From Syntrophomonas sp. (lineage in GTDB: Bacteria > Bacillota > Syntrophomonadia > Syntrophomonadales > Syntrophomonadaceae), in NCBI GenBank assembly GCA_016841245.1, contig JAENZN010000016.1, positions 1 through 64,000 on the forward strand: DNA of 64,000 nucleotides, in the 5' to 3' direction. Each line of letters starts with the position of its first letter. The stretch's first letter is position 1. Made by a program: the position numbers and the translations under genes. The notes beneath the pieces are model-generated. The model saw only the letters and a program-made list of their open reading frames with translations. It had not been told where the DNA came from and ran no database searches. Shown here one piece after another: positions 1-64,000 of this stretch.

Positions 1-1
1 G

Positions 2-244
2 ATCACCGGATTCACCCTTTACAATCCCAATCTTTTCATGGGACTGGGAGGCAGTATGGGTGGATTGATTGCAGTAAGAGTTATTCATTACATAATTACC
101 TGGCTTTTTGTCCTCTCAGTTCTGGCTCATGTATATCTGGATCTTTCCGAAGGAATTCCTGTATTAGTATCCATGTTTACAGGTAAAATTCCCAAGGGTT
201 TCCACGACAGTGCTCATGCTGATGATAAAAGTATAGGAGCCTGA
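2..244 (+). CDS. [NiFe]-hydrogenase b-type cytochrome subunit, C-terminal part
   Basis: The reading frame is open from the left edge and stops at 242-244, so only the last 80 residues are present. They contain a hydrophobic segment (YIITWLFVLSVLAHVYL) with histidines placed as in the haem-b cytochrome that anchors membrane-bound uptake-type [NiFe] hydrogenases, and a short polar tail. The family passes electrons between the hydrogenase small subunit and the quinone pool. The next gene is a hydrogenase maturation protease 12 bp downstream, which is the usual order (large subunit, cytochrome b, protease) and supports the call. The catalytic subunits should lie just left of the window. Assignment to the family is by recall of the C-terminal pattern and by context. 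Confidence 0.75.
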   Translation: MTGFTLYNPNLFMGLGGSMGGLIAVRVIHYIITWLFVLSVLAHVYLDLSEGIPVLVSMFTGKIPKGFHDSAHADDKSIGA

Positions 245-256
245 GGAGGCTGTTGA

Positions 257-724
257 TTGAGTAAAATTGCTATAGTAGGAATCGGCAATTTATTAATGCA
301 GGATGAAGGTGTAGGTATCCACGTTATAAACCATCTGGCAGAAATGAAATGCCTCCCGGAAGAAATTGATTTGATTGATGCAGGTGTGAACAGTTATGAC
401 ATGTTAGATATTTTTAGCAATTACGATATTTTGCTTATCATTGATGCCATGTCAGCTGGAGGAGAGCCTGGTACTATATATCGAGCACCTCTGGAAGAAC
501 TGAGTTTACAGCCTGACAGCAACATCACCTCTCTTCATGAGTTGCATTTTGTTGAGGCAGTTAGTATGGCCAAGCTAATGGGTTACGAACCTGAAATTAT
601 GGTATTTGGTATTGAACCGGAAGTTATGAGGATGGGAATGGAACTTACTCCTGGAATTCAATCAAAATTGCCCCGGGTAATTGAACTTATTCAGCGAGAT
701 ATAGAAAACATTATGGCCAGGTAA
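257..724 (+). CDS. Hydrogenase maturation protease (HyaD/HybD/HycI family)
   Basis: A 155-residue endopeptidase that would remove the C-terminal peptide of the [NiFe]-hydrogenase large subunit after nickel insertion. The N-terminus has the family signature GIGNLLMQDEGVG, carrying the acidic nickel-sensing residue, followed by IDA near residue 62 and LHELHF near residue 93, whose histidine completes the metal site. Length is typical (150-160 residues). The start is TTG, with a strong Shine-Dalgarno sequence (GAGGAGGC) at 243-250. It directly follows the cytochrome b gene and is probably co-transcribed with the hydrogenase structural genes. A strong hairpin terminator lies between it and hypF. 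Confidence 0.9.
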   Translation: MSKIAIVGIGNLLMQDEGVGIHVINHLAEMKCLPEEIDLIDAGVNSYDMLDIFSNYDILLIIDAMSAGGEPGTIYRAPLEELSLQPDSNITSLHELHFVEAVSMAKLMGYEPEIMVFGIEPEVMRMGMELTPGIQSKLPRVIELIQRDIENIMAR

Positions 725-811
725 TTGATCTTTAATACACAATGATGCATTAAGCTGGTTTAGATGCAGTATTAGTCCTATCGAATTTACCGGTCAATAA
801 ATGTCCATTCC

Positions 812-861
812 GGGTAGACTGGGAAGCGCCCCAGTCTGCCCGTTTGGATAGTTTTTTTTTG
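812..861 (+). terminator. Intrinsic terminator after the hydrogenase protease gene
   Basis: A 12-bp stem (GGGTAGACTGGG at 812-823 pairing with CCCAGTCTGCCC at 830-841, one G-U pair) is followed by a T run at 852-860. It separates the hydrogenase structural operon from hypFCDE. The rest of 725-919 shows nothing else recognisable. Confidence 0.85.
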
Positions 862-919
862 TTAGGATTTACATTAATAAGCTCCTTTTCGTAGAACAGA
901 TAATAAAGCAGGTATTTTT

Positions 920-3187
920 ATGCAAGTGAATAAATCGTGCTATAAAATTCAAATTAACGGTATAGTACAGGGGGTTGGATTTAGACCTCATGTTTTTAGA
1001 TTGGCATCCGAGCTGGGCTTAAGCGGATGGGTATTGAATTCCTCTTACGGGGTTTTCATCGAGATTGAGGGTACACCTGATAAATTAGATGAATTCGTGG
1101 GCAGAATCATCAAATCACCTCCTCCCCTGGCACTTATCAGAGAATATACCGTGGAGGAAATTGATCCTCCTGGTTATGAGGATTTTAACATTAAAGAAAG
1201 CAAAAACGACGATAGCCGGAATGTTATGATATCTCCGGATATTGCTACTTGCCCTGAATGCAGACGTGATGTATCAGACCCTGCTGATCGACGCTATTTA
1301 TACCCTTTTACCAATTGTACTAACTGTGGTCCTCGTTTTACTATAATCAAGGATGTACCCTATGATCGCGCCAAAACTACTATGGCATCTTTTCCTATGT
1401 GTCCCATCTGCCAGGCAGAATATGAAGATCCCTTGAACCGACGTTTTCATGCCCAACCCAATGCCTGTCCGGTATGCGGACCTCACCTAACCCTGTTCAA
1501 CCGCAGGCAGGAAATAGTACTTGAAAGTGTTAGTAATTTATTGAAAAAGGGCTCTATTATCGCCGTCAAAGGGTTGGGGGGATTTCATCTGGCTGCCGAT
1601 GCCCGGAATCGTGAAGCAGTAGCTCAGCTTAGACACCGTAAAAGGCGTGATGCCAAACCATTTGCGGTTATGACCAGAGATCTGGAAACAGCTCGCATGT
1701 ATTGTAAGATAAGCCCTGATGAGGAGCAGTTCTTAATCTCCCGCCAGGCACCAATAGTAGTTATGCAGACTCGTGAAAAAAATGGGCTTCCCGGAGATAT
1801 AATTCATCCCGGTCTAAACACCCTGGGGGTAATGTTGCCCTACACGCCTCTGCATTTTCTTTTATTTGATGATGATCTGAATATACTAATCCTGACCAGT
1901 GCTAATATAAGCGATGAACCCTTAATAATAAATAACGAAGACGCGATAGAAAAACTAAACGATGTGGCTGATTATTTCCTTATACATAATCGTGATATTT
2001 ATAACCCCTGTGATGACTCGGTAATAAATGTTACTCCTCAGGGAACTGCCCATTTTTTTCGGAGAGCCAGAGGTTATGTGCCCGGTGCGATTCAAATACC
2101 CACTTCCTCCCGACCGATACTGGCGGTGGGAAGTGAATTGAAAAACACTTTTTGTATGACCAGAGGTAATGAAGCTTATTTAAGTCAGCACTGGGGAGAC
2201 CTGAACCATTATAACAACTACTTAAATTTCCTTAATGGTATAGAAAGATTTAAAAATATGCTGGCAGTTCAGCCTGAAATAATAGTTCATGACCTTCATC
2301 CAGAATACCAGGCTACTCGCTGGGCTAAATCCCAAAAGGAGGTAGAACTGATTGGAGTACAACATCACCATGCTCACCTGGCTTCGGTAATGGCTGAACA
2401 CGACTTAGCGGGCGAAGTACTAGGACTTATCTGCGATGGCACCGGCTGGGGATGTGATGGGGCAGTGTGGGGATGTGAAGTTTTGAGAGGTGATTATCAA
2501 AACTTTTCTCGTCTAGGGCATTTAAAATATCTGCCCCTGGTAGGGGGTGATCTGAGCAGCAGACGACCATACCGTATGGCCTTCATATATCTGGTATCAG
2601 CCCTTGGTGATAAAGGAATTGAAGAAGCTGGAAAATTATTACCTAATTTGCAGCCTGTAGAAAGAGATTTAATCCTGCAGCGCCTTGATAGTCAGAGGGA
2701 AATATTTACTTCATCCTGCGGAAGGCTTTTTGATGCCGCAGGTGCAATACTGGGAATAAGTCCAATAAATCACTATGAAGGACAAGCCGCTATTGAACTT
2801 GAAGCCTGTGCAGACAGAAATGTCCATGGCATATATGAATACTCTATTGAGACCGATGCTGGTATGATAATAATGAACAGCTTGCCCATGTGGTTAGAAA
2901 TGATCCAAGATATTAATAAAAAGCTGCCGGCAGGTACCATAGCCGGAAAATTTCACACAACTATAAGTGATATGTTTCTTAAATCACTTATTAAAGCCAG
3001 AGAAAATACCGGATTGAATAGAGTCGTATTAAGCGGTGGTGTTTTTCATAACCAGATAATATTGTTAGAATTAATTCAAAGCTTAACCTGCAGTGGATTT
3101 GAAGTATACCAGCACCAGCAGGTTCCGCCTGGAGATGGTGGTATTTCGCTGGGGCAGGCAGTAATAGCAAGCGAGAGGGGAATGTAA
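920..3187 (+). CDS. hypF: Carbamoyltransferase HypF
   Basis: HypF converts carbamoyl phosphate and ATP to carbamoyl-adenylate and transfers the carbamoyl group to the C-terminal cysteine of HypE, the first step in making the CN ligands of the [NiFe] centre. All four expected regions are visible in 755 residues: an acylphosphatase domain (VQGVGFRPHVF, about 5-95), two C-x2-C-x18-C-x2-C zinc fingers (about 110-180), a YrdC-like domain (about 200-380), and a Kae1-like C-terminal domain with the HHHAH metal motif. The length is normal. The Shine-Dalgarno sequence is weak (AGCAGG). hypC starts 1 bp after its stop, so the hyp genes form one operon. hypA and hypB are not in the window. Confidence 0.97.
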   Translation: MQVNKSCYKIQINGIVQGVGFRPHVFRLASELGLSGWVLNSSYGVFIEIEGTPDKLDEFVGRIIKSPPPLALIREYTVEEIDPPGYEDFNIKESKNDDSRNVMISPDIATCPECRRDVSDPADRRYLYPFTNCTNCGPRFTIIKDVPYDRAKTTMASFPMCPICQAEYEDPLNRRFHAQPNACPVCGPHLTLFNRRQEIVLESVSNLLKKGSIIAVKGLGGFHLAADARNREAVAQLRHRKRRDAKPFAVMTRDLETARMYCKISPDEEQFLISRQAPIVVMQTREKNGLPGDIIHPGLNTLGVMLPYTPLHFLLFDDDLNILILTSANISDEPLIINNEDAIEKLNDVADYFLIHNRDIYNPCDDSVINVTPQGTAHFFRRARGYVPGAIQIPTSSRPILAVGSELKNTFCMTRGNEAYLSQHWGDLNHYNNYLNFLNGIERFKNMLAVQPEIIVHDLHPEYQATRWAKSQKEVELIGVQHHHAHLASVMAEHDLAGEVLGLICDGTGWGCDGAVWGCEVLRGDYQNFSRLGHLKYLPLVGGDLSSRRPYRMAFIYLVSALGDKGIEEAGKLLPNLQPVERDLILQRLDSQREIFTSSCGRLFDAAGAILGISPINHYEGQAAIELEACADRNVHGIYEYSIETDAGMIIMNSLPMWLEMIQDINKKLPAGTIAGKFHTTISDMFLKSLIKARENTGLNRVVLSGGVFHNQIILLELIQSLTCSGFEVYQHQQVPPGDGGISLGQAVIASERGM

Positions 3188-3188
3188 T

Positions 3189-3431
3189 ATGTGTCTTGGT
3201 GTACCTGGTAGAATAATATCCATATCAGAAAATAATACCGCAGTGGTCGATGTAAATGCCAATCAGATAGAAATAAGTATAGTATTAACTCCTGATGCCC
3301 AAATGGGACAGTGGGTCCTGGTACATGCTGGTTTTGCCATGCAGATTATGGACGAAAATGAAGCCGAAGAGTCGTTGGCTTTGATGTTGGAGTTACAGAA
3401 GATCAGGGAGACCTTTTCATATGAACAATAA
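3189..3431 (+). CDS. hypC: Hydrogenase assembly chaperone HypC
   Basis: An 80-residue chaperone that, with HypD, carries the Fe(CN)2CO fragment to the hydrogenase large-subunit precursor. The protein begins MCLGVPGRI; Cys2 is the invariant residue that binds the iron fragment and HypD after methionine removal. It starts 1 bp after the hypF stop, and its last 11 bp overlap the start of hypD, so the genes are probably translationally coupled. Confidence 0.97.
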   Translation: MCLGVPGRIISISENNTAVVDVNANQIEISIVLTPDAQMGQWVLVHAGFAMQIMDENEAEESLALMLELQKIRETFSYEQ

Positions 3432-4503
3432 TAAAGCTATCATGCAGGACATGATAAGAGAAATCCAGACCGAGACTCAGAGTATTTCTATGATGGAGGT
3501 ATGTGGAACTCATACTATGGCTATCGCTAAAAGCGGTATCAGAGATCTGCTGCCAGATAACATTAAGCTTATTTCTGGACCCGGATGTCCGGTGTGTGTA
3601 ACTGCTCAGGGAGATATTGATGCAGTAATTGAGCTGGTAAATCAGCAGGATCTTATTCTGGCTACCTTCGGGGATATGATGAGAGTACCTGGTACCAGCT
3701 CTTCACTGCAGGAAGCCAGAGGAAAAGGCGCGGACATCCGAGTTGTCTATTCCCCTATGGACGCGGTAGAAATGGCCAGCAATTACCCTACCCGGAAAGT
3801 GGTTTTTTTGGGCATAGGTTTTGAGACTACTGCTCCAACTGTTGGAGCTAGCATCGAGGCAGCCCGGGCTATGCAGGTAAAGAATTATTTCGTTCTTTCC
3901 CTGCACAAACTGGTACCCCCGGCTCTGGAAGTCATATTTTCCGATCCTGACATCAAGGTAGATGCCCTTATTTGCCCGGGGCATGTTTCACTGGTCATAG
4001 GTTTAAACCCCTATCGGGAACTGGCTGAAAAATATCACAAGCCCTGTGTTATAACTGGCTTTGATGATGAAGATATATTACAGGGTATACTTATGATACT
4101 ACTGCAATTCAAACAGAACCAGGCCCGGGCCGAAATACAATATCGCCGGGCAGTAAAAGAAAAAGGGAATCCAGTAGCACAAAGTGTATTAAAACGTGTT
4201 TTCAAAGAAGTGGATACCCGTTGGCGCGGTTTGGGGCAAATACCCGGCAGCGGTCTGGAAATAAGTGATGAGTACAGCGATTATAATGCCCGCTATAAAT
4301 TTGCTATACCAGATATCGAGGATATCCCTATCAAAGGATGTTCCTGCGGAGAAATATTGACCGGCAAAATATCTCCTCATGACTGTCCTTTATTTGGCAG
4401 CGCATGCAATCCATTAAATCCTATCGGTCCCTGCATGGTTTCTCACGAGGGTGCCTGTGCCGCTTATTATAGATATACTCCACTGAGAGGAGAAATTGAA
4501 TGA
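3421..4503 (+). CDS. hypD: Hydrogenase maturation factor HypD
   Basis: HypD is the iron-sulfur scaffold on which cyanide and CO are attached to iron. The 360-residue protein has the family motifs CGTHTM, GPGCPVCVT and a C-terminal cysteine-rich region (CSCGEIL, then DCPLFGSAC and GPCMVSHEGAC) that ligates the [4Fe-4S] cluster and supplies redox cysteines. The start overlaps hypC by 11 bp, and the stop overlaps the hypE start (ATGA), which indicates tight coupling. Length and motif order match the family. Confidence 0.97.
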   Translation: MNNNKAIMQDMIREIQTETQSISMMEVCGTHTMAIAKSGIRDLLPDNIKLISGPGCPVCVTAQGDIDAVIELVNQQDLILATFGDMMRVPGTSSSLQEARGKGADIRVVYSPMDAVEMASNYPTRKVVFLGIGFETTAPTVGASIEAARAMQVKNYFVLSLHKLVPPALEVIFSDPDIKVDALICPGHVSLVIGLNPYRELAEKYHKPCVITGFDDEDILQGILMILLQFKQNQARAEIQYRRAVKEKGNPVAQSVLKRVFKEVDTRWRGLGQIPGSGLEISDEYSDYNARYKFAIPDIEDIPIKGCSCGEILTGKISPHDCPLFGSACNPLNPIGPCMVSHEGACAAYYRYTPLRGEIE

Positions 4504-5510
4504 AAACAGATAGAATATTAATGGCTCACGGAAGCGGCGGCTTAATGAGCCAGCAACTGATAGATGAAGTATTTAAAAAAGCCTGGCATAATCCCTATCT
4601 TGATCCTATGATGGATGGTGCTCTTCTAGAACTCCCTCCGGGCAAATTGGTAATGTCGACTGATTCTTTCGTAATCACCCCCATATTTTTCCCAGGTGGA
4701 AATATAGGCAAACTTTCTGTTTGCGGCACGGTAAATGACCTCCTGGCATGCGGTGCCAGGCCCTTATATTTATCTACTGCTTTCATAATTGAGGAAGGTC
4801 TTCCTTTAGCCGATTTGAAAAAAATAGTACTATCTATGGCTGAAACTGCAAAGCAAGCAGGTGTAAAACTGGTTACGGGCGATACCAAAGTAGTAGAAAA
4901 AGGAAGTGCCGATGGTATATTCATTAATACTACCGGGGTAGGCATAATAAGTACTGGTATCGAATACCGCCCGGATAGAATTACCAGCAGCAGCCATATT
5001 ATTGTTACAGGTTATATGGGAGACCATGGACTTTCCATATTAGCTCAGAGAGAAGGTTTGAGTTTTGGAACCCCGGCGGTAAGCGACTGTGCACCGCTTA
5101 CAAAAATCGGGGCAACTCTGGCCCAGTATGGTGATAAGATCAAATGTATGCGTGACCCTACCCGAGGCGGACTAGCTACAGTTTTAAATGAACTGGCCCA
5201 GCAATCTGGACTGGGAATCCTGGTTCAGGAAGAAAAAATACCTGTTTCTCCAGTTGTACAGGGAGCCTGTGACATGCTGGGGTTAGATCCCCTCTATATG
5301 GCCAATGAGGGCAAAATGGTGATAGTGGTGGAAGCTGACATCTCGACCCAGGTGTTGAACGACCTCAGATTATTGGATGAAGCCAGAGAAACAGCTATTA
5401 TAGGAGAAGTAATAAAAGAGCCGGCCGGAATGGTATTAATTGAAACCAGTTTAGGTGCTAAACGCATTCTGGGCATGTTGGAGGGAGAACACGTACCCCG
5501 CATATGTTAG
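4500..5510 (+). CDS. hypE: Carbamoyl dehydratase HypE
   Basis: HypE receives the carbamoyl group from HypF and dehydrates it in an ATP-dependent step to a thiocyanate, which is passed to HypC-HypD. The 336-residue protein starts with the family pattern AHGSGG and ends in PRIC, the invariant C-terminal cysteine that carries the carbamoyl/cyano group. The AIRS-type ATP-binding motif STDSF is present. It is the last gene of the hyp cluster and is followed by a terminator. Confidence 0.97.
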   Translation: MKTDRILMAHGSGGLMSQQLIDEVFKKAWHNPYLDPMMDGALLELPPGKLVMSTDSFVITPIFFPGGNIGKLSVCGTVNDLLACGARPLYLSTAFIIEEGLPLADLKKIVLSMAETAKQAGVKLVTGDTKVVEKGSADGIFINTTGVGIISTGIEYRPDRITSSSHIIVTGYMGDHGLSILAQREGLSFGTPAVSDCAPLTKIGATLAQYGDKIKCMRDPTRGGLATVLNELAQQSGLGILVQEEKIPVSPVVQGACDMLGLDPLYMANEGKMVIVVEADISTQVLNDLRLLDEARETAIIGEVIKEPAGMVLIETSLGAKRILGMLEGEHVPRIC

Positions 5511-5539
5511 CTGTTCGAAGCAGAGACATGATAGTTTTT

Positions 5540-5564
5540 ACCGCCACCTAGGCGGTTTTTTTCT
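5540..5564 (+). terminator. Intrinsic terminator of the hyp operon
   Basis: A 6-bp stem (ACCGCC at 5540-5545, GGCGGT at 5551-5556) with a 5-base loop runs straight into a T tract, 30 bp after the hypE stop. The remaining 200 bp before the kinase gene is AT-rich and shows no other clear signal. Confidence 0.85.
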
Positions 5565-5774
5565 GTTCTATAAATTTTTCTGCTGCTGATTCGGCATAAT
5601 TATCTATAAGATCCTTTATCATGGATTGAACAATAACCTGGGGAAAACTATTACTTCATGTAAATTTATTTGTCTTTTTTTGTAATTACGGGTAAGATAA
5701 TATTGATAGATGTCGAATGCCGGTACACATATCGTCTAGATTCTTAAATAATAGTCTAATTTCTAGGGGGATTA

Positions 5775-8700
5775 GTGGTGGAAAAACCTGCCGGAAATAA
5801 ACATAACCAGCCAGAGATAGAATTTTCTGATAATTTTAAAATAGGCAGTTGCCAACCTGTAATTCCAGACACTTATCGCCAGGTCATGGATATGCAAAGG
5901 GATTTAATCTGCTGTTTTGAAGCTGATTTGAGCCTTCTATATGCAAATCCAGCCTTCTGTAGTTTCTATGATAATGACGAGAACAATATTCTAAACGTTT
6001 CATTTATAGGTTACTTTCCTCTCCAAACCCAAGAATTAGTTAGAACTAAACTCGAAAGACTGCAAAATGTACATGCTGAAATTAGTTTCAAAACATCTGC
6101 ATTAGATAGTATGGGTAAACCGCGATTTCTATTGTGGATATGTCATTATATCAGTTCGAATGTTATACAAGCTTCAGCTCGTGATATTACCGAGTTAAGC
6201 AATTTAGACGAGGTTAGGCAAAATTCGGTTATCGATAAGCATCGGTTAAACAGTGTAAATATTTTGAATAACCTTCCGTTCATGGTATGGGCTTTAGATG
6301 AAAATTGTAATATAGTCTTTTTGAACCGGGTATGCCATAAACTAACTGGATACACCAGCGAAGAAGCTGTAGTTGATAACAGTATATTCAAGCAAATGTT
6401 TCCAGATGAGAAGGACCAGGAGAAATATTGGCAGAAGATAAAAAATACCCGGTCTATGATCGAATGGACCGCCAGCATCAGATGTAAAAATGGAAGTTCA
6501 AAATGGATTTCCTGTTTAGATATCGGCAATTTTCTTAATATTGAACAATGGAAGTACGTTCTAGTAGGCATAGATAGAACCGATAAAATCAAAACTGAGC
6601 TGGCTCTAAAAGAAAGTGAGCATCATTACCGTTCATTGTTTTCAAGTATCCAGGCCGGTCTTATCCTTTGTCGGGAGACACAAGGAGCAGATGAGAATAT
6701 CGATTATATTCTTATCGACCATAATACTGCAGTAGAACAGATGCTCTCTAAAACCAAACTTGATTTACAGGATAAATCAGTGTATGAATTATTTCCTAAT
6801 ATAGTTGACAATTGGGATAAAACCTGCGAGCGTATAAAAACTCATGGTATTCAAGAACGTTTCCAATATTACTATCATCCCCGCCAACAAATACTGGAAT
6901 TCATCCTCTTTTCACCTGCACCAGGTGAATTTGCGGCCTTTTTTAATGATATCACCGATATTTTAAATACCCGGGAAGAATTATGTAATCAACTGGAGTT
7001 CATGCAAACTCTCATCGATACTATACCCAATCCTATATTCTATAAAGATAAAGCAGGGCGCTTTATCAACTGCAATAAGGCATTTGAGATGTATGTGGGT
7101 ATGGGTAAAGAACAAATACTTAACCAGAATATAAGTATTCTGGAATCCTATCTGGAACCAAGAGATATTGATGATATACTAACCATAGAGGAAAACTTGA
7201 TGAATTTCCCCCACCACGTGCACCATGAATATAGCTTCAAACATGCTGATGGCAATACTCTGGACTTAATAATAAACCGGGCCGCATTCTTTGATAACGC
7301 AGGTAAGTTTGCAGGCATTGTAGGGGTATTGACCAATATCTCCGAGAAAAGAAAAATGGAGCGTAAACTTGAAAAACAGCTTCATTTTCAGCAGTTCCTT
7401 ACCGATATAATACCTGCACCTATTTTCTTCTTAAATCCAAGAGGACACTACTTCAAATGCAACCGGGCTTTTGAGGACTATACTGGGAAAACTCGAGAGG
7501 AGATAATTGGTCAGGCTGCAGCAGAGCTGCCAGAATGTGTTGATCTCTGGGAATATTATCTGTCCGGGCATATAGATGAAGATATTTTAACACAAACCTC
7601 CGGGGGTAAGTATTTTACCAAGTTTTATCATATTGATGGTAGTACTCGGGATGTAATAATCAACCGGGCTATATACCGCAATACTGATGGAGTACCGGCG
7701 GGACTAGCCGGTATAATTCTTGATATAACCGCACAGCGCAATGCAGAAAGAAAGCTTACCGAACAAGTAAAATTTTTGGGAACTCTTATTGAAACTATAC
7801 CCAATCCTGTATATTATAGAGATCTGGATGGCAGGCTTATTGAATGCAACCGGGCTTATGCCGAACTCCTGGGTCAACCGAAAGAAAACCTTATCGGCAC
7901 CCAGCATTTCGACATGTATAGCAGAGAACAGTCCGAAGAATTCCATAAATCAGACCTCGCTCTCATAGAAAGCGGTACCAGCAAACTCAGCTATGATAGT
8001 GTAGTAGAACTTGTTGATGGCAGAAAAGTCGACTTACTCATTCACAAGACCATTCTGTTTGATAATGAAGGTAATCCCAACGGTTTGTTGGGAGCCCTGA
8101 CCGACTTAACCGAACACCGGGAAATGCAGCGCACTATGGCGAGGTTGGACCAGTATCGTATTATCGGTGAAATGGCGGCTGCTATAGGGCATGAGGTAAG
8201 AAATCCCATGACAACCGTAAGAGGTTTTCTGCAGCTATTAAACGAAAGTGATGACTTTTTAGGAAACAAAGAATACTTTGACCTTATGATCGAAGAAATT
8301 GATCGGGCTAACTCCATAATAACTGACTTTCTCTCACTCGGGAAAAACCTGCATACCGAGTTGAAACCGGAAAACCTAAACCAGATAATTGAAAATTCCT
8401 TTTTGATACTCTCAGCAGAGGCCAAAAAGTATGATCATGTTATGAATATGACTCTGGAAGAAGTCCCCTTGATCCCACTTGATTGCAAACAGATAAGGCA
8501 GTTGATTTTTAATCTGGCGCGGAATGGTCTGGAAGCGATGGCTTCTCCCGGCACCCTTACCATAAGCACTTGCCAGACCAATGATGAAATTGTCTTATCC
8601 ATTCAGGATCAGGGCAGTGGTATTGATCAAACCATATTGGAGAAACTGGGCAAGCCATTCGTAACCACGAAAGAAAAAGGTACAGGTCTGGGCCTGGCGG

Positions 8701-8831
8701 TTTGTTATAGTATAGTAGAACGTCATGGTGCTCAGTTGGAAGTAGAAACTACTAATAATGGCACTATCTTCTATGTTAAATTCCCTATCCCCAGGGATAA
8801 AGGCCAATACGATAAAGATAAGCCCCTCTAA
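5775..8831 (+). CDS. Soluble multi-PAS sensor histidine kinase
   Basis: A 1018-residue cytoplasmic kinase without membrane segments. About six PAS-type domains occupy residues 35-780; the last three (about 410-530, 535-655, 660-780) resemble each other closely, each starting like TLIDTIPNPIFYKDKAGRF, and look like tandem duplications. A HisKA domain follows with phospho-acceptor His806 in GHEVRNPMTTVRGF, then an HATPase domain with the N box (NLARNGLEAM), DQGSGI and GTGLGLAV. The class resembles KinA/KinE-like kinases of Bacilli and Clostridia, some of which feed the sporulation phosphorelay; that role is inference. No response regulator is adjacent. The start is GTG at 5775 or 5778, both served by AGGGGG. 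Confidence 0.92.
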   Translation: MVEKPAGNKHNQPEIEFSDNFKIGSCQPVIPDTYRQVMDMQRDLICCFEADLSLLYANPAFCSFYDNDENNILNVSFIGYFPLQTQELVRTKLERLQNVHAEISFKTSALDSMGKPRFLLWICHYISSNVIQASARDITELSNLDEVRQNSVIDKHRLNSVNILNNLPFMVWALDENCNIVFLNRVCHKLTGYTSEEAVVDNSIFKQMFPDEKDQEKYWQKIKNTRSMIEWTASIRCKNGSSKWISCLDIGNFLNIEQWKYVLVGIDRTDKIKTELALKESEHHYRSLFSSIQAGLILCRETQGADENIDYILIDHNTAVEQMLSKTKLDLQDKSVYELFPNIVDNWDKTCERIKTHGIQERFQYYYHPRQQILEFILFSPAPGEFAAFFNDITDILNTREELCNQLEFMQTLIDTIPNPIFYKDKAGRFINCNKAFEMYVGMGKEQILNQNISILESYLEPRDIDDILTIEENLMNFPHHVHHEYSFKHADGNTLDLIINRAAFFDNAGKFAGIVGVLTNISEKRKMERKLEKQLHFQQFLTDIIPAPIFFLNPRGHYFKCNRAFEDYTGKTREEIIGQAAAELPECVDLWEYYLSGHIDEDILTQTSGGKYFTKFYHIDGSTRDVIINRAIYRNTDGVPAGLAGIILDITAQRNAERKLTEQVKFLGTLIETIPNPVYYRDLDGRLIECNRAYAELLGQPKENLIGTQHFDMYSREQSEEFHKSDLALIESGTSKLSYDSVVELVDGRKVDLLIHKTILFDNEGNPNGLLGALTDLTEHREMQRTMARLDQYRIIGEMAAAIGHEVRNPMTTVRGFLQLLNESDDFLGNKEYFDLMIEEIDRANSIITDFLSLGKNLHTELKPENLNQIIENSFLILSAEAKKYDHVMNMTLEEVPLIPLDCKQIRQLIFNLARNGLEAMASPGTLTISTCQTNDEIVLSIQDQGSGIDQTILEKLGKPFVTTKEKGTGLGLAVCYSIVERHGAQLEVETTNNGTIFYVKFPIPRDKGQYDKDKPL

Positions 8832-8845
8832 AGCTGATGGAGTGT

Positions 8846-9208
8846 TTAGCAATCAAGTAACTCGGGTGGGATCATTATGAAATTTTCGTTTATTTCATAT
8901 TCACAAATGGTATGACCCCGACTGTCATCCCAATCTTTCCAATCTTCATCCAGATCTTCCTTATACTGCAGGGAAAACATACAATCTTCATTACCTATCT
9001 GCCTGAATTCTGAAAGGATGATATCTATTAAGATTAGTGCGGTTTTAGGATCAGGTACGGGGTAGCGGCTTATCCTGGCTTCAGTGCTGAACATACTGGC
9101 AAATATCATCAATTGATAATATTTTTTTACCGGCCTTAGTTCCTTGCATATTTCACCTTCCAACTGGCTGGCCAGTACTCTAAGTTTTGAATCGTCCCTG
9201 GAATCCAT
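8846..9208 (-). CDS. Uncharacterised 120-residue protein
   Basis: I do not recognise this protein. The frame extends upstream to a TTG at 9235, but an AGGGGGG Shine-Dalgarno sequence lies 8 bases before the ATG at 9208, so that start is chosen. It is soluble, mostly helical in the first half, acidic in the second half, and ends in Cys. The product begins MDSRDDSKLRVLASQLEGE. It converges with the histidine kinase gene (15 bp between stops). No partner gene is evident. Confidence 0.7.
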   Translation of the reverse strand: MDSRDDSKLRVLASQLEGEICKELRPVKKYYQLMIFASMFSTEARISRYPVPDPKTALILIDIILSEFRQIGNEDCMFSLQYKEDLDEDWKDWDDSRGHTICEYEINENFIMIPPELLDC

Positions 9209-9471
9209 ACGTGATACCCCCCTGTTTGTAAACAAATTACTCTTATTGAATTATATGCGCTTAGCAGATCATATATATTTATTCAAACTCTTTTCCATAT
9301 CATAATTTAATTCTTGCTAAGGACTATCCATTACTATATTAGCTATTTATTTACAAATGCTTTTAATTTAAATCACTTGAATGTATCCAAGTTTGCAATT
9401 ATCATTAGTTTGTAGAAGCACCATCGGCAAACAAAAACAATTTAATCAATAACATGGAGGGCAACTGTCTT

Positions 9472-10134
9472 TTGCAAACTTTAGAAGCACTGCTGTTAAT
9501 TGCTTTAATTTATCTTATTAAAGCAGCTGTAGTGTTCGTTATTCTAATCTTTATCAGGCCTGTATATCAAAACTGGGGTACTGGGCCGGAAGAAATATCT
9601 CAAGCATTACCGGGAGATAATCTGGTTCCATCACCTAAGCTTATTTCAACCCGGGCTATAGATATTAACGCCCCCGCACAACAGGTTTGGCCGTGGATTG
9701 TACAGATGGGATATGGGCGAGCAGGTTGGTATAATTACGATATTATCAGCCGCTGCATGGGAATGGCAGATTATGTAGGTGGCTGGCGTTCCTCCCGGTG
9801 GATAGTACCTGAACTGCAAAATCTGCAGGTTCGGGACCGGGTAAGACTCTCTAAACACAAAGGATATATAGTTACTGACATACAAGCTAATAAACTGTTG
9901 GTGTTATTCGGAAAGGGAGTCAGAAATTTGCACAGCTGGGTTTATGTGTGTGTTCCCACGGACAATGGCCTTAAGACCAGACTAATTGTTCGCCACCGCA
10001 ATAAGTATTCAGGCTGGTTAAATAAACTACTATTTGAATGTCTTGATATCGGGTTTTTCATTATGGAACGAGGACACCTACTAGGTATAAAGAGACTTGC
10101 GGAAAACTCTTCTTCCTGTGGTGCCCAGCTTTAG
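9472..10134 (+). CDS. Membrane-anchored SRPBCC (START-like) domain protein
   Basis: A 220-residue protein with one N-terminal membrane helix followed by a soluble domain that looks like the SRPBCC/polyketide-cyclase ligand-binding fold: the strand ISTRAIDINAPAQQVWPWI followed by MGYGRAGWYNYD is typical of that group. The ligand is unknown. The ATG at 9454 has no Shine-Dalgarno sequence of its own; its own bases form GGAGGG (9456-9461), which is placed 10 bases before the TTG at 9472, so the TTG is the likelier start. It stands alone on this strand. The 260 bp upstream is AT-rich without a clear promoter. Confidence 0.7.
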   Translation: MQTLEALLLIALIYLIKAAVVFVILIFIRPVYQNWGTGPEEISQALPGDNLVPSPKLISTRAIDINAPAQQVWPWIVQMGYGRAGWYNYDIISRCMGMADYVGGWRSSRWIVPELQNLQVRDRVRLSKHKGYIVTDIQANKLLVLFGKGVRNLHSWVYVCVPTDNGLKTRLIVRHRNKYSGWLNKLLFECLDIGFFIMERGHLLGIKRLAENSSSCGAQL

Positions 10135-10146
10135 AACGGAAGTTTT

Positions 10147-10176
10147 GCGGAGGAACACATGCTGATGATCCTCCGC
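10147..10176. repeat. 8-bp inverted repeat between convergent genes
   Basis: GCGGAGGA and TCCTCCGC pair perfectly with a 14-base loop, in the 54-bp gap between two convergent genes. There is no T run on either side, so termination is possible but not shown. Confidence 0.4.
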
Positions 10177-10188
10177 TCAGGGATATTA

Positions 10189-11832
10189 TTATACCTTTTG
10201 TTCATCTGCAGTTCCTTCATTATCCCCATCTAATGACGGTTTTAATAACTCTACTTCGTACCAGTCTATCATCTCCATACTATTCACCTGCAGTGAAGCT
10301 ACATTCTTGCCCAGCATCTTGGCAGCGGTACTCTGGAACAGCAGCAGACAGGGAGCATCATCTACTATAATCTCTTCTGCTCTATTCATTAGTTTTATCC
10401 TTTCCTGCTGACTTTTCACCTCTTCCCGAGAAGCATCAAGTATTTTATCTACCTGTGAATTATGGTAATTGGAATAGTTGCCGATACCCACTTTACTGCT
10501 GTGAAACATGCCGTACAAAAAGCTATCCGGGTCAGGATAATCAGCCAGCCACTCGAGTCTAAAAAGACTCAAATTCATCTGATTAAGCTGTTTCTTATAG
10601 TAATCCCATTCCATAGGTTGAAGCTGCACCTTTATCCCCAATTCTGCCAGCTGCGCAGCTATAGATTCCCCTACCATGCGATGGCCTTCATCTTCATTAT
10701 AAGTTAATACCAGCTGAGGCAGACCTTCCCCCAGAGGAAAACCGGCTTCCTCCAATAGTTCCTGCGCTTTTTGCGGGTCATAGGAATACCCTCTCATATC
10801 ATGCTGATATCCAGCCATCCCCAGAGGAACAATACTATTGGCAGCACGGTATGAGCCTCCCAAAACCTCATCAATAATCAGATTCCTATCTACAGCGTAG
10901 TTTAAAGCTCTACGCAGCAGGTAATTACCCGCAAACGGCTCTTGGTTAACATTAAAACCCAGCACATAAATGTTAAAAATGGGTTTGTCTATCAACAACT
11001 TTTTGTACTGTTCGCTTTCTTTAATGTTCTTTAACTCATTGAAAGGAAGGGAATCCAGATAATCAACCTTGCCAGCCTGGTACGCTTCAAAAGCTTCCGA
11101 GCCTCCCGTAAATACCTGGGCGTGAATACCTCCCAGTTTGGGTATACCCCGGTAATATTTATCATATCTTTCCAAAAGGACCAGGTTATCCTTTTTTTCT
11201 TTAAATTTGTAGGGTCCGCTGCCCGGGGCTGGCTGCACAGTATCTTCTGTATCATACACCCAGAATATAGGGTTGGTCAGCATAAATATAAAAGCTGCAT
11301 TCGGACTGGTAAATTCTAATCTAATAGTACTGTCATTCACTACTTGAATACCTGAAATATCTGCTGTTTTTCCATCAAGACGTTCCTGACTCCCCTGAAT
11401 CGATAAAAACAGACTAATATTAGACCATTCCCTGGTAGTGGAAAAACTATTTTCCCAGGATGCTTTAATATCCGATGCCCTGATTGCTTTACCATTATGA
11501 AACTTCAGGTTACGCTTAATATTAATAGTAAGAGTCTTACCATCTACTGAATATTTCCAATCACTGGCCATCATAGGTTTAATACTTTTGCTTTCTTCAT
11601 CATAGTAAACCAGACCTTCATATATGGCAGAAGCCAGAAGTCTCTCTTCATGACTATCTATCATAGCAGGTTCCAATGAATCTACGCTGCCTACCAAAGC
11701 GATGTTAAAATTCCTACTATCTAGATAAGCGGTATAGGCAGCCCGGTTATTCATGTAAATAATCCCGCCTATTAATAAAAAGATTCCCAGAATTGCCAGT
11801 GGAAATCCTACTCTCCGTACCGTAATACTCAA
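10189..11832 (-). CDS. Membrane-anchored peptide-type ABC substrate-binding protein (SBP_bac_5)
   Basis: A 547-residue protein of the oligopeptide/dipeptide-binding family (DppA/OppA type). After an N-terminal hydrophobic helix (FPLAILGIFLLIGGIIY) comes the family start FNIALVGSVDSLEPA, then GLVYYDEESKSI, and RRALNYAVDRNLI in the C-terminal lobe. There is no lipobox cysteine, so it is probably held by the uncleaved helix, or secreted. The start is TTG at 11832, 8 bases after GGGAGGGG; the frame continues upstream to 11886 without a better signal. No permease or ATPase genes are nearby, so it is an orphan binding protein or uses a distant transporter. Confidence 0.88.
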   Translation of the reverse strand: MSITVRRVGFPLAILGIFLLIGGIIYMNNRAAYTAYLDSRNFNIALVGSVDSLEPAMIDSHEERLLASAIYEGLVYYDEESKSIKPMMASDWKYSVDGKTLTINIKRNLKFHNGKAIRASDIKASWENSFSTTREWSNISLFLSIQGSQERLDGKTADISGIQVVNDSTIRLEFTSPNAAFIFMLTNPIFWVYDTEDTVQPAPGSGPYKFKEKKDNLVLLERYDKYYRGIPKLGGIHAQVFTGGSEAFEAYQAGKVDYLDSLPFNELKNIKESEQYKKLLIDKPIFNIYVLGFNVNQEPFAGNYLLRRALNYAVDRNLIIDEVLGGSYRAANSIVPLGMAGYQHDMRGYSYDPQKAQELLEEAGFPLGEGLPQLVLTYNEDEGHRMVGESIAAQLAELGIKVQLQPMEWDYYKKQLNQMNLSLFRLEWLADYPDPDSFLYGMFHSSKVGIGNYSNYHNSQVDKILDASREEVKSQQERIKLMNRAEEIIVDDAPCLLLFQSTAAKMLGKNVASLQVNSMEMIDWYEVELLKPSLDGDNEGTADEQKV

Positions 11833-11931
11833 ATGAACTTCCCCTCCCTTTAGCATAACTAATCCTGAAGAAATTATATTAGACAAGCACCCTCTTTATT
11901 CCTTTTTTTACTGTATTTTGCTTTAGAGGAC

Positions 11932-11954
11932 AAAAAAATATACCCCCCTGGGGG
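11932..11954 (-). terminator. Probable terminator after the lytic transglycosylase gene
   Basis: On the minus strand, ACCCCC and GGGGGT form a compact hairpin with a very short loop, followed by a run of seven T (the A run at 11932-11938). It lies 12 bp beyond the stop of the gene at 11966. Confidence 0.55.
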
Positions 11955-11965
11955 TTCCGGTAATT

Positions 11966-12538
11966 CTATTGGTTTCTGGTATAAATAGCCCTATAAGCAT
12001 CATAATTTTGCAGGACATTTCCCACATACTGTTTAGTTTCAGCAAAGGGAATATCTTCTGCGCTCTCCAAACTTCCGTCCCACTGACCGCTCTGAATCCA
12101 TTCCCCTACTTTTCCCCGTCCTGCATTGTAGGCAGCAATAACCGCCGGTAAATTGCCATTAAATTCCTGGCTGAGATTGTCCAGATACCAGCAGCCAAAC
12201 TGGATATTCACCTTGGGCTGATGCAGCTCTGCTGTATCAAAGTTTTCAATTCCCCTCTGCATTGCAATCCACTCAGCAGTCTCAGGCATAATCTGCATAA
12301 GTCCCTTAGCACCTACTGGTGATTCGGCAGTTGACTGAAATTTACTTTCCGCTCTTATAATAGCAAAGACCAGGTAAGGGTCCACCTGGTTGTCATAAGC
12401 AGCGCTAAAAACAATATCCCGATGAGGTTCAGGATAAAATATACTAATCCATTTAGGGAAGGAAATGACTAAACTTAGAAAAATTAGTATAATCACCCAT
12501 AATATTCTTGAAAATCCGCTTTTTGGTTTTCGTTTCAA
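11966..12538 (-). CDS. Lytic transglycosylase (Slt-type)
   Basis: A 190-residue murein-cleaving enzyme with an N-terminal signal-anchor (ILWVIILIFLSLVISF) and an SLT domain. Catalytic Glu64 lies in AIIRAESKF, followed by GAKGLMQIMP (about 77-86) and AAYNAGRGKV. The family cleaves the MurNAc-GlcNAc bond to give 1,6-anhydro-MurNAc. Length matches the short Firmicute forms found next to coaE. It follows coaE on the same strand with a 113-bp gap, so it may be the last gene of the polA-mutM-ytaF-coaE group or have its own promoter. Confidence 0.93.
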   Translation of the reverse strand: MKRKPKSGFSRILWVIILIFLSLVISFPKWISIFYPEPHRDIVFSAAYDNQVDPYLVFAIIRAESKFQSTAESPVGAKGLMQIMPETAEWIAMQRGIENFDTAELHQPKVNIQFGCWYLDNLSQEFNGNLPAVIAAYNAGRGKVGEWIQSGQWDGSLESAEDIPFAETKQYVGNVLQNYDAYRAIYTRNQ

Positions 12539-12651
12539 GTAAAAATCTCCTGACTCTAAATAATAACATAAACATGGGAATCGTTCTCTATTTTACTATT
12601 GGTAGAAATATTAGGTTTCAATTTTATAATTTAATTCCTACTATATATTAC

Positions 12652-13254
12652 TCAAACATTCTTTACAATACGATAATAATTATCGTTAATAAACTGCCTC
12701 ATTTTATCAAGACTTCCAGTGTTGTCTATAACCAGATTTGCACGTTGGGCCTTTTCATCCAGCGGCATCTGCGATTGGATTCTTCGCAACGCGTCCTCCC
12801 GACTGATACCATCTCTTAACATAAGCCGATTAATTTGGGTGTCTAAATCTACCCATACCACCCACACCACATCACACAACACTTCCATGTGAGTTTCATA
12901 GAGCAGGGGCACTTCCAATACCAAAACCCCCTCCGGATGTTCTCGAGCTGCCAGTTTCAACCGTCTCTTTATCTCTTCCATGATTCGGGGATGGGTCATT
13001 TCATTTAGTTTTTTCAAATAATCGGGATGGGCAAAAACACGCAATCCCAGCTTCTCCCGATTGATCGTGTTATCGGAGTTTAAAATATCACGACCAAAGA
13101 ACTCAACTATATCACTCCAGGCGGGTGAACCCGGCACAACAGTGCATCTAGCCACCTCATCAGCGTCAATAATTATGGTCCCTAGTTCTCTCAGGGTACG
13201 GGAAGCTGTACTTTTGCCACTGGCAATTCCACCCGTCAGGCCAATAATTTTCAT
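12652..13254 (-). CDS. coaE: Dephospho-CoA kinase
   Basis: CoaE phosphorylates dephospho-CoA, the last step of CoA synthesis. The 200-residue product starts MKIIGLTGGIASGKST with the P-loop near residues 8-16, and carries the DADEVAR and HPRI motifs of the family. The ATG at 13254 is preceded by GGTGAG at good spacing; upstream codons in frame (to 13269) overlap that signal. It lies 18 bp after ytaF, in the conserved Bacillus-like order polA-mutM-ytaF-coaE. Confidence 0.96.
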   Translation of the reverse strand: MKIIGLTGGIASGKSTASRTLRELGTIIIDADEVARCTVVPGSPAWSDIVEFFGRDILNSDNTINREKLGLRVFAHPDYLKKLNEMTHPRIMEEIKRRLKLAAREHPEGVLVLEVPLLYETHMEVLCDVVWVVWVDLDTQINRLMLRDGISREDALRRIQSQMPLDEKAQRANLVIDNTGSLDKMRQFINDNYYRIVKNV

Positions 13255-13272
13255 CCGGTCACTCACCAACTT

Positions 13273-13908
13273 CTACATAATTTCACTTATCCCTATTATT
13301 ATAAAAATTAGACCCGGTATAACAGCGGACAGGCTTTTTACTAAGCCATGATCAAAAAGAGCTCCGGTTATTAATCCCAGATTCACCAGTATAAATTTTA
13401 ACACACCAACCGCCAGTACTGCATAAAAAATATTCAAACCGGTCATAGCCATACCAATACCAGCTCCCATAGCATCCAGAGCCAGAGCCAGACCAAGAAA
13501 AAACGCCTCTCCAGCACTAATCACCCCGGACTTATCGAAATCAGCCCGCGCAGGTTCTTTAAGTATGTGTATAATTATTCCCAGTGGTTTTATAGAGAGG
13601 CTGAGTATCGGTTGGTCTTCTTCGCCTTCGATCTCATCAATCCTTTCACTAAAAGCCTGGAGTAGGAAATAGCATCCTATTCCTGCAATGGCCACCGCTC
13701 CTATCCGGTTAGCCAGTCCCGGGGTCAAAATAGCAACCAGACCTCGTCCGCAAAGCATAGAGAAAGTGACTGCCAGAGCAGATGCCAGTGAAATAACTAG
13801 TAAAGAGGACAAGGGAATTTTGATTTTTTTCACCCCATAAGCAATCCCTGCTGCAAATCCATCTGCACTTACTGCCAAACCAAATAGAATTGCTGTTAAT
13901 AAATCCAA
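13273..13908 (-). CDS. ytaF: Sporulation membrane protein YtaF (MntP-like)
   Basis: A 211-residue polytopic protein with two internally similar halves: LAVSADGFAAGIAYG near the N-terminus and LALALDAMGAGIGMA in the second half, each with an acidic residue in a membrane helix as in MntP-type manganese exporters. In Bacillus subtilis the orthologue lies between mutM and coaE and is a sporulation membrane protein. Here the position is the same. A TTG at 13908 sits 7 bases after AGGAG; a GTG at 13917 is also in frame but touches the Shine-Dalgarno sequence. The exact substrate is unknown. Confidence 0.88.
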   Translation of the reverse strand: MDLLTAILFGLAVSADGFAAGIAYGVKKIKIPLSSLLVISLASALAVTFSMLCGRGLVAILTPGLANRIGAVAIAGIGCYFLLQAFSERIDEIEGEEDQPILSLSIKPLGIIIHILKEPARADFDKSGVISAGEAFFLGLALALDAMGAGIGMAMTGLNIFYAVLAVGVLKFILVNLGLITGALFDHGLVKSLSAVIPGLIFIIIGISEIM

Positions 13909-13988
13909 AGGAGCCACTCCTATCCGATTAGTAGTATGATTTATCTCTACTATATGGATAAAAGTATTAAAGTGTTACCACAACATAA

Positions 13989-14798
13989 TTACTTCTGACA
14001 TGATTCACAGTAGTGACTGCTTCGGCCTCCTATTTGTTCTCTTATAATCAAGCTGCCGCATACCAAACACTTTTCTCCTTCCCGACCATAGACTTGCAGA
14101 TGTTCCTGGAATCCTCCTCGGTCATTATTCCCATCACGATAATCCCTGAAAGTAGTACCCCTTTTTTCTATGCCCTTTCGAAGGACCTTCTTTATAGCCC
14201 GGTTCAGACGAACTACTTCTTCATCTGCTAAAGACCCAGCTGCTCGGTCTGGCCTAATACGGGCCAGGAAGAGTGCCTCATCAGCATATATATTACCTAT
14301 ACCTGCTATCAGTTTTTGATCCAGAATCAGTGTTTTAATAGCTATGCGACGATTTTCAATGATAGACCTTAAATAAGCTGTACAAAAATCCCGGTTAAGT
14401 GGTTCTTTACCTAATTTGCAAATAATAGTATCCGGATTTCTCAAAAGCCATACTCCCCCAAATCGGCGGGGATCCTGGAAAACCATCTTTTTGCCATTAT
14501 CAAGCTGCAAAATAAGGTGCACATGTTTTTCAGCCACCTCGTCCTGACCCTCCAGCATATAAAAGCGACCGCTCATACCCATGTGTACCAATATATAATA
14601 ATCACTCCCAGCCAGGGTTATAATCAGGTATTTGCCCCGGCGTCGGAAACTATCAATAGTTAGTCCATGAACTGCTTCCGGTTCGAAATCCCTGGTCCTT
14701 ATGATATCCGGTCTGATTATTTCTATTTTGCTTATCCTGGCTCCTTCGTTAACTGCCAGGGATTTTTTAATGGTTTCGACTTCTGGTAATTCAGGCAT
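13989..14798 (-). CDS. mutM: Formamidopyrimidine-DNA glycosylase
   Basis: MutM (Fpg) removes 8-oxoguanine and formamidopyrimidines and nicks the abasic site. The 269-residue protein begins MPELPEVETI, with Pro2 as nucleophile and Glu3 as catalytic acid. It contains the H2TH region (LIAGIGNIYADE) and ends with a C4 zinc finger (CLVCG and HYCESC). It starts 20 bp after the polA stop, with GGAGG upstream, and is probably co-transcribed with polA, as in Bacillus. Confidence 0.97.
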   Translation of the reverse strand: MPELPEVETIKKSLAVNEGARISKIEIIRPDIIRTRDFEPEAVHGLTIDSFRRRGKYLIITLAGSDYYILVHMGMSGRFYMLEGQDEVAEKHVHLILQLDNGKKMVFQDPRRFGGVWLLRNPDTIICKLGKEPLNRDFCTAYLRSIIENRRIAIKTLILDQKLIAGIGNIYADEALFLARIRPDRAAGSLADEEVVRLNRAIKKVLRKGIEKRGTTFRDYRDGNNDRGGFQEHLQVYGREGEKCLVCGSLIIREQIGGRSSHYCESCQK

Positions 14799-14818
14799 AA
14801 TACCTCCAATTATCCACT

Positions 14819-17449
14819 TTACTGCTGTCCCGAGGGATACTCCTGCATATCATACCAGTTGGTTCCCATCTTCAGCGATACTATCAGCGGAACTTTTAAT
14901 TCACAGGCATTTTCCATACACCCGGTTAAAAGGATGGCTACCTCTTCCATTTCCTTTTTCGGCACTTCCAAAATTAAATCGTCATGCACCTGCAGCAGCA
15001 GACGACTTTCTAACCCTCTAGACCTAATCTCCCTGGCTGCATCGATCATAGCCAGCTTTATTATATCTGCCGAGGTTCCCTGGATAGGAGTATTTAAAGC
15101 CATTCTCCGGGCAAAAGACTGCAGCATTTTATTGCTGGCATTCAGGTCAGGCAAATATCGGCGCCGTTTTAGAATCGTCTCTACATAACCGTACTCTTTG
15201 CCAAACTGCACAATATCGTCCATATAGCGTCGTACGCCCGGATAACTATCCAGGTAATTATCAATGTACATCCTGGCCTCTTTGCGACTTACTCCGGTGT
15301 CCCGAGCCAGTCCAAAATCACTTATTCCATAAATAATACCAAAATTAACGGCTTTAGCCCGATACCGCAATTCGCCCGTTACCTTTTCCAGGGGCACGTG
15401 AAATATCTCGGCCGCAGTTCGGCTGTGAATATCAATCCCTTTTCTAAATGTATTTATCAGGTTTTCATCTCCACTGATATGAGCCAGGGAGCGAAGATCT
15501 ATCTGGGAATAATCCGCCGATAAAATAACATGCTGATCATCCCGAGCGGTAAAAGCTCTGCGTATCCTCCGCCCTACTTCCATACGGATAGGTATATTCT
15601 GCAGGTTCGGTTCAATGCTGGATAAGCGCCCGGTAGCGGTCTGAGCCTGCTTGAATATGGTATGTATCCGGCCGCTTTCGGGATGAATATATCCCTGCAG
15701 GGCATCAGCATAAGTAGATTTTAATTTGGCCAGCTGTCTATATTCTAATATCAACGGTATGATATCATGATCTTCATAAAGCTCTTCTAAAATCTCGGCC
15801 CCAGTAGAATACCCAGTCTTAGTTTTTTTTATTACTCTTAAACCCAAATCCTCAAACAGGATTTTCCCCAGTTGTTTGGGCGAATTAATATTGAATTCAC
15901 TGCCGGCCAGTCCATATATTTTCCTCTCATCTCGGGCTATTCTTTCCGACAATTCTCTGGATAGGTCCAGCAAAATTTTACGTTCTACTCTTATTCCCGA
16001 GTATTCCATATCAGCCAGTACCTTGGATAGAGGTAGTTCGACTCGATAATACAATGATTTTAATTCCTCATCCGTCAACTGCTCCAGTGTCAAGAAAAGT
16101 TCCTTAATCCAACTGACCAGCAGTACATAATCGCTGCGATCTGCATTGAGGTTTAAATATCTAAATATGGTCAAAGATAATTCTCCTCCATCAAATGCGG
16201 GATCGATCACATAAGCCATAAGCATAGAATCTCCCTCTATCCCCTGAAGGTTTACCCCGTGCCTCATCAACAGAACCTGAGCAAATTTTGCATTGTGAAT
16301 ATATTTTTTGATGCTGCTGCTTTCGAGCACAGGCTTTATCCATGTAATTTTCTCATAACGTTTTTCATTAAAATTGATATAAAAAACCTTCCCATCAATC
16401 TCCATATATAGAGCGTTCAAGCTGCCCCACATAGGATGATGGCTGTCACTCTGCACAATAAGGGATATTCCTGCCGGCTCTGCAATTTTAAGCAAATCGG
16501 CCATTTCCAATGAGGAAGCTATTTCGATAACTGACAGATGTTTTCCTGAAAGCTGCTCTGAGTTATTATCAGTCTGGCTGTCTTCCAGTTCCCTTAGAAA
16601 GTTTTTAAATTCCAATTCCTTGTACATCTTTTTCAGGCTTTCATAATCTGCTTCTCTAAGCAGGTAATCATCCAAATTTTCATGGAGCTCAATATCCGTT
16701 GCGATGGTCCCCAGCTCCCGGCTTAAAAAAGCTAGCTCACGGTGCTCCAACAATTTCTCTACCAGCTTTTTACCCTTTACCTGATCAAGGTGCTCATATA
16801 GATTCTCCAATCCTCCGAATTCTTTGATCAACTTAATAGCAGTTTTCGCCCCTACTCCGGGCACTCCCGGAATATTGTCAGAGGGATCACCCATCAAGCC
16901 TTTAATGTCCTTCATCTGCTCCGGATTCACTTCCCATTTCGCCTTCACCTGGGCGGGATCATATTTCTCTACCTCACTGATACCTTTGCGGGTCATAATT
17001 ACATTAACCTGCTCCGAGACTAGCTGCAGGGTATCACCATCTCCGGTAACAACCACGGTATCCATACCCTTTTCTACTGCCTTCCGGCACAAGGTACCGA
17101 TAATATCATCTGCCTCATATCCGTCCATTTCCAGGTATACAATATTACGAGCTTTCAAAACCTCCCGGAGCAGATTAAACTGACCTTTCAGCTCATCTGG
17201 AGGAGCAGAGCGGTTAGCTTTATAAGCCTGATACATTTCCCGCCGGAAAGTATCCCGGCTCTTATCAAAAGCTACTACAATATGAGATGGTTTTTCTTCC
17301 GCTACCACCCGGTTAAACATGGTCAAGAAGCCATATACACCATTAGTAAATATCCCCTGGCTGGTCTGCAGCAGGGGCAGAGCATAGAATGCTCGGTATA
17401 AAAGGCTATTTCCATCTATAAGCATAATTTTTCGATTCATCCTGCCCAT
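14819..17449 (-). CDS. polA: DNA polymerase I
   Basis: An 876-residue family A polymerase for Okazaki fragment maturation and repair. The N-terminal 5'-3' exonuclease domain is intact (IDGNSLLYRAFYA; GDPSDNIPGVPGVGAKTA). The central 3'-5' exonuclease region is degenerate: the usual D-x-E motif is absent and the exo II region reads HNAKFAQVLL without the aspartate, so proofreading is probably lost, as in several Firmicute PolA proteins. The polymerase motifs are intact: SADYSQIDLR (A), RYRAKAVNFGIIYG (B), LQVHDDLILE (C). ATG at 17449 or 17440 are both possible starts. It leads the operon with mutM, ytaF and coaE. Confidence 0.97.
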   Translation of the reverse strand: MGRMNRKIMLIDGNSLLYRAFYALPLLQTSQGIFTNGVYGFLTMFNRVVAEEKPSHIVVAFDKSRDTFRREMYQAYKANRSAPPDELKGQFNLLREVLKARNIVYLEMDGYEADDIIGTLCRKAVEKGMDTVVVTGDGDTLQLVSEQVNVIMTRKGISEVEKYDPAQVKAKWEVNPEQMKDIKGLMGDPSDNIPGVPGVGAKTAIKLIKEFGGLENLYEHLDQVKGKKLVEKLLEHRELAFLSRELGTIATDIELHENLDDYLLREADYESLKKMYKELEFKNFLRELEDSQTDNNSEQLSGKHLSVIEIASSLEMADLLKIAEPAGISLIVQSDSHHPMWGSLNALYMEIDGKVFYINFNEKRYEKITWIKPVLESSSIKKYIHNAKFAQVLLMRHGVNLQGIEGDSMLMAYVIDPAFDGGELSLTIFRYLNLNADRSDYVLLVSWIKELFLTLEQLTDEELKSLYYRVELPLSKVLADMEYSGIRVERKILLDLSRELSERIARDERKIYGLAGSEFNINSPKQLGKILFEDLGLRVIKKTKTGYSTGAEILEELYEDHDIIPLILEYRQLAKLKSTYADALQGYIHPESGRIHTIFKQAQTATGRLSSIEPNLQNIPIRMEVGRRIRRAFTARDDQHVILSADYSQIDLRSLAHISGDENLINTFRKGIDIHSRTAAEIFHVPLEKVTGELRYRAKAVNFGIIYGISDFGLARDTGVSRKEARMYIDNYLDSYPGVRRYMDDIVQFGKEYGYVETILKRRRYLPDLNASNKMLQSFARRMALNTPIQGTSADIIKLAMIDAAREIRSRGLESRLLLQVHDDLILEVPKKEMEEVAILLTGCMENACELKVPLIVSLKMGTNWYDMQEYPSGQQ

Positions 17450-17520
17450 CCTTTTCCTAATTTACTTGCTTATCCCCCATTATAACAATTCCTGCCCGGC
17501 AATACACAGACTAAAACGTA

Positions 17521-17607
17521 TCAAGGGTGTCAAGGGGACGGTTCTTCTGACACACATTCTGATTGTATTTGTGTGTGTCAGAAGAACCGTCCCCTTGACA
17601 CCCTTGA
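17521..17607. repeat. Perfect 36-bp inverted repeat (REP-like palindrome)
   Basis: Two perfect 36-base arms (17521-17556 and 17572-17607) flank a 15-base loop. The core carries GGGGACGGTTCTTCTGACAC, a type of palindrome I recall as scattered in Clostridia. It lies between polA and the broken anti-sigma gene; the anti-sigma frame ends 3 bases from its outer edge. No target-site duplication is apparent. Confidence 0.9.
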
Positions 17608-17609
17608 CA

Positions 17610-17826
17610 TTACTTCATTAATTTTTCATGTAAATCTATCACAAACCCATCAGGCAATTTAGATTCTTCTAGCTATTTCAAAATATTCTGGCAGTATTTT
17701 AAATGTTCTAACTCTCTTCTGCACCATACACAATGTTTTATATGATTAGTTATCATCTGGGTCTCATTGATATCAACCATATAATCAATATACAGATAAA
17801 AGCTCCCCTATCCTTGTACAGCTCAT
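17610..17826 (-). pseudogene. Broken zinc-binding anti-sigma factor gene (zf-HC2)
   Basis: Directly after the ECF sigma stop there is GGGGAGG, 7 bases, then ATG at 17826. That frame reads MSCTRIGELLSVY and stops. One frame over, the sequence continues as an anti-sigma zinc-finger domain: YMVDINETQ, then NHIKHCVWCRRELEHLK, which has the H-x3-C-x2-C ZAS motif. That frame meets an in-frame TAG at 17673-17675 and then reads on to KLPDGFVIDLHEKL before TAA at 17610. So the gene has one frameshift and one nonsense codon, and lacks the membrane and extracellular parts. The remaining sequence toward polA holds the palindrome. The call rests on manual translation. Confidence 0.75.
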
Positions 17827-17857
17827 GCACTGTCCTCCCCGTATTTAGACAGGGAGA

Positions 17858-18436
17858 TTAAGGTAAAAGTTCCCTTTTTATAAAATTTTTTCTGAATATG
17901 GTTCTAGCTCTGCTCAACCGGGATTTTACGGTACCAGAAGAACAACTTAACACTTCCGATATTTCTTCATAACTTAGTCCCATCATATCTCTTAATATGA
18001 TAACCGTTTTATGCTCCGGCTTCATATTGTCAAGTACGGTCTGAATATAAAGAGACAATTCTTTTTGCTCATATAGGGCTTCTACCGTTGGCCTGACATC
18101 AGCAAACTCCTTTTCTAATTCACTATCAAGTGTCTCCAGAGGTTCGTGCATGGAAACTGTAGTCACTCTTCTTTTGCGCCGCCTGAGTTCATCCAGGCAG
18201 ATGTTAGTAGCTACCCGGTACAGCCAGGTACCAAAACTTGATTTACCTTTAAAAGAATCTAATGAGCGATAAGCTTTGATAAACGCTTCCTGAGCCATGT
18301 CATATGCATCGTCCTCATTACCCATATACCTGTAACATAACGTATATATCTTAGTCTGATACTCCATTACCAATTGCTCAAAAGCCTGGGTCTCTCCCTG
18401 CATACTCAGGAGTATCAAGTCTTTCTCTGTCACCAT
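17858..18436 (-). CDS. ECF-type RNA polymerase sigma factor (SigW/SigE-like)
   Basis: A 192-residue group IV sigma factor. Region 2 includes AQEAFIKAYRSLDSFKGKSSFGTWLYRVATN (about 50-80; only characteristic words are YRVATNICLDELRRRKR), and region 4 is GLSYEEISEVLSCSSGTVKSRLSRAR, with the helix-turn-helix contacting the -35 element. It would direct a stress or envelope regulon. Its usual partner, a membrane anti-sigma factor in the same operon, is present only as a broken gene just downstream, so activity may be unrestrained or governed elsewhere. The start ATG is preceded by GGGGAG. The 280 bp upstream contains no promoter I can support. Confidence 0.93.
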   Translation of the reverse strand: MVTEKDLILLSMQGETQAFEQLVMEYQTKIYTLCYRYMGNEDDAYDMAQEAFIKAYRSLDSFKGKSSFGTWLYRVATNICLDELRRRKRRVTTVSMHEPLETLDSELEKEFADVRPTVEALYEQKELSLYIQTVLDNMKPEHKTVIILRDMMGLSYEEISEVLSCSSGTVKSRLSRARTIFRKNFIKRELLP

Positions 18437-18662
18437 ATCAGGTATCTCCCCTGTTTCGAATTCTGCCGCAATAAAATAGCACGGAAAGATATATTTATGT
18501 TTTTAATAATTACTCTTAAATTCGTCATTAATCGCCTTAAACCTTCGATAAAACCCTGCCTTCTTATGGTAAAGAAGGTTACTAATTTCATCTCCAGGTC
18601 AAAAAAGGGGCTTTTGGTCAAGTGTTCCAGGGAATGCCACTGGTCAAGCTAAATAATCTTCC

Positions 18663-18691
18663 TTGACAAGCACTGGCCGGAAAATTATAAT
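18663..18691 (+). promoter_or_regulatory. Sigma-A promoter of tRNA-Leu
   Basis: TTGACA (18663-18668), a 17-base spacer and TATAAT (18686-18691) match the vegetative consensus exactly; the tRNA starts 29 bp downstream. Confidence 0.88.
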
Positions 18692-18720
18692 AAAGTTTGC
18701 GTTTAACTTGAATATTTTTG

Positions 18721-18805
18721 GCCCGAGTGGTGGAATGGCAGACACAGTTGACTCAAAATCAACCGTCCTCAGGACGTGGAGGTTCGAATCCTCTCTCGGG
18801 CACCA
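18721..18805 (+). tRNA. tRNA-Leu (anticodon CAA)
   Basis: An 85-base class II tRNA. Acceptor arms GCCCGAG and CTCGGGC pair over 7 bp. The D loop contains TGG and the long variable arm is CCGTCCTCAGGACGTGG. The anticodon loop CTCAAAA gives anticodon CAA. The T arm is GAGGTTCGAATCCTC, and CCA is encoded at 18803-18805. A consensus promoter precedes it and a terminator follows. Confidence 0.97.
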
Positions 18806-18813
18806 TTAGGGGA

Positions 18814-18840
18814 AAAAGGGCTTTTAAAGCCCTTTTAATA
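18814..18840 (+). terminator. Terminator of tRNA-Leu
   Basis: AAAAGGGC (18814-18821) pairs with GCCCTTTT (18829-18836), with the 3' arm itself supplying the T run. It lies 9 bp after the tRNA. A further 7-bp hairpin (AAGTTGG/CCAACTT, 18853-18877) follows; a similar GGTATCCAACTT recurs near 18978. Confidence 0.82.
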
Positions 18841-19043
18841 TCTTCTGACCCTAAGTTGGGTACCTGGCATCCAACTTGGGCCTTTAAGGTTGATGTTCTT
18901 TATTAGGTTAATATAAATATTGGGCTTTTTCTTCTTAATGAAAAAAACCATCCCCAGTTTGTGCAGAATAAGGTAAATACCCGGTATCCAACTTATTCAT
19001 ATGTTGTATAATTAAGATAAATAAACCAGAAGAGGTAAATGAT

Positions 19044-19421
19044 GTGAACAATAAATCTAATACTAATTTCATAATTGATGCCCTGATGTTCCTGGCTATG
19101 ATGGCTCTGGTGGGAACTGGTTACGTGAGAAAATATGTTCTTCTGAGCGGCATGGCTAGTAAAGCAACCTACGGTTATAAGGTGAATATGACTCTGCTCG
19201 GCTATAATAGAGACGATTGGAGCATCATTCACCTGTACATAGGTTATTTTATACTGGCACTCCTGGTACTGCACGTCGTTCTGCACTGGAAGCAGATTAA
19301 AATCATGTACAAAAATTTAATCAATTCAGACTCTCTCCGTCTGTTCGTCACTATTATATTTATCATCTTGGGGATTTTTCTGGCATTATTCCCCTTTATC
19401 ATCGCCCCCATAAGCTTATAG
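19044..19421 (+). CDS. Small membrane protein, DUF4405-like
   Basis: A 125-residue protein with three or four membrane helices. Histidines sit at the helix ends (IIHLYIGYFILALLVLHVVL), a pattern of DUF4405, which is thought to be related to b-type cytochrome membrane domains; whether it binds haem is unknown. The start is GTG at 19044 with AGAGGT upstream. The gene is followed by two further membrane proteins on the same strand. An inverted repeat (TATTAGGGT at 19427-19435, ACCCTAATA at 19466-19474) in the gap may be an attenuator or terminator. Confidence 0.7.
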   Translation: MNNKSNTNFIIDALMFLAMMALVGTGYVRKYVLLSGMASKATYGYKVNMTLLGYNRDDWSIIHLYIGYFILALLVLHVVLHWKQIKIMYKNLINSDSLRLFVTIIFIILGIFLALFPFIIAPISL

Positions 19422-19506
19422 GCCGATATTAGGGTGCGTAATAATTAGTAATCCTGGAAATACTAACCCTAATAATCTTATTTCCGAAATAAGGAAGTGC
19501 TTTTTC

Positions 19507-19944
19507 ATGCCACCATCTCCGGCCCCCATAGTACGACGACCCAAATCAGCCATATCAGGGCACTCAATCAATGTCTGTCATTTGAGAAATCCACTGGTGG
19601 TGGCCTGGTCTGCTATTTTACCCGGTTTGGGGCACCTATACTGCGTAGCAATTATTGAAGCTGTATTTTTAATGATCGTCGGAGGAGTAATCATATATTA
19701 TTCCCACCTCCTTCCGGCTATAGGTTACACTGCCATCGGCAGTCTGGCTCAGGCTAAAGAAGTCTTCGATCCGCAGTGGATGCTCAACCTGCCCTCTTTC
19801 TACTGCTTCAGTATTTATGATTCGTATGTCAAAGCAGTAGAACTAAATAAGATATTTGACCAGGAACAGGCTCAATACTTTAAAAACCAATATCAGAGCC
19901 CACTTTTTATTATGCCTGGGTCAAATAATAACGGAGGAATTTGA
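19507..19944 (+). CDS. Uncharacterised membrane protein (145 residues)
   Basis: I do not recognise a named family with confidence. The N-terminus is proline- and arginine-rich. Residues about 28-65 hold a WSAILPGLGHLYC helix-turn resembling the start of TM2-type proteins, then a second helix. The rest is soluble and ends in an asparagine/glycine tail. AAGGAAG precedes the ATG. The stop overlaps the next start (TGATG), so the two genes are probably translated together and may act together. Confidence 0.65.
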   Translation: MPPSPAPIVRRPKSAISGHSINVCHLRNPLVVAWSAILPGLGHLYCVAIIEAVFLMIVGGVIIYYSHLLPAIGYTAIGSLAQAKEVFDPQWMLNLPSFYCFSIYDSYVKAVELNKIFDQEQAQYFKNQYQSPLFIMPGSNNNGGI

Positions 19945-20405
19945 TGTACCTGATAGCTTCTTTTCATTACTGCCTGCATACTGAATTAGCTCTTGCCAAA
20001 GTCGAAGAGCTGGGAATTAAAAAGGAACAGATTTTAGCTGTCCCCCTGGGAAAAAAAGGGGAAACCCGTCATATATTCGATACCATTCACCATGCTGATG
20101 GTATAAGCTTATTTGACGGGGGAGCCATTTTAGGCAGCGTCGGTATGGTTTTGGGGGTTATCTATGGTTTTATCCTGACCTGGGGGCCTATAATATGGGG
20201 CTTGATAGGCTTAATGGGAGGTATCCTGCTGGGATTTCTGCTGGACCTTTCCTTCAGCAAGGTACGCCATTCCAAAGAAAGGGTAAAAGATAAGGATGCC
20301 GAGCTGTTTCTCATGGTACAATGTGACCCCCAGCAGGTTGAAGATGTCAAAAAGGCCCTCTGGGATCATCTGGCTCTGGGAGTTGCCGTTATTCCCGGAA
20401 AATAA
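19944..20405 (+). CDS. Uncharacterised membrane protein with glycine-rich hairpin (153 residues)
   Basis: Function is not known. The N-terminal 40 residues (MYLIASFHYCLHTELALAKV) and the last 30 (QCDPQQVEDVKKALWDHLALGV) look like two halves of a ferredoxin-like (ACT-type) alpha/beta fold, interrupted by two glycine-rich membrane helices (about 55-95). This arrangement resembles proteins that sense or gate at the membrane, but that is inference. GGAGGA sits 5 bases before the ATG; the start overlaps the preceding stop. Confidence 0.65.
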   Translation: MYLIASFHYCLHTELALAKVEELGIKKEQILAVPLGKKGETRHIFDTIHHADGISLFDGGAILGSVGMVLGVIYGFILTWGPIIWGLIGLMGGILLGFLLDLSFSKVRHSKERVKDKDAELFLMVQCDPQQVEDVKKALWDHLALGVAVIPGK

Positions 20406-20612
20406 TATATGACTGTCTGCCTATGAAAACTTGAAAACTGATGGCCTCTATTTCTATTCATCCTCAATATTATCAATATTATTAAATAATCTCTGTGCCT
20501 AATTCATTCTTTTTCCATTTTAAATGCCTTACCGACCATTCATTCCAAAGAAGCCTTTATAAATTAGTCATCTCCACAACATTTTTAGCCAATAGTCCTA
20601 TATTATTCTATA

Positions 20613-20641
20613 TTGCAAATTATTTAGGATTATTGTACAAT
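20613..20641 (+). promoter_or_regulatory. Probable sigma-A promoter
   Basis: TTGCAA (20613-20618), a 17-base spacer and TACAAT (20636-20641) lie 31 bp before the start of the exported protein at 20672. Confidence 0.6.
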
Positions 20642-20671
20642 AACATTAGTCAATTTAGGAGGTTTGTATGA

Positions 20672-21148
20672 ATGAAGAAGGAGCACTTTATTTGCCTGGT
20701 TTTCATCGCATCAGCCGCTCTGGTGAGTGGATATACGCTGGCCTTTGCAAGTTGTTATAAAGTAATTATGAATCAGAACCTGGAACCGGGAGCAGTGATA
20801 GCTGAACAACAAACCCAGAACGATACCCTTGGTCCAGATATTTCTGACACCAGCACAGCAGCAGAAGGGTGCAGCGTTGCGTGTTTAACCGATACCCAGA
20901 CTGCATCACCCACCGATAAGGCTGTCAGCAGTACAGAGATGATGGTAGTAGACAGTGTCGAAAAAGCAGAAATAGAAGCCATGCTTACCGCACTCGGTTT
21001 ACAGGAGGGACAGGAATATAGTCAGTTTATTCGAGAGTATCAGCAGCAGCAATCACTAACTCCCACTGGCACCCTGGATTCTGCAACGCTTAACTTGATC
21101 ATGCAGCAGGTAAAACTGGAAAGAGTAACTCAACGGCTTAGATCTTGA
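20672..21148 (+). CDS. Exported protein with C-terminal peptidoglycan-binding-like domain
   Basis: A 158-residue protein with a signal peptide (HFICLVFIASAALVSGYTLAFA), a low-complexity Thr/Ser/Asp-rich linker, and a C-terminal helical repeat (IREYQQQQSLTPTGTLDSAT) that matches the PG_binding_1 pattern, in which a short query helix is followed by G-x-L-D/G-x-x-T. It probably binds the cell wall. No catalytic domain is present. The chosen ATG has GGAGG 9 bases upstream; another ATG 5 bases earlier is in a different frame. A terminator follows. Confidence 0.7.
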   Translation: MKKEHFICLVFIASAALVSGYTLAFASCYKVIMNQNLEPGAVIAEQQTQNDTLGPDISDTSTAAEGCSVACLTDTQTASPTDKAVSSTEMMVVDSVEKAEIEAMLTALGLQEGQEYSQFIREYQQQQSLTPTGTLDSATLNLIMQQVKLERVTQRLRS

Positions 21149-21158
21149 TTAGTATAAT

Positions 21159-21200
21159 AATCCCAGATAGATTGCCATATCTACTCCGGGATTTTTTTTT
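21159..21200 (+). terminator. Intrinsic terminator
   Basis: AATCCC and GGGATT close an imperfect hairpin with an inner TAGAT/ATCTA pairing, followed directly by nine T. Confidence 0.8.
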
Positions 21201-21278
21201 GCCTTGATTGTGAAATCTCAATTTGCCCTCACCATAACACTGCTTATGTGATAAAATTTTATTACTGGGGGGGTAACA

Positions 21279-22934
21279 ATGTCCTATAAGGCAGATATGC
21301 ATGCGCTAGATTTCATAATGAATCCCATATTGCATAACGTAAACGAGGGTATATTAATCACCGATACTTTTCAAAATGTTGTTTTTATGAATGAAAGTGC
21401 CGAAAATATCTTCAACATCGATTCCAGCAATGTTCTAGGCAAACATGTAGATTTGCTTAAACCCAGTCTGAAATTTTATGATATGATCAGCAAACGCGAA
21501 CTTTATTTGCAGGAAAAGGAATTCATAAAGGGAAATGAGGTAATTATAAGAAAGGGTTTACTGGAGGTCAACCCTAATTCTTTTGTTTGTTATGCTATAT
21601 TTCGAGTTATTGACAGTTTTGAAGACGACCAGCTTAATTCCCTTTTACAGAGCCCTTACGAAGGTATTGCGGTATATGATGATAATGCTCGTTTCCTCTG
21701 GGCCAATGAGGTTTGTTATAAGTATTATAAATGTAAATCTAAAGAGGATTTAAAGGAATATTTGACTTCACTAATTCCGCACTCCAGTCTGCGTAATTCC
21801 ATTGAAGAAGCCCGGCCCCTGTTCGGGCGAACTATCTCCAGCAGCGGAAAAGCACTGGATCTGGTATATCTTCCAATAATAAGAAGTAACCGCACTATCG
21901 GAGTAATTGTTAAGAGTACTTTTTCTGCATTTAATCCAGGCCCTTCTGATCTCCAACCCGAGCAGGAAAATGGCAGTGCCAGATATTCTCTGGATGATAT
22001 AGCCGGAAGCAATAAAGAATTAATCAAGCAAAAGAAATTAGCTATAAAGGCCTCCCGAACAACGTCTACCGTTTTAATAACGGGAGAAAGCGGTACCGGC
22101 AAAGAGGTTTTCGCTCATGCCATCCACAACCTGAGTTCCAGGCGAAAATGTCCTTTTATTAAGGTTAATTGTGCAGCAGTACCCGAAACCCTGCTGGAGT
22201 CCGAATTGTTCGGTTATGCTGAAGGCGCTTTTACCGGCGCCAGGAAAGAAGGTAAACCTGGAAAATTTGAGCTGGCTGATAATGGCACAATTTTTTTGGA
22301 TGAAATTGCGGATATGTCCATGGCCATGCAGGGAAAGCTATTAAGAGTCCTTCAGGAAAGAGAATTAGAACGAGTGGGAAGTATCCGTTCCACTCGCATA
22401 AACGTAAGAGTTGTGGCAGCAACCAATAAAGATTTAAACCGGCTGGTAAAAGAACAAAAGTTTCGCGAAGATCTATATTACCGCTTAAATGTGATAGTGC
22501 TCAACCTTCCCCCGCTCCGGGAACGCAAAGACGATATTCCGATACTCACCCGCGTGCTGCTGTACCGTTTAAATGAGCAACTGGGCACCAGCATTAATAC
22601 TATCAACCCAGAGGTCCTATCCTGTTTCCAAACTTACAATTGGCCCGGCAATATAAGAGAACTGGAAAATATCCTGGAAAGAGCAGTTAACTTTTGTGAA
22701 CATGGCTCCATTACCCAAGAACATATACCGGAAGCTATCCAGTTTTCTGCTCGGGAACTAAGCGTATACTCTCCGCCAAATTCGTTGGAAAGACATATGC
22801 AGGAACGAGAAAAAGAGGCCATTATTCGTGCTCTAGAAAATTCTGCAGGAAATAAAAGCCAGGCGGCGAAATGCTTAAAAATTCACCGGTCGGCTTTATA
22901 TAGAAAAATGAAGAAATATAATATCCTTCCATAA
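21279..22934 (+). CDS. Sigma-54-dependent transcriptional activator (PAS-AAA-Fis)
   Basis: A 551-residue enhancer-binding protein. An N-terminal PAS domain (about 10-120) and a second PAS-like segment precede the AAA+ domain, which has Walker A GESGTGKE (269-276), the sigma-54-contacting loop GAFTGA (316-321) and the LDEIADM Walker B region. A Fis-type helix-turn-helix is at the C-terminus (NKSQAAKCLKIHRSALYRKM). It stands just upstream of a -24/-12 promoter and the hbd-crt genes, which are its likely targets. The PAS ligand is unknown; a fatty acyl-CoA or redox signal would be plausible but is not shown. Confidence 0.95.
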   Translation: MSYKADMHALDFIMNPILHNVNEGILITDTFQNVVFMNESAENIFNIDSSNVLGKHVDLLKPSLKFYDMISKRELYLQEKEFIKGNEVIIRKGLLEVNPNSFVCYAIFRVIDSFEDDQLNSLLQSPYEGIAVYDDNARFLWANEVCYKYYKCKSKEDLKEYLTSLIPHSSLRNSIEEARPLFGRTISSSGKALDLVYLPIIRSNRTIGVIVKSTFSAFNPGPSDLQPEQENGSARYSLDDIAGSNKELIKQKKLAIKASRTTSTVLITGESGTGKEVFAHAIHNLSSRRKCPFIKVNCAAVPETLLESELFGYAEGAFTGARKEGKPGKFELADNGTIFLDEIADMSMAMQGKLLRVLQERELERVGSIRSTRINVRVVAATNKDLNRLVKEQKFREDLYYRLNVIVLNLPPLRERKDDIPILTRVLLYRLNEQLGTSINTINPEVLSCFQTYNWPGNIRELENILERAVNFCEHGSITQEHIPEAIQFSARELSVYSPPNSLERHMQEREKEAIIRALENSAGNKSQAAKCLKIHRSALYRKMKKYNILP

Positions 22935-22936
22935 TT

Positions 22937-22971
22937 GTCCTATTATTGCGACACTGTTTCGCAATGGGACA
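22937..22971. promoter_or_regulatory. Putative upstream activator site for the hbd promoter
   Basis: Just after the activator stop codon lie two nested inverted repeats: ATTGCG-N9-CGCAAT (22945-22965) and outer TGTCC/GGACA (22936-22940 and 22967-22971). It is about 145 bp upstream of the -24/-12 promoter, a normal distance for a sigma-54 enhancer. Confidence 0.5.
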
Positions 22972-23109
22972 CGCTGTTTTTTTCCCGTTAGTAAGGCTTT
23001 TGGATATAAATAGTGTACTGCTTCTTAAACATATGTTCCCAGTCGCTAAACGGCATTTTAAATGGACAAACTGCATAATACAGCACCATTCGAGCACTTA
23101 TGGTGCGGC

Positions 23110-23125
23110 TGGTACATTTATTGCA
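23110..23125 (+). promoter_or_regulatory. Sigma-54 (-24/-12) promoter of hbd-crt
   Basis: TGGTACATTTATTGCA has the invariant GG and GC separated by exactly 10 bases. It lies about 150 bp before hbd. The leader that follows (to 23272) shows no gene. Confidence 0.75.
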
Positions 23126-23272
23126 TGAACGGAGTGAGAGTGGATTTCTATTTATTTACAGGGGTATACAATTAAAAGGGGTTTTGTTTTTGAAGGGGGG
23201 GATGTGTTGGCGTTATAGTATGGGTTTTTAATTATTTATAGAAATACAATTAATTTGAGGGGGTATTCATTA

Positions 23273-24127
23273 ATGGGATTTAATAAGATAGGTTTGCTAG
23301 GTGCCGGGACAATGGGTCTGGGCATTGCATGGGCAACAGCTGCTGCAGGTAAAGAGGTTATTCTTTATGATATCGATCAGAAGTTTATTGATAACGCACT
23401 GGGCAGAATACAAAAACAGATTACCAAATCTGAGGAAAAGGGCAAAGCCGCTCCCGGCACAGCTGACGCAGTTCTTGGCAAAATCAAAGGCACCGTTAAT
23501 TTTGATGATCTAAAAGATGCAGAACTTATTATAGAAGTTGTTCCCGAAAACATGAACCTCAAAAAAGAGATTTATACCAAGCTGGATGCTTTAATGGGTC
23601 CGGATGTAATTCTGGCCACTAATACTTCATCACTGTCCATTACCGAAATCGCGGCCATCACCACCAGGTCCGACAAGGTAATCGGTGTACATTTCTTCAA
23701 TCCCGCTAACGTTATGAAGCTCATCGAGGTTATTCCCGCGGTACAGACCTCCGAAGATACTCTCAATGCCGTAATGGAATTTGCCAAAGAAATTAAAAAG
23801 ACTCCGATCAAAGTTAAGGAAGGTCCTGGCTTTGTGGTTAACAGGATTCTCCTCCCGGGGATGAATGAAGCTGCTTTCATTCAATATGAAGGACTGGCAA
23901 GTACAGAAGATATTGATACCGCTATGAAACTCGGTGCTGGCTGGCCAATGGGCCCGCTGACCCTGTGTGACCTGGTTGGTGTTGATATTGCTCTGGCAGT
24001 ATGCAACACTCTGTATGCCGAAACTGGCGATCCCAAATATCGTCCGGCTCCTCCTCTGAAACAGCTGGTTCGTGCAGGCTGGCTGGGAATGAAATCTGGT
24101 AAAGGATTCTATGACTACAGTAAGTAG
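23273..24127 (+). CDS. hbd: 3-hydroxybutyryl-CoA dehydrogenase
   Basis: A 284-residue NAD-dependent enzyme that interconverts 3-hydroxybutyryl-CoA and acetoacetyl-CoA, the third step of butyrate oxidation. It shows the Rossmann motif [10 protein letters not shown], the [11 protein letters not shown] segment, and the catalytic histidine in [20 protein letters not shown] at 23273 lies 9 bases after GAGGGGG; an in-frame TTG at 23255 lacks a signal. It is followed 55 bp later by crotonase, and both sit behind the sigma-54 promoter. In a syntroph it would run in the oxidative direction. Confidence 0.96.
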
Positions 24128-24182
24128 TAGAAGTTTCCATACACTGATGGTTTAGAGATACCCTATGAAAGGGGGAAATGTG

Positions 24183-24965
24183 TTGACATACGAAAACCTG
24201 ATAATTGAAAAAGAAGACGGTATAGCTTTAATATATATAAACCGTCCTAAAGCGCTTAACGCCATAAATGCCGATGTACTCCGAGAAATGGAAAAAACCA
24301 TCGATGAATTGGATGCGGATGCTGAAGTTAGAGTCTTAATTATCACCGGAGCTGGTGATAAGTCTTTCGTAGCAGGCGCTGACATAGTGTGGATGTATGA
24401 GATGGATCATCCTGGATGCCGCAAATTTTCAGGCTATGGTGAATATGTAATGCGGAAGCTGGAACGCCTGGAAAAGCCTGTAATAGCTGCAGTTAATGGT
24501 TTTGCTCTGGGGGGCGGATGCGAATTGGCTATGGCATGCGATATCAGACTGGCTTCAGAAACTGCCGTCTTCGGTCAGCCCGAAGTGGGTCTGGGTATTA
24601 TTCCTGGGTTCGGCGGTACTCAGAGACTGCCGCGATTGGTTGGGGAAGGTCGGGCCAAAGAGCTTACTTATACCGCTAATATTATCAAGGCAGATGAAGC
24701 TTATCGTATCGGCCTGGTTAACCATGTCTATCCTGCTGACCAGTTAATGGAAGAAGCCAAGAAGCTGGCTAAAAAGATAATCAAGCAGGCTCCGCTGGCA
24801 GTTGCCTATTCCAAACATGCCATTACCGTTGGTATGCAGTGCGACCTGGACAGTGCTATGTCTATTGAGTCCGACATGTTCGGCAACAGCTGTGCAACTG
24901 AAGATAAGTCGGAAGGAATGGGCGCTTTCATTGAAAAGCGGAAACCCAACTGGAAGAATAAATAA
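24183..24965 (+). CDS. crt: Crotonase (enoyl-CoA hydratase)
   Basis: A 260-residue enoyl-CoA hydratase/isomerase family enzyme that hydrates crotonyl-CoA. It carries the oxyanion-hole region SFVAGADI, the ALGGGCELAMACD motif, and PEVGLGIIPGFGGTQRL with the catalytic glutamates. TTG at 24183 is 7 bases after AAAGGGGG and gives the standard length; the ATG at 24165 has no signal. It forms one unit with hbd. Short-chain specificity is inferred from context. Confidence 0.95.
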   Translation: MTYENLIIEKEDGIALIYINRPKALNAINADVLREMEKTIDELDADAEVRVLIITGAGDKSFVAGADIVWMYEMDHPGCRKFSGYGEYVMRKLERLEKPVIAAVNGFALGGGCELAMACDIRLASETAVFGQPEVGLGIIPGFGGTQRLPRLVGEGRAKELTYTANIIKADEAYRIGLVNHVYPADQLMEEAKKLAKKIIKQAPLAVAYSKHAITVGMQCDLDSAMSIESDMFGNSCATEDKSEGMGAFIEKRKPNWKNK

Positions 24966-25099
24966 ACTTCTTATTTAAGTAAATAATGCTGAGAAAAATC
25001 AATGCTGTCAGGGCCGGAACAGCCTGAAGCCACTCAAACCTCATGCTACCAAGTGACGGACTTTAACAGCACATTATTTAAAGCATTTAATATTTTAAA

Positions 25100-25132
25100 A
25101 AGGGGGCAACTTATTCCATGAGTTGCCCCCTT
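25100..25132. terminator. Bidirectional terminator between crt and pyk
   Basis: A 12-bp perfect stem (AAGGGGGCAACT and AGTTGCCCCCTT) with a 9-base loop lies between the convergent crt and pyk genes. On the minus strand it is followed by TTTTAAAATATT, so it best serves pyk. A shorter CCGAA/TTCGG hairpin lies at 25158-25170. Confidence 0.8.
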
Positions 25133-25243
25133 ACATATCCAAAGGTCCTTTAGTGACCGAATTTTTCGGCCTTTCCCACTGTATCGGGGTTCTTCAGGAT
25201 TGGGGTAGGAAATCGAGCTACCTCCTAACTCCTTACCCCTAAA

Positions 25244-26992
25244 CTACAATACCCTGGTTAGACCCTTATAAACCTTACCCCGGGGGGTATCTACGGTTAT
25301 CACCATACCATCCTGGAGGATGTTGCTGGCTCCTGCCGCTCCGACAATGACAGGAATGTTGGCATTCAACCCCATTATAGCAGCATTGGAAGTAAGCCCG
25401 CCTTCTTCAGCAATCAGTGCTTTTATCCGTCCCAATAGAGGGGCCAGGTAGCTGTCAGCGTTGGTAGTAACAACTATATCACCATTTTCGATTTTAGCCA
25501 GATCTGCCACAGACAGTACTATCTTAGCTTTTCCACTGGTAGGCTCCAGCCCGATTCCCATTCCCTGAACCAGGATATCACCCACAATATGAACTTTTAA
25601 TAAATTTGTCTCACCGCTTAATCCGGTAGGAACGCCTGCAGTAAGGACTATTAACTCCCCCTTATTTATACAGCCTTTTTCCAGAGCTGAGTTAATCGAC
25701 TCATCCAACAGGGCATCTGTTCCTTCTATATCATTTATTAATACCGGATATACGCCCCATACCAGAGCCAGCTTTTTTAATACCGCTTCATTAGGAGTTA
25801 CCGCCACAATTTTGGCTTGTGGACGATATTTAGCTACCATCCTGGCCGTATATCCAGAACGAGTAACGGTTAAAATAGCTGAAGCACCTAAATTCATGGC
25901 TGTAGCACAGGTAGCATAACTAATCGCATCGGTAACTGTAAGCCTCCCCTGTAGCCTTTTTTTTCTCAGCAGTTCCGCATAAGGCAGCACTTCTTCGGCC
26001 CTCCTGGCTATGCGGGCCATGGTTTCAACAACTTCCACCGGATATTTTCCGGCTGCAGTTTCCCCGGATAGCATAATTGCATCCGCACCGTCAAATATGG
26101 CATTGGCCACATCGGAAACTTCTGCTCTGGTGGGCCGAGGATTTACTATCATAGAATCCAGCATCTGCGTAGCAATAATAACCACTTTACCATTCTGAGC
26201 ACATTTCTCAATGATAGCCTTTTGAACCAGCGGTACTTCTTCCACCGGAATTTCTACCCCCAGATCTCCCCGGGCAACCATTACCCCATCTGCCACCTTG
26301 GTAATATCCTCCAGATTGTCTACACCCTCCTGGCTTTCTATTTTAGCAATAATAAATATATCGGCATCCTTTTCTTCTAGTATTCGTCTTATTTCGAGTA
26401 TGTCTTCCGCCTTTCTCACAAAAGAGGCCGCAATAATATCTACCTGGTTATCAATACCAAAACTTATATCCTGCCTGTCTTTTTCGCTTAGAAAAGGCAG
26501 TTGAATTCTTACTCCGGGTACATTAACGCCTTTTCTCTCTCCCAATTCTCCACCATTAATTACTTCGCAGATAATATCAGTTTCGGTGCATTTCTTAACA
26601 TGCAAATTTATGAGACCGTCAGCCAGAAGAATGGCATCTCCTTCTTTTACCTCCTGAGGCAGGGCAGTATAAGTAATCTGTACTGCGCCTTCATCTCCAG
26701 GCACATCCCGGCTGGTGAGTATAAATTCCTGCCCCCCCTGCAGGTTGATTTTACCCCTGGTTAGTCTTCCGGTTCTAATTTCTGGTCCTTTGGTATCCAG
26801 CATAATCGCTATTGGCCTTCCGGTAGTCACAGCTGCCTGTCTTATATTTTCGATTCTCTTTTTGTGTTCTTCATGCAGTCCATGAGAAAAATTAAGCCGG
26901 GCTACATTCATCCCGTTCTCGATTAATTTGGTCAATATACTTACCTTTTCACTGGCCGGACCAATAGTACATATAATTTTGGTTTTTCTCAA
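25244..26992 (-). CDS. pyk: Pyruvate kinase
   Basis: A 582-residue enzyme converting phosphoenolpyruvate and ADP to pyruvate and ATP. Family motifs are present: TIGPAS, MNVARLNFSHG, MLDTKGPEIRTG, IIAKIESQEGVDN and MVARGDLGVE. The last about 110 residues form the extra PEP-utiliser-like C-terminal domain typical of Bacillus-type pyruvate kinases (TSNAAIMGLNANIPVIVG). The TTG at 26992 is 7 bases after GGAGGTGG; the frame extends upstream to 27013 through that signal. It lies 49 bp after pfkA and is probably co-transcribed with it. Confidence 0.97.
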   Translation of the reverse strand: MRKTKIICTIGPASEKVSILTKLIENGMNVARLNFSHGLHEEHKKRIENIRQAAVTTGRPIAIMLDTKGPEIRTGRLTRGKINLQGGQEFILTSRDVPGDEGAVQITYTALPQEVKEGDAILLADGLINLHVKKCTETDIICEVINGGELGERKGVNVPGVRIQLPFLSEKDRQDISFGIDNQVDIIAASFVRKAEDILEIRRILEEKDADIFIIAKIESQEGVDNLEDITKVADGVMVARGDLGVEIPVEEVPLVQKAIIEKCAQNGKVVIIATQMLDSMIVNPRPTRAEVSDVANAIFDGADAIMLSGETAAGKYPVEVVETMARIARRAEEVLPYAELLRKKRLQGRLTVTDAISYATCATAMNLGASAILTVTRSGYTARMVAKYRPQAKIVAVTPNEAVLKKLALVWGVYPVLINDIEGTDALLDESINSALEKGCINKGELIVLTAGVPTGLSGETNLLKVHIVGDILVQGMGIGLEPTSGKAKIVLSVADLAKIENGDIVVTTNADSYLAPLLGRIKALIAEEGGLTSNAAIMGLNANIPVIVGAAGASNILQDGMVITVDTPRGKVYKGLTRVL

Positions 26993-27041
26993 GCCGCGCC
27001 CACCTCCTGACAACTTTCTTATTTTACAAATTTCTATTTAT

Positions 27042-27998
27042 TTATATAGAAAGAATGCGTGCAAGTTCAAACATCTCCAGTTCCGGAGTTTTGGTCCCAT
27101 TGATAACTTCCCCCAAGGGTATAGTAAAGATTTTTTCTTCCCGACCAGCTACCATAACATTTCGCAGTCCGGAAGCTATACAATCTACAGCCATTTTGCC
27201 CATTTGTGAAGCCAGTATCCTATCTATCGCACTGGGAGTGCCGCCCCTTTGAATATGACCCAGGATAGTAATTCTGGTATCCTGTCCGGTTTTTTCTACT
27301 ATATAATCCTGCAGGTCCATAACCGGATACACTCCCTCAGCCACAATAATTATACTGTGCAGTTTACCTCTGCCAGTACCAGCCTGGATTTTCTCAATCA
27401 TCTGTTCAAAATCAACCTCTATTTCGGGTACCAGTATCGATTCTGCTCCTCCGGCAACTCCTGCTGCCAGAGCTAATTCTCCACAATGCCGGCCCATAAC
27501 TTCTATGATGAACACCCGGCCATGGCTGCTGGCGGTATCGCGAATATGGTTAATAGCCATTAAAACCGTGTTTACAGCAGTATCATAACCAATAGATCTT
27601 GTATATACCACATCATTGTCAATAGTAGCCGGGATACCAATAACATTTATACCCAGCCGCGAAATCTCATATCCCCCCTTCAAACTACCGTTCCCACCTA
27701 TAATTACCAGGTTTTTGATGCCCAGTTCATTCAGGTTTTCCCTGGCCTGCTCCATTCCTTTTTCCTGCATGAATAGGTTAGAGCGGGAAGTCTGAAGAAT
27801 GGTCCCGCCCCGATGTATAATGTCTGCCACCGAGCCCAGGGTCATCTCGCTCAGATTTCCAGCTATTAGACCCTCAAAACCCTGGTAAATTCCATATACT
27901 TGCATTTCCTGGTATATTGCTGATCTTACCACTGCCCGTATGGCTGCATTCATTCCAGACGCATCTCCACCACTGGTTAACACTGCAAGCTTCTGCAA
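27042..27998 (-). CDS. pfkA: ATP-dependent 6-phosphofructokinase
   Basis: A 318-residue enzyme that phosphorylates fructose 6-phosphate. It has LTSGGDASGMNAAIRA, GGNGSLKG, the catalytic region TIDNDV (in IPATIDNDVVYT), and MGRHCGELAL. Length equals the standard bacterial PfkA when the TTG at 27998 is used; AAAGGAGGT is well placed before it, whereas the upstream in-frame TTG at 28037 has no signal. It precedes pyk in the common Firmicute order pfkA-pyk. Confidence 0.97.
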   Translation of the reverse strand: MQKLAVLTSGGDASGMNAAIRAVVRSAIYQEMQVYGIYQGFEGLIAGNLSEMTLGSVADIIHRGGTILQTSRSNLFMQEKGMEQARENLNELGIKNLVIIGGNGSLKGGYEISRLGINVIGIPATIDNDVVYTRSIGYDTAVNTVLMAINHIRDTASSHGRVFIIEVMGRHCGELALAAGVAGGAESILVPEIEVDFEQMIEKIQAGTGRGKLHSIIIVAEGVYPVMDLQDYIVEKTGQDTRITILGHIQRGGTPSAIDRILASQMGKMAVDCIASGLRNVMVAGREEKIFTIPLGEVINGTKTPELEMFELARILSI

Positions 27999-28093
27999 AA
28001 ATTGACCTCCTTTGTCCTGCCTGCACTGGAAGAACATCCGCTGTCCTGCAGCACGTCTGTTAACCTATAGCTATTCTTTAAACCAGTGCGTTT

Positions 28094-28342
28094 TCAGGAT
28101 TTGCTTTTTTCAAATGGATTTCCGCTGGTACTGTTACCATAGCGATGTAGTATCTCTGCATGTCCACGAATTTTTACAGCAGAAGTGTGCTCTGTGAATT
28201 GAAGAAACATTATTTCACCTTTATCCAACTTTTCTGTATGATGAAGTTTAGTGTCTCTTCCCCGGGTTAATCCTATTATGGTTACGCCGTTTTCCAGAGC
28301 TTTAACCATAATATAGTCTTGTCCGATATAGTCCCCATTCAT
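28094..28342 (-). CDS. mtrB: Tryptophan RNA-binding attenuation protein (TRAP)
   Basis: An 82-residue protein that matches [32 protein letters not shown], and [15 protein letters not shown]. The family forms an 11-subunit ring that, with bound tryptophan, wraps RNA carrying spaced GAG/UAG triplets to shut off trp genes. The conserved Thr, Lys and Arg residues for tryptophan and RNA contact appear kept. The C-terminus is about 8 residues longer than the Bacillus protein. GGAGG precedes the ATG. It lies between dnaE and pfkA, away from mtrA or trp genes. Confidence 0.92.
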
Positions 28343-28438
28343 GCATAAAACCTCCTATCTGTATGCTTATAGCCGGTTATTTTACCAGACTTTTTAATCT
28401 ATTAAAATATCCAGCATTGTCCACTTCCCAGGCTATCA

Positions 28439-31400
28439 TTAATAAAACCATACATTTTTGACCCCACACAAAGCAGTAAGCCTGGTTTTGAGCTCTATTT
28501 TGGCCTGAACATAGTATTTTCCCTGCAGAAGCACGGTTTTACGCCCTGGAAGGTGTAAGAAAACCTCCACCGGGCCAGGATACTGCTGCAGTACATTTAG
28601 CAGCTCATTTCTAAATTCATCTTCGCCATCCTCAGGAACTCTGATGTGCAGCTCTTTTATCAGTTCAGGAATAGGACGCGCCTGCTGCAGCGAAATCTTG
28701 GGCTGTTCATCACGAGTATCATAAAACCCTTCGATTAAAACCGCCCTATCTATACTTAAATAATCGATATTTTTTTTCAAAGCTTTTGGAAAAACCAGTA
28801 CTTCTATTCTCCCACTGCTGTCTTCCAGATAAAAACGAGCATAAGTATCACCCCTCCTGCTGACCCGCCGGTTCAAATTCACCACCATACCGGTTAATCT
28901 CACATAACTTTCCTCATCAGCAGCATTAAGATCACTAATTTTCTGGCCGCTGAGCAGGGGCAGTATTTCCTGATATTCATCCATTGGATTGGCTGATACA
29001 TAAAAACCCAGCACATCCTTTTCACGCTTGAGTCTTTCCCGGATGGGAAACTCACCCTTGATGGATGGCTGTGGCTCTTCAACCATATCCATAACCTCAC
29101 CAAACAGTGACATCTGACTGCTGTTTTCAGATTGTTTAATCTGTACTGATAATTCTACGCACTCCTCCATAATAGCTAATGCCTCTTTTCTGCTTATCCC
29201 CAGAGCATCGAAACATCCTGCCATTATTAAATTTTCCAGCATTCTCTTATTAATATGTCCCAGGTCCACCTGTAGACAAAAATCAAATAGTGATTTAAAA
29301 ATCCTTTTTTTTCTGATATTAACCATACTGCTTACCGCACTCAGCCCGACATTTTTTATAGCTCCCAAGCCAAAACGAATGCTATCCCCACTTACCGTAA
29401 AATTTTCATAACTCTCATTAATATCCGGCGGCAGTACTTTTATCCCCATCTGCTGGCACTCATGTAAATAGAAAACTACTTTGTCTTGATTGTCTATAAC
29501 ACTGCTCAAAAATGCACACATATATTCTACTGGATAGTAGGTTTTTAAATAGGCAGTCTGGTATGAAATCATGGCATAGGCAGCTGAATGGCTCTTGTTA
29601 AAGCCATAACCGGCAAAACTTTCCATGATATCAAAGAGTCTTTCGGCCGTTACCTGGTCTATATTATTCCCGGCTGCTCCTTTAATAAATTTATCCCTTT
29701 GAGCCATCAGTTCTCCAGCTTTTTTCTTTCCCATAGCTCTGCGCAAAACATCAGCTTCACCCATGGTGAAATTAGCACATACCCCTGCCACCTGCATAAC
29801 TTGTTCCTGGTAGAGAACCACCCCATAAGTTTCCTGCAGTATTTCCTGCAGCACCGGATGTATATATTCTATCTCCTGACGCCCATGCTTACAGTTTATA
29901 AAATCTTCGACCATACCGCTGCCCAGTGGACCTGGCCGGTATAAGGCTATAATTGCAATCAGGTCTTCAAAGCGACTGGGAGCCATTTCTTTTAATATTC
30001 TCCGCAGGCCAGCACTTTCCAACTGAAATATTCCAATGGTATCCCCCTGGGATAACAAATGATAGACCTTTTCATCATCAAGGTTTATGTTATCAATATC
30101 TATATATTCTCCCCGAGTTTTTTGGATGATTTCTATGGCCCGATAGATAACGGTTAAAGTCCTTAGTCCCAGGATATCCATTTTTAATAAACCAATATCC
30201 TCAACAGTTTCTTTGGCAAACTGGGTCACTACATGACCATCACTGGTTCTCTGCAGAGGCAGAATAGTGCTGAGATTTTCTTTCCCAATAACCACTCCGG
30301 CTGCATGGATCGAGGCATGACGTGGCATCCCTTCCAGCGCCCGGGCAGTATCTATTATTTTGCGGGCTGTATAATCGCTGCCATAGATTTCAATAAGGTC
30401 GGGAGCAATGCTTAGCGCTCGGTCTAATGTAACCCCCAGTTCAGCTGGCACCATTTTAGCAATTTTATCCACTTCCCCATAGGGAACATCAAGTGCTCTT
30501 CCTACATCTCGTATAGCTGCCCGGGCTGCCATAGTACCAAAAGTAATAATCTGTGCCACCCGATCCGCTCCATATTTTTGTATAATGTAATCTATAACCT
30601 GATCTCTTTTATCAAAGCAAAAGTCTATATCAATATCCGGCATACTAACCCGTTCAGGATTTAGAAACCTTTCAAAAAGCAGTCCATATTTCAGCGGATT
30701 TATGGTAGTGATCCCTAGAACATAGGATACCATACTGCCAGCCGCCGAGCCCCGGCCCGGTCCTACCGCAATGTTGTTAGCACGAGCCCAGTTAATCAAG
30801 TCCTGCACAATTAAAAAATAGGCCGCGAAACCCATATCGTTTATAACCTGGAGTTCAAAACCGACACGTTCATCAATCAACTGGTCTGGATCAGGGAACA
30901 TTTCCCGGGTTTTATTCCATACCAATTCGCTCAGATAGCTTTCCGAAGTATATCCTGCTCCTACCTCAAAATGGGGCAGATGAAATGCACCAAATTCAAA
31001 TTCCACATTGCATTTATCAGCTATCACCATGGTATTAGTCAGGGCATCCGGCCGTTCTGGAAATAGCTGCTGCATTTCTTCCTGACTCTTTAGATAAAAG
31101 GCACTGCCGGGAGGAAATCGCATACGCTGCTCATCACTTACTACCGATCCCGTCTGTATGCACAAAAGTACATCATGATAGGCGGCATCGTTTTTATTAA
31201 TATAATGGGCATCATTACTTGCTGCTACCGGTATGCCGGTCTCATCACTAATACGCGATAAAGCTTCACACACCCTTTTTTCTTCATCCATTCCATGATT
31301 CTGCAGCTCCAGATAAAAATTACCTGGTCCAAATATTTCCCGATATGCAAACGCAGTATTCCTGGCTTTTTCGTAATCCCCAGCCAAAATGGCCTGTGGT

Positions 31401-31831
31401 ATCTCCCCGGCTATGCATCCGGACAGGGCTATTAAACCCTGGCTGTACTGTGCTAAAATTTCCCGATCCACCCGGGGTTTGTAATAGAACCCTTCCAGGT
31501 AAGACCTGCTGACCAGCTGTACCAGGTTTTTATAACCCTGATCATTTTTACAAAGTAAAACCAGGTGATACATATTATCATCGATCCGGGCCTCTTTATC
31601 CAGGCGGCTCCTGGGAGCAACATATACCTCACACCCAATAATAGGTTTAATGCCCTGTTTCCTGGCGGCCCGGTAAAAGTCTATTACTCCATACAATACG
31701 CCATGGTCAGTAATGGCACAAGCTGGCATGCCCAGCTCAGCTGTCCTGGCTACCATATCTTTTATTCGACAAGCACCATCCAACAGGCTGTACTCAGAAT
31801 GGTTATGTAAATGCACAAAACCCGTATTCAT
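28439..31831 (-). CDS. dnaE: DNA polymerase III alpha subunit
   Basis: A 1130-residue family C replicative polymerase. The PHP domain at the N-terminus (HLHNHSEYSLLDGA) keeps its metal-binding histidines; the polymerase domain contains the catalytic PDIDIDF with aspartates near 399-403; a helix-hairpin-helix region follows, and an OB-fold domain (VRLTGMVVNLNRRVSRRGD) is near the C-terminus. As a DnaE rather than PolC it probably acts with PolC elsewhere in the genome. The start ATG has AGAGGAG upstream. Confidence 0.97.
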   Translation of the reverse strand: MNTGFVHLHNHSEYSLLDGACRIKDMVARTAELGMPACAITDHGVLYGVIDFYRAARKQGIKPIIGCEVYVAPRSRLDKEARIDDNMYHLVLLCKNDQGYKNLVQLVSRSYLEGFYYKPRVDREILAQYSQGLIALSGCIAGEIPQAILAGDYEKARNTAFAYREIFGPGNFYLELQNHGMDEEKRVCEALSRISDETGIPVAASNDAHYINKNDAAYHDVLLCIQTGSVVSDEQRMRFPPGSAFYLKSQEEMQQLFPERPDALTNTMVIADKCNVEFEFGAFHLPHFEVGAGYTSESYLSELVWNKTREMFPDPDQLIDERVGFELQVINDMGFAAYFLIVQDLINWARANNIAVGPGRGSAAGSMVSYVLGITTINPLKYGLLFERFLNPERVSMPDIDIDFCFDKRDQVIDYIIQKYGADRVAQIITFGTMAARAAIRDVGRALDVPYGEVDKIAKMVPAELGVTLDRALSIAPDLIEIYGSDYTARKIIDTARALEGMPRHASIHAAGVVIGKENLSTILPLQRTSDGHVVTQFAKETVEDIGLLKMDILGLRTLTVIYRAIEIIQKTRGEYIDIDNINLDDEKVYHLLSQGDTIGIFQLESAGLRRILKEMAPSRFEDLIAIIALYRPGPLGSGMVEDFINCKHGRQEIEYIHPVLQEILQETYGVVLYQEQVMQVAGVCANFTMGEADVLRRAMGKKKAGELMAQRDKFIKGAAGNNIDQVTAERLFDIMESFAGYGFNKSHSAAYAMISYQTAYLKTYYPVEYMCAFLSSVIDNQDKVVFYLHECQQMGIKVLPPDINESYENFTVSGDSIRFGLGAIKNVGLSAVSSMVNIRKKRIFKSLFDFCLQVDLGHINKRMLENLIMAGCFDALGISRKEALAIMEECVELSVQIKQSENSSQMSLFGEVMDMVEEPQPSIKGEFPIRERLKREKDVLGFYVSANPMDEYQEILPLLSGQKISDLNAADEESYVRLTGMVVNLNRRVSRRGDTYARFYLEDSSGRIEVLVFPKALKKNIDYLSIDRAVLIEGFYDTRDEQPKISLQQARPIPELIKELHIRVPEDGEDEFRNELLNVLQQYPGPVEVFLHLPGRKTVLLQGKYYVQAKIELKTRLTALCGVKNVWFY

Positions 31832-31870
31832 TATAATTCTCCTCTTGCTACTATTTAATCCTCAGCTTTT

Positions 31871-31957
31871 GCACCAGGCAAATATCATGCCTGGTCAGAG
31901 CAATGAGCCCACAGGACCACCCCGTCGGGGGCAGTGCCCGACGGGTGACAGCGGGAC
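31871..31957. repeat. Structured leader or repeat between ybaK-like gene and dnaE
   Basis: An outer pairing CCTGGTC/GACCAGG encloses a perfect 9-bp stem (CCCGTCGGG at 31921-31929, CCCGACGGG at 31937-31945). The left part (CCAGGC-N10-GCCTGGTCAGAGCAA) recurs with changes at 32570-32597. It lies in the 5' leader of dnaE on the minus strand; its role is unknown. Confidence 0.5.
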
Positions 31958-32018
31958 CAGGTTTAATGTTCACTAACCTGCCCTTACTATTATGTCAACT
32001 ATAAAACTTAGTTGATGA

Positions 32019-32483
32019 TCAAAATGATACCTGACAGGCCTTCCCCCCGGTTACCTCTATAAGCTGCTGATAACTGATAGGCACAGCCGTATTTGCTGTC
32101 CCGGCTGCTGCATATACCACATCGTATCTCTTGAGACTTTCATCTAGAAAAACAGTAACTGGCGTCTTTAAAGCAAAGGGGCATACTCCGCCGATATGGA
32201 ATCCAGTAACTTCCTGAACTTCATTTTCGTTGGCCATACGCACTTTGGAACCTACCAGTTCCTTGACCGCTTTGCTGTCAATCTTAACATCACCGGTAGA
32301 AACCACCATTATGTAATCATCCTTTTTACTTTTAAAAAGCATGGATTTAGCAATTTGTCCCACCTCAGTGCCCAGGGCCTGAGCAGCCAGATATGATGTG
32401 CTGGTATCCTGCTCAAATTCCAAGATACGAATTGCCGGGTTTTTAGCCTGCAAGAACACTCTTACTCTTTCAATTTCTGTCAT
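32019..32483 (-). CDS. YbaK/EbsC-family aminoacyl-tRNA deacylase
   Basis: A 154-residue member of the YbaK/ProX family, which hydrolyses mischarged aminoacyl-tRNA (for example Cys- or Ala-tRNAPro) in trans. It shows the family elements AKSMLFKSKK, DVKIDSKAVKEL and the G-GxxPF region (HIGGVCPFALKTPVTVFLDE), with the lysine of the first motif required for catalysis in studied members. The exact amino acid removed is unknown. It stands alone upstream of dnaE on the same strand. Confidence 0.9.
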   Translation of the reverse strand: MTEIERVRVFLQAKNPAIRILEFEQDTSTSYLAAQALGTEVGQIAKSMLFKSKKDDYIMVVSTGDVKIDSKAVKELVGSKVRMANENEVQEVTGFHIGGVCPFALKTPVTVFLDESLKRYDVVYAAAGTANTAVPISYQQLIEVTGGKACQVSF

Positions 32484-32569
32484 ATTCTTTAATCACCCAC
32501 CATTGCATAATTTTAACTATAAGTATAATTATAAACCAATACGCCCAGATATAAATAACTTAACTTAAA

Positions 32570-32597
32570 CCAGGCGAGTATTAAGCCTGCTCAGAGC
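32570..32597 (+). repeat. Second copy of the CCAGGC...TCAGAGCAA repeat
   Basis: CCAGGC-N9-GCCTGCTCAGAGCAA matches the element at 31873-31902, about 700 bp away and in the same orientation. It is followed by a GC-rich hairpin-forming stretch (about 32675-32704). The two copies flank the deacylase gene. Confidence 0.5.
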
Positions 32598-32732
32598 AAG
32601 GAAGGTAAGGCGACTCCTAACCCTTTCACCATCTTTTTGGGAAAGCACAGCTTATTTAGATATGACTACCTCCAGCCGCCAGTTAAGACCGGCTGACGGC
32701 GGGAGTAGGCTTAATTCTCGCCCTTTCGAGCT

Positions 32733-32770
32733 TAAAATCCCCGGACTATGCAAACGCATAGTCCGGGGAT
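32733..32770 (-). terminator. Terminator of the SASP gene
   Basis: A perfect 15-bp stem (32737-32751 with 32756-32770) and a 4-base loop, followed on the minus strand by TTTT, 12 bp after the SASP stop. Confidence 0.85.
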
Positions 32771-32782
32771 ACAGATCGCATC

Positions 32783-32977
32783 CTATTCTTCTCGCCGCTT
32801 CTTTTCCTTCAATCGCTTGCTCATTATACCTCCTATCCTTCCACAGGCGGCATTACTCATAGATTCCCAGCCATCTTTTTCGATTTGTTCCCATATGCCA
32901 AGCTCTCTGGCAATCTCAATTTTCATTAAATCATTTTCCGTAAGCGGTTTTTTCTTTTTTTTGCTTTTTTTTCCCAT
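32783..32977 (-). CDS. Small acid-soluble spore protein, alpha/beta type
   Basis: A 64-residue DNA-binding spore protein. After a lysine-rich start (MGKKSKKKKKPL) it has the family pattern LMKIEIARELGI and, near the C-terminus, CGRIGGIMSKRL, matching the usual NGSVGGEMVKRL segment. Alpha/beta SASPs coat spore DNA and protect it from UV and heat. The middle (EKDGWESMSNAA) departs from the major SASPs, so it is likely a minor form. The sequence implies the organism forms spores. Expression would be from a forespore sigma-G promoter, which I could not locate. Confidence 0.82.
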   Translation of the reverse strand: MGKKSKKKKKPLTENDLMKIEIARELGIWEQIEKDGWESMSNAACGRIGGIMSKRLKEKKRREE

Positions 32978-33040
32978 AATTCACCCCACCACAGATAAAT
33001 CTATTACTAGTAATTTCCCCCGGCGGCGGGTCTCTTTATT

Positions 33041-33748
33041 CTATATATTTTTTAGGAAATTAAACAATTGCTGTAGTTCTCCTTGCCAATCAGCCTGCAT
33101 GCCGTCCCCTTTATCAATTAACATATTATCAACTAAAAAAGTCTTCATCCCTATCTGCCCGGCAACCAGATCTTCGCCGGCATCATTGCCTATCATAAGG
33201 CAATTATCAGCTTTAACTCCAATCACTTCACATATTTCCTGATAATAACTGGGATGAGGTTTACAGTAATGCATGTTCTCATAGGAGGTAATAAAATCAT
33301 AATCAAAATGTCCTACTCCCGCCCAATTAAGCCGGTTTTCTATAGCAGTCAACGGAAAGACTGAATTGGTTGCTATAACAATCTTAAGCTTTCGCTTAAA
33401 AAGATCTTCCATCATCTGCTGCACTCCAGGAAATGGCTGGCAAAATACATTTAGTTGGGGAAAGTCTTCTCTGTAAAATGTATCAAAAAACCGGCTGAAT
33501 TCTTCTGGAGGATAAGGCCAACTGCGATAGAAATCTTCAAAGAAAACCTCTTCGTTGGTTTTATCAGGATCAGTATTGGCAATCATCTTTTCGGTTGAGA
33601 CCCAAATCTGCTGTACCAGCCGATCCGCTCCCTGGTATCCAAGATCCCTGGCCTTGGAGGCCATTCTGCCAAAATACTTGGGTAAAAAATAATCCATATC
33701 TATATTCAATAAAGTGCCATCCAGATCAAAAAGTAATGCTTCAAACAT
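33041..33748 (-). CDS. HAD-superfamily hydrolase
   Basis: A 235-residue phosphatase-like protein. Motif I is LLFDLDGTLLNID with the nucleophilic aspartate, motif II is IATNS, motif III includes KPHPSYY, and motif IV is GNDAGEDLVAG. The cap between motifs I and II is helical (subfamily IA type). The substrate is unknown; close relatives are often annotated as phosphoglycolate phosphatase-like. It lies 23 bp after the CMD-family gene on the same strand and is probably co-transcribed with it. Confidence 0.9.
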   Translation of the reverse strand: MFEALLFDLDGTLLNIDMDYFLPKYFGRMASKARDLGYQGADRLVQQIWVSTEKMIANTDPDKTNEEVFFEDFYRSWPYPPEEFSRFFDTFYREDFPQLNVFCQPFPGVQQMMEDLFKRKLKIVIATNSVFPLTAIENRLNWAGVGHFDYDFITSYENMHYCKPHPSYYQEICEVIGVKADNCLMIGNDAGEDLVAGQIGMKTFLVDNMLIDKGDGMQADWQGELQQLFNFLKNI

Positions 33749-33771
33749 CGGCTAAACTCTCCTTTTCACTA

Positions 33772-34071
33772 CTAATCAAAAGCATGCAATGAGGTTTTGA
33801 TCACGTCCATTCCACTTACATAATATGCCAGGCGCAGTACTTCTCTAATTTCTTCTTCGGACGCCCCGGCTTCCCTGGCCTGTTCTGCCAGGACTCTAAC
33901 CCCCTGCTCGGAATTCTTAGCGGCATCCAGAGCCAGTACCACCAGATAAGTGGTTTTGGCATCCAGGGCTCTAGTCTGCATAGCCGACTCCACCACTCCC
34001 TTTACCACCGGAAAAAAATCTGGATCCCTTTTTCGCAATTCCTCAACAAACCATGGTAATTTAACATCCAT
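33772..34071 (-). CDS. Carboxymuconolactone decarboxylase (AhpD-like) family protein
   Basis: A 99-residue all-helical protein of the CMD family (KTTYLVVLALDAAKNSEQGV, then EEEIREVLRLAYYVSG). The redox CxxC motif of AhpD is absent, so it is not an obvious peroxidase component; the position of the catalytic cysteines is taken by other residues. Function unknown. AGGAGG precedes the ATG. It is upstream of the HAD hydrolase. Confidence 0.85.
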   Translation of the reverse strand: MDVKLPWFVEELRKRDPDFFPVVKGVVESAMQTRALDAKTTYLVVLALDAAKNSEQGVRVLAEQAREAGASEEEIREVLRLAYYVSGMDVIKTSLHAFD

Positions 34072-34245
34072 TCCCCTACCTCCTGAAAGTCCTATTATAA
34101 GAGATTCTAATTCATATTATAAATCACCTGCGGTGGTAAATAAAACCAGAGAGTTAATCTTTTTTTATTTTTTTATTATCAAAAGAAGGAATTTATGGAA
34201 ATATATAGAAATTATTTATTGTTGATTTAATGAAGGAGGTTGTTT

Positions 34246-35439
34246 ATGTTTTTTACATTTCTTAATAAGGACAAGGCCAATTTCCCTGATTTATCCCTTT
34301 TTCTGCAATATACACCAGAGGAAGTTCTTTTTTACTATTATAACTCACACCTTACCATAACATTAGATACTTATAAGCAGCTGAAAATAGAAGCTGAATC
34401 CGAGGAAGACACCCTTTCTCCCTGCCGTCAGTGGTTAGAACTGCTGGACGGAGAACTGGACGTATTGAAGGATATAGATACCCTGATTAGTAATAAATAT
34501 ATTTCCATAATCGGGCCGTATTATTATCCTTTCAGTAACACTCGCTTCTATTTTAACAAACACCTACCTGCCAACGTCAAGCAAATAACAGCCAGTGATT
34601 TTACTACTATTATGTCACTGGAATTCCTCGATCCCATGAATCGTGAGATTTTAGATTATCACAAAAGCCGCAAGAGCACTAAAAAAGGTCATAAAAATAA
34701 GGACGATCTAATCAAAGATATAAATATGTGCATTATCGCCCTGCAAGATACGGAGAAAGTTAATAAGCATATCAATTACTTGAATAAATTGCTGGAATTA
34801 CGCTATGCCATCGTTAATATTGAAAACCTGTGGCCGGAGGAACCGGATATTTTACCCGAAAAACCTCAAAAGGTAGAATGCGAGCACTCGTCTGGCGGAA
34901 ACTTGATCCCTTTTAATACCCTAAAATCACGCCGAAAAAGGAAAGGCGAGGAAGAAGACAGCAGCAGTTTTAATCACCAGATGAAAATATATCTTCTCCA
35001 ATATCGGGAATACGAGAAAGCCTGTGATCGTTACAAAACTATTTTGGGGGAATGGGAAGACTTCTGTTCCGACTTTACCGAACGTTGTTATGTGGATATA
35101 GAAATTACCGAATCGAAATTAAAAAATGCCCAGAAAAACTTGAGAATATATAATAACATAATAAGCAAATCTCTTATCCACACTGATTACCAGGATATTA
35201 AGAGTTTAACCATATTTAAGCATTACCTGGAAACGGGCAGAGCTAATGATTTACAGGATTGTATGAATCTGTATGAAGAAGAAGTCCACTGGGACGAAAT
35301 TAAAGCCAGCCAGGAAAGAATAGAAAATACTATCTATTTTCTACAGAATAGTGATGATAATACTAGATTGGCCAATGACCATATTGAACGACTGCTGAAG
35401 AAAATCAATGACCGTTCTCATGATTCGATAAGAGTATAA
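34246..35439 (+). CDS. Uncharacterised 397-residue helical protein
   Basis: I do not recognise this protein. It has no signal peptide or membrane helix. The sequence is rich in charged residues and Tyr/Asn, mostly helical, with a basic patch in the middle (KSRRKRKGEEEDSSS) that separates an N-terminal domain (about 1-200) from a coiled-coil-like C-terminal part (about 230-395). ATG at 34246 follows AAGGAGG. The stop codon touches the stop codon of the convergent rhomboid gene with no bases between. Confidence 0.7.
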   Translation: MFFTFLNKDKANFPDLSLFLQYTPEEVLFYYYNSHLTITLDTYKQLKIEAESEEDTLSPCRQWLELLDGELDVLKDIDTLISNKYISIIGPYYYPFSNTRFYFNKHLPANVKQITASDFTTIMSLEFLDPMNREILDYHKSRKSTKKGHKNKDDLIKDINMCIIALQDTEKVNKHINYLNKLLELRYAIVNIENLWPEEPDILPEKPQKVECEHSSGGNLIPFNTLKSRRKRKGEEEDSSSFNHQMKIYLLQYREYEKACDRYKTILGEWEDFCSDFTERCYVDIEITESKLKNAQKNLRIYNNIISKSLIHTDYQDIKSLTIFKHYLETGRANDLQDCMNLYEEEVHWDEIKASQERIENTIYFLQNSDDNTRLANDHIERLLKKINDRSHDSIRV

Positions 35440-36099
35440 TTATGTGGGCTGTGGTTCCTCACGCAAAAAAGCTCGATATAAAATCATACCTGCCCCGAAA
35501 CCACCTATATGAGCCCAAAAGGCAATTTGGCCACAGGAATTGGCCGAAATAATATCTGCTGTACCGCAGTATAACTGGGATAAACCCCAAAATCCAAGGT
35601 AAATCCAGGCGGGCAAGTTTAGAAGAAAAATCGGAGGTATGTAAGTAAGTATTTTTGCCTGCCGGAACATTAAGAAATAGGCTCCCATAACCCCTGCTAC
35701 CGCGCCAGAAGCGCCAACTACAGGGATATCGGAGCCAGGGTTAATAAAATAATGAGTAAGTCCTGCTACCATGCCGCACAAAAGGTAAAAGATAAAAAAT
35801 CGGCCGGAGCCCATATAATCTTCAATGTTATCGCCAAATAACCACAAAATCCACATGTTACCGATAACATGCATCCAGCCTCCATGAAGAAACATGGAGG
35901 TCACTATAGGATAAAAACCTAGCGGGGATATCTGCTCTTTAAGGAAAGCTGGAACCAGGCCAAATACATAAACCAGATCACTAAGACCCTGGGGTCCAGC
36001 AGCTGTTTCCATGACAAATATTATGATGTTTATGATTATTAACGTTACTGTTATCACAGGGAAAGACCGGCTGGGGGTACTATCTCTTAATGGAAACAA
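35440..36099 (-). CDS. Rhomboid-family intramembrane serine protease
   Basis: A 219-residue polytopic protein. It has the rhomboid pattern HGGWMHVIGNMWILWLFG, the catalytic serine in GASGAVAGVMGAYF, and the catalytic histidine in WAHIGGFGAGM. A GWMHVIGN turn and six or seven helices are expected. Rhomboids cleave membrane-protein substrates within the bilayer; the substrate here is unknown. TTG at 36099 lies 8 bases after AGGAGAT; the frame runs further upstream to 36150 without a good signal. Confidence 0.93.
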   Translation of the reverse strand: MFPLRDSTPSRSFPVITVTLIIINIIIFVMETAAGPQGLSDLVYVFGLVPAFLKEQISPLGFYPIVTSMFLHGGWMHVIGNMWILWLFGDNIEDYMGSGRFFIFYLLCGMVAGLTHYFINPGSDIPVVGASGAVAGVMGAYFLMFRQAKILTYIPPIFLLNLPAWIYLGFWGLSQLYCGTADIISANSCGQIAFWAHIGGFGAGMILYRAFLREEPQPT

Positions 36100-36270
36100 A
36101 TTAATGGATCTCCTTATTTTATTTTTTTCCGAGTAATTTAAAAATAACACAAATTAAAGTCCAATGCACCTGGTTTACTCATTATGCAGTTAGTATTTTA
36201 CATTAGAATGTAATAATTACCAGTATATTTCATTTATAATAAAAGCAGTACTCTACATACCCAATACGTT

Positions 36271-36290
36271 TTAATGCTTTTCAGCATTAA
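36271..36290. promoter_or_regulatory. Dyad site 1 upstream of thiolase
   Basis: TTAATGC-N6-GCATTAA, a perfect inverted repeat with 7-base arms. It is one of three AATGC-N6-GCATT dyads upstream of a -24/-12 promoter and so a likely enhancer site. A degenerate copy (AATGT-N6-AGATT, 36294-36309) lies 21 bp away. Confidence 0.65.
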
Positions 36291-36349
36291 TTCAATGTGT
36301 TCGCAGATTCGCTTTTATAAAAGCCCTATTGAAGACAGCTCTTCGAAGT

Positions 36350-36365
36350 AATGCATTTATGCATT
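36350..36365. promoter_or_regulatory. Dyad site 2 upstream of thiolase
   Basis: AATGC-ATTTAT-GCATT, same arms and spacing as site 1, centred 77 bp downstream of it. Confidence 0.65.
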
Positions 36366-36371
36366 TTGTTC

Positions 36372-36387
36372 AATGCTTTTTCGCATT
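36372..36387. promoter_or_regulatory. Dyad site 3 upstream of thiolase
   Basis: AATGC-TTTTTC-GCATT, centred 22 bp (two helical turns) after site 2 and about 70 bp before the -24 element. Confidence 0.65.
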
Positions 36388-36456
36388 ATATCTTTTTAGC
36401 ATCGGTTGCTACCCTGACCGAACCCCATTTTTATCACAATATTTCCTGCCAATTCC

Positions 36457-36472
36457 TGGCATACATATTGCA
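36457..36472 (+). promoter_or_regulatory. Sigma-54 (-24/-12) promoter of the thiolase operon
   Basis: TGGCATACATATTGCA has GG and GC separated by exactly 10 bases. The transcript leader would be about 340 bases long, reaching to the thiolase start; I find no gene or terminator in it (36485-36823). Confidence 0.75.
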
Positions 36473-36823
36473 TATTCGTTTTTAGAGAAAAAATGATGAC
36501 TGCTTCTTAATATAATTTCAGCCAATATATCACAGCATTAATTGTTATAAACAGAACAGGATAGGCAGACTATCTTATGGGTTTATTACTGTTAATATGC
36601 CAGCCAGCAGTGTTTCTGGAAGGCCTGTGAGGTGGACTGGGACAGAACAGGAAGCAGTTAGTATTCATAGTCAGTAAATATATTAACAGTTCACAAAAGG
36701 GGGGGATAATTTAATTATTGGGCTGAACAGCGCAGTAAATATTACTTGCGAATGTCTTTAACAGCCAAAAAAGGGGTTTGGGATTATGTTTTCATTTATA
36801 TGAGAAGGAGAGGTGGACAAATA

Positions 36824-38014
36824 GTGTCAAGAGAAGTAGTTGTTGCGGGTCTGTGTCGTACACCGATAGGCACTTTCGGGGGTACGCTGAAAGACACTAA
36901 AACTGTGGAACTTGGTAGAATAGTAATGGTTGAAGCCATGAAAAGGTCTGGGATTAAACCGGAACAGATAGAGGAAGTAATCTTTGGATGTGTATTACAG
37001 GGGGGACAGGGACAAAACGTTGCCCGCCAGTCTATGATACATGCCGGAATCCCCAAGGAAATTACCGCGTTTACTATTAACAAAGTATGCGCTTCTGGAA
37101 TGAGAGCAGTTCAGCTGGCAGCCCAGGTTATTAAAGCCGGAGATGCTGACATTATTATGGCCGGCGGAATGGAATGTATGAGTGCTCATCCCTATTACCT
37201 GCCTAATGCCCGCTGGGGCTACAGAATGAATATGGTAAAAGGTGATCTCATAGACGGCATGGTTTATGACGGATTGTGGGAAATATTCAACGGTTACCAT
37301 ATGGGGATTACCGCAGAAAACATAGTGGAACAGTACGGCTTAACCCGTGAAGAGCAGGATGATTTTGGTTACAGGAGTCAGGTTAGAACAGCCGAAGCTA
37401 TTGCTGCAGGCAAGTTTAAAGACGAAATTGTACCGGTAGTTATTAAAGGCAAAAAAGGTGATAAAGTATTTGACACTGATGAGCATCCCCGAATGGCTAC
37501 CCGTGAACAAATGGCCAAACTGGGTACTGCCTTTAAGAAAAACGGAACTGTTACTGCAGGAAGTTCATCAGGTATAAATGATGGTGCTGCTGCTATGATC
37601 GTAATGTCCAAAGAAAAAGCTGATGAACTGGGAATCAAACCGATGGCTAAAATCATCAGCTATGCTTCTGGCGGCGTAGATCCTTCGGTTATGGGATTAG
37701 GTCCCATTCCAGCTACTAAGAAAGCTCTGGCCAAAGCTGGTATGACCGTTGATGATATTGACCTTATCGAAGCCAATGAAGCATTTGCGTCACAGTCACT
37801 AGCTGTGGCCAGAGATTGCGGATGGGCTGATAAGATGGAAAAAGTCAATGTAAACGGCGGAGCTATTGCTCTGGGTCATCCGATTGGCTGCTCTGGAGCC
37901 AGGATCATAGTTACCCTGCTGTATGAGATGCAGAAACGCAATCTTAAAACCGGCCTGGCAACTCTCTGTATAGGCGGCGGTATGGGATGTACCACTATTT
38001 TTGAAATGCTCTAA
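36824..38014 (+). CDS. Acetyl-CoA acetyltransferase (thiolase)
   Basis: A 396-residue thiolase that cleaves acetoacetyl-CoA to two acetyl-CoA in fatty acid oxidation. The nucleophilic Cys89 lies in [12 protein letters not shown], the histidine in [17 protein letters not shown], and the second cysteine in CIGGGMGCT. Using the GTG at 36824 (after GGAGAGGTGG) gives the standard length; the frame extends upstream to 36746 with no homologous residues. It is behind a sigma-54 promoter with three upstream dyads and is followed by an acyl-CoA dehydrogenase gene. A short palindrome (TGATAA-GCG-TTATCA, 38036-38050) lies just after the stop. Confidence 0.95.
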
Positions 38015-38035
38015 CTCTGTGGTAAATATGTAAGA

Positions 38036-38050
38036 TGATAAGCGTTATCA
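38036..38050. repeat. 15-bp palindrome between thiolase and acyl-CoA dehydrogenase genes
   Basis: TGATAA-GCG-TTATCA, perfect arms, 22 bp after the thiolase stop. It could be an operator or a small hairpin. An 8-bp repeat ATGGCCGG/CCGGCCAT (about 38082-38124) follows in the same gap. Confidence 0.4.
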
Positions 38051-38162
38051 TACGGGTGCTAATGTAGTTTACTTATAACAGATGGCCGGTCGGATCGAAG
38101 GCGCTGGCCAATTCCCGGCCATTTGTCACGAATTATAAATAAAAAAAATAGGAGGAGTTGTA

Positions 38163-39995
38163 ATGCCACATAATAATTTTCTGTATCAAACTCGGGACAT
38201 TAAGTTCCAGATAAAAGAATGGCTCGACGCTGACAAGGTTTTATCTCTGGATGCTTACAAAGACTACTATGGAATTGACGACTTTGATGCGATCTGCGAT
38301 GTTAACTTCAAAATCTGCCGCGACGTGATCTGCCCAGCTAACAAAGAGTCCGATGAAATCGGAATGAAGCATGTCGGTGGTGACGAAAAGGCTGTTATCA
38401 GCCCAGACATCTTTAAGTCTGTCTACAACACGGTTATCGACGCTGGGATGGGACCGGGGTTCGGTGACCGGCAAGTGGAAGGCCGCATGCCGCTTTACTG
38501 GTACGCCCCGATTCTGGAAATGCAGACCGCTGCATCCCCGGCGATAGTAATGCTGTGGTGTCTGACCCAGGGTGCTACCACCGTGCTCCAGTATAATCTC
38601 CAGCCTGAGCTGCAGGAACGCTTCCTGCCCAAGATGTACTCCGGCGAATGGGGCGGCTCCATGTGTCTGACCGAGCCGGGCGCAGGCTCCGACGTGGGTT
38701 CTATTCTCACTAAGTGCTTCCCTACCGATACCCCAGGCCTGTGGAAGATTAAAGGCCAGAAGTGTTTCATCACCACCGGCGACTGGGATGGAGTCGACAA
38801 CATCATCCACCTGGTGCTGGCTAAACACCCCGACGCAGCAGATGGCACCGCCGGAATTTGCTGCCTGGTCGTTCCTAAATTCTGGGTCAATGAAGATGGC
38901 TCCCTGGGCAAATGGAATGACGTAACCACTACCGGCATAGAGCACAAGCTAGGCATCCACGGCTCTGCCACCTGTTCTTTAGCCTTTGGCGAAAACAATA
39001 ACTGCTACGGCTACATGATTGGCCCCGATCCGGAAGGCCCCCGCGCCAAAGGCATGGCCCAGATGTTCCAGATGATGAACGAAGAACGTATCAACACCGG
39101 TATATTCTCTCTAGGCGCATTTGGTGCGGCCTACTATGCAGCTCTGGATTATGCCAAGGTGCGCGTACAGAGCGCAAAATCCACCGATCCGAAGGGTCCG
39201 AAGGTCCGGATCATCGAACATGAAGACGTCCGCCGCATGCTAATGCTGCAGAAGTCCATGATGGAAGCCTGCCGGGCGTTGGTCTACTCATCCTACTACT
39301 ATATCGATTTGTCTAAAGAAGCTGCCACGGAGGAAGAGCGGGAACTCGCTGAGGACTTCTTCATGATACAAAATCCGCTTGCCAAGGCCTTTATATCCGA
39401 CGTAGCATGGGTAATGTGTGCGGAAGCGATGCAGGTTCACGGCGGCTACGGCTTTATGGAAGAATATGCCCCGGCTTCCCTGGCCCGGGACTGCAAAATC
39501 TATTCCATCTGGGAAGGAACCAACTTCATGCATGGGCAAGACTTCACCGGACGCAAGTTCACCATGAAGGGCGGCGAACCGTTCAAGAAATGGATGGCTG
39601 AAATTGCTGATTTTATCACTGCCAAGAAGACTCCGGAATTCGCGGTTGAATTTGCGATGCTGGAAGATGCCTTCGGCGATTTCCAATCAATTATGGATCT
39701 GAATGCTGAATGGTCGGTTAACAATAAGCAAATGAAACAGCTGTATGCGACCAGGATGTTGCATGCGGGTACGAAGATTATCTGCGGCAAGATGATGCTC
39801 GACCAGGGTGTCCTGGCTGCCCGGAAGCTGGCGGAACTGGGAGAAGATCATTTTGATGCCAACTTCTACAAGAGCAAAATCGCCACCGCCAAGTTCTTTG
39901 TGATGAACGTTGTTCCCGAAGTCTTTTCAACTCTGAAAGCCATGCAGAATCCTGATACCAGCTGCATTGACCTGGCCGAAGAAGCATTTATGTAA
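38163..39995 (+). CDS. Acyl-CoA dehydrogenase, long (610-residue) type
   Basis: A flavoprotein that forms the double bond in acyl-CoA. Family motifs are GGSMCLTEPGAGSD (FAD/substrate), FITTGDWDG, and the C-terminal VHGGYGFMEEYAPASLARD followed by YSIWEGTN. At 610 residues it belongs to the longer type with an extra C-terminal helical domain (as in DmdC/FadE-like enzymes) rather than the 380-residue butyryl-CoA type. Context suggests butyryl- or similar acyl-CoA oxidation. Third codon positions are clearly richer in G/C than in the neighbouring thiolase, which suggests recent transfer or strong selection for expression. AGGAGGAG precedes the ATG. Confidence 0.93.
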   Translation: MPHNNFLYQTRDIKFQIKEWLDADKVLSLDAYKDYYGIDDFDAICDVNFKICRDVICPANKESDEIGMKHVGGDEKAVISPDIFKSVYNTVIDAGMGPGFGDRQVEGRMPLYWYAPILEMQTAASPAIVMLWCLTQGATTVLQYNLQPELQERFLPKMYSGEWGGSMCLTEPGAGSDVGSILTKCFPTDTPGLWKIKGQKCFITTGDWDGVDNIIHLVLAKHPDAADGTAGICCLVVPKFWVNEDGSLGKWNDVTTTGIEHKLGIHGSATCSLAFGENNNCYGYMIGPDPEGPRAKGMAQMFQMMNEERINTGIFSLGAFGAAYYAALDYAKVRVQSAKSTDPKGPKVRIIEHEDVRRMLMLQKSMMEACRALVYSSYYYIDLSKEAATEEERELAEDFFMIQNPLAKAFISDVAWVMCAEAMQVHGGYGFMEEYAPASLARDCKIYSIWEGTNFMHGQDFTGRKFTMKGGEPFKKWMAEIADFITAKKTPEFAVEFAMLEDAFGDFQSIMDLNAEWSVNNKQMKQLYATRMLHAGTKIICGKMMLDQGVLAARKLAELGEDHFDANFYKSKIATAKFFVMNVVPEVFSTLKAMQNPDTSCIDLAEEAFM

Positions 39996-40046
39996 AAAGC
40001 AGATGTATCCTGTCCCAAGGGCAGGAAACTATTCAGGCTCCGATCA

Positions 40047-40424
40047 TTGGGAACCGTGTCTCACGGATTCCATACACCGGAGGGTGCATTTGCCAGGTGT
40101 TATGCTGGTGATGTAGCAATGAAAGGCACTACTAAAGCGGTTCAGGTGCCGGGTGGATATGCTTACATTCGTGAATATTCGGTTGAAAGAATGATGCGCA
40201 ATGCCAAGATCATCCATCTTCACGAAGGAACCAATGAAATTCAGAGACGGACTATGACCGGATGCCTGAAGGAAGGCAAGCTTTCCAACTATGAATATCA
40301 GAATTTTTCAGCTGTTTGCCAACCTGTCGTACCACTCACACGAGACAGGATTCAGCTGAAAAACAAGAGAATATTATTCCCCCTGACGGCAGGCACCCCC
40401 TGTCTGCCGTCAAACCTTTCTTAA
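40047..40424 (+). pseudogene. C-terminal remnant of a canonical acyl-CoA dehydrogenase
   Basis: Codons from about 40083 to 40290 encode GAFARCYAGDVAMKGTTKAV, then GGYAYIREYSVERMMR, NAKIIHLHEGTNEIQRR, which is the last 70 residues of a normal 380-residue butyryl-CoA-type dehydrogenase. The first 300 residues are absent, there is no start codon with a Shine-Dalgarno sequence, and some conserved positions are changed (GGYGY to GGYAY). The frame runs on without homology to 40424. It follows the full-length 610-residue dehydrogenase by 50 bp. Confidence 0.85.
40384..40412 (+). terminator. Probable terminator between the beta-oxidation genes and the regulator
   Basis: TGACGGCAG and CTGCCGTCA pair, extended inward with a G-U pair to a 12-bp stem and a CCCCC loop. 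The following T-rich stretch (CCTTTCTT) is imperfect. It lies between convergent transcription units. Confidence 0.55.
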
Positions 40425-42514
40425 GACCTGTGTTTTATTCCATATTTAGCTGCCTTCCGAACCACCGTAGATTGATTAACTTCCAGTACTTGAGCGATTT
40501 GATAGGTTGACTTATAGCGTTTATAAGCCTTTTCCAGCAGCTGTCTTTCTGCATTCTCTACTGTTTGCTTCAATGGCCATAAACCTTTTTCCGGATCATT
40601 TCTCAGCAGAACCATATTCATTGCTACTGGCAAATCACTGGTGGTTATCAAATTATCATTAGTGGTTACAACCAGCCTTTCCGTAAGGTTCTCAAGTTCT
40701 CTGACATTCCCGGGCCAGTCATATTCCACAAAACAATCAATAACATCTTTATGAAAACGTTTATTCATATGGTATTTCTGATTGAATATTTCCAAAAAGA
40801 AATTAGCTAAGACCGGAGTATCCTCCAATCTTTCCCTCAAAGGAGGAACCGTAATAGGTATTACATTTAAGCGATAATAAAGATCTAATCTGAACTTCTG
40901 CTGACTAACCATTTCCATTAAATCCTGATTCGTTCCGGCCAGGATCCGGGTATCTACTTTAAACGATTTGCCACCACCCACTCTGATTATTTCTTTATTC
41001 TGCAGTACCCGTAATAGTTTTACCTGTAACCCCAGGGGGAGCTCCCCAATCTCATCTAAAAACAATATCCCATTATTAGCCAGCTCAAAAAGACCTATTT
41101 TCCCAGATTTTCTTGCTCCGGTAAAAGCTCCTTCGTCATAACCAAACAGTTCTGATTCCAGCAGATTCTCAGGAATAGCACCACAGTTGACCTTTATAAA
41201 AGGCCCTTCTTTCCTGCCGCTGCCTTTGTGTATAATTTCTGCAATCAACTCTTTACCCACACCCGATTCACCCTGGATAAGTACTGTTGAATCTACTCCA
41301 GCGACCCTCATAACCATATTCAATAGTTCTTTCATTTTGCTCGATTTAACTATCATCTTCTGGGAGCTCTGCATTTTCAGGTGCTGCAGTTCGGTTTTAT
41401 AAAATTCGTGCAGTCCCTCCACCTGCTCCAGCCGCCTCTGCAGTTCCTTTAATTCGGTAATATCTCGCACATTGGTAACTACCATAATAATATTACCTTC
41501 TTCGTCAAATATGGGATTACTGGTTATCAGAGCTTCTTTACCGCTTCGGGGGACAATAGTGATAGTCACTCTTTCTTTTTGCTCCAGGGCTAACAATGTT
41601 CCCGATCGTGAAAACACCCCTTCGTTCACCAGATCCGCCATATTCCTTCCAATACATTCAAATCCCATAACGCCAGTAATTCGTTCAAAGCCCTTATTTA
41701 ACATCAAAGTATTAGCCTGTCCATCAGTAACATATAATCCATCAAAGGAGGATTCTATTACCGCATCCAGCTCCCGGTTCAATTTTTTAGTATATTCTGA
41801 TTCTTTAACCAGTTCTTCAAACTCCGAAATTTCTCTTAAAACCAGGATAGCTCCAATGGTTTTGCTGTTTTTCACAATATTGGTGCGATAAGGCAAAAAA
41901 CTCCTGCCTGCAATGACGAGTTTATTGGACGGAAGTGGAGCATGCGAGCCGCTGACAAAAGCTTCTAGGATTCCTGTGCCGGCCAGTATATCCCAGGCAT
42001 TTAATCCCCGAACTTCCTTTGCTGATATGCCCATTAATTTAGCCGCAGCTTTGTTAAATATGACTATCTTATAATTATTATCTATAGATATTACTGGATT
42101 ATATACTGCATCGATACTCGATTCCATATCCAGCTTTTTTTCATACAATCTTTCTGCTATAGCATGGTAGACTTCCTCATAGTAAAGCATCCCTACCAGT
42201 TCGCTGCTCCTAAAAACCGGGATGTACTCAAATTTGTCATTCAATAAATCAGGCAGAAATTCATCAAAAGATATGCTTCTTACTTCCCGTGTAATTATTG
42301 GGGAAATTTCGTTTGATGGCAGCACCCCCCGGGCTATTGCACCTATCAACTCTGTTTTGCTAATAAAACCAATGAGCTTCTGGTTTTCATCTAGTACTGG
42401 CAGTGCAGATATATTTTCATTATCACTAAAAAGACGGGCAGCTTCTGCAATAGTCTGCCGGGACTGTAGAAAAAGCACTTTGGAGTTCATTAACTCACTA
42501 ACCTTTACTCGCAT
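40421..42514 (-). CDS. Sigma-54-dependent activator with CBS, PAS, AAA+ and HTH domains
   Basis: A 697-residue enhancer-binding protein. Two CBS motifs (about 1-120: [14 protein letters not shown] and [16 protein letters not shown]) could sense adenine nucleotides. Two PAS domains follow (about 130-230, 255-360). The AAA+ domain has [14 protein letters not shown] (462-467) and LDEIGELP. The C-terminal HTH ([23 protein letters not shown]) is TyrR-like rather than Fis-like. ATG at 42514 follows AAGGGG; the frame extends to 42553 without a signal. It converges on the thiolase/dehydrogenase genes and is a candidate regulator of them. Confidence 0.94.
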
Positions 42515-42660
42515 CAGAATACCCCTTTTTTGATTTATTGTAACATAAATCATCTTGTTCTTCCGAGGAAAGCAGGGTTAACAGCAGACAGGCGATTCCA
42601 TTTGCAAGCATTAATGGAATATTCTTTCTTTTTGGGTTATACTGTCTTTATTAAGTATAC

Positions 42661-43103
42661 TTGTCCGTTCTATGGCGAAGGTGGGGAGACAAAAACCAAA
42701 ATTATATAAGGGAAATAAAATATCCCCTCTTCTCCGAAACAAAAATATATGCATATTATCTAAGATGTCTTTCCATACTGAATGATGAAGGTACTCTAGG
42801 AGCCCTGGCCTGGTGCTATGCTGACTATATACCTGAGCTGTGGAACAAGCCCCCGTTGCATGAAAACCCTCATGAAAGACATTTTGGACTGTTCCAGTAT
42901 GACAACCGGCCCAAGCAAGCAGTAAAAGCATTCGCATACATGCCGAATCAAATTAGATCGTCTGGGAATCTTATAGAAAAATACGCCTGGATGAATGAAT
43001 CCTCTGAGATACGTACTATGAGAGTCCTAAAACTAATCTTGAGAAAATGTATGCCCGTTACAGAAGTATTCTAGACAAAAATAACGAGGAGCATAGTAAA
43101 TGA
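42661..43103 (+). pseudogene. Truncated and frameshifted glycoside hydrolase
   Basis: The frame from 42661 contains GALAWCYADYIPELWNKPP and HERHFGLFQYDNRPKQAVKA, the C-terminal part of a (beta/alpha)8 glycosidase (GH5-like, cellulase/mannanase type) often found next to glycosyltransferases. The N-terminal two thirds are missing; an in-frame TAA lies just upstream at 42652. Near 43015 the frame shifts: the neighbouring frame continues YYESPKTNLEKMYARYRSIL and stops at 43101-43103, overlapping the start of the glycosyltransferase (ATGA), which was probably its coupled partner. Confidence 0.75.
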
Positions 43104-44113
43104 AAATAGCTTTATTGTCACCTATTGCGTGGAGAACACCGCCCCGAAATTATGGACCCTGGGAACTCGTTGTATCTTTGCTGGCTGAAGGGCTGGTTAA
43201 AAGAGGATTGGAAGTAACCCTCTTTGCTACCGGAGATTCAATAACTCAGGCTAAACTGGCCTCCGTTTGCCCGGCACCATATGAAGAGAATAAAGATATC
43301 GATCCCAAAGTATGGGAAGCACTTCATATTGCGCACCTGTTTGAAGAAGCTGATAAATTTGATATTATCCACAACAATTATGACTTTCTGCCACTGGTTT
43401 TTTCCCGCCTGGTAGATACTCCGGTGGTAACTACCATACATGGTTTTTCATCCAGTCAAATAATACCTGTCTACCGCGAATACAACGATAGTAATTACTA
43501 TGTGTCCATAAGTAACGCCGATCGAAGCCAGGATTTGAATTATATAAAGACCATTTATCATGGAATAGACCTCAATCAATTCAAGTTTTATGATAAAGCA
43601 GGAGATTATCTGTTGTTTTTCGGAAGAATTCATCCTGACAAAGGTGCTGCCGAAGCGGTGGAAATATCACAGCGCTCAGGAATTAAGCTAATAATAGCAG
43701 GAATAATTCAAGACCAGAATTATTTTAATACCCGGGTTGCACCATTTATCGATGGAGAAAATATCATCTATTTTGGTGTGGCTAATCCTGTTCAGCGGGA
43801 TCAACTCATGGGTAACGCTCTGGCTTTGCTTCACCCCATCAATTTCCATGAGCCCTTTGGCCTGAGTGTAGTAGAAGCCATGGCCTGTGGAACTCCGGTT
43901 ATCGCCTTTAACAAAGGCTCTATGCCGGAGGTTATTGATCAGGGAAAAAGCGGCTTTCTAGTTAAAGATGTAGAAGAGGCATGCTCCGTTTTGCCACAGC
44001 TATGGTCCCTGGACCGCAGTTACTGCCGCTACTGGGCGGAAAGCAGGTTTAGCTGGGATAGAATGATTGATGACTATATCCAGGTTTATCAAGAAATTTT
44101 ACTACGCCATTAA
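43100..44113 (+). CDS. Family 4-type glycosyltransferase
   Basis: A 337-residue GT-B-fold glycosyltransferase. The N-terminal part has the glycine/proline loop (SPIAWRTPPRNYGPWE) and DIIHNNYDF; the C-terminal half has IYHGIDLNQF, LFFGRIHPDKG and the donor-binding EPFGLSVVEAMACGTPVIA with the E-x7-E motif. It transfers a sugar from a nucleotide donor to an unknown acceptor. It was translationally coupled to the upstream glycosidase, now broken. A large inverted repeat begins at its stop codon. Confidence 0.92.
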   Translation: MKIALLSPIAWRTPPRNYGPWELVVSLLAEGLVKRGLEVTLFATGDSITQAKLASVCPAPYEENKDIDPKVWEALHIAHLFEEADKFDIIHNNYDFLPLVFSRLVDTPVVTTIHGFSSSQIIPVYREYNDSNYYVSISNADRSQDLNYIKTIYHGIDLNQFKFYDKAGDYLLFFGRIHPDKGAAEAVEISQRSGIKLIIAGIIQDQNYFNTRVAPFIDGENIIYFGVANPVQRDQLMGNALALLHPINFHEPFGLSVVEAMACGTPVIAFNKGSMPEVIDQGKSGFLVKDVEEACSVLPQLWSLDRSYCRYWAESRFSWDRMIDDYIQVYQEILLRH

Positions 44114-44185
44114 TGGTACAGGGGGAAAGGTTCCTGTTCTCTATTTGAATAATAGTAGGGACCAGGAACCTTTCCCCCTGTACCA
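44114..44185. repeat. 23-bp perfect inverted repeat after the glycosyltransferase gene
   Basis: Arms at 44114-44136 and 44163-44185 pair perfectly (TGGTACAGGGGGAAAGGTTC at the outer end), with a 26-base loop. It begins on the base after the stop codon. It is similar in style to the palindrome at 17521 but differs in sequence. It may act as a terminator on the plus strand, though no T run follows. Confidence 0.85.
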
Positions 44186-44207
44186 AAACAAAAGTTTTGC
44201 AGCAGTC

Positions 44208-44243
44208 ATTTAAAAAGCTCAACCATCCATAAAAATGATGGTT
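44208..44243 (-). terminator. Terminator of the degV gene
   Basis: On the minus strand AACCATC and GATGGTT pair with a 9-base loop, followed by GAGCTTTTTAAA, 31 bp after the degV stop. Confidence 0.75.
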
Positions 44244-44273
44244 AAGCCTTTTAATAACTATCATCTGCTCTGC

Positions 44274-45125
44274 TTATTTTTTTCTCAGAAAAAATACCGG
44301 ATAGGTTCCAGCTCCAACGTGGGCACCTATAACTGCACCGATTTCAGTTATAATAAAATTCTGGCAGCCAAATTTTTCAGCAATCATATCTTTAATTAAA
44401 AGTGCTCCCTCATAATCATTGGAATGAGCAACTCCAATAAGCTGTTCGGATAAATTGTCCCCCCGCTCAGCCATTATTTCCAGCATCCTTTTCTTGGCTT
44501 TTTTTAAACCCTTTACCTTTTCGACTGGATTAATTTTTCCGTCCTTCATTTCAGCAATAACTTTAATATTCAACAGCGATCCTATAAATGCTGATGCAGC
44601 ACTGACCCGACCGCCTCTTTTCAGCATTTCAAAATCCCCCACAATAAAAACGTGCTCCATTCTATCGATATTATCCATTATCTCTTCAATAACCTGATCT
44701 TTACTCAAACCTGCTTCTATCGCCTGGGCTGCTCTGATTAATGTCAAACCATATCCCAGCGATGCACTTTTCGAGTCTATGACTGTAATACGTTCCGGAT
44801 TCAGTATATCACGAGCAACGCAGGCAGATTGATAAGTGCCGCTTAAGCCAGAAGAAAATGCGACGTATATTATTTCATCATCGCCTTTAGCCAGTATATT
44901 ATTAAATTCTTCTTCAAATTCAGCTGGATTAACTTGTGAGGTGGTAGGCATAATTCCTGGTTCCTTTATTAATTCATAGAATTCTCCAGGAAACAAATCT
45001 ACTCTATCCCGATAACTTTTTTCTTTAATGTTTACTTTTAAAGCAATTGAGGTTATCCCCAGTTGGTTCAGAACATCCTGATCCAGATCACAGCAGTTAT
45101 CTGCGTATAAGCTAATCTTAGCCAT
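44274..45125 (-). CDS. DegV-family fatty-acid-binding protein
   Basis: A 283-residue member of the DegV family, which binds a single fatty acid in a tunnel between two alpha/beta domains; FakB proteins of this family present fatty acids to the kinase FakA. Family motifs include YADNCCDL near the N-terminus, PTTSQVNPAEF, and FSSGLSGTYQSA. A fatty acid role fits an organism living on fatty acids, but a FakA gene is not in the window. It is a single-gene unit with its own terminator. Confidence 0.92.
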   Translation of the reverse strand: MAKISLYADNCCDLDQDVLNQLGITSIALKVNIKEKSYRDRVDLFPGEFYELIKEPGIMPTTSQVNPAEFEEEFNNILAKGDDEIIYVAFSSGLSGTYQSACVARDILNPERITVIDSKSASLGYGLTLIRAAQAIEAGLSKDQVIEEIMDNIDRMEHVFIVGDFEMLKRGGRVSAASAFIGSLLNIKVIAEMKDGKINPVEKVKGLKKAKKRMLEIMAERGDNLSEQLIGVAHSNDYEGALLIKDMIAEKFGCQNFIITEIGAVIGAHVGAGTYPVFFLRKK

Positions 45126-45377
45126 CTAATTTCCTCCTCGCCCAGACCCCCGCTAAAAACCATCTCTTCTTAATATAGTGAATTGTACTATTTTTTAAAA
45201 ATATTAACAAGGACCAGAAATATGAATATATAATAACCCCCCATTTTTATACTATGTGTAAGATAAAATTAGAACCGTTTTGTATTTTCAGACATGGGTA
45301 GGATTATTACAACCTTATGCAGAAAGTATAGATATATTAACATTATTTAGTAAAACTTTTATTGAGGAGGACTAATA

Positions 45378-46721
45378 ATGAACAGCAAACTAAGAATCAT
45401 TGGCGGTGTTGCCGCAGGCATGAGTGCGGCCGCCAAGGCTCGCCGGGTTAATCCGGAATTAGATATAAAGGTATTCACCGATGATCCATATATCTCCTAT
45501 TCTTCCTGAGGTTTGCCCTATTATATCGGAGATATAGTAAAGTCCCATGAAAATTTGATCGTTCGAACGGTGGATGACTTTGCTCGGCAGGGTATCCAGG
45601 TCATAACCAGGAGCAGAGCCTTGGAAATCAATAGCTATAAAAAACAGATCATTTTAGAAGACCTGCTAACGCAGCGCTCTTGGACGGAAGCATATGACCA
45701 TTTAATCATTGCTACCGGCGCTCAGCCATTTCTTCCATCTTTGGACGGTATTGGCTTGAAAGGTATTTTTACCCTTCGCAGCATTCAGGATAGTCAGGCC
45801 ATAAAGGCTTATCTCCAGGAATACCAGCCCACCCATGCGGTTGTCGTAGGTGCAGGCTATATCGGTCTGGAAATGGTGGAAAACTTGCTGGTACATGGCT
45901 GTAAGGTTCGAGTAATCGAAAAAGCTCCCCATATTCTACCCAATATGGACCCCGATCTTGCGGAAGTAGTTCACAACTATATGGAATCCAGGGGTATTGA
46001 GATTTTAACTGGATCAGCACCTATCACTTTTAAAGGCAGCGACAAGGTAAATGAAGTAGTGACCGGACCTGATCATTTTCCGGCTGATGTGGTAATACTT
46101 TCCACGGGTGTGCTCCCTAACAGCGAACTCGCAGCCCAGACCGGCATCAAACTGGGAGCTGGACGGGCTATTCGAGTAAATGAGAGAATGGAAACGAGCC
46201 AAGCTGATATTTATGCTGCTGGTGACTGCGCTACAGTAAGGCATTTGGTCTCTGGTCAGGAAGTATATCTTCCCATGGGTACTACTGCCAGTAAACAGGG
46301 TCGGGTGGCGGGCGAAAATGCCGCCGGTGGCCAGGCAATTCTCAAGGGGGTTCTGGGAACCGGCATAACTAGAATTATGGAGATGGAAGTATCCCGAACC
46401 GGATTATGTGAGTATGAATGCCAAAAGTTGGGCATTGAATATATAAGCCATACTATTAAATCCCGCACTCGAGCTCCTTATCTTCCCGATTCTGGACGCA
46501 TTTATGTCAAATTGACCGTAGATAAAAACAGCCGCCTTCTCTTAGGAGGACAGATTGTAGGCTATCCGGGTGCAGGCAAACGTATAGATACTATTGCTGC
46601 CGCCCTTACTGCCAGATGCAAAATCGATGATTTATACAATTTGGATCTGGCTTACACACCTGCCCTTAGTGTCCTGTCGGACCCGGTTTTAATTGCTATT
46701 AACAAATTTCACCCCTCCTAA
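45378..46721 (+). CDS. Predicted selenoprotein: CoA-disulfide reductase / NADH oxidase-type flavoprotein
   Basis: Translation from ATG 45378 (after GAGGAGG) gives 447 residues if TGA at 45507-45509 (codon 44) is read through. Residues 7-23 form the FAD-binding segment IIGGVAAGMSAAAKARR; the text around the TGA is YISYSS-U-GLPYYIGD, where family members have Cys (Cys43 in the CoA-disulfide reductase). NAD-binding GAGYIGLEMVENL and FAD-binding AAGDCA follow, and the C-terminal dimerisation domain is complete. Length is typical. No frameshift or other stop occurs, and no Shine-Dalgarno sequence supports a start after the TGA. A SECIS-like hairpin lies at 45518-45537. The enzyme would reduce CoA or polysulfide disulfides, or O2, with NAD(P)H. 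The alternative is a single nonsense mutation. Confidence 0.8.
45507..45509 (+). other. In-frame UGA codon, probable selenocysteine 44
   Basis: The TGA replaces the active-site cysteine codon of the flavoprotein family. Flanking residues (SYSS before, GLPYYIGD after) are conserved in frame on both sides. Confidence 0.78.
45518..45537 (+). promoter_or_regulatory. Putative bacterial SECIS hairpin
   Basis: CTAT and AT (45518-45521, 45523-45524) pair with ATATAG (45532-45537), leaving T45522 bulged and a 7-base loop ATCGGAG. A bulged U in the upper stem and a GG in the apical loop are the features SelB recognises in known bacterial elements. The stem starts 8 bases after the UGA. The stem is AU-rich, so stability is moderate. 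Confidence 0.6.
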
Positions 46722-46943
46722 ACCTCTTTCAAAACTAAATCTAAAAATATAAGGCAAACCTCAATCTTATAGTATACAAAGTCCCTTTTATAAACGCCCT
46801 GGTCAAACCGGGGCAATAATACTATATGCTCAGCTTTTATAGACTTTCGCCTCTCTTTGCATCTCTTTTTTGCTTTCCAATCTCCTTTTCAGGGTATACA
46901 ATGGGTTAAGTTAATACACCTACCTTCAAAGGAGCATCAGTAT

Positions 46944-48149
46944 ATGTCTAATTTTAGCAGGTCCTTCTTAACCCCACTGTTTCTCTTTGCTGCAGCCAGC
47001 TGCTTGTTCGGCCTTTATGCAGGTCTATATGATCCATCTTTCAATAACTATCTGGCCCAGGTACACCATATTGATGAAGTAGCCCGGGGAGCTCTGGAAT
47101 TCCCACGCGAACTGCCGGGCTTTTTGTGTGCCTTTATTTTTTCTCTATTTATGTTTCTGGCTGACACCAGGATTGCTGCCCTGGCTGCTCTCCTGTTAGC
47201 TTTATCTTTATGGGGGCAGGGTTGGCTGGCTCCTGACATGACCATGGTAGTAGTGTGGATGCTGATGTGGAGTACCGGAGCCCATGTGTTTATGGTAGTA
47301 AAATCTTCTATCGCCCTGCGCCTGGCTGATAAGGGGCGCGAAGGCAAACTAATGGGAGACCTGGGTGCACTGGAAGCCCTGGGCCTTCTGATAGGCATGA
47401 TCCTGGTATACTTCGGGGTCTCCTTGCTCAGCTTTTCATTTCCTGTAATATTCGGCCTGGCTGGTGCCTGTTCCCTTGCTGCAGCATTATTATTATACCG
47501 GATAAAACCTGAACCGGTAAAAAGGCCTGCCCGACAGCTGCTCCTGAAACGCAAATATACCCTTTTTTATATCCTTAATATGATTTTCGGAGCACGAAAG
47601 CAGATATTTTTGACCTTTGCTCCCTGGGTGTTGATCAAACTCTTTCACTGCGGTATAGAAACTTTCGCGCTGCTGGGTATCATTGCTACCCTTATGGGTC
47701 TATTCTATCGCCCCTTGTTAGGTCGCGCCATAGATGCCTGGGGTGAGCGAACCGTCTTATCCATTGATGCAGTTTTAGTGACTTCTTTATGCATGATCTA
47801 TGCTTTTGCCCAGCAGCTGTTTGCTGATAATATAGCCGTGATATTAATAATGATGTGTTTTGTAACCGACCAGCTTCTTTTCGCCGTTACTATGGCCCGG
47901 ATAACCTACTTGAATCGCATTGTTGAATCGCCGGATGATATTGCCCCCAGTATATCCATGGGTATAACTCTGGATCACGCAGTATCCATGACCGTTCCTT
48001 TTGCCGGAGGCTTGTTATGGGCCTCCCTGGGGTACCAGGCGGTCTTTTTGGCAGCTGGAATCATGGGAGTCTTAAACCTGGTCGCAGCCCGTTTCATTCC
48101 CGGGCCAAACATATTGCCCATCAAGGATCCTGCCAATATATCCAGTTGA
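46944..48149 (+). CDS. MFS transporter
   Basis: A 401-residue polytopic membrane protein with about 12 hydrophobic segments. ATG at 46944 is preceded by AAAGGAG; the frame runs upstream to 46857 without homologous content. The first cytoplasmic loop (HHIDEVARGALEFPRELPG) and the linker RIKPEPVKRPARQ before the second half fit the major facilitator fold. The substrate cannot be told. A GC-rich hairpin (46796-46814) lies between it and the flavoprotein gene. The 180 bp after it carries no evident signal. Confidence 0.85.
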   Translation: MSNFSRSFLTPLFLFAAASCLFGLYAGLYDPSFNNYLAQVHHIDEVARGALEFPRELPGFLCAFIFSLFMFLADTRIAALAALLLALSLWGQGWLAPDMTMVVVWMLMWSTGAHVFMVVKSSIALRLADKGREGKLMGDLGALEALGLLIGMILVYFGVSLLSFSFPVIFGLAGACSLAAALLLYRIKPEPVKRPARQLLLKRKYTLFYILNMIFGARKQIFLTFAPWVLIKLFHCGIETFALLGIIATLMGLFYRPLLGRAIDAWGERTVLSIDAVLVTSLCMIYAFAQQLFADNIAVILIMMCFVTDQLLFAVTMARITYLNRIVESPDDIAPSISMGITLDHAVSMTVPFAGGLLWASLGYQAVFLAAGIMGVLNLVAARFIPGPNILPIKDPANISS

Positions 48150-48330
48150 TTACCGGCACCCTCGCCAATATCAAATAGACTTAATTTACTAATCAAGGAA
48201 AAGCTCTTTGCACCCAAAAAGTATTAATTATTGTGATAGAATTTAATTATCTATAAAAAATGCATCTCCAGCACTTGAATCAGCAGAAACACCTGATAGG
48301 ATAAGAAATTACAGGCAAGGAAGTTTTTCT

Positions 48331-49041
48331 ATGGATACTGAAGTATTGATGAAACTTAATAACGTGACCAAAAGCTATGTCATGGGAGAAGTTACCGTAG
48401 AAGCCTTAAAGGAAACAACCCTGGATATATACAGCGGAGAACTGTTGGTAATACTGGGTCCCAGCGGATCGGGCAAAAGCACCCTGTTAAATATTATCGG
48501 TGGAATGGATAAACCCAGCAGCGGGGAAATAATATTTAAGGATCGCAATTTAAGCAAGGCCAGTGACCACGAGCTAACTTTATTTAGACGCAATGAAATA
48601 GGTTTCGTTTTTCAGTTTTATAACTTGATATCAGACCTGACCGCCGGGGAGAATGTTGAACTGGCAGCCAGTCTGGTAAAAAATCCCCTCACTTCGCAGG
48701 AAGTATTAACCCAGGTAGGTCTGGCCGATAGAATCGACCACTTCCCTTCCCAGCTCAGCGGAGGCGAACAGCAGAGGATATCCATTGCCAGGGCTATGGT
48801 AAAAAACCCTACTCTATTACTATGTGATGAACCAACGGGAGCCTTAGATTATCAAACCGGTAAAACTATCCTGGGGTTGTTGAAGAAAGCCCAGGAGCTA
48901 ATGGGAAGAACTATAATTATAGTCACCCATAATACCGCCATCGGTGAAATAGCCGACCGGGTAGTTCGCATGAGAAGCGGCAGCATCGCAGAAATATCAT
49001 TGAATGAATCACCTGTCCCCCCGGAAAGGATTGAGTGGTAA
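48331..49041 (+). CDS. ABC transporter ATP-binding protein (MacB/LolD type)
   Basis: A 236-residue ATPase with Walker [11 protein letters not shown]-loop FQFYNLI, signature LSGGEQQR and Walker [13 protein letters not shown], all typical of the MacB/LolD/FtsE group that powers mechanotransmission rather than classical transport. Its stop overlaps the start of the permease (TAATG). With the following FtsX-type permease and membrane fusion protein it forms a tripartite-like efflux or lipoprotein-handling system. AAGGAAG precedes the ATG. Confidence 0.95.
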
Positions 49042-51419
49042 TGAAGGTACTAACCCACAGATTATGGCATACAATCAAAGGAAGCCTGGGGCAATTCCTG
49101 GGTATGGCCGTAATAATAGCTGTGGGTATTTCCTTATACATTGGTATAACTACTGCATTCTTTAACCTCGGCCAGTCCCAGGAAGCATTTTATAAGGATA
49201 ATAACTTTGCTGACTATTATTTCTATGTAGTCCGAGCACCTGAATCAATCATTCGACAGGTCGAAGCAGTTCCTGGAGTCACTCTAGTCACTGGTAGAAT
49301 TCAAAAAGATATCCCAGTTTTTAAAGATAATCAGGAAAGAGCGACCGTACGTTTGACATCTTATCCTCTGCCCATAGAAAATGAGGTAAACAGTATTCAG
49401 CTTCTCGATGGGCGCTTATTCTCCGAGTATCCTGCTGATGGAGGAATTGAGGTATTGGTTGATCCAGGTTACTTTGATGCCAACAAACTGGCTTTTGGTG
49501 ACACCATCAATATCGTGGCTGAGAATAAAAAGTACCCGGTTAAAGTGGTAGGTACAGCTACCGGACCAGAATTCACTTATATTATGAAAGATGCTTCTAA
49601 TATGGTACCAGACTATGAGACCTTTGGTATTATGATGGTGCCGCATAACCAGAGTCAGGAATTATTCAACCTGCCGGGACAGGTCAATCAGGTAATAGTG
49701 CAATTAGCTCCGGGAGCTGACATTGATCAGGCAGTTAAAGCAATCAAAGACATTCTTGCTCCCTATGGAAACCTGGCCAGCTTCCCCCGTAAGGACCAGT
49801 TGAGCCATGCTGCTTTGGATGCAGAACTGTCCGGGCTTGATGCCATATCCGGTTTTCTTCCCCTGATATTTTTATCCATTGCGGCGGGGATACAATTCGT
49901 AATATTGCGCCGTATGATAAAAACGCAACGAACCCAGATCGGCATCATGAAAGCCATTGGTTTTGATAACCGGCAGATTATCTTTCATTTCAGCAGTTAT
50001 GCCATTATGGTGTGTGTAGTTGGAGCCACAGCAGGTATAGTATTTGGAATTTTTATGGCCTCTGTTTTTTCCGATATGTATGCTATGTTTTTCAACCTGC
50101 CCCAGGCTATCGGGGGAATAAATTATGAAGTCATCTTATATAGCTTAATGCTCAGCCTGGGAGTCGGAGTACTAGCCGGTTTTACCGCGTCGCGCCCCAT
50201 ATTGAGTATAAGCCCGGCAGAATCTATGCGTTCACTGCCGCCCAGCAAAAGCAGCCGATCGTTATTGGAAAACTTGCCCGGATTCTGGAATAAACTGTCT
50301 TCATCCTGGAAGATGGCCTTCCGAACTATAAGCCGTAATCGCCTTCGTTTACTGTTAACCATGGCTGGAATCGTATCAGCTGTTGCTCTTCTGATCGTAT
50401 CAATGTTTACCAACGATGCAGTAGATTACATGATGGATCAGCACTTCAACCAGGAATCCTCTTATGATTATATGCTGCACTTTAATCAACCAGTAAAGGA
50501 ATCGGAGCTGCTCAATATTTCCAGGCTAGAAGGAGTAGAACTTATTGAAGGCATTTTCTCCCTGCCGGTTAGAGTACATTATAACAGCCGGACTAGTGAA
50601 GATCTTTTGATGGGCATAAACCCTTCCAATACCTTAAAACACCCCGCTAAAGAAAATGGGGTGGTTATTCCGGTTCCCGATGAAGGTGTGATCATCAGCC
50701 GTAAATCAGCGGAAAGACTGGGCTTGAAAGTGGGGGACGCAGTTCAGGTGGAAACACTGCTGGGGATGGGGCAAGCACACTATGCAGATATCAAAATCAC
50801 AGCCATAAATTATCAGCTTTTCGGTAATGAATCCTATGTCTCCCTGCAGCAGGCCAACAAGATTTTGAATGAATCAAACCTGCTTACCGGAGCAGTAATG
50901 AAGGTGGATAGTGTTTATGCCAGCTATATCGAAAGCGAATTATCAGATATGACGGGAATCAATTCTATAGTAAGCCGCCAGAAGGAAAGAGATAACATTA
51001 TGAGTTTGATGGATAGCATGATATATATGGTCAGTACTATGATCATGTTTTCTGTCATACTAGGATTTGTTATTATATACAATTCAGTTGTTATGAGTTT
51101 TAATGAACGAAAAAGGGAACTGGCATCCCTGCTCACCATAGGGTTTACCAGGAAAGAAGTATCATCTATTATGTGGAAGGAGACCATACCCCAGGCCATA
51201 CCCTCAATACTGCTGGGGCTGCCCGCAGGCAGGCTGCTGGCTGAGCTCTACTTTGGCTCGGTAGAATTTGATATGTGGTACATGCCAGTGATCATCTACC
51301 CTTCCAGCTATGTACTGGCTGCACTGGGAGGCCTGGTTTTTGTGTTGTTGGGACAATGGGTAGCAGGTCGGGGGATTCAGAAGCTGGATATTATTGAATT
51401 ATCCAAGAATATGGATTAA
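49041..51419 (+). CDS. ABC transporter permease with two FtsX domains
   Basis: A 792-residue membrane protein. An N-terminal helix leads into a periplasm-facing MacB-like domain (about 40-260), then three helices, a second long extracytoplasmic domain (about 435-620) and three final helices; the two FtsX-type blocks (LPLIFLSIAAGIQFVILRRM and MVSTMIMFSVILGFVIIYNS) mark the membrane halves. ATG at 49041 overlaps the ATPase stop; a GTG at 49035 is also possible. It is the membrane partner of the preceding ATPase. Confidence 0.93.
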   Translation: MKVLTHRLWHTIKGSLGQFLGMAVIIAVGISLYIGITTAFFNLGQSQEAFYKDNNFADYYFYVVRAPESIIRQVEAVPGVTLVTGRIQKDIPVFKDNQERATVRLTSYPLPIENEVNSIQLLDGRLFSEYPADGGIEVLVDPGYFDANKLAFGDTINIVAENKKYPVKVVGTATGPEFTYIMKDASNMVPDYETFGIMMVPHNQSQELFNLPGQVNQVIVQLAPGADIDQAVKAIKDILAPYGNLASFPRKDQLSHAALDAELSGLDAISGFLPLIFLSIAAGIQFVILRRMIKTQRTQIGIMKAIGFDNRQIIFHFSSYAIMVCVVGATAGIVFGIFMASVFSDMYAMFFNLPQAIGGINYEVILYSLMLSLGVGVLAGFTASRPILSISPAESMRSLPPSKSSRSLLENLPGFWNKLSSSWKMAFRTISRNRLRLLLTMAGIVSAVALLIVSMFTNDAVDYMMDQHFNQESSYDYMLHFNQPVKESELLNISRLEGVELIEGIFSLPVRVHYNSRTSEDLLMGINPSNTLKHPAKENGVVIPVPDEGVIISRKSAERLGLKVGDAVQVETLLGMGQAHYADIKITAINYQLFGNESYVSLQQANKILNESNLLTGAVMKVDSVYASYIESELSDMTGINSIVSRQKERDNIMSLMDSMIYMVSTMIMFSVILGFVIIYNSVVMSFNERKRELASLLTIGFTRKEVSSIMWKETIPQAIPSILLGLPAGRLLAELYFGSVEFDMWYMPVIIYPSSYVLAALGGLVFVLLGQWVAGRGIQKLDIIELSKNMD

Positions 51420-51437
51420 CGGGGAGGAAATTGAGTC

Positions 51438-52601
51438 ATGAAGGGAAAAAAAGGTCTGTGCATTATTATTGCGGTGGTGGTGCTCCTGGTTGCAGCAGCG
51501 GGTTGGATATATGGCCAGGGCGGGGATAATGTGGACGCGGTAAAGGCTGAAAAAGGCAGTATAAGTATAACAGTTGAAGATACAGCACTGGTACAGGCAG
51601 CTGAAGACTACGATCTGTATTCCAACCAAAATGCCAGGTCAAAAAATGTAGCTGTAGAAATTGGGCAAGTGGTAGAAAAGGACCAGCTTATTATGCAGCT
51701 GGAAAACCCTGAACTCCAACTGCAGCTAAGTGAAAATAGATCTCTGCTGGCCCAGGCTCAGTCTTCTGCAGCAGCAGCTTCTGCCGGTGCAAAACGCCTG
51801 GAGCTGCAGCTAGAGGATGCCCGGACAGATTTGGCTCGAATCGAAGAGCTCTTCGAGCAGGGAGCAGTAAGTAAAAGTGAATATGAAAAGGCAATTTTAC
51901 TGGTTGATACTACCGGGGAGGCATTAAATGAACAGTCGGCTTCTCTTGATATGCTTAAATCTCAAATTCAAGGGGCACAGGAAACAATAGGGAAACTGGC
52001 AGAACTGGAAGAAGAACTCCAGATATACAGTCCCATTCAAGGCGTGATCCTCAACCTGCCGGTCAAAAAAGACCAGCCGGTATCAGCTGGAACTCTACTG
52101 GCATCTATTGCCGCGGTGCAGGACCTGGAAATAAAAGCAGATATTCTGAGTGATGACTTGGGGGAAATACAAATCGGGCAGAAGGTGTCTGTTACGACAC
52201 CGGTTCTGGGCAATAAGCTGTTGGAGGGAACAGTCTTGAAAATATATCCCCAGGCAGAAGAAAAAATCTCCGCATTAGGCGTTATCCAGCGCAGAGTCCC
52301 GATCATTATCAGCATTGAGGACAGTGCTAACCTGAAACCCGGTTATGAAGTACGCGTAGCGATAGAAACCACCCACCTGGAAGATGTAATCACCTTGCCC
52401 ATAGAAAGTGTTCGCAAAACTGATAATGGAAAAGAAGTTATCCTCATCCAAAATAATAGAATAAAATACCAGGAAGTAGAAACTGGATTAAGCGACAGCA
52501 ATAACATAGAGATAAAGAGCGGTATTAAAGAAGGTGATCTGCTGGTAAGGGACGCCAGCCTGGAATTAAAAGAAAATATGAAGGTCGATCCAAGTGAGTA
52601 A
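51438..52601 (+). CDS. Efflux membrane fusion protein (HlyD/MacA family)
   Basis: A 387-residue periplasmic-adaptor-like protein anchored by an N-terminal helix (LCIIIAVVVLLVAAAGW). It has the lipoyl-like half motifs around a central coiled coil (about 90-180, including SKSEYEKAILLVDTTGEALN), followed by beta-barrel and membrane-proximal domains (IAAVQDLEIKADI; GYEVRVAIET). In Gram-positive-type cells such proteins act with MacB-like permeases to export peptides or lipids. It starts 18 bp after the permease. No terminator follows on this strand. Confidence 0.93.
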   Translation: MKGKKGLCIIIAVVVLLVAAAGWIYGQGGDNVDAVKAEKGSISITVEDTALVQAAEDYDLYSNQNARSKNVAVEIGQVVEKDQLIMQLENPELQLQLSENRSLLAQAQSSAAAASAGAKRLELQLEDARTDLARIEELFEQGAVSKSEYEKAILLVDTTGEALNEQSASLDMLKSQIQGAQETIGKLAELEEELQIYSPIQGVILNLPVKKDQPVSAGTLLASIAAVQDLEIKADILSDDLGEIQIGQKVSVTTPVLGNKLLEGTVLKIYPQAEEKISALGVIQRRVPIIISIEDSANLKPGYEVRVAIETTHLEDVITLPIESVRKTDNGKEVILIQNNRIKYQEVETGLSDSNNIEIKSGIKEGDLLVRDASLELKENMKVDPSE

Positions 52602-52763
52602 GTCAAGACACGGCGGCTTCGCTATTATAAATTTTGTATTTCAGAACATTTCTCCTTTCTGTAATTGGCAGACAAACTGATGGCATTCATTCCCTGCTAT
52701 CTCCTGTGGTAGAAAACCGATCATTTTATCAGCCGCCTGGTCGGTTTCAAGGATTTATCCCTA

Positions 52764-52790
52764 TAAAAAAACGGTTCCCTCTGGAACCAT
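52764..52790 (-). terminator. Terminator of the HD-GYP gene
   Basis: On the minus strand GGTTCC and GGAACC pair around AGAG and are followed by a run of T (A run at 52764-52770), 80 bp after the stop. Confidence 0.8.
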
Positions 52791-52871
52791 GCTTCGATTG
52801 TAACCTGCACTAAGAAATGAAAATATCAAATTGGATAGTGTAAATCCTACTCCCTGTCGCATTATTTATTT

Positions 52872-53924
52872 TTACATTATGATATCCTTAACCCACAGGT
52901 CTCTCTGTTCTCTTAAGTTAACAAATTTATCTCCTATTTGTATCAAAGGGCGGGCGGGCTCGTCGGTATTCATCATAATTATTCGTGCTATGTCTCCGTT
53001 ATTTAATAGAGCGGATGCTCCAGGACATATGCTCAAAATATAGGTTCTCAGCTTATTCACGACCTGTGGGTTGAGATGACTAACACTGCTGGATAAAATC
53101 TCATTCATGGCCTTAAAAAGAGCCATCTTGCCACGATAAGGACGTTCAGAAGTCATAGCATCAAACACATCTGCTACCGCTACTATTTTTGAAAAAAGAT
53201 GGGTCTTACTCGCAGCTAATTTCAATGGATAACCCCTGCCATCCTGATGTTCATGGTGCTGCAAAACAGCCAACATTATCCTGGGGTCCTCCAGATTCAT
53301 GCCTTTTACTATCTCATAACCATACACCGGATGTTTTTGTATTTCCCGAAATTCTTCCTCGCTTAGACTACCGTTCTTGTTAAGTATATCCAGCGGAATT
53401 TTGCATTTGCCTATATCGTGTAAGATGCCAGCCATTCCCAACATCTTCAGGTCATGTTGTGACATTCTCATCAATTGTCCAATTTTTAAGGAAACAACAC
53501 TTACCGAAACGGAATGCTGCAGAGTATATTCATCCTTACGCCTTAAATCCTGTAAATTCAACAAAATATTATTAGTCTCTAAGACTGTGGGAAGCAACAC
53601 TTCCATAGTCTCCTCCACTTCGCCCTGTCCCACCAGATGACCAGCAGATACTTTAGCCATCAAATCTCTAAAATTATCAGCAGCGAGTGTAAATGCCTGG
53701 GTTAGTGGATTACGTTTAATAAGGGTGTCGTTATCATTTTCATTATTTTCGTTAAAATCATCAGAGCTGACAGCGATCTTACCGTAACCCATATTTAAAA
53801 GTTGGCTGATATGTGCCATTTGCAGTTTAGTTCCCTTGGGCAGCAGCAGCCTGCCGCTGTCGTCATATATGTTCCTGCCCAGTTTACAATCAACAAGTTG
53901 TTCTGATAATTCTAATATTTCCAT
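52872..53924 (-). CDS. HD-GYP domain protein, probable cyclic di-GMP phosphodiesterase
   Basis: A 350-residue cytoplasmic protein. The N-terminal 120 residues (GRNIYDDSGRLLLPKGTKL) form a small regulatory domain seen in many HD-GYP proteins; the HD-GYP domain has LQHSVSV, HDIGKCKIP, HHEHQDGRGYP and VADVFDAMTSERPYRG. It would hydrolyse cyclic di-GMP and influence motility, adhesion or sporulation. Metal-binding histidines and aspartates are present. GGAGGGAG precedes the ATG. It is a single-gene unit. Confidence 0.93.
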   Translation of the reverse strand: MEILELSEQLVDCKLGRNIYDDSGRLLLPKGTKLQMAHISQLLNMGYGKIAVSSDDFNENNENDNDTLIKRNPLTQAFTLAADNFRDLMAKVSAGHLVGQGEVEETMEVLLPTVLETNNILLNLQDLRRKDEYTLQHSVSVSVVSLKIGQLMRMSQHDLKMLGMAGILHDIGKCKIPLDILNKNGSLSEEEFREIQKHPVYGYEIVKGMNLEDPRIMLAVLQHHEHQDGRGYPLKLAASKTHLFSKIVAVADVFDAMTSERPYRGKMALFKAMNEILSSSVSHLNPQVVNKLRTYILSICPGASALLNNGDIARIIMMNTDEPARPLIQIGDKFVNLREQRDLWVKDIIM

Positions 53925-54181
53925 ATTCTCCCTCCAGAAAATACGAATAACTCCTAAATATTATAATATGAATTCCCCTTATATCCTTAATTTTAACATA
54001 TTTATGCATTTTTTGTGACTATTCAATTATTTTTTTATTCTAATGATTATACCAGTTAATAATCCTCTTTTACTTATGATGTAATTAAAATTCATTAAAT
54101 TAAGCGCATAAATAAGAATAAAATACATAAGCTATACCTGTTAATTAAATATAAAAGTTGATTAAGAAAGGAGCACATGAA

Positions 54182-54364
54182 ATGACCTTGAACCATATGG
54201 AACTACAAAATTTGAGACATTTAATCGGCGCCCACCAGACTATGCAGAAAAAATTTGATTTTTATGCTTCTGAAGTTCAGGATCAACAGTGTAAACAGAT
54301 GTTCCAGCAGTCTGCCAAGGCATGCCAGCAGACCAGTGAAAAATTAATGACTTTTTTAGGATAG
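54182..54364 (+). CDS. Small CotF-like spore coat protein (N-part)
   Basis: A 60-residue protein (ELQNLRHLIGAHQTMQKKFD and QCKQMFQQSAKACQQTSEKL) that resembles the first helix pair of the ferritin-like CotF family. ATG at 54182 follows GAAAGGAG by 8 bases. The partner gene begins 13 bp after its stop, and such pairs of small coat proteins are common in Clostridia. It is likely spore-coat or sporulation-associated. The 250 bp upstream is strongly AT-rich and probably holds a sporulation promoter I cannot identify. Confidence 0.75.
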   Translation: MTLNHMELQNLRHLIGAHQTMQKKFDFYASEVQDQQCKQMFQQSAKACQQTSEKLMTFLG

Positions 54365-54377
54365 GAGGAATAGATAT

Positions 54378-54635
54378 ATGAAACAGCTTCAAGATAAAGA
54401 AATGGCCAATGATATTCTATCTCAAACCAACAGCAGTATTTCAAATTACGCGAAATGTATTACAGAAACATCTAACCAGCAATTAAGACAGACCTTACAG
54501 CAGATTCGTAATGGAGACGAGCAATTCCAGTATCAACTGTATCAGCTAGCCAACCAAAAAGGCTGGTATAAACCGGCCAGTGATGCTACTTCCCAGGAAA
54601 TTATGCAGGTTAAACAGCAGTTAAGCAGCAGTTAG
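54378..54635 (+). CDS. CotF-family spore coat protein
   Basis: An 85-residue helical protein matching the Coat F domain: LQDKEMANDILSQTNSSISN, then QQLRQTLQQIRNGDEQFQYQ, and the characteristic QKGWYKPA near the C-terminus. It forms an operon with the preceding small coat protein, with AGGAGG upstream, and ends in a strong terminator. Glutamine richness is typical of these proteins. Confidence 0.85.
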   Translation: MKQLQDKEMANDILSQTNSSISNYAKCITETSNQQLRQTLQQIRNGDEQFQYQLYQLANQKGWYKPASDATSQEIMQVKQQLSSS

Positions 54636-54661
54636 ATCTTTATCTTTATACTAAAAGCAGT

Positions 54662-54695
54662 AGAGGCGTATTGTTTATACGCCTCTTTTTATTTT
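54662..54695 (+). terminator. Terminator of the cotF pair
   Basis: AGAGGCGTAT and ATACGCCTCT pair over 10 bp with a 5-base loop and are followed by a T run. Confidence 0.9.
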
Positions 54696-54756
54696 ATCGT
54701 TTGTTAAATTATGTTATATTTTATTTACTAGTCTTTAAGAAAGGAAGTTACTATGT

Positions 54757-55761
54757 ATGAAAACTTTCAGGAAAAATGGTTTATTCACTCTAACCATTAC
54801 TCTTTTGTTGTTGTTATTATTTGTAGGAGGATGTTCTTCAACTACTCCTCAAAGCCAGCCTTCTGAACCGGTAAATCCAGCAGTTAGTACCGTGCAGCTT
54901 ATAAATCCTCTGGGTCCGGCAGTTATTCCTGTTACCGGTATCTCCAGCGGAAATATTAAAGGAGATCTGAATATCAATGTTCAATATTGGAATACCTTGG
55001 ATGAAGCAGTAGGACTGCTGTCGGGAAATGAGGTAGAATTCGCGGTGCTCCCCATTAGCAACGGTGTTAATATGTACGCCAGCGGTATAGACATTGCTTT
55101 GCTGGGGGTTCATGAGTGGAAAGTCTTTTATCTCTTAGCCTCTGAAGATGTTAATTTTGAGGACTGGACCTCTCTAAAAGGGAAAACCGTTTACACCCCA
55201 ACTGCTAGGGGACAAACTGTCGACGTCTTAACCAGATACGCTCTGACCAAAGAAAATATTGAGCCGGATGAAGAGGTCACTTTTGCCTATGCCCCCCCCC
55301 AGGAGATCGTAGCTTTGTTTAAGGAAGGCAAAATCGATTATGCTGCACTGCCGGAGCCCTTTGTCAGTCTGGCCCTTGCTTCCGGCCAGGGACAAATTGT
55401 ATTGGACTATCAAGAATACTGGTCTGAAATCAGTGGATCTGATAAAGGCATTCCCATTGCCGGCTTATTCGTTAAAAAAGAATTTCTTAATAATTACCCG
55501 GATGAGGCTCAAAAAATTGCGGCTATCCTATATGATTCTACCAACTGGGCTAACGAAAACCCTGATGCTGCTATTGAGGCTAGTACAGAAGTACTCCCAC
55601 TGCCACCGGCGGTTATGCAGGCTGCCCTGCAGCGGATCAAATTCGAATATATACCAGCAGCGGAAGTTGAATCGGAAGTAATATCTTTTCTGCAAATTAT
55701 GCAGGAGACTTATCCGGAAGGAGTAAAAAAGATACCTGATTCAGGCTTCTTTGTAAAATAA
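54757..55761 (+). CDS. ABC transporter substrate-binding lipoprotein (NMT1/SsuA-like)
   Basis: A 334-residue lipoprotein; the signal peptide ends in LLLLLLFVGGC with lipidated Cys26. The body has the two-lobe fold of the nitrate/sulfonate/thiamine-precursor group (LKGKTVYTPTARGQTVDVL; IDYAALPEPFVSLAL). The first of four genes: its stop overlaps the permease start (TAATG). The substrate is not clear; sulfonates, aromatic acids or a pyrimidine are possibilities. The downstream metallo-beta-lactamase-fold enzyme may act on the imported compound. Confidence 0.9.
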   Translation: MKTFRKNGLFTLTITLLLLLLFVGGCSSTTPQSQPSEPVNPAVSTVQLINPLGPAVIPVTGISSGNIKGDLNINVQYWNTLDEAVGLLSGNEVEFAVLPISNGVNMYASGIDIALLGVHEWKVFYLLASEDVNFEDWTSLKGKTVYTPTARGQTVDVLTRYALTKENIEPDEEVTFAYAPPQEIVALFKEGKIDYAALPEPFVSLALASGQGQIVLDYQEYWSEISGSDKGIPIAGLFVKKEFLNNYPDEAQKIAAILYDSTNWANENPDAAIEASTEVLPLPPAVMQAALQRIKFEYIPAAEVESEVISFLQIMQETYPEGVKKIPDSGFFVK

Positions 55762-56504
55762 TGAATTCATTTTTTAAAGGTATTATAGGTATAGTAGTAT
55801 TCATAGCAATCTGGCAGGTACTGGCGTTGATAATCAATAAGAGTATCATTCCAGCACCTGCCGAGACGCTTCGTCTGCTGGCGGAGTTTATTTTTTCCAG
55901 CCGAATTTTGCTGGTGGCCTGGGAGACGGCCTGGAAAGTATTCCTGGTCCTGCTGCTGGTTATGATTATTGGCATGCCGGTCGGATTATTCCTGGGTTTA
56001 TCTGACACCTTCTATGATATGTTTAGACCCATTATTATGCTAATTCAAGCAGTTCCAGTTATTTCCTGGCTTTCTCTGGTTATATTCGCCTGGGGTATAG
56101 GCTGGAAAAGTCCGGTTTTTATCGCCTTTTTATCTCTGCTGCCTGTATCCATTCTCACCACCGTATCAGGGGTACATAATCTGGATAAAAATCTTCTGGA
56201 AATGGCCCGCCTGTACCAGGTGCCTGGCGCTAGGATATTAAAAGACATTTATCTGGGCTCACTGTTGCCTTTTATCACAGCCATACTGGATGTCAGTATC
56301 GGACAGGCCTGGAAAGTAATCCTGGTCGCCGAATATTTAAGCGGCGGCAGCGGTCTGGGGGTAGAAATCCTTCGTATGCGAATGATCTTTGATGTTCCCG
56401 GAGTGTGGGCTTTGACACTAATAGCTGTACTTCTGGGTATTGTAACTGAACGTCTTATCAAACTGGGATTGAGGAGGTTATCCAGTCAATGGACAATTGC
56501 CTGA
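55761..56504 (+). CDS. ABC transporter permease (SsuC/TauC-like)
   Basis: A 247-residue membrane protein with about six helices and the EAA-type loop LLEMARLYQVPGARILKDIY that contacts the ATPase. It belongs to the binding-protein-dependent permease group that pairs with NMT1/SsuA-like proteins. It overlaps both neighbours (4 and 16 bp region), so the operon is tightly coupled. Confidence 0.93.
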   Translation: MNSFFKGIIGIVVFIAIWQVLALIINKSIIPAPAETLRLLAEFIFSSRILLVAWETAWKVFLVLLLVMIIGMPVGLFLGLSDTFYDMFRPIIMLIQAVPVISWLSLVIFAWGIGWKSPVFIAFLSLLPVSILTTVSGVHNLDKNLLEMARLYQVPGARILKDIYLGSLLPFITAILDVSIGQAWKVILVAEYLSGGSGLGVEILRMRMIFDVPGVWALTLIAVLLGIVTERLIKLGLRRLSSQWTIA

Positions 56505-57190
56505 TGGTTGACAAGCTGTATAAAGCTTATGGCTCCCTAACAGTTCTGGATAATTGGAACTTGACCATAAGTAAAGGGCAGCGCCTGGTTTTTCTTGGTC
56601 CTTCGGGTTCTGGTAAAACTACGTTTTTAAGAATCATTTCCCGGCTTGAGGAACCTAGCAGCGGAGTAATCAATAGTTTTGATCAAAAGATTGGATTTGT
56701 ATTTCAAGAGCCCAGATTAATCCCCTGGCGTAGTGTAAAAGACAACCTGCTATTTGTAAATCAACATGGAGATTACCAGGACATATTGGGCCGGCTCAGA
56801 TTAACAGGCTTCGAAGACTATTTACCCTCTCAGTTAAGCGGCGGTATGAGACAGAGGGTTAACCTGGCCCGAGCCTTAATTACCAGACCAGATCTTTTGA
56901 TACTTGACGAAGCCTTCTCTTCTCTGGATTTACGGGTCAAGGCCAGCATAATGGAGGATATCAATCAGCTCTGGCAGGAAAATAGATTTACTATTATTGC
57001 GGTAACCCATGACTTAAAAGAAGCTCTTTGTCTGGCAGATAGAATAATTATTTTATCTGGACGTCCCTCTAAAATAATTAAAGAAATAAAAGTAGATCTA
57101 GGTCGGGATCGGAGTTTTTCCTCACCAGATTTGTTACAATTAGAATCTGAACTTATTGACATCATGTGCAGTACTCAACCGGAGGTGTAA
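56489..57190 (+). CDS. ABC transporter ATP-binding protein (SsuB/TauB-like)
   Basis: A 233-residue ATPase: Walker A GPSGSGKTT, Q-loop FVFQEPRLIPW, signature LSGGMRQR, Walker B LLILDEAFSSLD, and H-loop AVTHDLKEAL. It starts inside the permease gene, with AGGAGG upstream; an ATG at 56504 is a second possible start. It completes the uptake system begun at 54757. Confidence 0.95.
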   Translation: MDNCLMVDKLYKAYGSLTVLDNWNLTISKGQRLVFLGPSGSGKTTFLRIISRLEEPSSGVINSFDQKIGFVFQEPRLIPWRSVKDNLLFVNQHGDYQDILGRLRLTGFEDYLPSQLSGGMRQRVNLARALITRPDLLILDEAFSSLDLRVKASIMEDINQLWQENRFTIIAVTHDLKEALCLADRIIILSGRPSKIIKEIKVDLGRDRSFSSPDLLQLESELIDIMCSTQPEV

Positions 57191-57192
57191 CC

Positions 57193-58068
57193 ATGTTCCA
57201 AACACTTAATAATACAATTAAGTTCGTGGAAGCTCCTGATCGAGCCCGTTTTCCATATGCCCATAGTTTGTTCATTGATGATGAGGTGCAGGTTTTAATC
57301 GATACTTCTTGTGGTAGAACCAACATTGATTATTTTCTGGACCATGATATTGATATTATAATCAATTCCCATTTTCATGAAGATCATATAATGAACAATC
57401 ATCTATTCTCTAAGGCTGAAATCTGGGCGCATGGACTGGATGCCCCGGCCATCAGATCGGAAGAGATATTTGCAGATTATTATGGTTTTAGTAAGTTCAA
57501 CGAAGAGCATCTGGGGAAGCTGTTTTACGACTGGACAGGGGCCAAATCTTCACCGGTCCACCATGAGATAAGCCACGATCAAATACTGGATTTTGGGAAG
57601 ACTAAAGTGCAGGTTCTGCATACACCGGGTCACACTCCCGGGCACTGCTGTTTCTTAATGGAGGATGGCATATTGTTCAGTTCCGATATTGAACTGAGCA
57701 GCTTTGGCCCCTGGTATGGACATCTATGCAGCAACCTGGATGATTATATCAAATCTATTAAATTGTGCATGGAAATAAACCCATCTATAATCATATCTTC
57801 CCACCGGGGTATAATAAAGGAAGACATCCAGAAAAGGCTGCACAATTATCTCAACATAATATATCAAAAAGAAGAGCGGCTCATTAGCAGCTTGAAACAA
57901 CCTATGACTCTAGACCAGCTGACTGATTTAGTAATATTTTATGGTGAAATCAAAAACTACTTTAGATTGTTTAAAATGTGGGAGAAAATGGCTATTTTCG
58001 TTCATCTCCAACGTCTGATAGGCCTGGACGAGGTTAAACAGGTTGACGATTATTATTATCTAAAATAA
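57193..58068 (+). CDS. Metallo-beta-lactamase-fold hydrolase
   Basis: A 291-residue enzyme of the glyoxalase II/MBL superfamily. The metal motif is HFHEDH, followed by the histidine in LHTPGHTPGHCCF, the aspartate in LFSSDIELS, and a late histidine in ISSHRG. The C-terminal 70 residues form a helical extension (LDQLTDLVIFYGEIKNYFR). ATG at 57193 follows GGAGGTG, 2 bp after the ATPase stop, so it belongs to the ABC operon and may process its substrate. The actual substrate is unknown. Confidence 0.9.
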   Translation: MFQTLNNTIKFVEAPDRARFPYAHSLFIDDEVQVLIDTSCGRTNIDYFLDHDIDIIINSHFHEDHIMNNHLFSKAEIWAHGLDAPAIRSEEIFADYYGFSKFNEEHLGKLFYDWTGAKSSPVHHEISHDQILDFGKTKVQVLHTPGHTPGHCCFLMEDGILFSSDIELSSFGPWYGHLCSNLDDYIKSIKLCMEINPSIIISSHRGIIKEDIQKRLHNYLNIIYQKEERLISSLKQPMTLDQLTDLVIFYGEIKNYFRLFKMWEKMAIFVHLQRLIGLDEVKQVDDYYYLK

Positions 58069-58072
58069 AAAT

Positions 58073-58343
58073 GGGTCAGGCACTAACTTACTAACTCAAC
58101 TTTCGCAGATGGTAACAGCTTCGGCTGCGCGAGCGTTATGCTTTGTCCCGCCGTCGGCCGGTCTTATTTTAAACAATGTGGAAATATGGTCTTCATACGT
58201 AATACCTGGTTATTCAAGTTGTTTACCCTCTGTAACCGCCTTACCCTCCTTGCTCAAACAAAACATAAAACTCGCCAGTGGGGTAAGTGAGAAAGTTGAG
58301 TTGCTAACTTATGATTTTAACTGAACATAAGTTGCCTGACCCC
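58073..58343 (+). repeat. MITE-like repeat, copy 1
   Basis: A 271-bp element with terminal inverted repeats: GGGTCAGGCA at the left, its complement TGCCTGACCC at the right, plus a subterminal AACTCAACTTTC on both ends. The interior matches the element at 62557-62810 read in the opposite direction at roughly 85-90 percent over about 170 bp. Short frames inside are conserved only as DNA. The right end contains the last codons and stop of the LysE gene. Confidence 0.85.
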
Positions 58344-58976
58344 AAAACTGTATATGAAGTATAATCCCAACACCAGCAGGAAAATACCGCACACCACTAT
58401 TATATATTTATACACTGGTGGGCTTATAAATTTTTTGCCGCCAGCTACCACGGCCGCTACCAGAGTATACCAGACCAGATCAGCCAGGATGTGTCCGGAG
58501 AAGAACGAGGCCAGGCCTATTCTGCCGCTTTCAAGAGACATAGTCAAGTAAGTTAGACCTACTGTGGCCCACCATATGCTCCAGAACGGGTTGGCCAGAC
58601 TGATGACTGCTCCAGCCAGCACTGGATGCAGGCCTTTTTTAGTTGTCCCAACCTCATTTTTATTTATGTCACCAAGCGATATATTTCCTCTAAGTGCGTC
58701 CCTGCTCATAGTAAGACCTAAATATATCAAGACTATTCCTCCCAGCAGGGCAATGGTACTGCTCACGGTTATATTGCTTAAAAAAACTGATAAACCTGCT
58801 ATCAGTGCTAATATAAGGGCTAATTCCAGGACTGCGTGCCCCAAAATAATCAGCGGGCCGGCAATAAAACCTCTTCTGACACTTTCCGCAATAGTGACGG
58901 TTAGCAAAGGTCCCGGCATCATTGCTCCTGATAGCCCAACTAAAAAAGCAGTCACAAATAGTATATTAACTGACAT
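58317..58976 (-). CDS. LysE-family amino acid exporter
   Basis: A 219-residue membrane protein with six predicted helices. The N-terminal signature GLSGAMMPGPLLTVTIAESV matches the LysE/RhtB translocator group, which exports amino acids such as lysine, threonine or homoserine. Substrate unknown. GAGGTG precedes the ATG. Its last residues (GVRQLMFS) are encoded within the edge of the MITE-like repeat, so the C-terminus may have been altered by the insertion. Confidence 0.9.
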   Translation of the reverse strand: MSVNILFVTAFLVGLSGAMMPGPLLTVTIAESVRRGFIAGPLIILGHAVLELALILALIAGLSVFLSNITVSSTIALLGGIVLIYLGLTMSRDALRGNISLGDINKNEVGTTKKGLHPVLAGAVISLANPFWSIWWATVGLTYLTMSLESGRIGLASFFSGHILADLVWYTLVAAVVAGGKKFISPPVYKYIIVVCGIFLLVLGLYFIYSFGVRQLMFS

Positions 58977-59237
58977 TTTAAATCACCTCTAAATACTCTA
59001 GATATATATTACCTGCAGATATCCTCATTGTAAATACTTTTATCACCATAAGAAATTTTCTGTCATCGAAGAACATGCTAAGTGATTTCAACTGGTTGAT
59101 AAAGTCGGCAATCTGCCAGGTCGATGATAAGTTATCTTAATGGTCCTATTAGATTTATCCCCATAAAAACATTATAATTAAGACTACTGGACTTAATATT
59201 TTAAGAAGAGAAAGTAATTTGAAAGGAGTTATTATAT

Positions 59238-60188
59238 ATGCTAACCTTCGGACCTATCCCCTCTCGCAGGCTGGGTCGCAGCCTGGGAGTTAATAATATA
59301 CCACCTAAAATATGCACCTATTCCTGTGCTTACTGCCAGCAGGGTCATTCCAGCAAAGTACAGATTGAGAGGCAATCTTTCTATCCCCCGAAGGAAATCC
59401 AGGAGGCAGTGCAGGAACAAATTAACAAAGCCAGGGGAGCAGGCGAAAGTATTGATTATATTTCCTTTGTTCCTGATGGAGAACCTACTCTGGATATTAA
59501 TCTGGGTCGGGCAATAGACTTGTTAAAACCACTGAATGTCCCAATAGCAGTAATAACTAATGCTTCTCTGCTCTGGAAAGCAGATGTAAGAGCAGAACTT
59601 GCCAGGGCTGATTGGGTATCGGTGAAGATTGATACTGTTGATGAGCAAATCTGGCGTAAAATCGACCATCCCCACCGAGGATTGTCCCTGCCTATGATAA
59701 TGGAAGGTATTCTCTCTTTTGCTTCAAAATATCAGGGTAAATTATATACAGAAACTATGCTGGTGCAAGGATTAAATGATAATGATGCTGACCTGGATAA
59801 GACGGCACGCTTTATTGCTCAGGTAAAACCGGAAATATCTTATATATTAATACCTACCCGTCCTCCAGCTGATATAAAGATAAAACCCCCGGATGAAAAA
59901 GCGGTGAATACGGCTTATCAAATATACAGCAAGTATATTGATAAGGTGGAATATCTAATCGGACATGAGGGTAATAGTTTCACCTACACCGGCAACCTGG
60001 AAAAGGATCTGCTGAGCATTACTTCCGTTCATCCTATGAGAGAAAGTGCGGTTAAAGAACTATTAGAAAAAGCGGGACAAGAATGGACTGCAGTTGAGCA
60101 GCTTATAGCTGAGGAAAAACTTATAGAACTTAAGTTTAATGGAAATAGATTTTATATGCGTAAACTTTTCGATAGCTACAAACGTTAA
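59238..60188 (+). CDS. Radical SAM protein (COG0731-like)
   Basis: A 316-residue enzyme with the [4Fe-4S] motif C-x3-C-x2-C at Cys26, Cys30 and Cys33 (ICTYSCAYCQQG). The opening GPIPSRRLGRSLGVNNIPPK is characteristic of the group often annotated as Fe-S oxidoreductase or wyosine-synthesis-like (COG0731). The GEPT motif (VPDGEPTLD) for SAM binding is present. The last about 80 residues form a helical/winged-helix-like tail. The reaction is unknown. AAAGGAG precedes the ATG. It converges with the next gene, with 6 bp between stops. Confidence 0.9.
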   Translation: MLTFGPIPSRRLGRSLGVNNIPPKICTYSCAYCQQGHSSKVQIERQSFYPPKEIQEAVQEQINKARGAGESIDYISFVPDGEPTLDINLGRAIDLLKPLNVPIAVITNASLLWKADVRAELARADWVSVKIDTVDEQIWRKIDHPHRGLSLPMIMEGILSFASKYQGKLYTETMLVQGLNDNDADLDKTARFIAQVKPEISYILIPTRPPADIKIKPPDEKAVNTAYQIYSKYIDKVEYLIGHEGNSFTYTGNLEKDLLSITSVHPMRESAVKELLEKAGQEWTAVEQLIAEEKLIELKFNGNRFYMRKLFDSYKR

Positions 60189-60194
60189 TGTTTC

Positions 60195-61205
60195 TCATCT
60201 TTTATTACATAGAACTGCCTTTTTAGCAAAATCATTATTAATAAGCATATATGGTTCTATTACTGCATCCATTTCTCCGGCAGTGCAAATAATTTCCTGC
60301 AGTAAATCAAAGGACGGTTGGTCCATTACCGTAGTTATCCGCCAGGTATTCTGCTGCTGGTACCGTTCTATTGCTGCGGCTAGATCCGCCAGTTTTATGT
60401 CAGGAAAGAAAGGCTTAATTACTTGTGCTGTTTCAAGTGGCGAATGACTATCTACCCACAACTGAGCCTGATATACAGCATTACTAAATTTCTGTATTAA
60501 TTCAGGATTCTTTTGCAGCATACTCTTTCTGGCCATGTAAACCGTTTCCGGAATATCTCCGCTGGCAGTTCCCATAGAAGCTGCTGCATACCCGGCATCT
60601 TCTTTTTCCAGCCAGGTCGCGGCAGGCTCACCAAGAACCACATAATCACCCTTTCTTTCCTTAAAAGCTTCAGATGCATGTGAATCACTAATAATATCCA
60701 CATCTTTTCCCGGGTTCAGACCATACTGCTTGAGAATATATTCCAAAACCATTTCCTGCCTTCCCCCTGGATGTCCTACTATAATGGTCTTCCCCCTGAG
60801 GTCCCCCCATTCGAAATCCGTTTCCTGGTTGTGACCCAGCAGAAATGATCCTTCTCTCTGAGTCAACTGGCAGAAATTTATTAGATAGTCTTCCTCCCCC
60901 TGTTGATAAACTTGAAGGCTGATTTCTGCACCAGCTACAGCTATATCAGCATGGCCCTCCTGCAGTGCAGTATTTAGTTCCTCAGCACTCAGTACTGTTG
61001 TCAGCTCGACTTCGAGTCCTTCTTCAGCAAAGAGAGCTTGAGTTATAGCTACATATTGGGGGGCATAAAGCAGGGAGGGAAAAACCTCACAAAGCCTCAC
61101 CCTTGCTGCTTGTTTTTGGGGGTCAGTATTGCTGTAAGCGCATCCCCCCAGGCTGACTGCCATCATCAGAATAACTGCCAGTAAAACTCCCAGCCTCTTG
61201 CACAA
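60195..61205 (-). CDS. Orphan ABC substrate-binding lipoprotein (NMT1/THI5-like)
   Basis: A 336-residue lipoprotein with lipobox SLGGC (Cys22). The fold is that of the NMT1 group: YVAITQALFAEEGLEVELT, then ALQEGHADIAVAGAE, and LRGKTIIVGHPGGRQEM. It resembles the binding protein at 54757 in family but not closely in sequence. No permease or ATPase is adjacent, so it may share the transporter at 55.7-57.2 kb or be a stand-alone receptor. TTG at 61205 is placed 5 bases after AGGAGGAG. A large multi-hairpin element lies in its upstream region. Confidence 0.87.
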   Translation of the reverse strand: MCKRLGVLLAVILMMAVSLGGCAYSNTDPQKQAARVRLCEVFPSLLYAPQYVAITQALFAEEGLEVELTTVLSAEELNTALQEGHADIAVAGAEISLQVYQQGEEDYLINFCQLTQREGSFLLGHNQETDFEWGDLRGKTIIVGHPGGRQEMVLEYILKQYGLNPGKDVDIISDSHASEAFKERKGDYVVLGEPAATWLEKEDAGYAAASMGTASGDIPETVYMARKSMLQKNPELIQKFSNAVYQAQLWVDSHSPLETAQVIKPFFPDIKLADLAAAIERYQQQNTWRITTVMDQPSFDLLQEIICTAGEMDAVIEPYMLINNDFAKKAVLCNKR

Positions 61206-61335
61206 ACTATCTCCTCCTCACAATTCATTTTCGAGCTGGTGATGATAAAAGTTCCTCTATTATATGAATTATGAATAAGGGCATGTTTCATATACATAAT
61301 TATTTCAAATAATGATGAGCAGGAAATATATACAA

Positions 61336-61540
61336 GAAGCCTCTGCCTAATAAGCGGAGGCTTCAGACTAATGACAGAAGTGAATATCTGCGTTATTTCA
61401 AAAAACCCGCTCAATCAACGTACTCAGGTACGCCTCAATCGCGGGTTTTTCTCATGCCTTGATCTTCACTTATGTCATCGGCCTGGCATCTTGTCGACTT
61501 TATCGACAACCTGGAGCCTCCGCCTGATAAGCGGAGGCTC
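61336..61540. other. 205-bp multi-hairpin element
   Basis: Two near-identical hairpins form the borders: 61336-61364 (11-bp stem, loop CTAATAA) and 61514-61540 (10-bp stem, loop CTGATAA), both with arms of the type AGCCTCCGC/GCGGAGGCT. Between them an extended dyad ATGACAGAAGTGAA (61371-61384) pairs with TTCACTTATGTCAT (61465-61478, one mismatch), enclosing AAAAACCCGC/GCGGGTTTTT and CGTAC-TCAG-GTACG, followed by a TTGTCGA/TCGACAA hairpin (61491-61509). It fills most of the 358-bp gap between two minus-strand genes. It may be a structured RNA or a non-autonomous palindrome-ended mobile element. Confidence 0.8.
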
Positions 61541-61563
61541 GGAATGCTTGATTAAATTACTGT

Positions 61564-62295
61564 TTACTGCTGACCCATGTTCTGTAGGTCTTGTATGTCA
61601 GGCATCTGCATATCAATAATCTGAACCCCGGCTGGGACCTCAAACATGGAATCAGGTATTGTATCAAAGCTTACATTCTTATACTCATAGTTGATCTGAT
61701 TTCCTTCTACGGTCATTTCCATTTTAAGGGGAAAGCCGTATTGTTCCCATACCCACATTTTCGTATAATCGTTATCATCTGTCATCTCAATTACTGCGCA
61801 TTTTTTCCCATCGATAGTTTCCTGGCCCACTATGTTATACATATCCTGCGGATATTCTGTCATCGGCTCCAACGGGTTGACACTTTCGGTTTCAGCATCA
61901 TAACTACCCAGCTTCATAGCTGTATTTTCATTTACATTAATCATCCAGGATTCTTGGGTATCGGCATTATAAAGCATTGTTACCTGTCCTGTTCCCTGTG
62001 CATTCATATCCATGCGGATATTGGAACCCTGAATGTACTGAGTACCGCTGGATGACATATTTGCTCCAGTCATCTCCCACTCAAAGGTTAAGGATTCGAT
62101 AGAACTGGTTTTAGTAAAAATTTCGTCCAGGGTTAAGCTATCTTGGCTGCTCTCAGAATTTTCTGCACCAGCATTTTCACTTACTTCTGCCGGATCTTTC
62201 TGCTCCGAATCACTGCTGCCCCCACCACAGCCTGCCAATGTACAGGTTACCAGCAAAAGACATAATATCATGGCCATTCCAATATGTTTTTTCAT
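61564..62295 (-). CDS. Lipoprotein with LolA-like/DUF4412-type domain
   Basis: A 243-residue lipoprotein; lipobox LAGC (Cys23), then a Gly/Ser/Glu-rich linker to about residue 55. The remaining domain has repeating beta-strand pattern (ESLTFEWEMTGANMSSSGT; RMDMNAQGTGQVTMLYNADT; ETIDGKKCAVIEM) like the half-barrel of LolA/LolB-type and DUF4412 proteins, which bind lipids or sit on the envelope. Function unknown. AGAGGAAG precedes the ATG. Confidence 0.75.
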   Translation of the reverse strand: MKKHIGMAMILCLLLVTCTLAGCGGGSSDSEQKDPAEVSENAGAENSESSQDSLTLDEIFTKTSSIESLTFEWEMTGANMSSSGTQYIQGSNIRMDMNAQGTGQVTMLYNADTQESWMINVNENTAMKLGSYDAETESVNPLEPMTEYPQDMYNIVGQETIDGKKCAVIEMTDDNDYTKMWVWEQYGFPLKMEMTVEGNQINYEYKNVSFDTIPDSMFEVPAGVQIIDMQMPDIQDLQNMGQQ

Positions 62296-62400
62296 TCTTC
62301 CACTTCCTCTCTTATATTAAGCTATCTATGTAATTATTCTATTTAAGAAATCAATATCCTGGAAGTAAATTAAAATTTTCTTACCATAAACCTAATTAAA

Positions 62401-62428
62401 TGATTATGGTGCCAAGGCACCATAATCA
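62401..62428. repeat. 13-bp perfect palindrome
   Basis: TGATTATGGTGCC and GGCACCATAATCA pair perfectly around AA. It stands next to the terminator at 62430 and could strengthen termination; no T run follows on the plus strand. Confidence 0.7.
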
Positions 62429-62429
62429 C

Positions 62430-62458
62430 AAAAAAAGGACAGGTACTTAACCTGCCCA
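62430..62458 (-). terminator. Terminator of the redox operon
   Basis: On the minus strand GGGCAGGT and ACCTGTCC (one mismatch) form a hairpin followed by TTTTTTT. It lies beyond the repeat at 62557-62810, so the repeat would be transcribed as the 3' end of the operon mRNA. Confidence 0.75.
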
Positions 62459-62556
62459 AATTGAAGGTACAATTTATGATCACCTGTTGAATAAATAGTA
62501 GCATAAAATAATGAAGAAAATTTCAACACAATGTTAATTTTTCTTGATATGACTAT

Positions 62557-62810
62557 GGGATCAGGCACTAATTTACTTATGCAAGTTATTAGACTCGTAA
62601 GTAAGTAACTCAACTTTCGCAGTTACCCCACTGGCAAGTTTTATGCTTTGTTTTAGCAATGAGGGTAAGGCGGTTACAGGGGTAAACAACTTGAATAACC
62701 AAGCATTATATATGAAGACCATATTTCTACATTGTTTAAATAAGACTGGCCGAAACATCAATAGTTACCAACGGGAACATCAGCAACCTTGTTGAGTTAG
62801 TAAGTTAGTG
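62557..62810 (-). repeat. MITE-like repeat, copy 2
   Basis: The reverse-orientation relative of the element at 58073-58343. It starts GGGATCAGGCACTAA and ends GTTGAGTTAGTAAGTTAGTG, identical over 20 bases to the complement of the other copy's left end; the last about 8 bases of the terminal repeat are missing where the neighbouring gene ends. The central 140 bp are very similar; a segment of about 40 bp near 62755-62790 is unrelated. Confidence 0.85.
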
Positions 62811-62812
62811 AT

Positions 62813-63643
62813 TTACTTAGAATCGTTACCCAGGCGAAACGTGGTGGTAATAGCCTCTACCGGACAACTGGAGCGGCATTCTCCACAGCGAATACACTCT
62901 AGACTATTAGACTCCTTATACATCTCTACCCCCATTTTACAATTCTGGGCACATTTCCCACACTTAATGCATTTTTCCTTATCCACCCGGTATCTATAAA
63001 TACTAATGGGATTAAATAAACCATATATTGCTCCCAGTGGGCAGATAATTTTACAGAAGGGACGAAAGGATTTAATAGAAAGCAATATTACCAATACTAG
63101 TAACAGTAGTTTGAATAGAAACAGGTTCCCGGCTGCATCTCTTAAATCGGGATGGCTGGCCAGCAACGGGATACCTCCTTCCATGGTTCCCGCCGGACAT
63201 ATATATTTACAGAAAAAAGGGTCCCCCATCCCCAGGTTGTTTACCAAAAATACAGGCAGAAATAATACAAAAACAATTAGTATTACATACTTTATGTAGC
63301 CCGCCCAGCGTGGTATGGTCCAAGTCGGCGAAGGCAGTTTATATAGAAGTTCCTGAATAAGTCCAAACGGGCACAGCCAACCACAAACATACCTGCCCAT
63401 AAAGACCCCAAACAAAAGCAGGGTTCCGGTAACATAATAAGAAAACGTATATCGGCTGCTGGCCAGGATGGTCTGTAAGGCCCCTAAAGGGCAGGCACCT
63501 ATAGCAGCCGGACAGGAATAACAGTTTAATCCCGGCACACAGACATGTTTGCTCACTCCCTGGTATATGCGGCCCTGAATAAACCCGGGTAAGTTAACGT
63601 TGGTGAGCAGGGCGCTGATATACTGTACCATTCTCCTCTTCAA
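62813..63643 (-). CDS. Polyferredoxin-type membrane protein (NapH/CcoG-like)
   Basis: A 276-residue protein with about four membrane helices and several cysteine motifs: CVPGLNCYSCPAAIGACPLGA near the N-terminus (shown here by its cysteines), two CGWLCPFG/CKIICPLG-type motifs between helices, and two C-terminal [4Fe-4S] ferredoxin motifs (CIKCGKCAQNCK; CIRCGECRSSCPVEA). It probably moves electrons across or along the membrane. TTG at 63643 gives the N-terminus usual for the family (KRRMVQYISALL); the frame extends to 63652. It overlaps the CXXC miniprotein region and ends at the edge of a repeat. Confidence 0.88.
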   Translation of the reverse strand: MKRRMVQYISALLTNVNLPGFIQGRIYQGVSKHVCVPGLNCYSCPAAIGACPLGALQTILASSRYTFSYYVTGTLLLFGVFMGRYVCGWLCPFGLIQELLYKLPSPTWTIPRWAGYIKYVILIVFVLFLPVFLVNNLGMGDPFFCKYICPAGTMEGGIPLLASHPDLRDAAGNLFLFKLLLLVLVILLSIKSFRPFCKIICPLGAIYGLFNPISIYRYRVDKEKCIKCGKCAQNCKMGVEMYKESNSLECIRCGECRSSCPVEAITTTFRLGNDSK

Positions 63644-63644
63644 G

Positions 63645-63782
63645 TTAACCAATCCCTATACATTCCAGGCAAATCTTCACCGCTTTAGTATATACACTGA
63701 CTGCCTCATTCCGAACTGCCCCGAGTATGAGCAGTACGACTCCCATAGTGAGGAGGAGTATTCTTAAATGTTTTTTATTCAT
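63645..63782 (-). CDS. Small CXXC-motif membrane protein (CD1871A family)
   Basis: A 45-residue protein, MNKKHLRILLLTMGVVLLIL at the start and KAVKICLECIGIG at the end. One membrane helix is followed by a C-terminal CLEC (C-x2-C) pair. The family is known from Clostridia and is found between a thioredoxin-like gene and a ferredoxin-type membrane protein, exactly as here, so a role in thiol-based electron transfer is likely but unproven. GAGGAG lies 6 bases before the ATG. The stop overlaps the start region of the next gene. Confidence 0.85.
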   Translation of the reverse strand: MNKKHLRILLLTMGVVLLILGAVRNEAVSVYTKAVKICLECIGIG

Positions 63783-63803
63783 ATTGCTCTCCTCAAGTTC
63801 TTG

Positions 63804-64000
63804 CTAAGGTTGCTGGCTTTCCAGGAGTTCTTCAATAATTTTCATATAGGTATCATAATCTCTGCTGCCACTTATGATAGTATCCAGCAGTCGGCCTTCA
63901 GAGTCAACAAATACTGTAACCGGCACATAATCAAATCTGCTGATCAGGTTATCTGATAATGAACGGTCCGGCAAAAGATTCACATAACTAACTTCCTGGT
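63804..64000 (-). CDS. Thioredoxin-fold (TlpA/redoxin-like) protein, C-terminal part
   Basis: The frame is open at the right edge and ends at TAG 63804-63806. The 65 visible residues include DYVPVTVFVDSEGRLLDTII and SRDYDTYMKIIEELLE, the last strands and helix of a thioredoxin fold with the cis-proline (YVP). The active-site CxxC would lie beyond the window. It leads the operon with the CXXC miniprotein and the polyferredoxin protein. Confidence 0.8.
   Translation of the reverse strand, partial: QEVSYVNLLPDRSLSDNLISRFDYVPVTVFVDSEGRLLDTIISGSRDYDTYMKIIEELLESQQP

Follow-up and report, generated by a model that had tools for sequence, protein, structure and literature searches.

The locus at positions 45378–46721 (forward strand) of the window, the 64,000-nucleotide stretch of Syntrophomonas sp. 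DNA analysed here, raises two questions: whether a TGA triplet inside an enzyme gene is read as selenocysteine (Sec), and how such a codon came to be there. The original prediction placed Sec at the redox-active position of a CoA-disulfide reductase (CoADR)/NADH oxidase-type enzyme, and this interpretation is supported, the genomic checks having come out as predicted. The gene very likely encodes a known kind of redox enzyme that carries Sec, by way of an in-frame UGA, at its single catalytic residue. Taken as a whole, the account in which UGA 44 of a CoADR homologue is decoded as Sec, and in which this Sec version arrived by homologous recombination, is considered highly probable from genomic comparison.

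Gene structure and protein family

The gene consists of a single frame of 447 codons, intact except for one TGA at codon 44 (45507–45509, forward strand). As first proposed, both sides lie in one frame and there is no other lesion. The start codon, ATG 45378, is preceded at a distance of 7 nt by the Shine-Dalgarno sequence GAGGAGG (45364–45370, forward strand), and a similar leader also occurs 5' of the orthologues in the genus. In a scan of the window for TGA read-through, this gene was the sole convincing candidate. The genome contains no second close copy, and no close Cys copy, the next best match showing 29–34% identity.

The predicted protein scores above the cut-off for PF07992, PF00070 and PF02852, the FAD/NAD(P)H and dimerisation domains of pyridine-nucleotide-disulfide reductases. 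Its best-scoring NCBIfam families are two CoA-disulfide reductase equivalogs (TIGR03385 / NF007123). Both fall below the curated cut-offs (432.5 vs 458 bits and 420.5 vs 578.8 bits), so the substrate assignment is insecure. In full-length alignment with the solved CoADR/Nox proteins 6ruz, 3cgb, 3icr, 5l1n and 4fx9, codon 44 coincides with the catalytic Cys, confirming that the TGA sits on the essential Cys of the family. The corresponding motifs are SYGACGLPY (6ruz), SYAQCGLPY (3cgb) and SFANCGLPYYIG (3icr), and the window gene carries UGLP at this single catalytic position. Two tyrosines, Tyr368 (RAPYLP) and Tyr426 (DLAYTP), align with those of 3cgb; we take two tyrosines near the active site to be a CoA-disulfide reductase feature with a catalytic role. 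The full-length alignment, the catalytic position and both tyrosines are thus common to the Bacillus-type CoADR (3cgb) and to 6ruz, 3icr and 4fx9. However, the window protein would have Sec in place of Cys, and it lacks the C-terminal rhodanese-type extension of 3icr-type proteins.

By homology, the product is probably an NAD(P)H-dependent FAD enzyme with a single Cys/Sec redox centre. Sec44, replacing Cys, would exchange electrons with FAD and would be joined in a mixed (seleno)disulfide to the substrate, a small thiol or sulfur compound. The neighbouring genes (DegV, glycosyltransferase, MFS, ABC/FtsX) give no hint as to what this substrate is. For an anaerobe, reduction of CoA disulfide or of persulfide/polysulfide seems more likely than that of O2, although O2 reduction by the Sec enzyme is possible.

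It had been anticipated that an automatic gene caller would start at 45513, and the ORF finder does report a frame from TTG 45513 (402 aa). The appearance of this frame in the output allows a reading in which it is made alone, as a shorter protein, with the 5' portion serving as a leader. Such a protein would be missing the FAD-binding N-terminus. The only SD-like sequence nearby, a GAGG, is 1 nt from the TTG, and one must go another 37 codons downstream to reach a start that has an SD-like sequence. A strong Shine-Dalgarno sequence stands before ATG 45378, and codons 1–43 show conservation at the protein level. The short product is therefore extremely unlikely.

Selenium machinery of the genome

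The genome of the window organism (56 contigs, 99.99% complete) was searched for the Sec machinery, and selA, selB, selD and selC, the last as tRNA-Sec, are all present, as the original prediction required. The genes for tRNA-Sec (C49:76437–76530, 72 bits, with ARAGORN in agreement), SelB (C49:78230–80107, 379 bits) and SelA (C49:80210–81580, 574 bits) are complete and clustered on one contig. The selD gene (L046; G000:C49:70955–71875, 383 bits) lies ~5 kb from the tRNA-Sec gene and contains an in-frame TGA of its own. Three formate dehydrogenase alpha genes (L104, L105, L108) also contain an in-frame TGA and, together with selD, are further probable selenoproteins. On genomic grounds, this combination of Sec machinery and in-frame TGA codons in selD and the formate dehydrogenases indicates that the organism decodes UGA as Sec.

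Codon 44 among orthologues

A second species of the genus, represented by the separately assembled genome G002, has TGA at the same codon, in a gene whose protein is 75% identical to that of the window. The three other genus genomes compared (G001, G003 and G004) have TGC. All five carry tRNA-Sec, so the Cys forms are not due to loss of the Sec trait. Cys orthologues from Syntrophomonadaceae, these three among them, show 51–76% identity to the window protein, with neighbours conserved within the genus. They differ from the window gene at codon 44, which is TGC or TGT in them (TCG in one case), and in lacking a comparable long hairpin. In the remainder of the order the equivalent codon is likewise TGC or TGT, apart from that one TCG. 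No further internal TGA was seen in orthologues from 398 sampled genomes of the phylum. Given Cys codons across the rest of the order and no further case in these genomes, the ancestral state is most simply Cys, and Sec would be recent and local. The variation between TGA and TGC that was sought among orthologues is therefore present, at codon 44 alone and unaccompanied by other internal lesions.

Several other sequences in the alignment were considered separately. Internal stops in G022, G027, G055 and G057 (TAA) and in G040, G042 and G052 (TGA) were rejected as Sec codons or lesions, codon 44 being TGC or TGT in all seven; wherever the motif scan extended to the C-terminus, the apparent internal stop is the terminal stop. 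The single TCG belongs to L057 (G051), which encodes Ser where the catalytic Cys is expected and whose reading frame is otherwise open. A divergent homologue, L061 (G028; 44% identical), is missing the SYxxCGLPY motif entirely.

Purifying selection is evident on either side of the TGA. Between the window gene and the genus relatives with estimable dS, dN/dS is 0.06–0.07 for codons 1–43 and 0.08–0.15 for codons 45 to the end, values that fit neither a dead 5' end nor an untranslated 3' end. These observations also bear on whether the TGA arose by chance as a nonsense mutation or is a Cys codon miscalled in sequencing. A single base separates TGC or TGT from TGA. However, a pseudogene or sequencing error is already contradicted by the second genome with TGA at the same codon of a ~75% identical protein, by the selection on the 43 N-terminal codons (dN/dS about 0.06–0.07), by the lack of any other lesion, by the complete Sec machinery and by a long hairpin specific to the TGA alleles, and must be considered very unlikely indeed.

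Putative SECIS element

Under the Sec reading, UGA 44 would be decoded by SelB and Sec-tRNA, directed by a hairpin that begins 9 nt after the codon. This putative bacterial SECIS (45519–45539, forward strand) consists of UAUUAUAUC-GGA-GAUAUAGUA, a stem of 9 bp closed by a GGA loop at 45528–45530, which lies 18 nt after the UGA. A hairpin with a GG-containing loop had been predicted here and is present; the bulged U that was also described does not appear in the predicted fold, where the 9-bp stem is plain. Published criteria for bacterial SECIS elements specify a loop of 3–9 nt with G in its first two positions, an upper stem of 4–16 bp, a spacing of 16–37 nt and a minimum free energy of at most -7.5 kcal/mol (PMC13188914). 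The window hairpin lies within all of these bounds, the energy barely so: the larger fold has -7.6 kcal/mol, with an unremarkable and uninformative z of about -0.9. In G002 the hairpin has 8 bp and the same loop and position, agreeing with the published ranges in everything but energy (-4.8 to -5.1 kcal/mol against the -7.5 limit).

Across 16 family orthologues, the longest qualifying helices are those of the two TGA genes (9 and 8 bp). The Cys genes have 2–7 bp, and the three from the genus 4–5 bp. However, an equally long helix is reached by 8.5% and 12% of synonymous recodings. Because of these frequencies, and because G002 misses the energy limit, the hairpin by itself is modest evidence.

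Mosaic structure and probable origin of the Sec allele

Comparison with the sister genome G004 shows that the window gene is a mosaic. Identity to G004 is 97% over the first 107 nt of the gene and drops to 69% over the remainder. The low-identity segment, foreign with respect to G004, occupies 45484–46966 (forward strand), with a left edge that is uncertain within 45480–45487 and a right end at about 46966. The left edge falls 20–27 nt before the UGA, and the shift in identity is abrupt, taking place within about 8 nt. The segment takes in the UGA, the SECIS and all that remains of the gene, and continues through the 3' spacer into the beginning of the following ORF. Its identity to G004 is about 70%, compared with 91% for the gene upstream and 96–97% for those downstream.

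Phylogenies follow the same boundaries. Trees of the flanks join the window to G004 with support of 88/87 upstream and 100/100 downstream. For codons 45 to the end, sisterhood of the window and G004 is rejected (p-AU 6e-94), as is a grouping of the window with G003 and G004 (p 0.003); the window instead groups with G002 and G001. Over these codons G003 and G004 stay sisters (100/100), so the incoming segment is that of the window. The identity drop and the rejected sisterhood indicate that in this species the change from Cys to Sec took place by homologous recombination, bringing in UGA, SECIS and enzyme body together and replacing the 3' 1.2 kb of the resident Cys allele along with the downstream spacer. 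No donor was found among the genomes compared. To judge from the surrounding DNA, the Sec version was thus probably swapped in from a relative in place of an ordinary Cys version.

A stretch of 70% identity to G004 might also arise if the gene had evolved fast after a change from Cys to Sec. The gene is indeed slightly more divergent than its flanks between the Cys genomes G003 and G004 as well. However, synonymous divergence from G004 also jumps (dS 0.28 before the TGA and 2.27 after it), the 3' spacer gives no alignment with G004 at all, and neither the abruptness of the change, within about 8 nt, nor the shift in topology (p-AU 6e-94) fits such acceleration, which is very unlikely. It is improbable, though conceivable, that the segment at 45484–46966 represents an assembly join.

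Recombination remains the preferred reading, and the same gene in G002 (L113) and G001 (L114) presents a milder dip in identity, about 0.73 vs 0.85. Here the pairing of G001 with G002 is not rejected for codons 45 to the end (p 0.19). The dip may mean that exchange took place a second time or that this gene evolves faster; from this weaker signal, exchange may have happened more than once.

Relation to known selenoproteins

A Sec-containing CoADR-like family was listed in 2006 from one organism, Geobacter metallireducens, in 2008 from one GOS sequence, and in reviews of 2022 and 2026 as UGxP/TIGR03385 (PMC1794560, PMC2398784, PMC9312934, PMC13188914). These listings bear out the statement that Sec had been predicted only rarely in this family. 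The known proteins are described as Sec-containing FAD-dependent oxidoreductases (CoA-disulfide reductase, 'NADH oxidase'; TIGR03385/PRK09564), WP_011365774.1 being an example. The 2006 list assigns 10 selenoproteins to Syntrophomonas wolfei, the CoADR-like one not among them. The Geobacter-type enzyme and the window gene have the protein family and the UGxP motif (UGLP in the window) in common but belong to different phyla and lineages; the comparison is one of family and motif. Since Sec had been listed in the family before, the selenoprotein family is not new, and the window gene adds a further member to it from another phylum. What is new is this further lineage and the recombination history of the gene. 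Within partial coverage of the literature, no publication was found that describes the transfer of Sec alleles by recombination within a gene.

The position of the UGA, the Sec machinery, the conservation on both sides of the codon, the restriction of the long hairpin to UGA genes and the mosaic structure are all established at the level of sequence, whereas the actual insertion of Sec, like the substrate, the physiological role and the selective reason, is inferred. For annotation, the practical consequence is that gene callers are likely to truncate or miss this gene. The closely related species provide a natural Sec/Cys pair of one single-residue redox enzyme, well suited to asking what benefit selenium brings. 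For one case, the junction offers a concrete answer to the question of how a Cys enzyme can give way to a Sec enzyme in a species, although this takes both a new stop codon and an RNA element: the two come in jointly, by allelic replacement. It is moderately probable that Sec and Cys alleles of this enzyme circulate in the genus, homologous recombination being the means of exchange and UGA, SECIS and enzyme body acting as one unit. As the UGA and SECIS would then move with the enzyme body, the switch between sulfur and selenium could be made in one step, with no non-functional intermediate.
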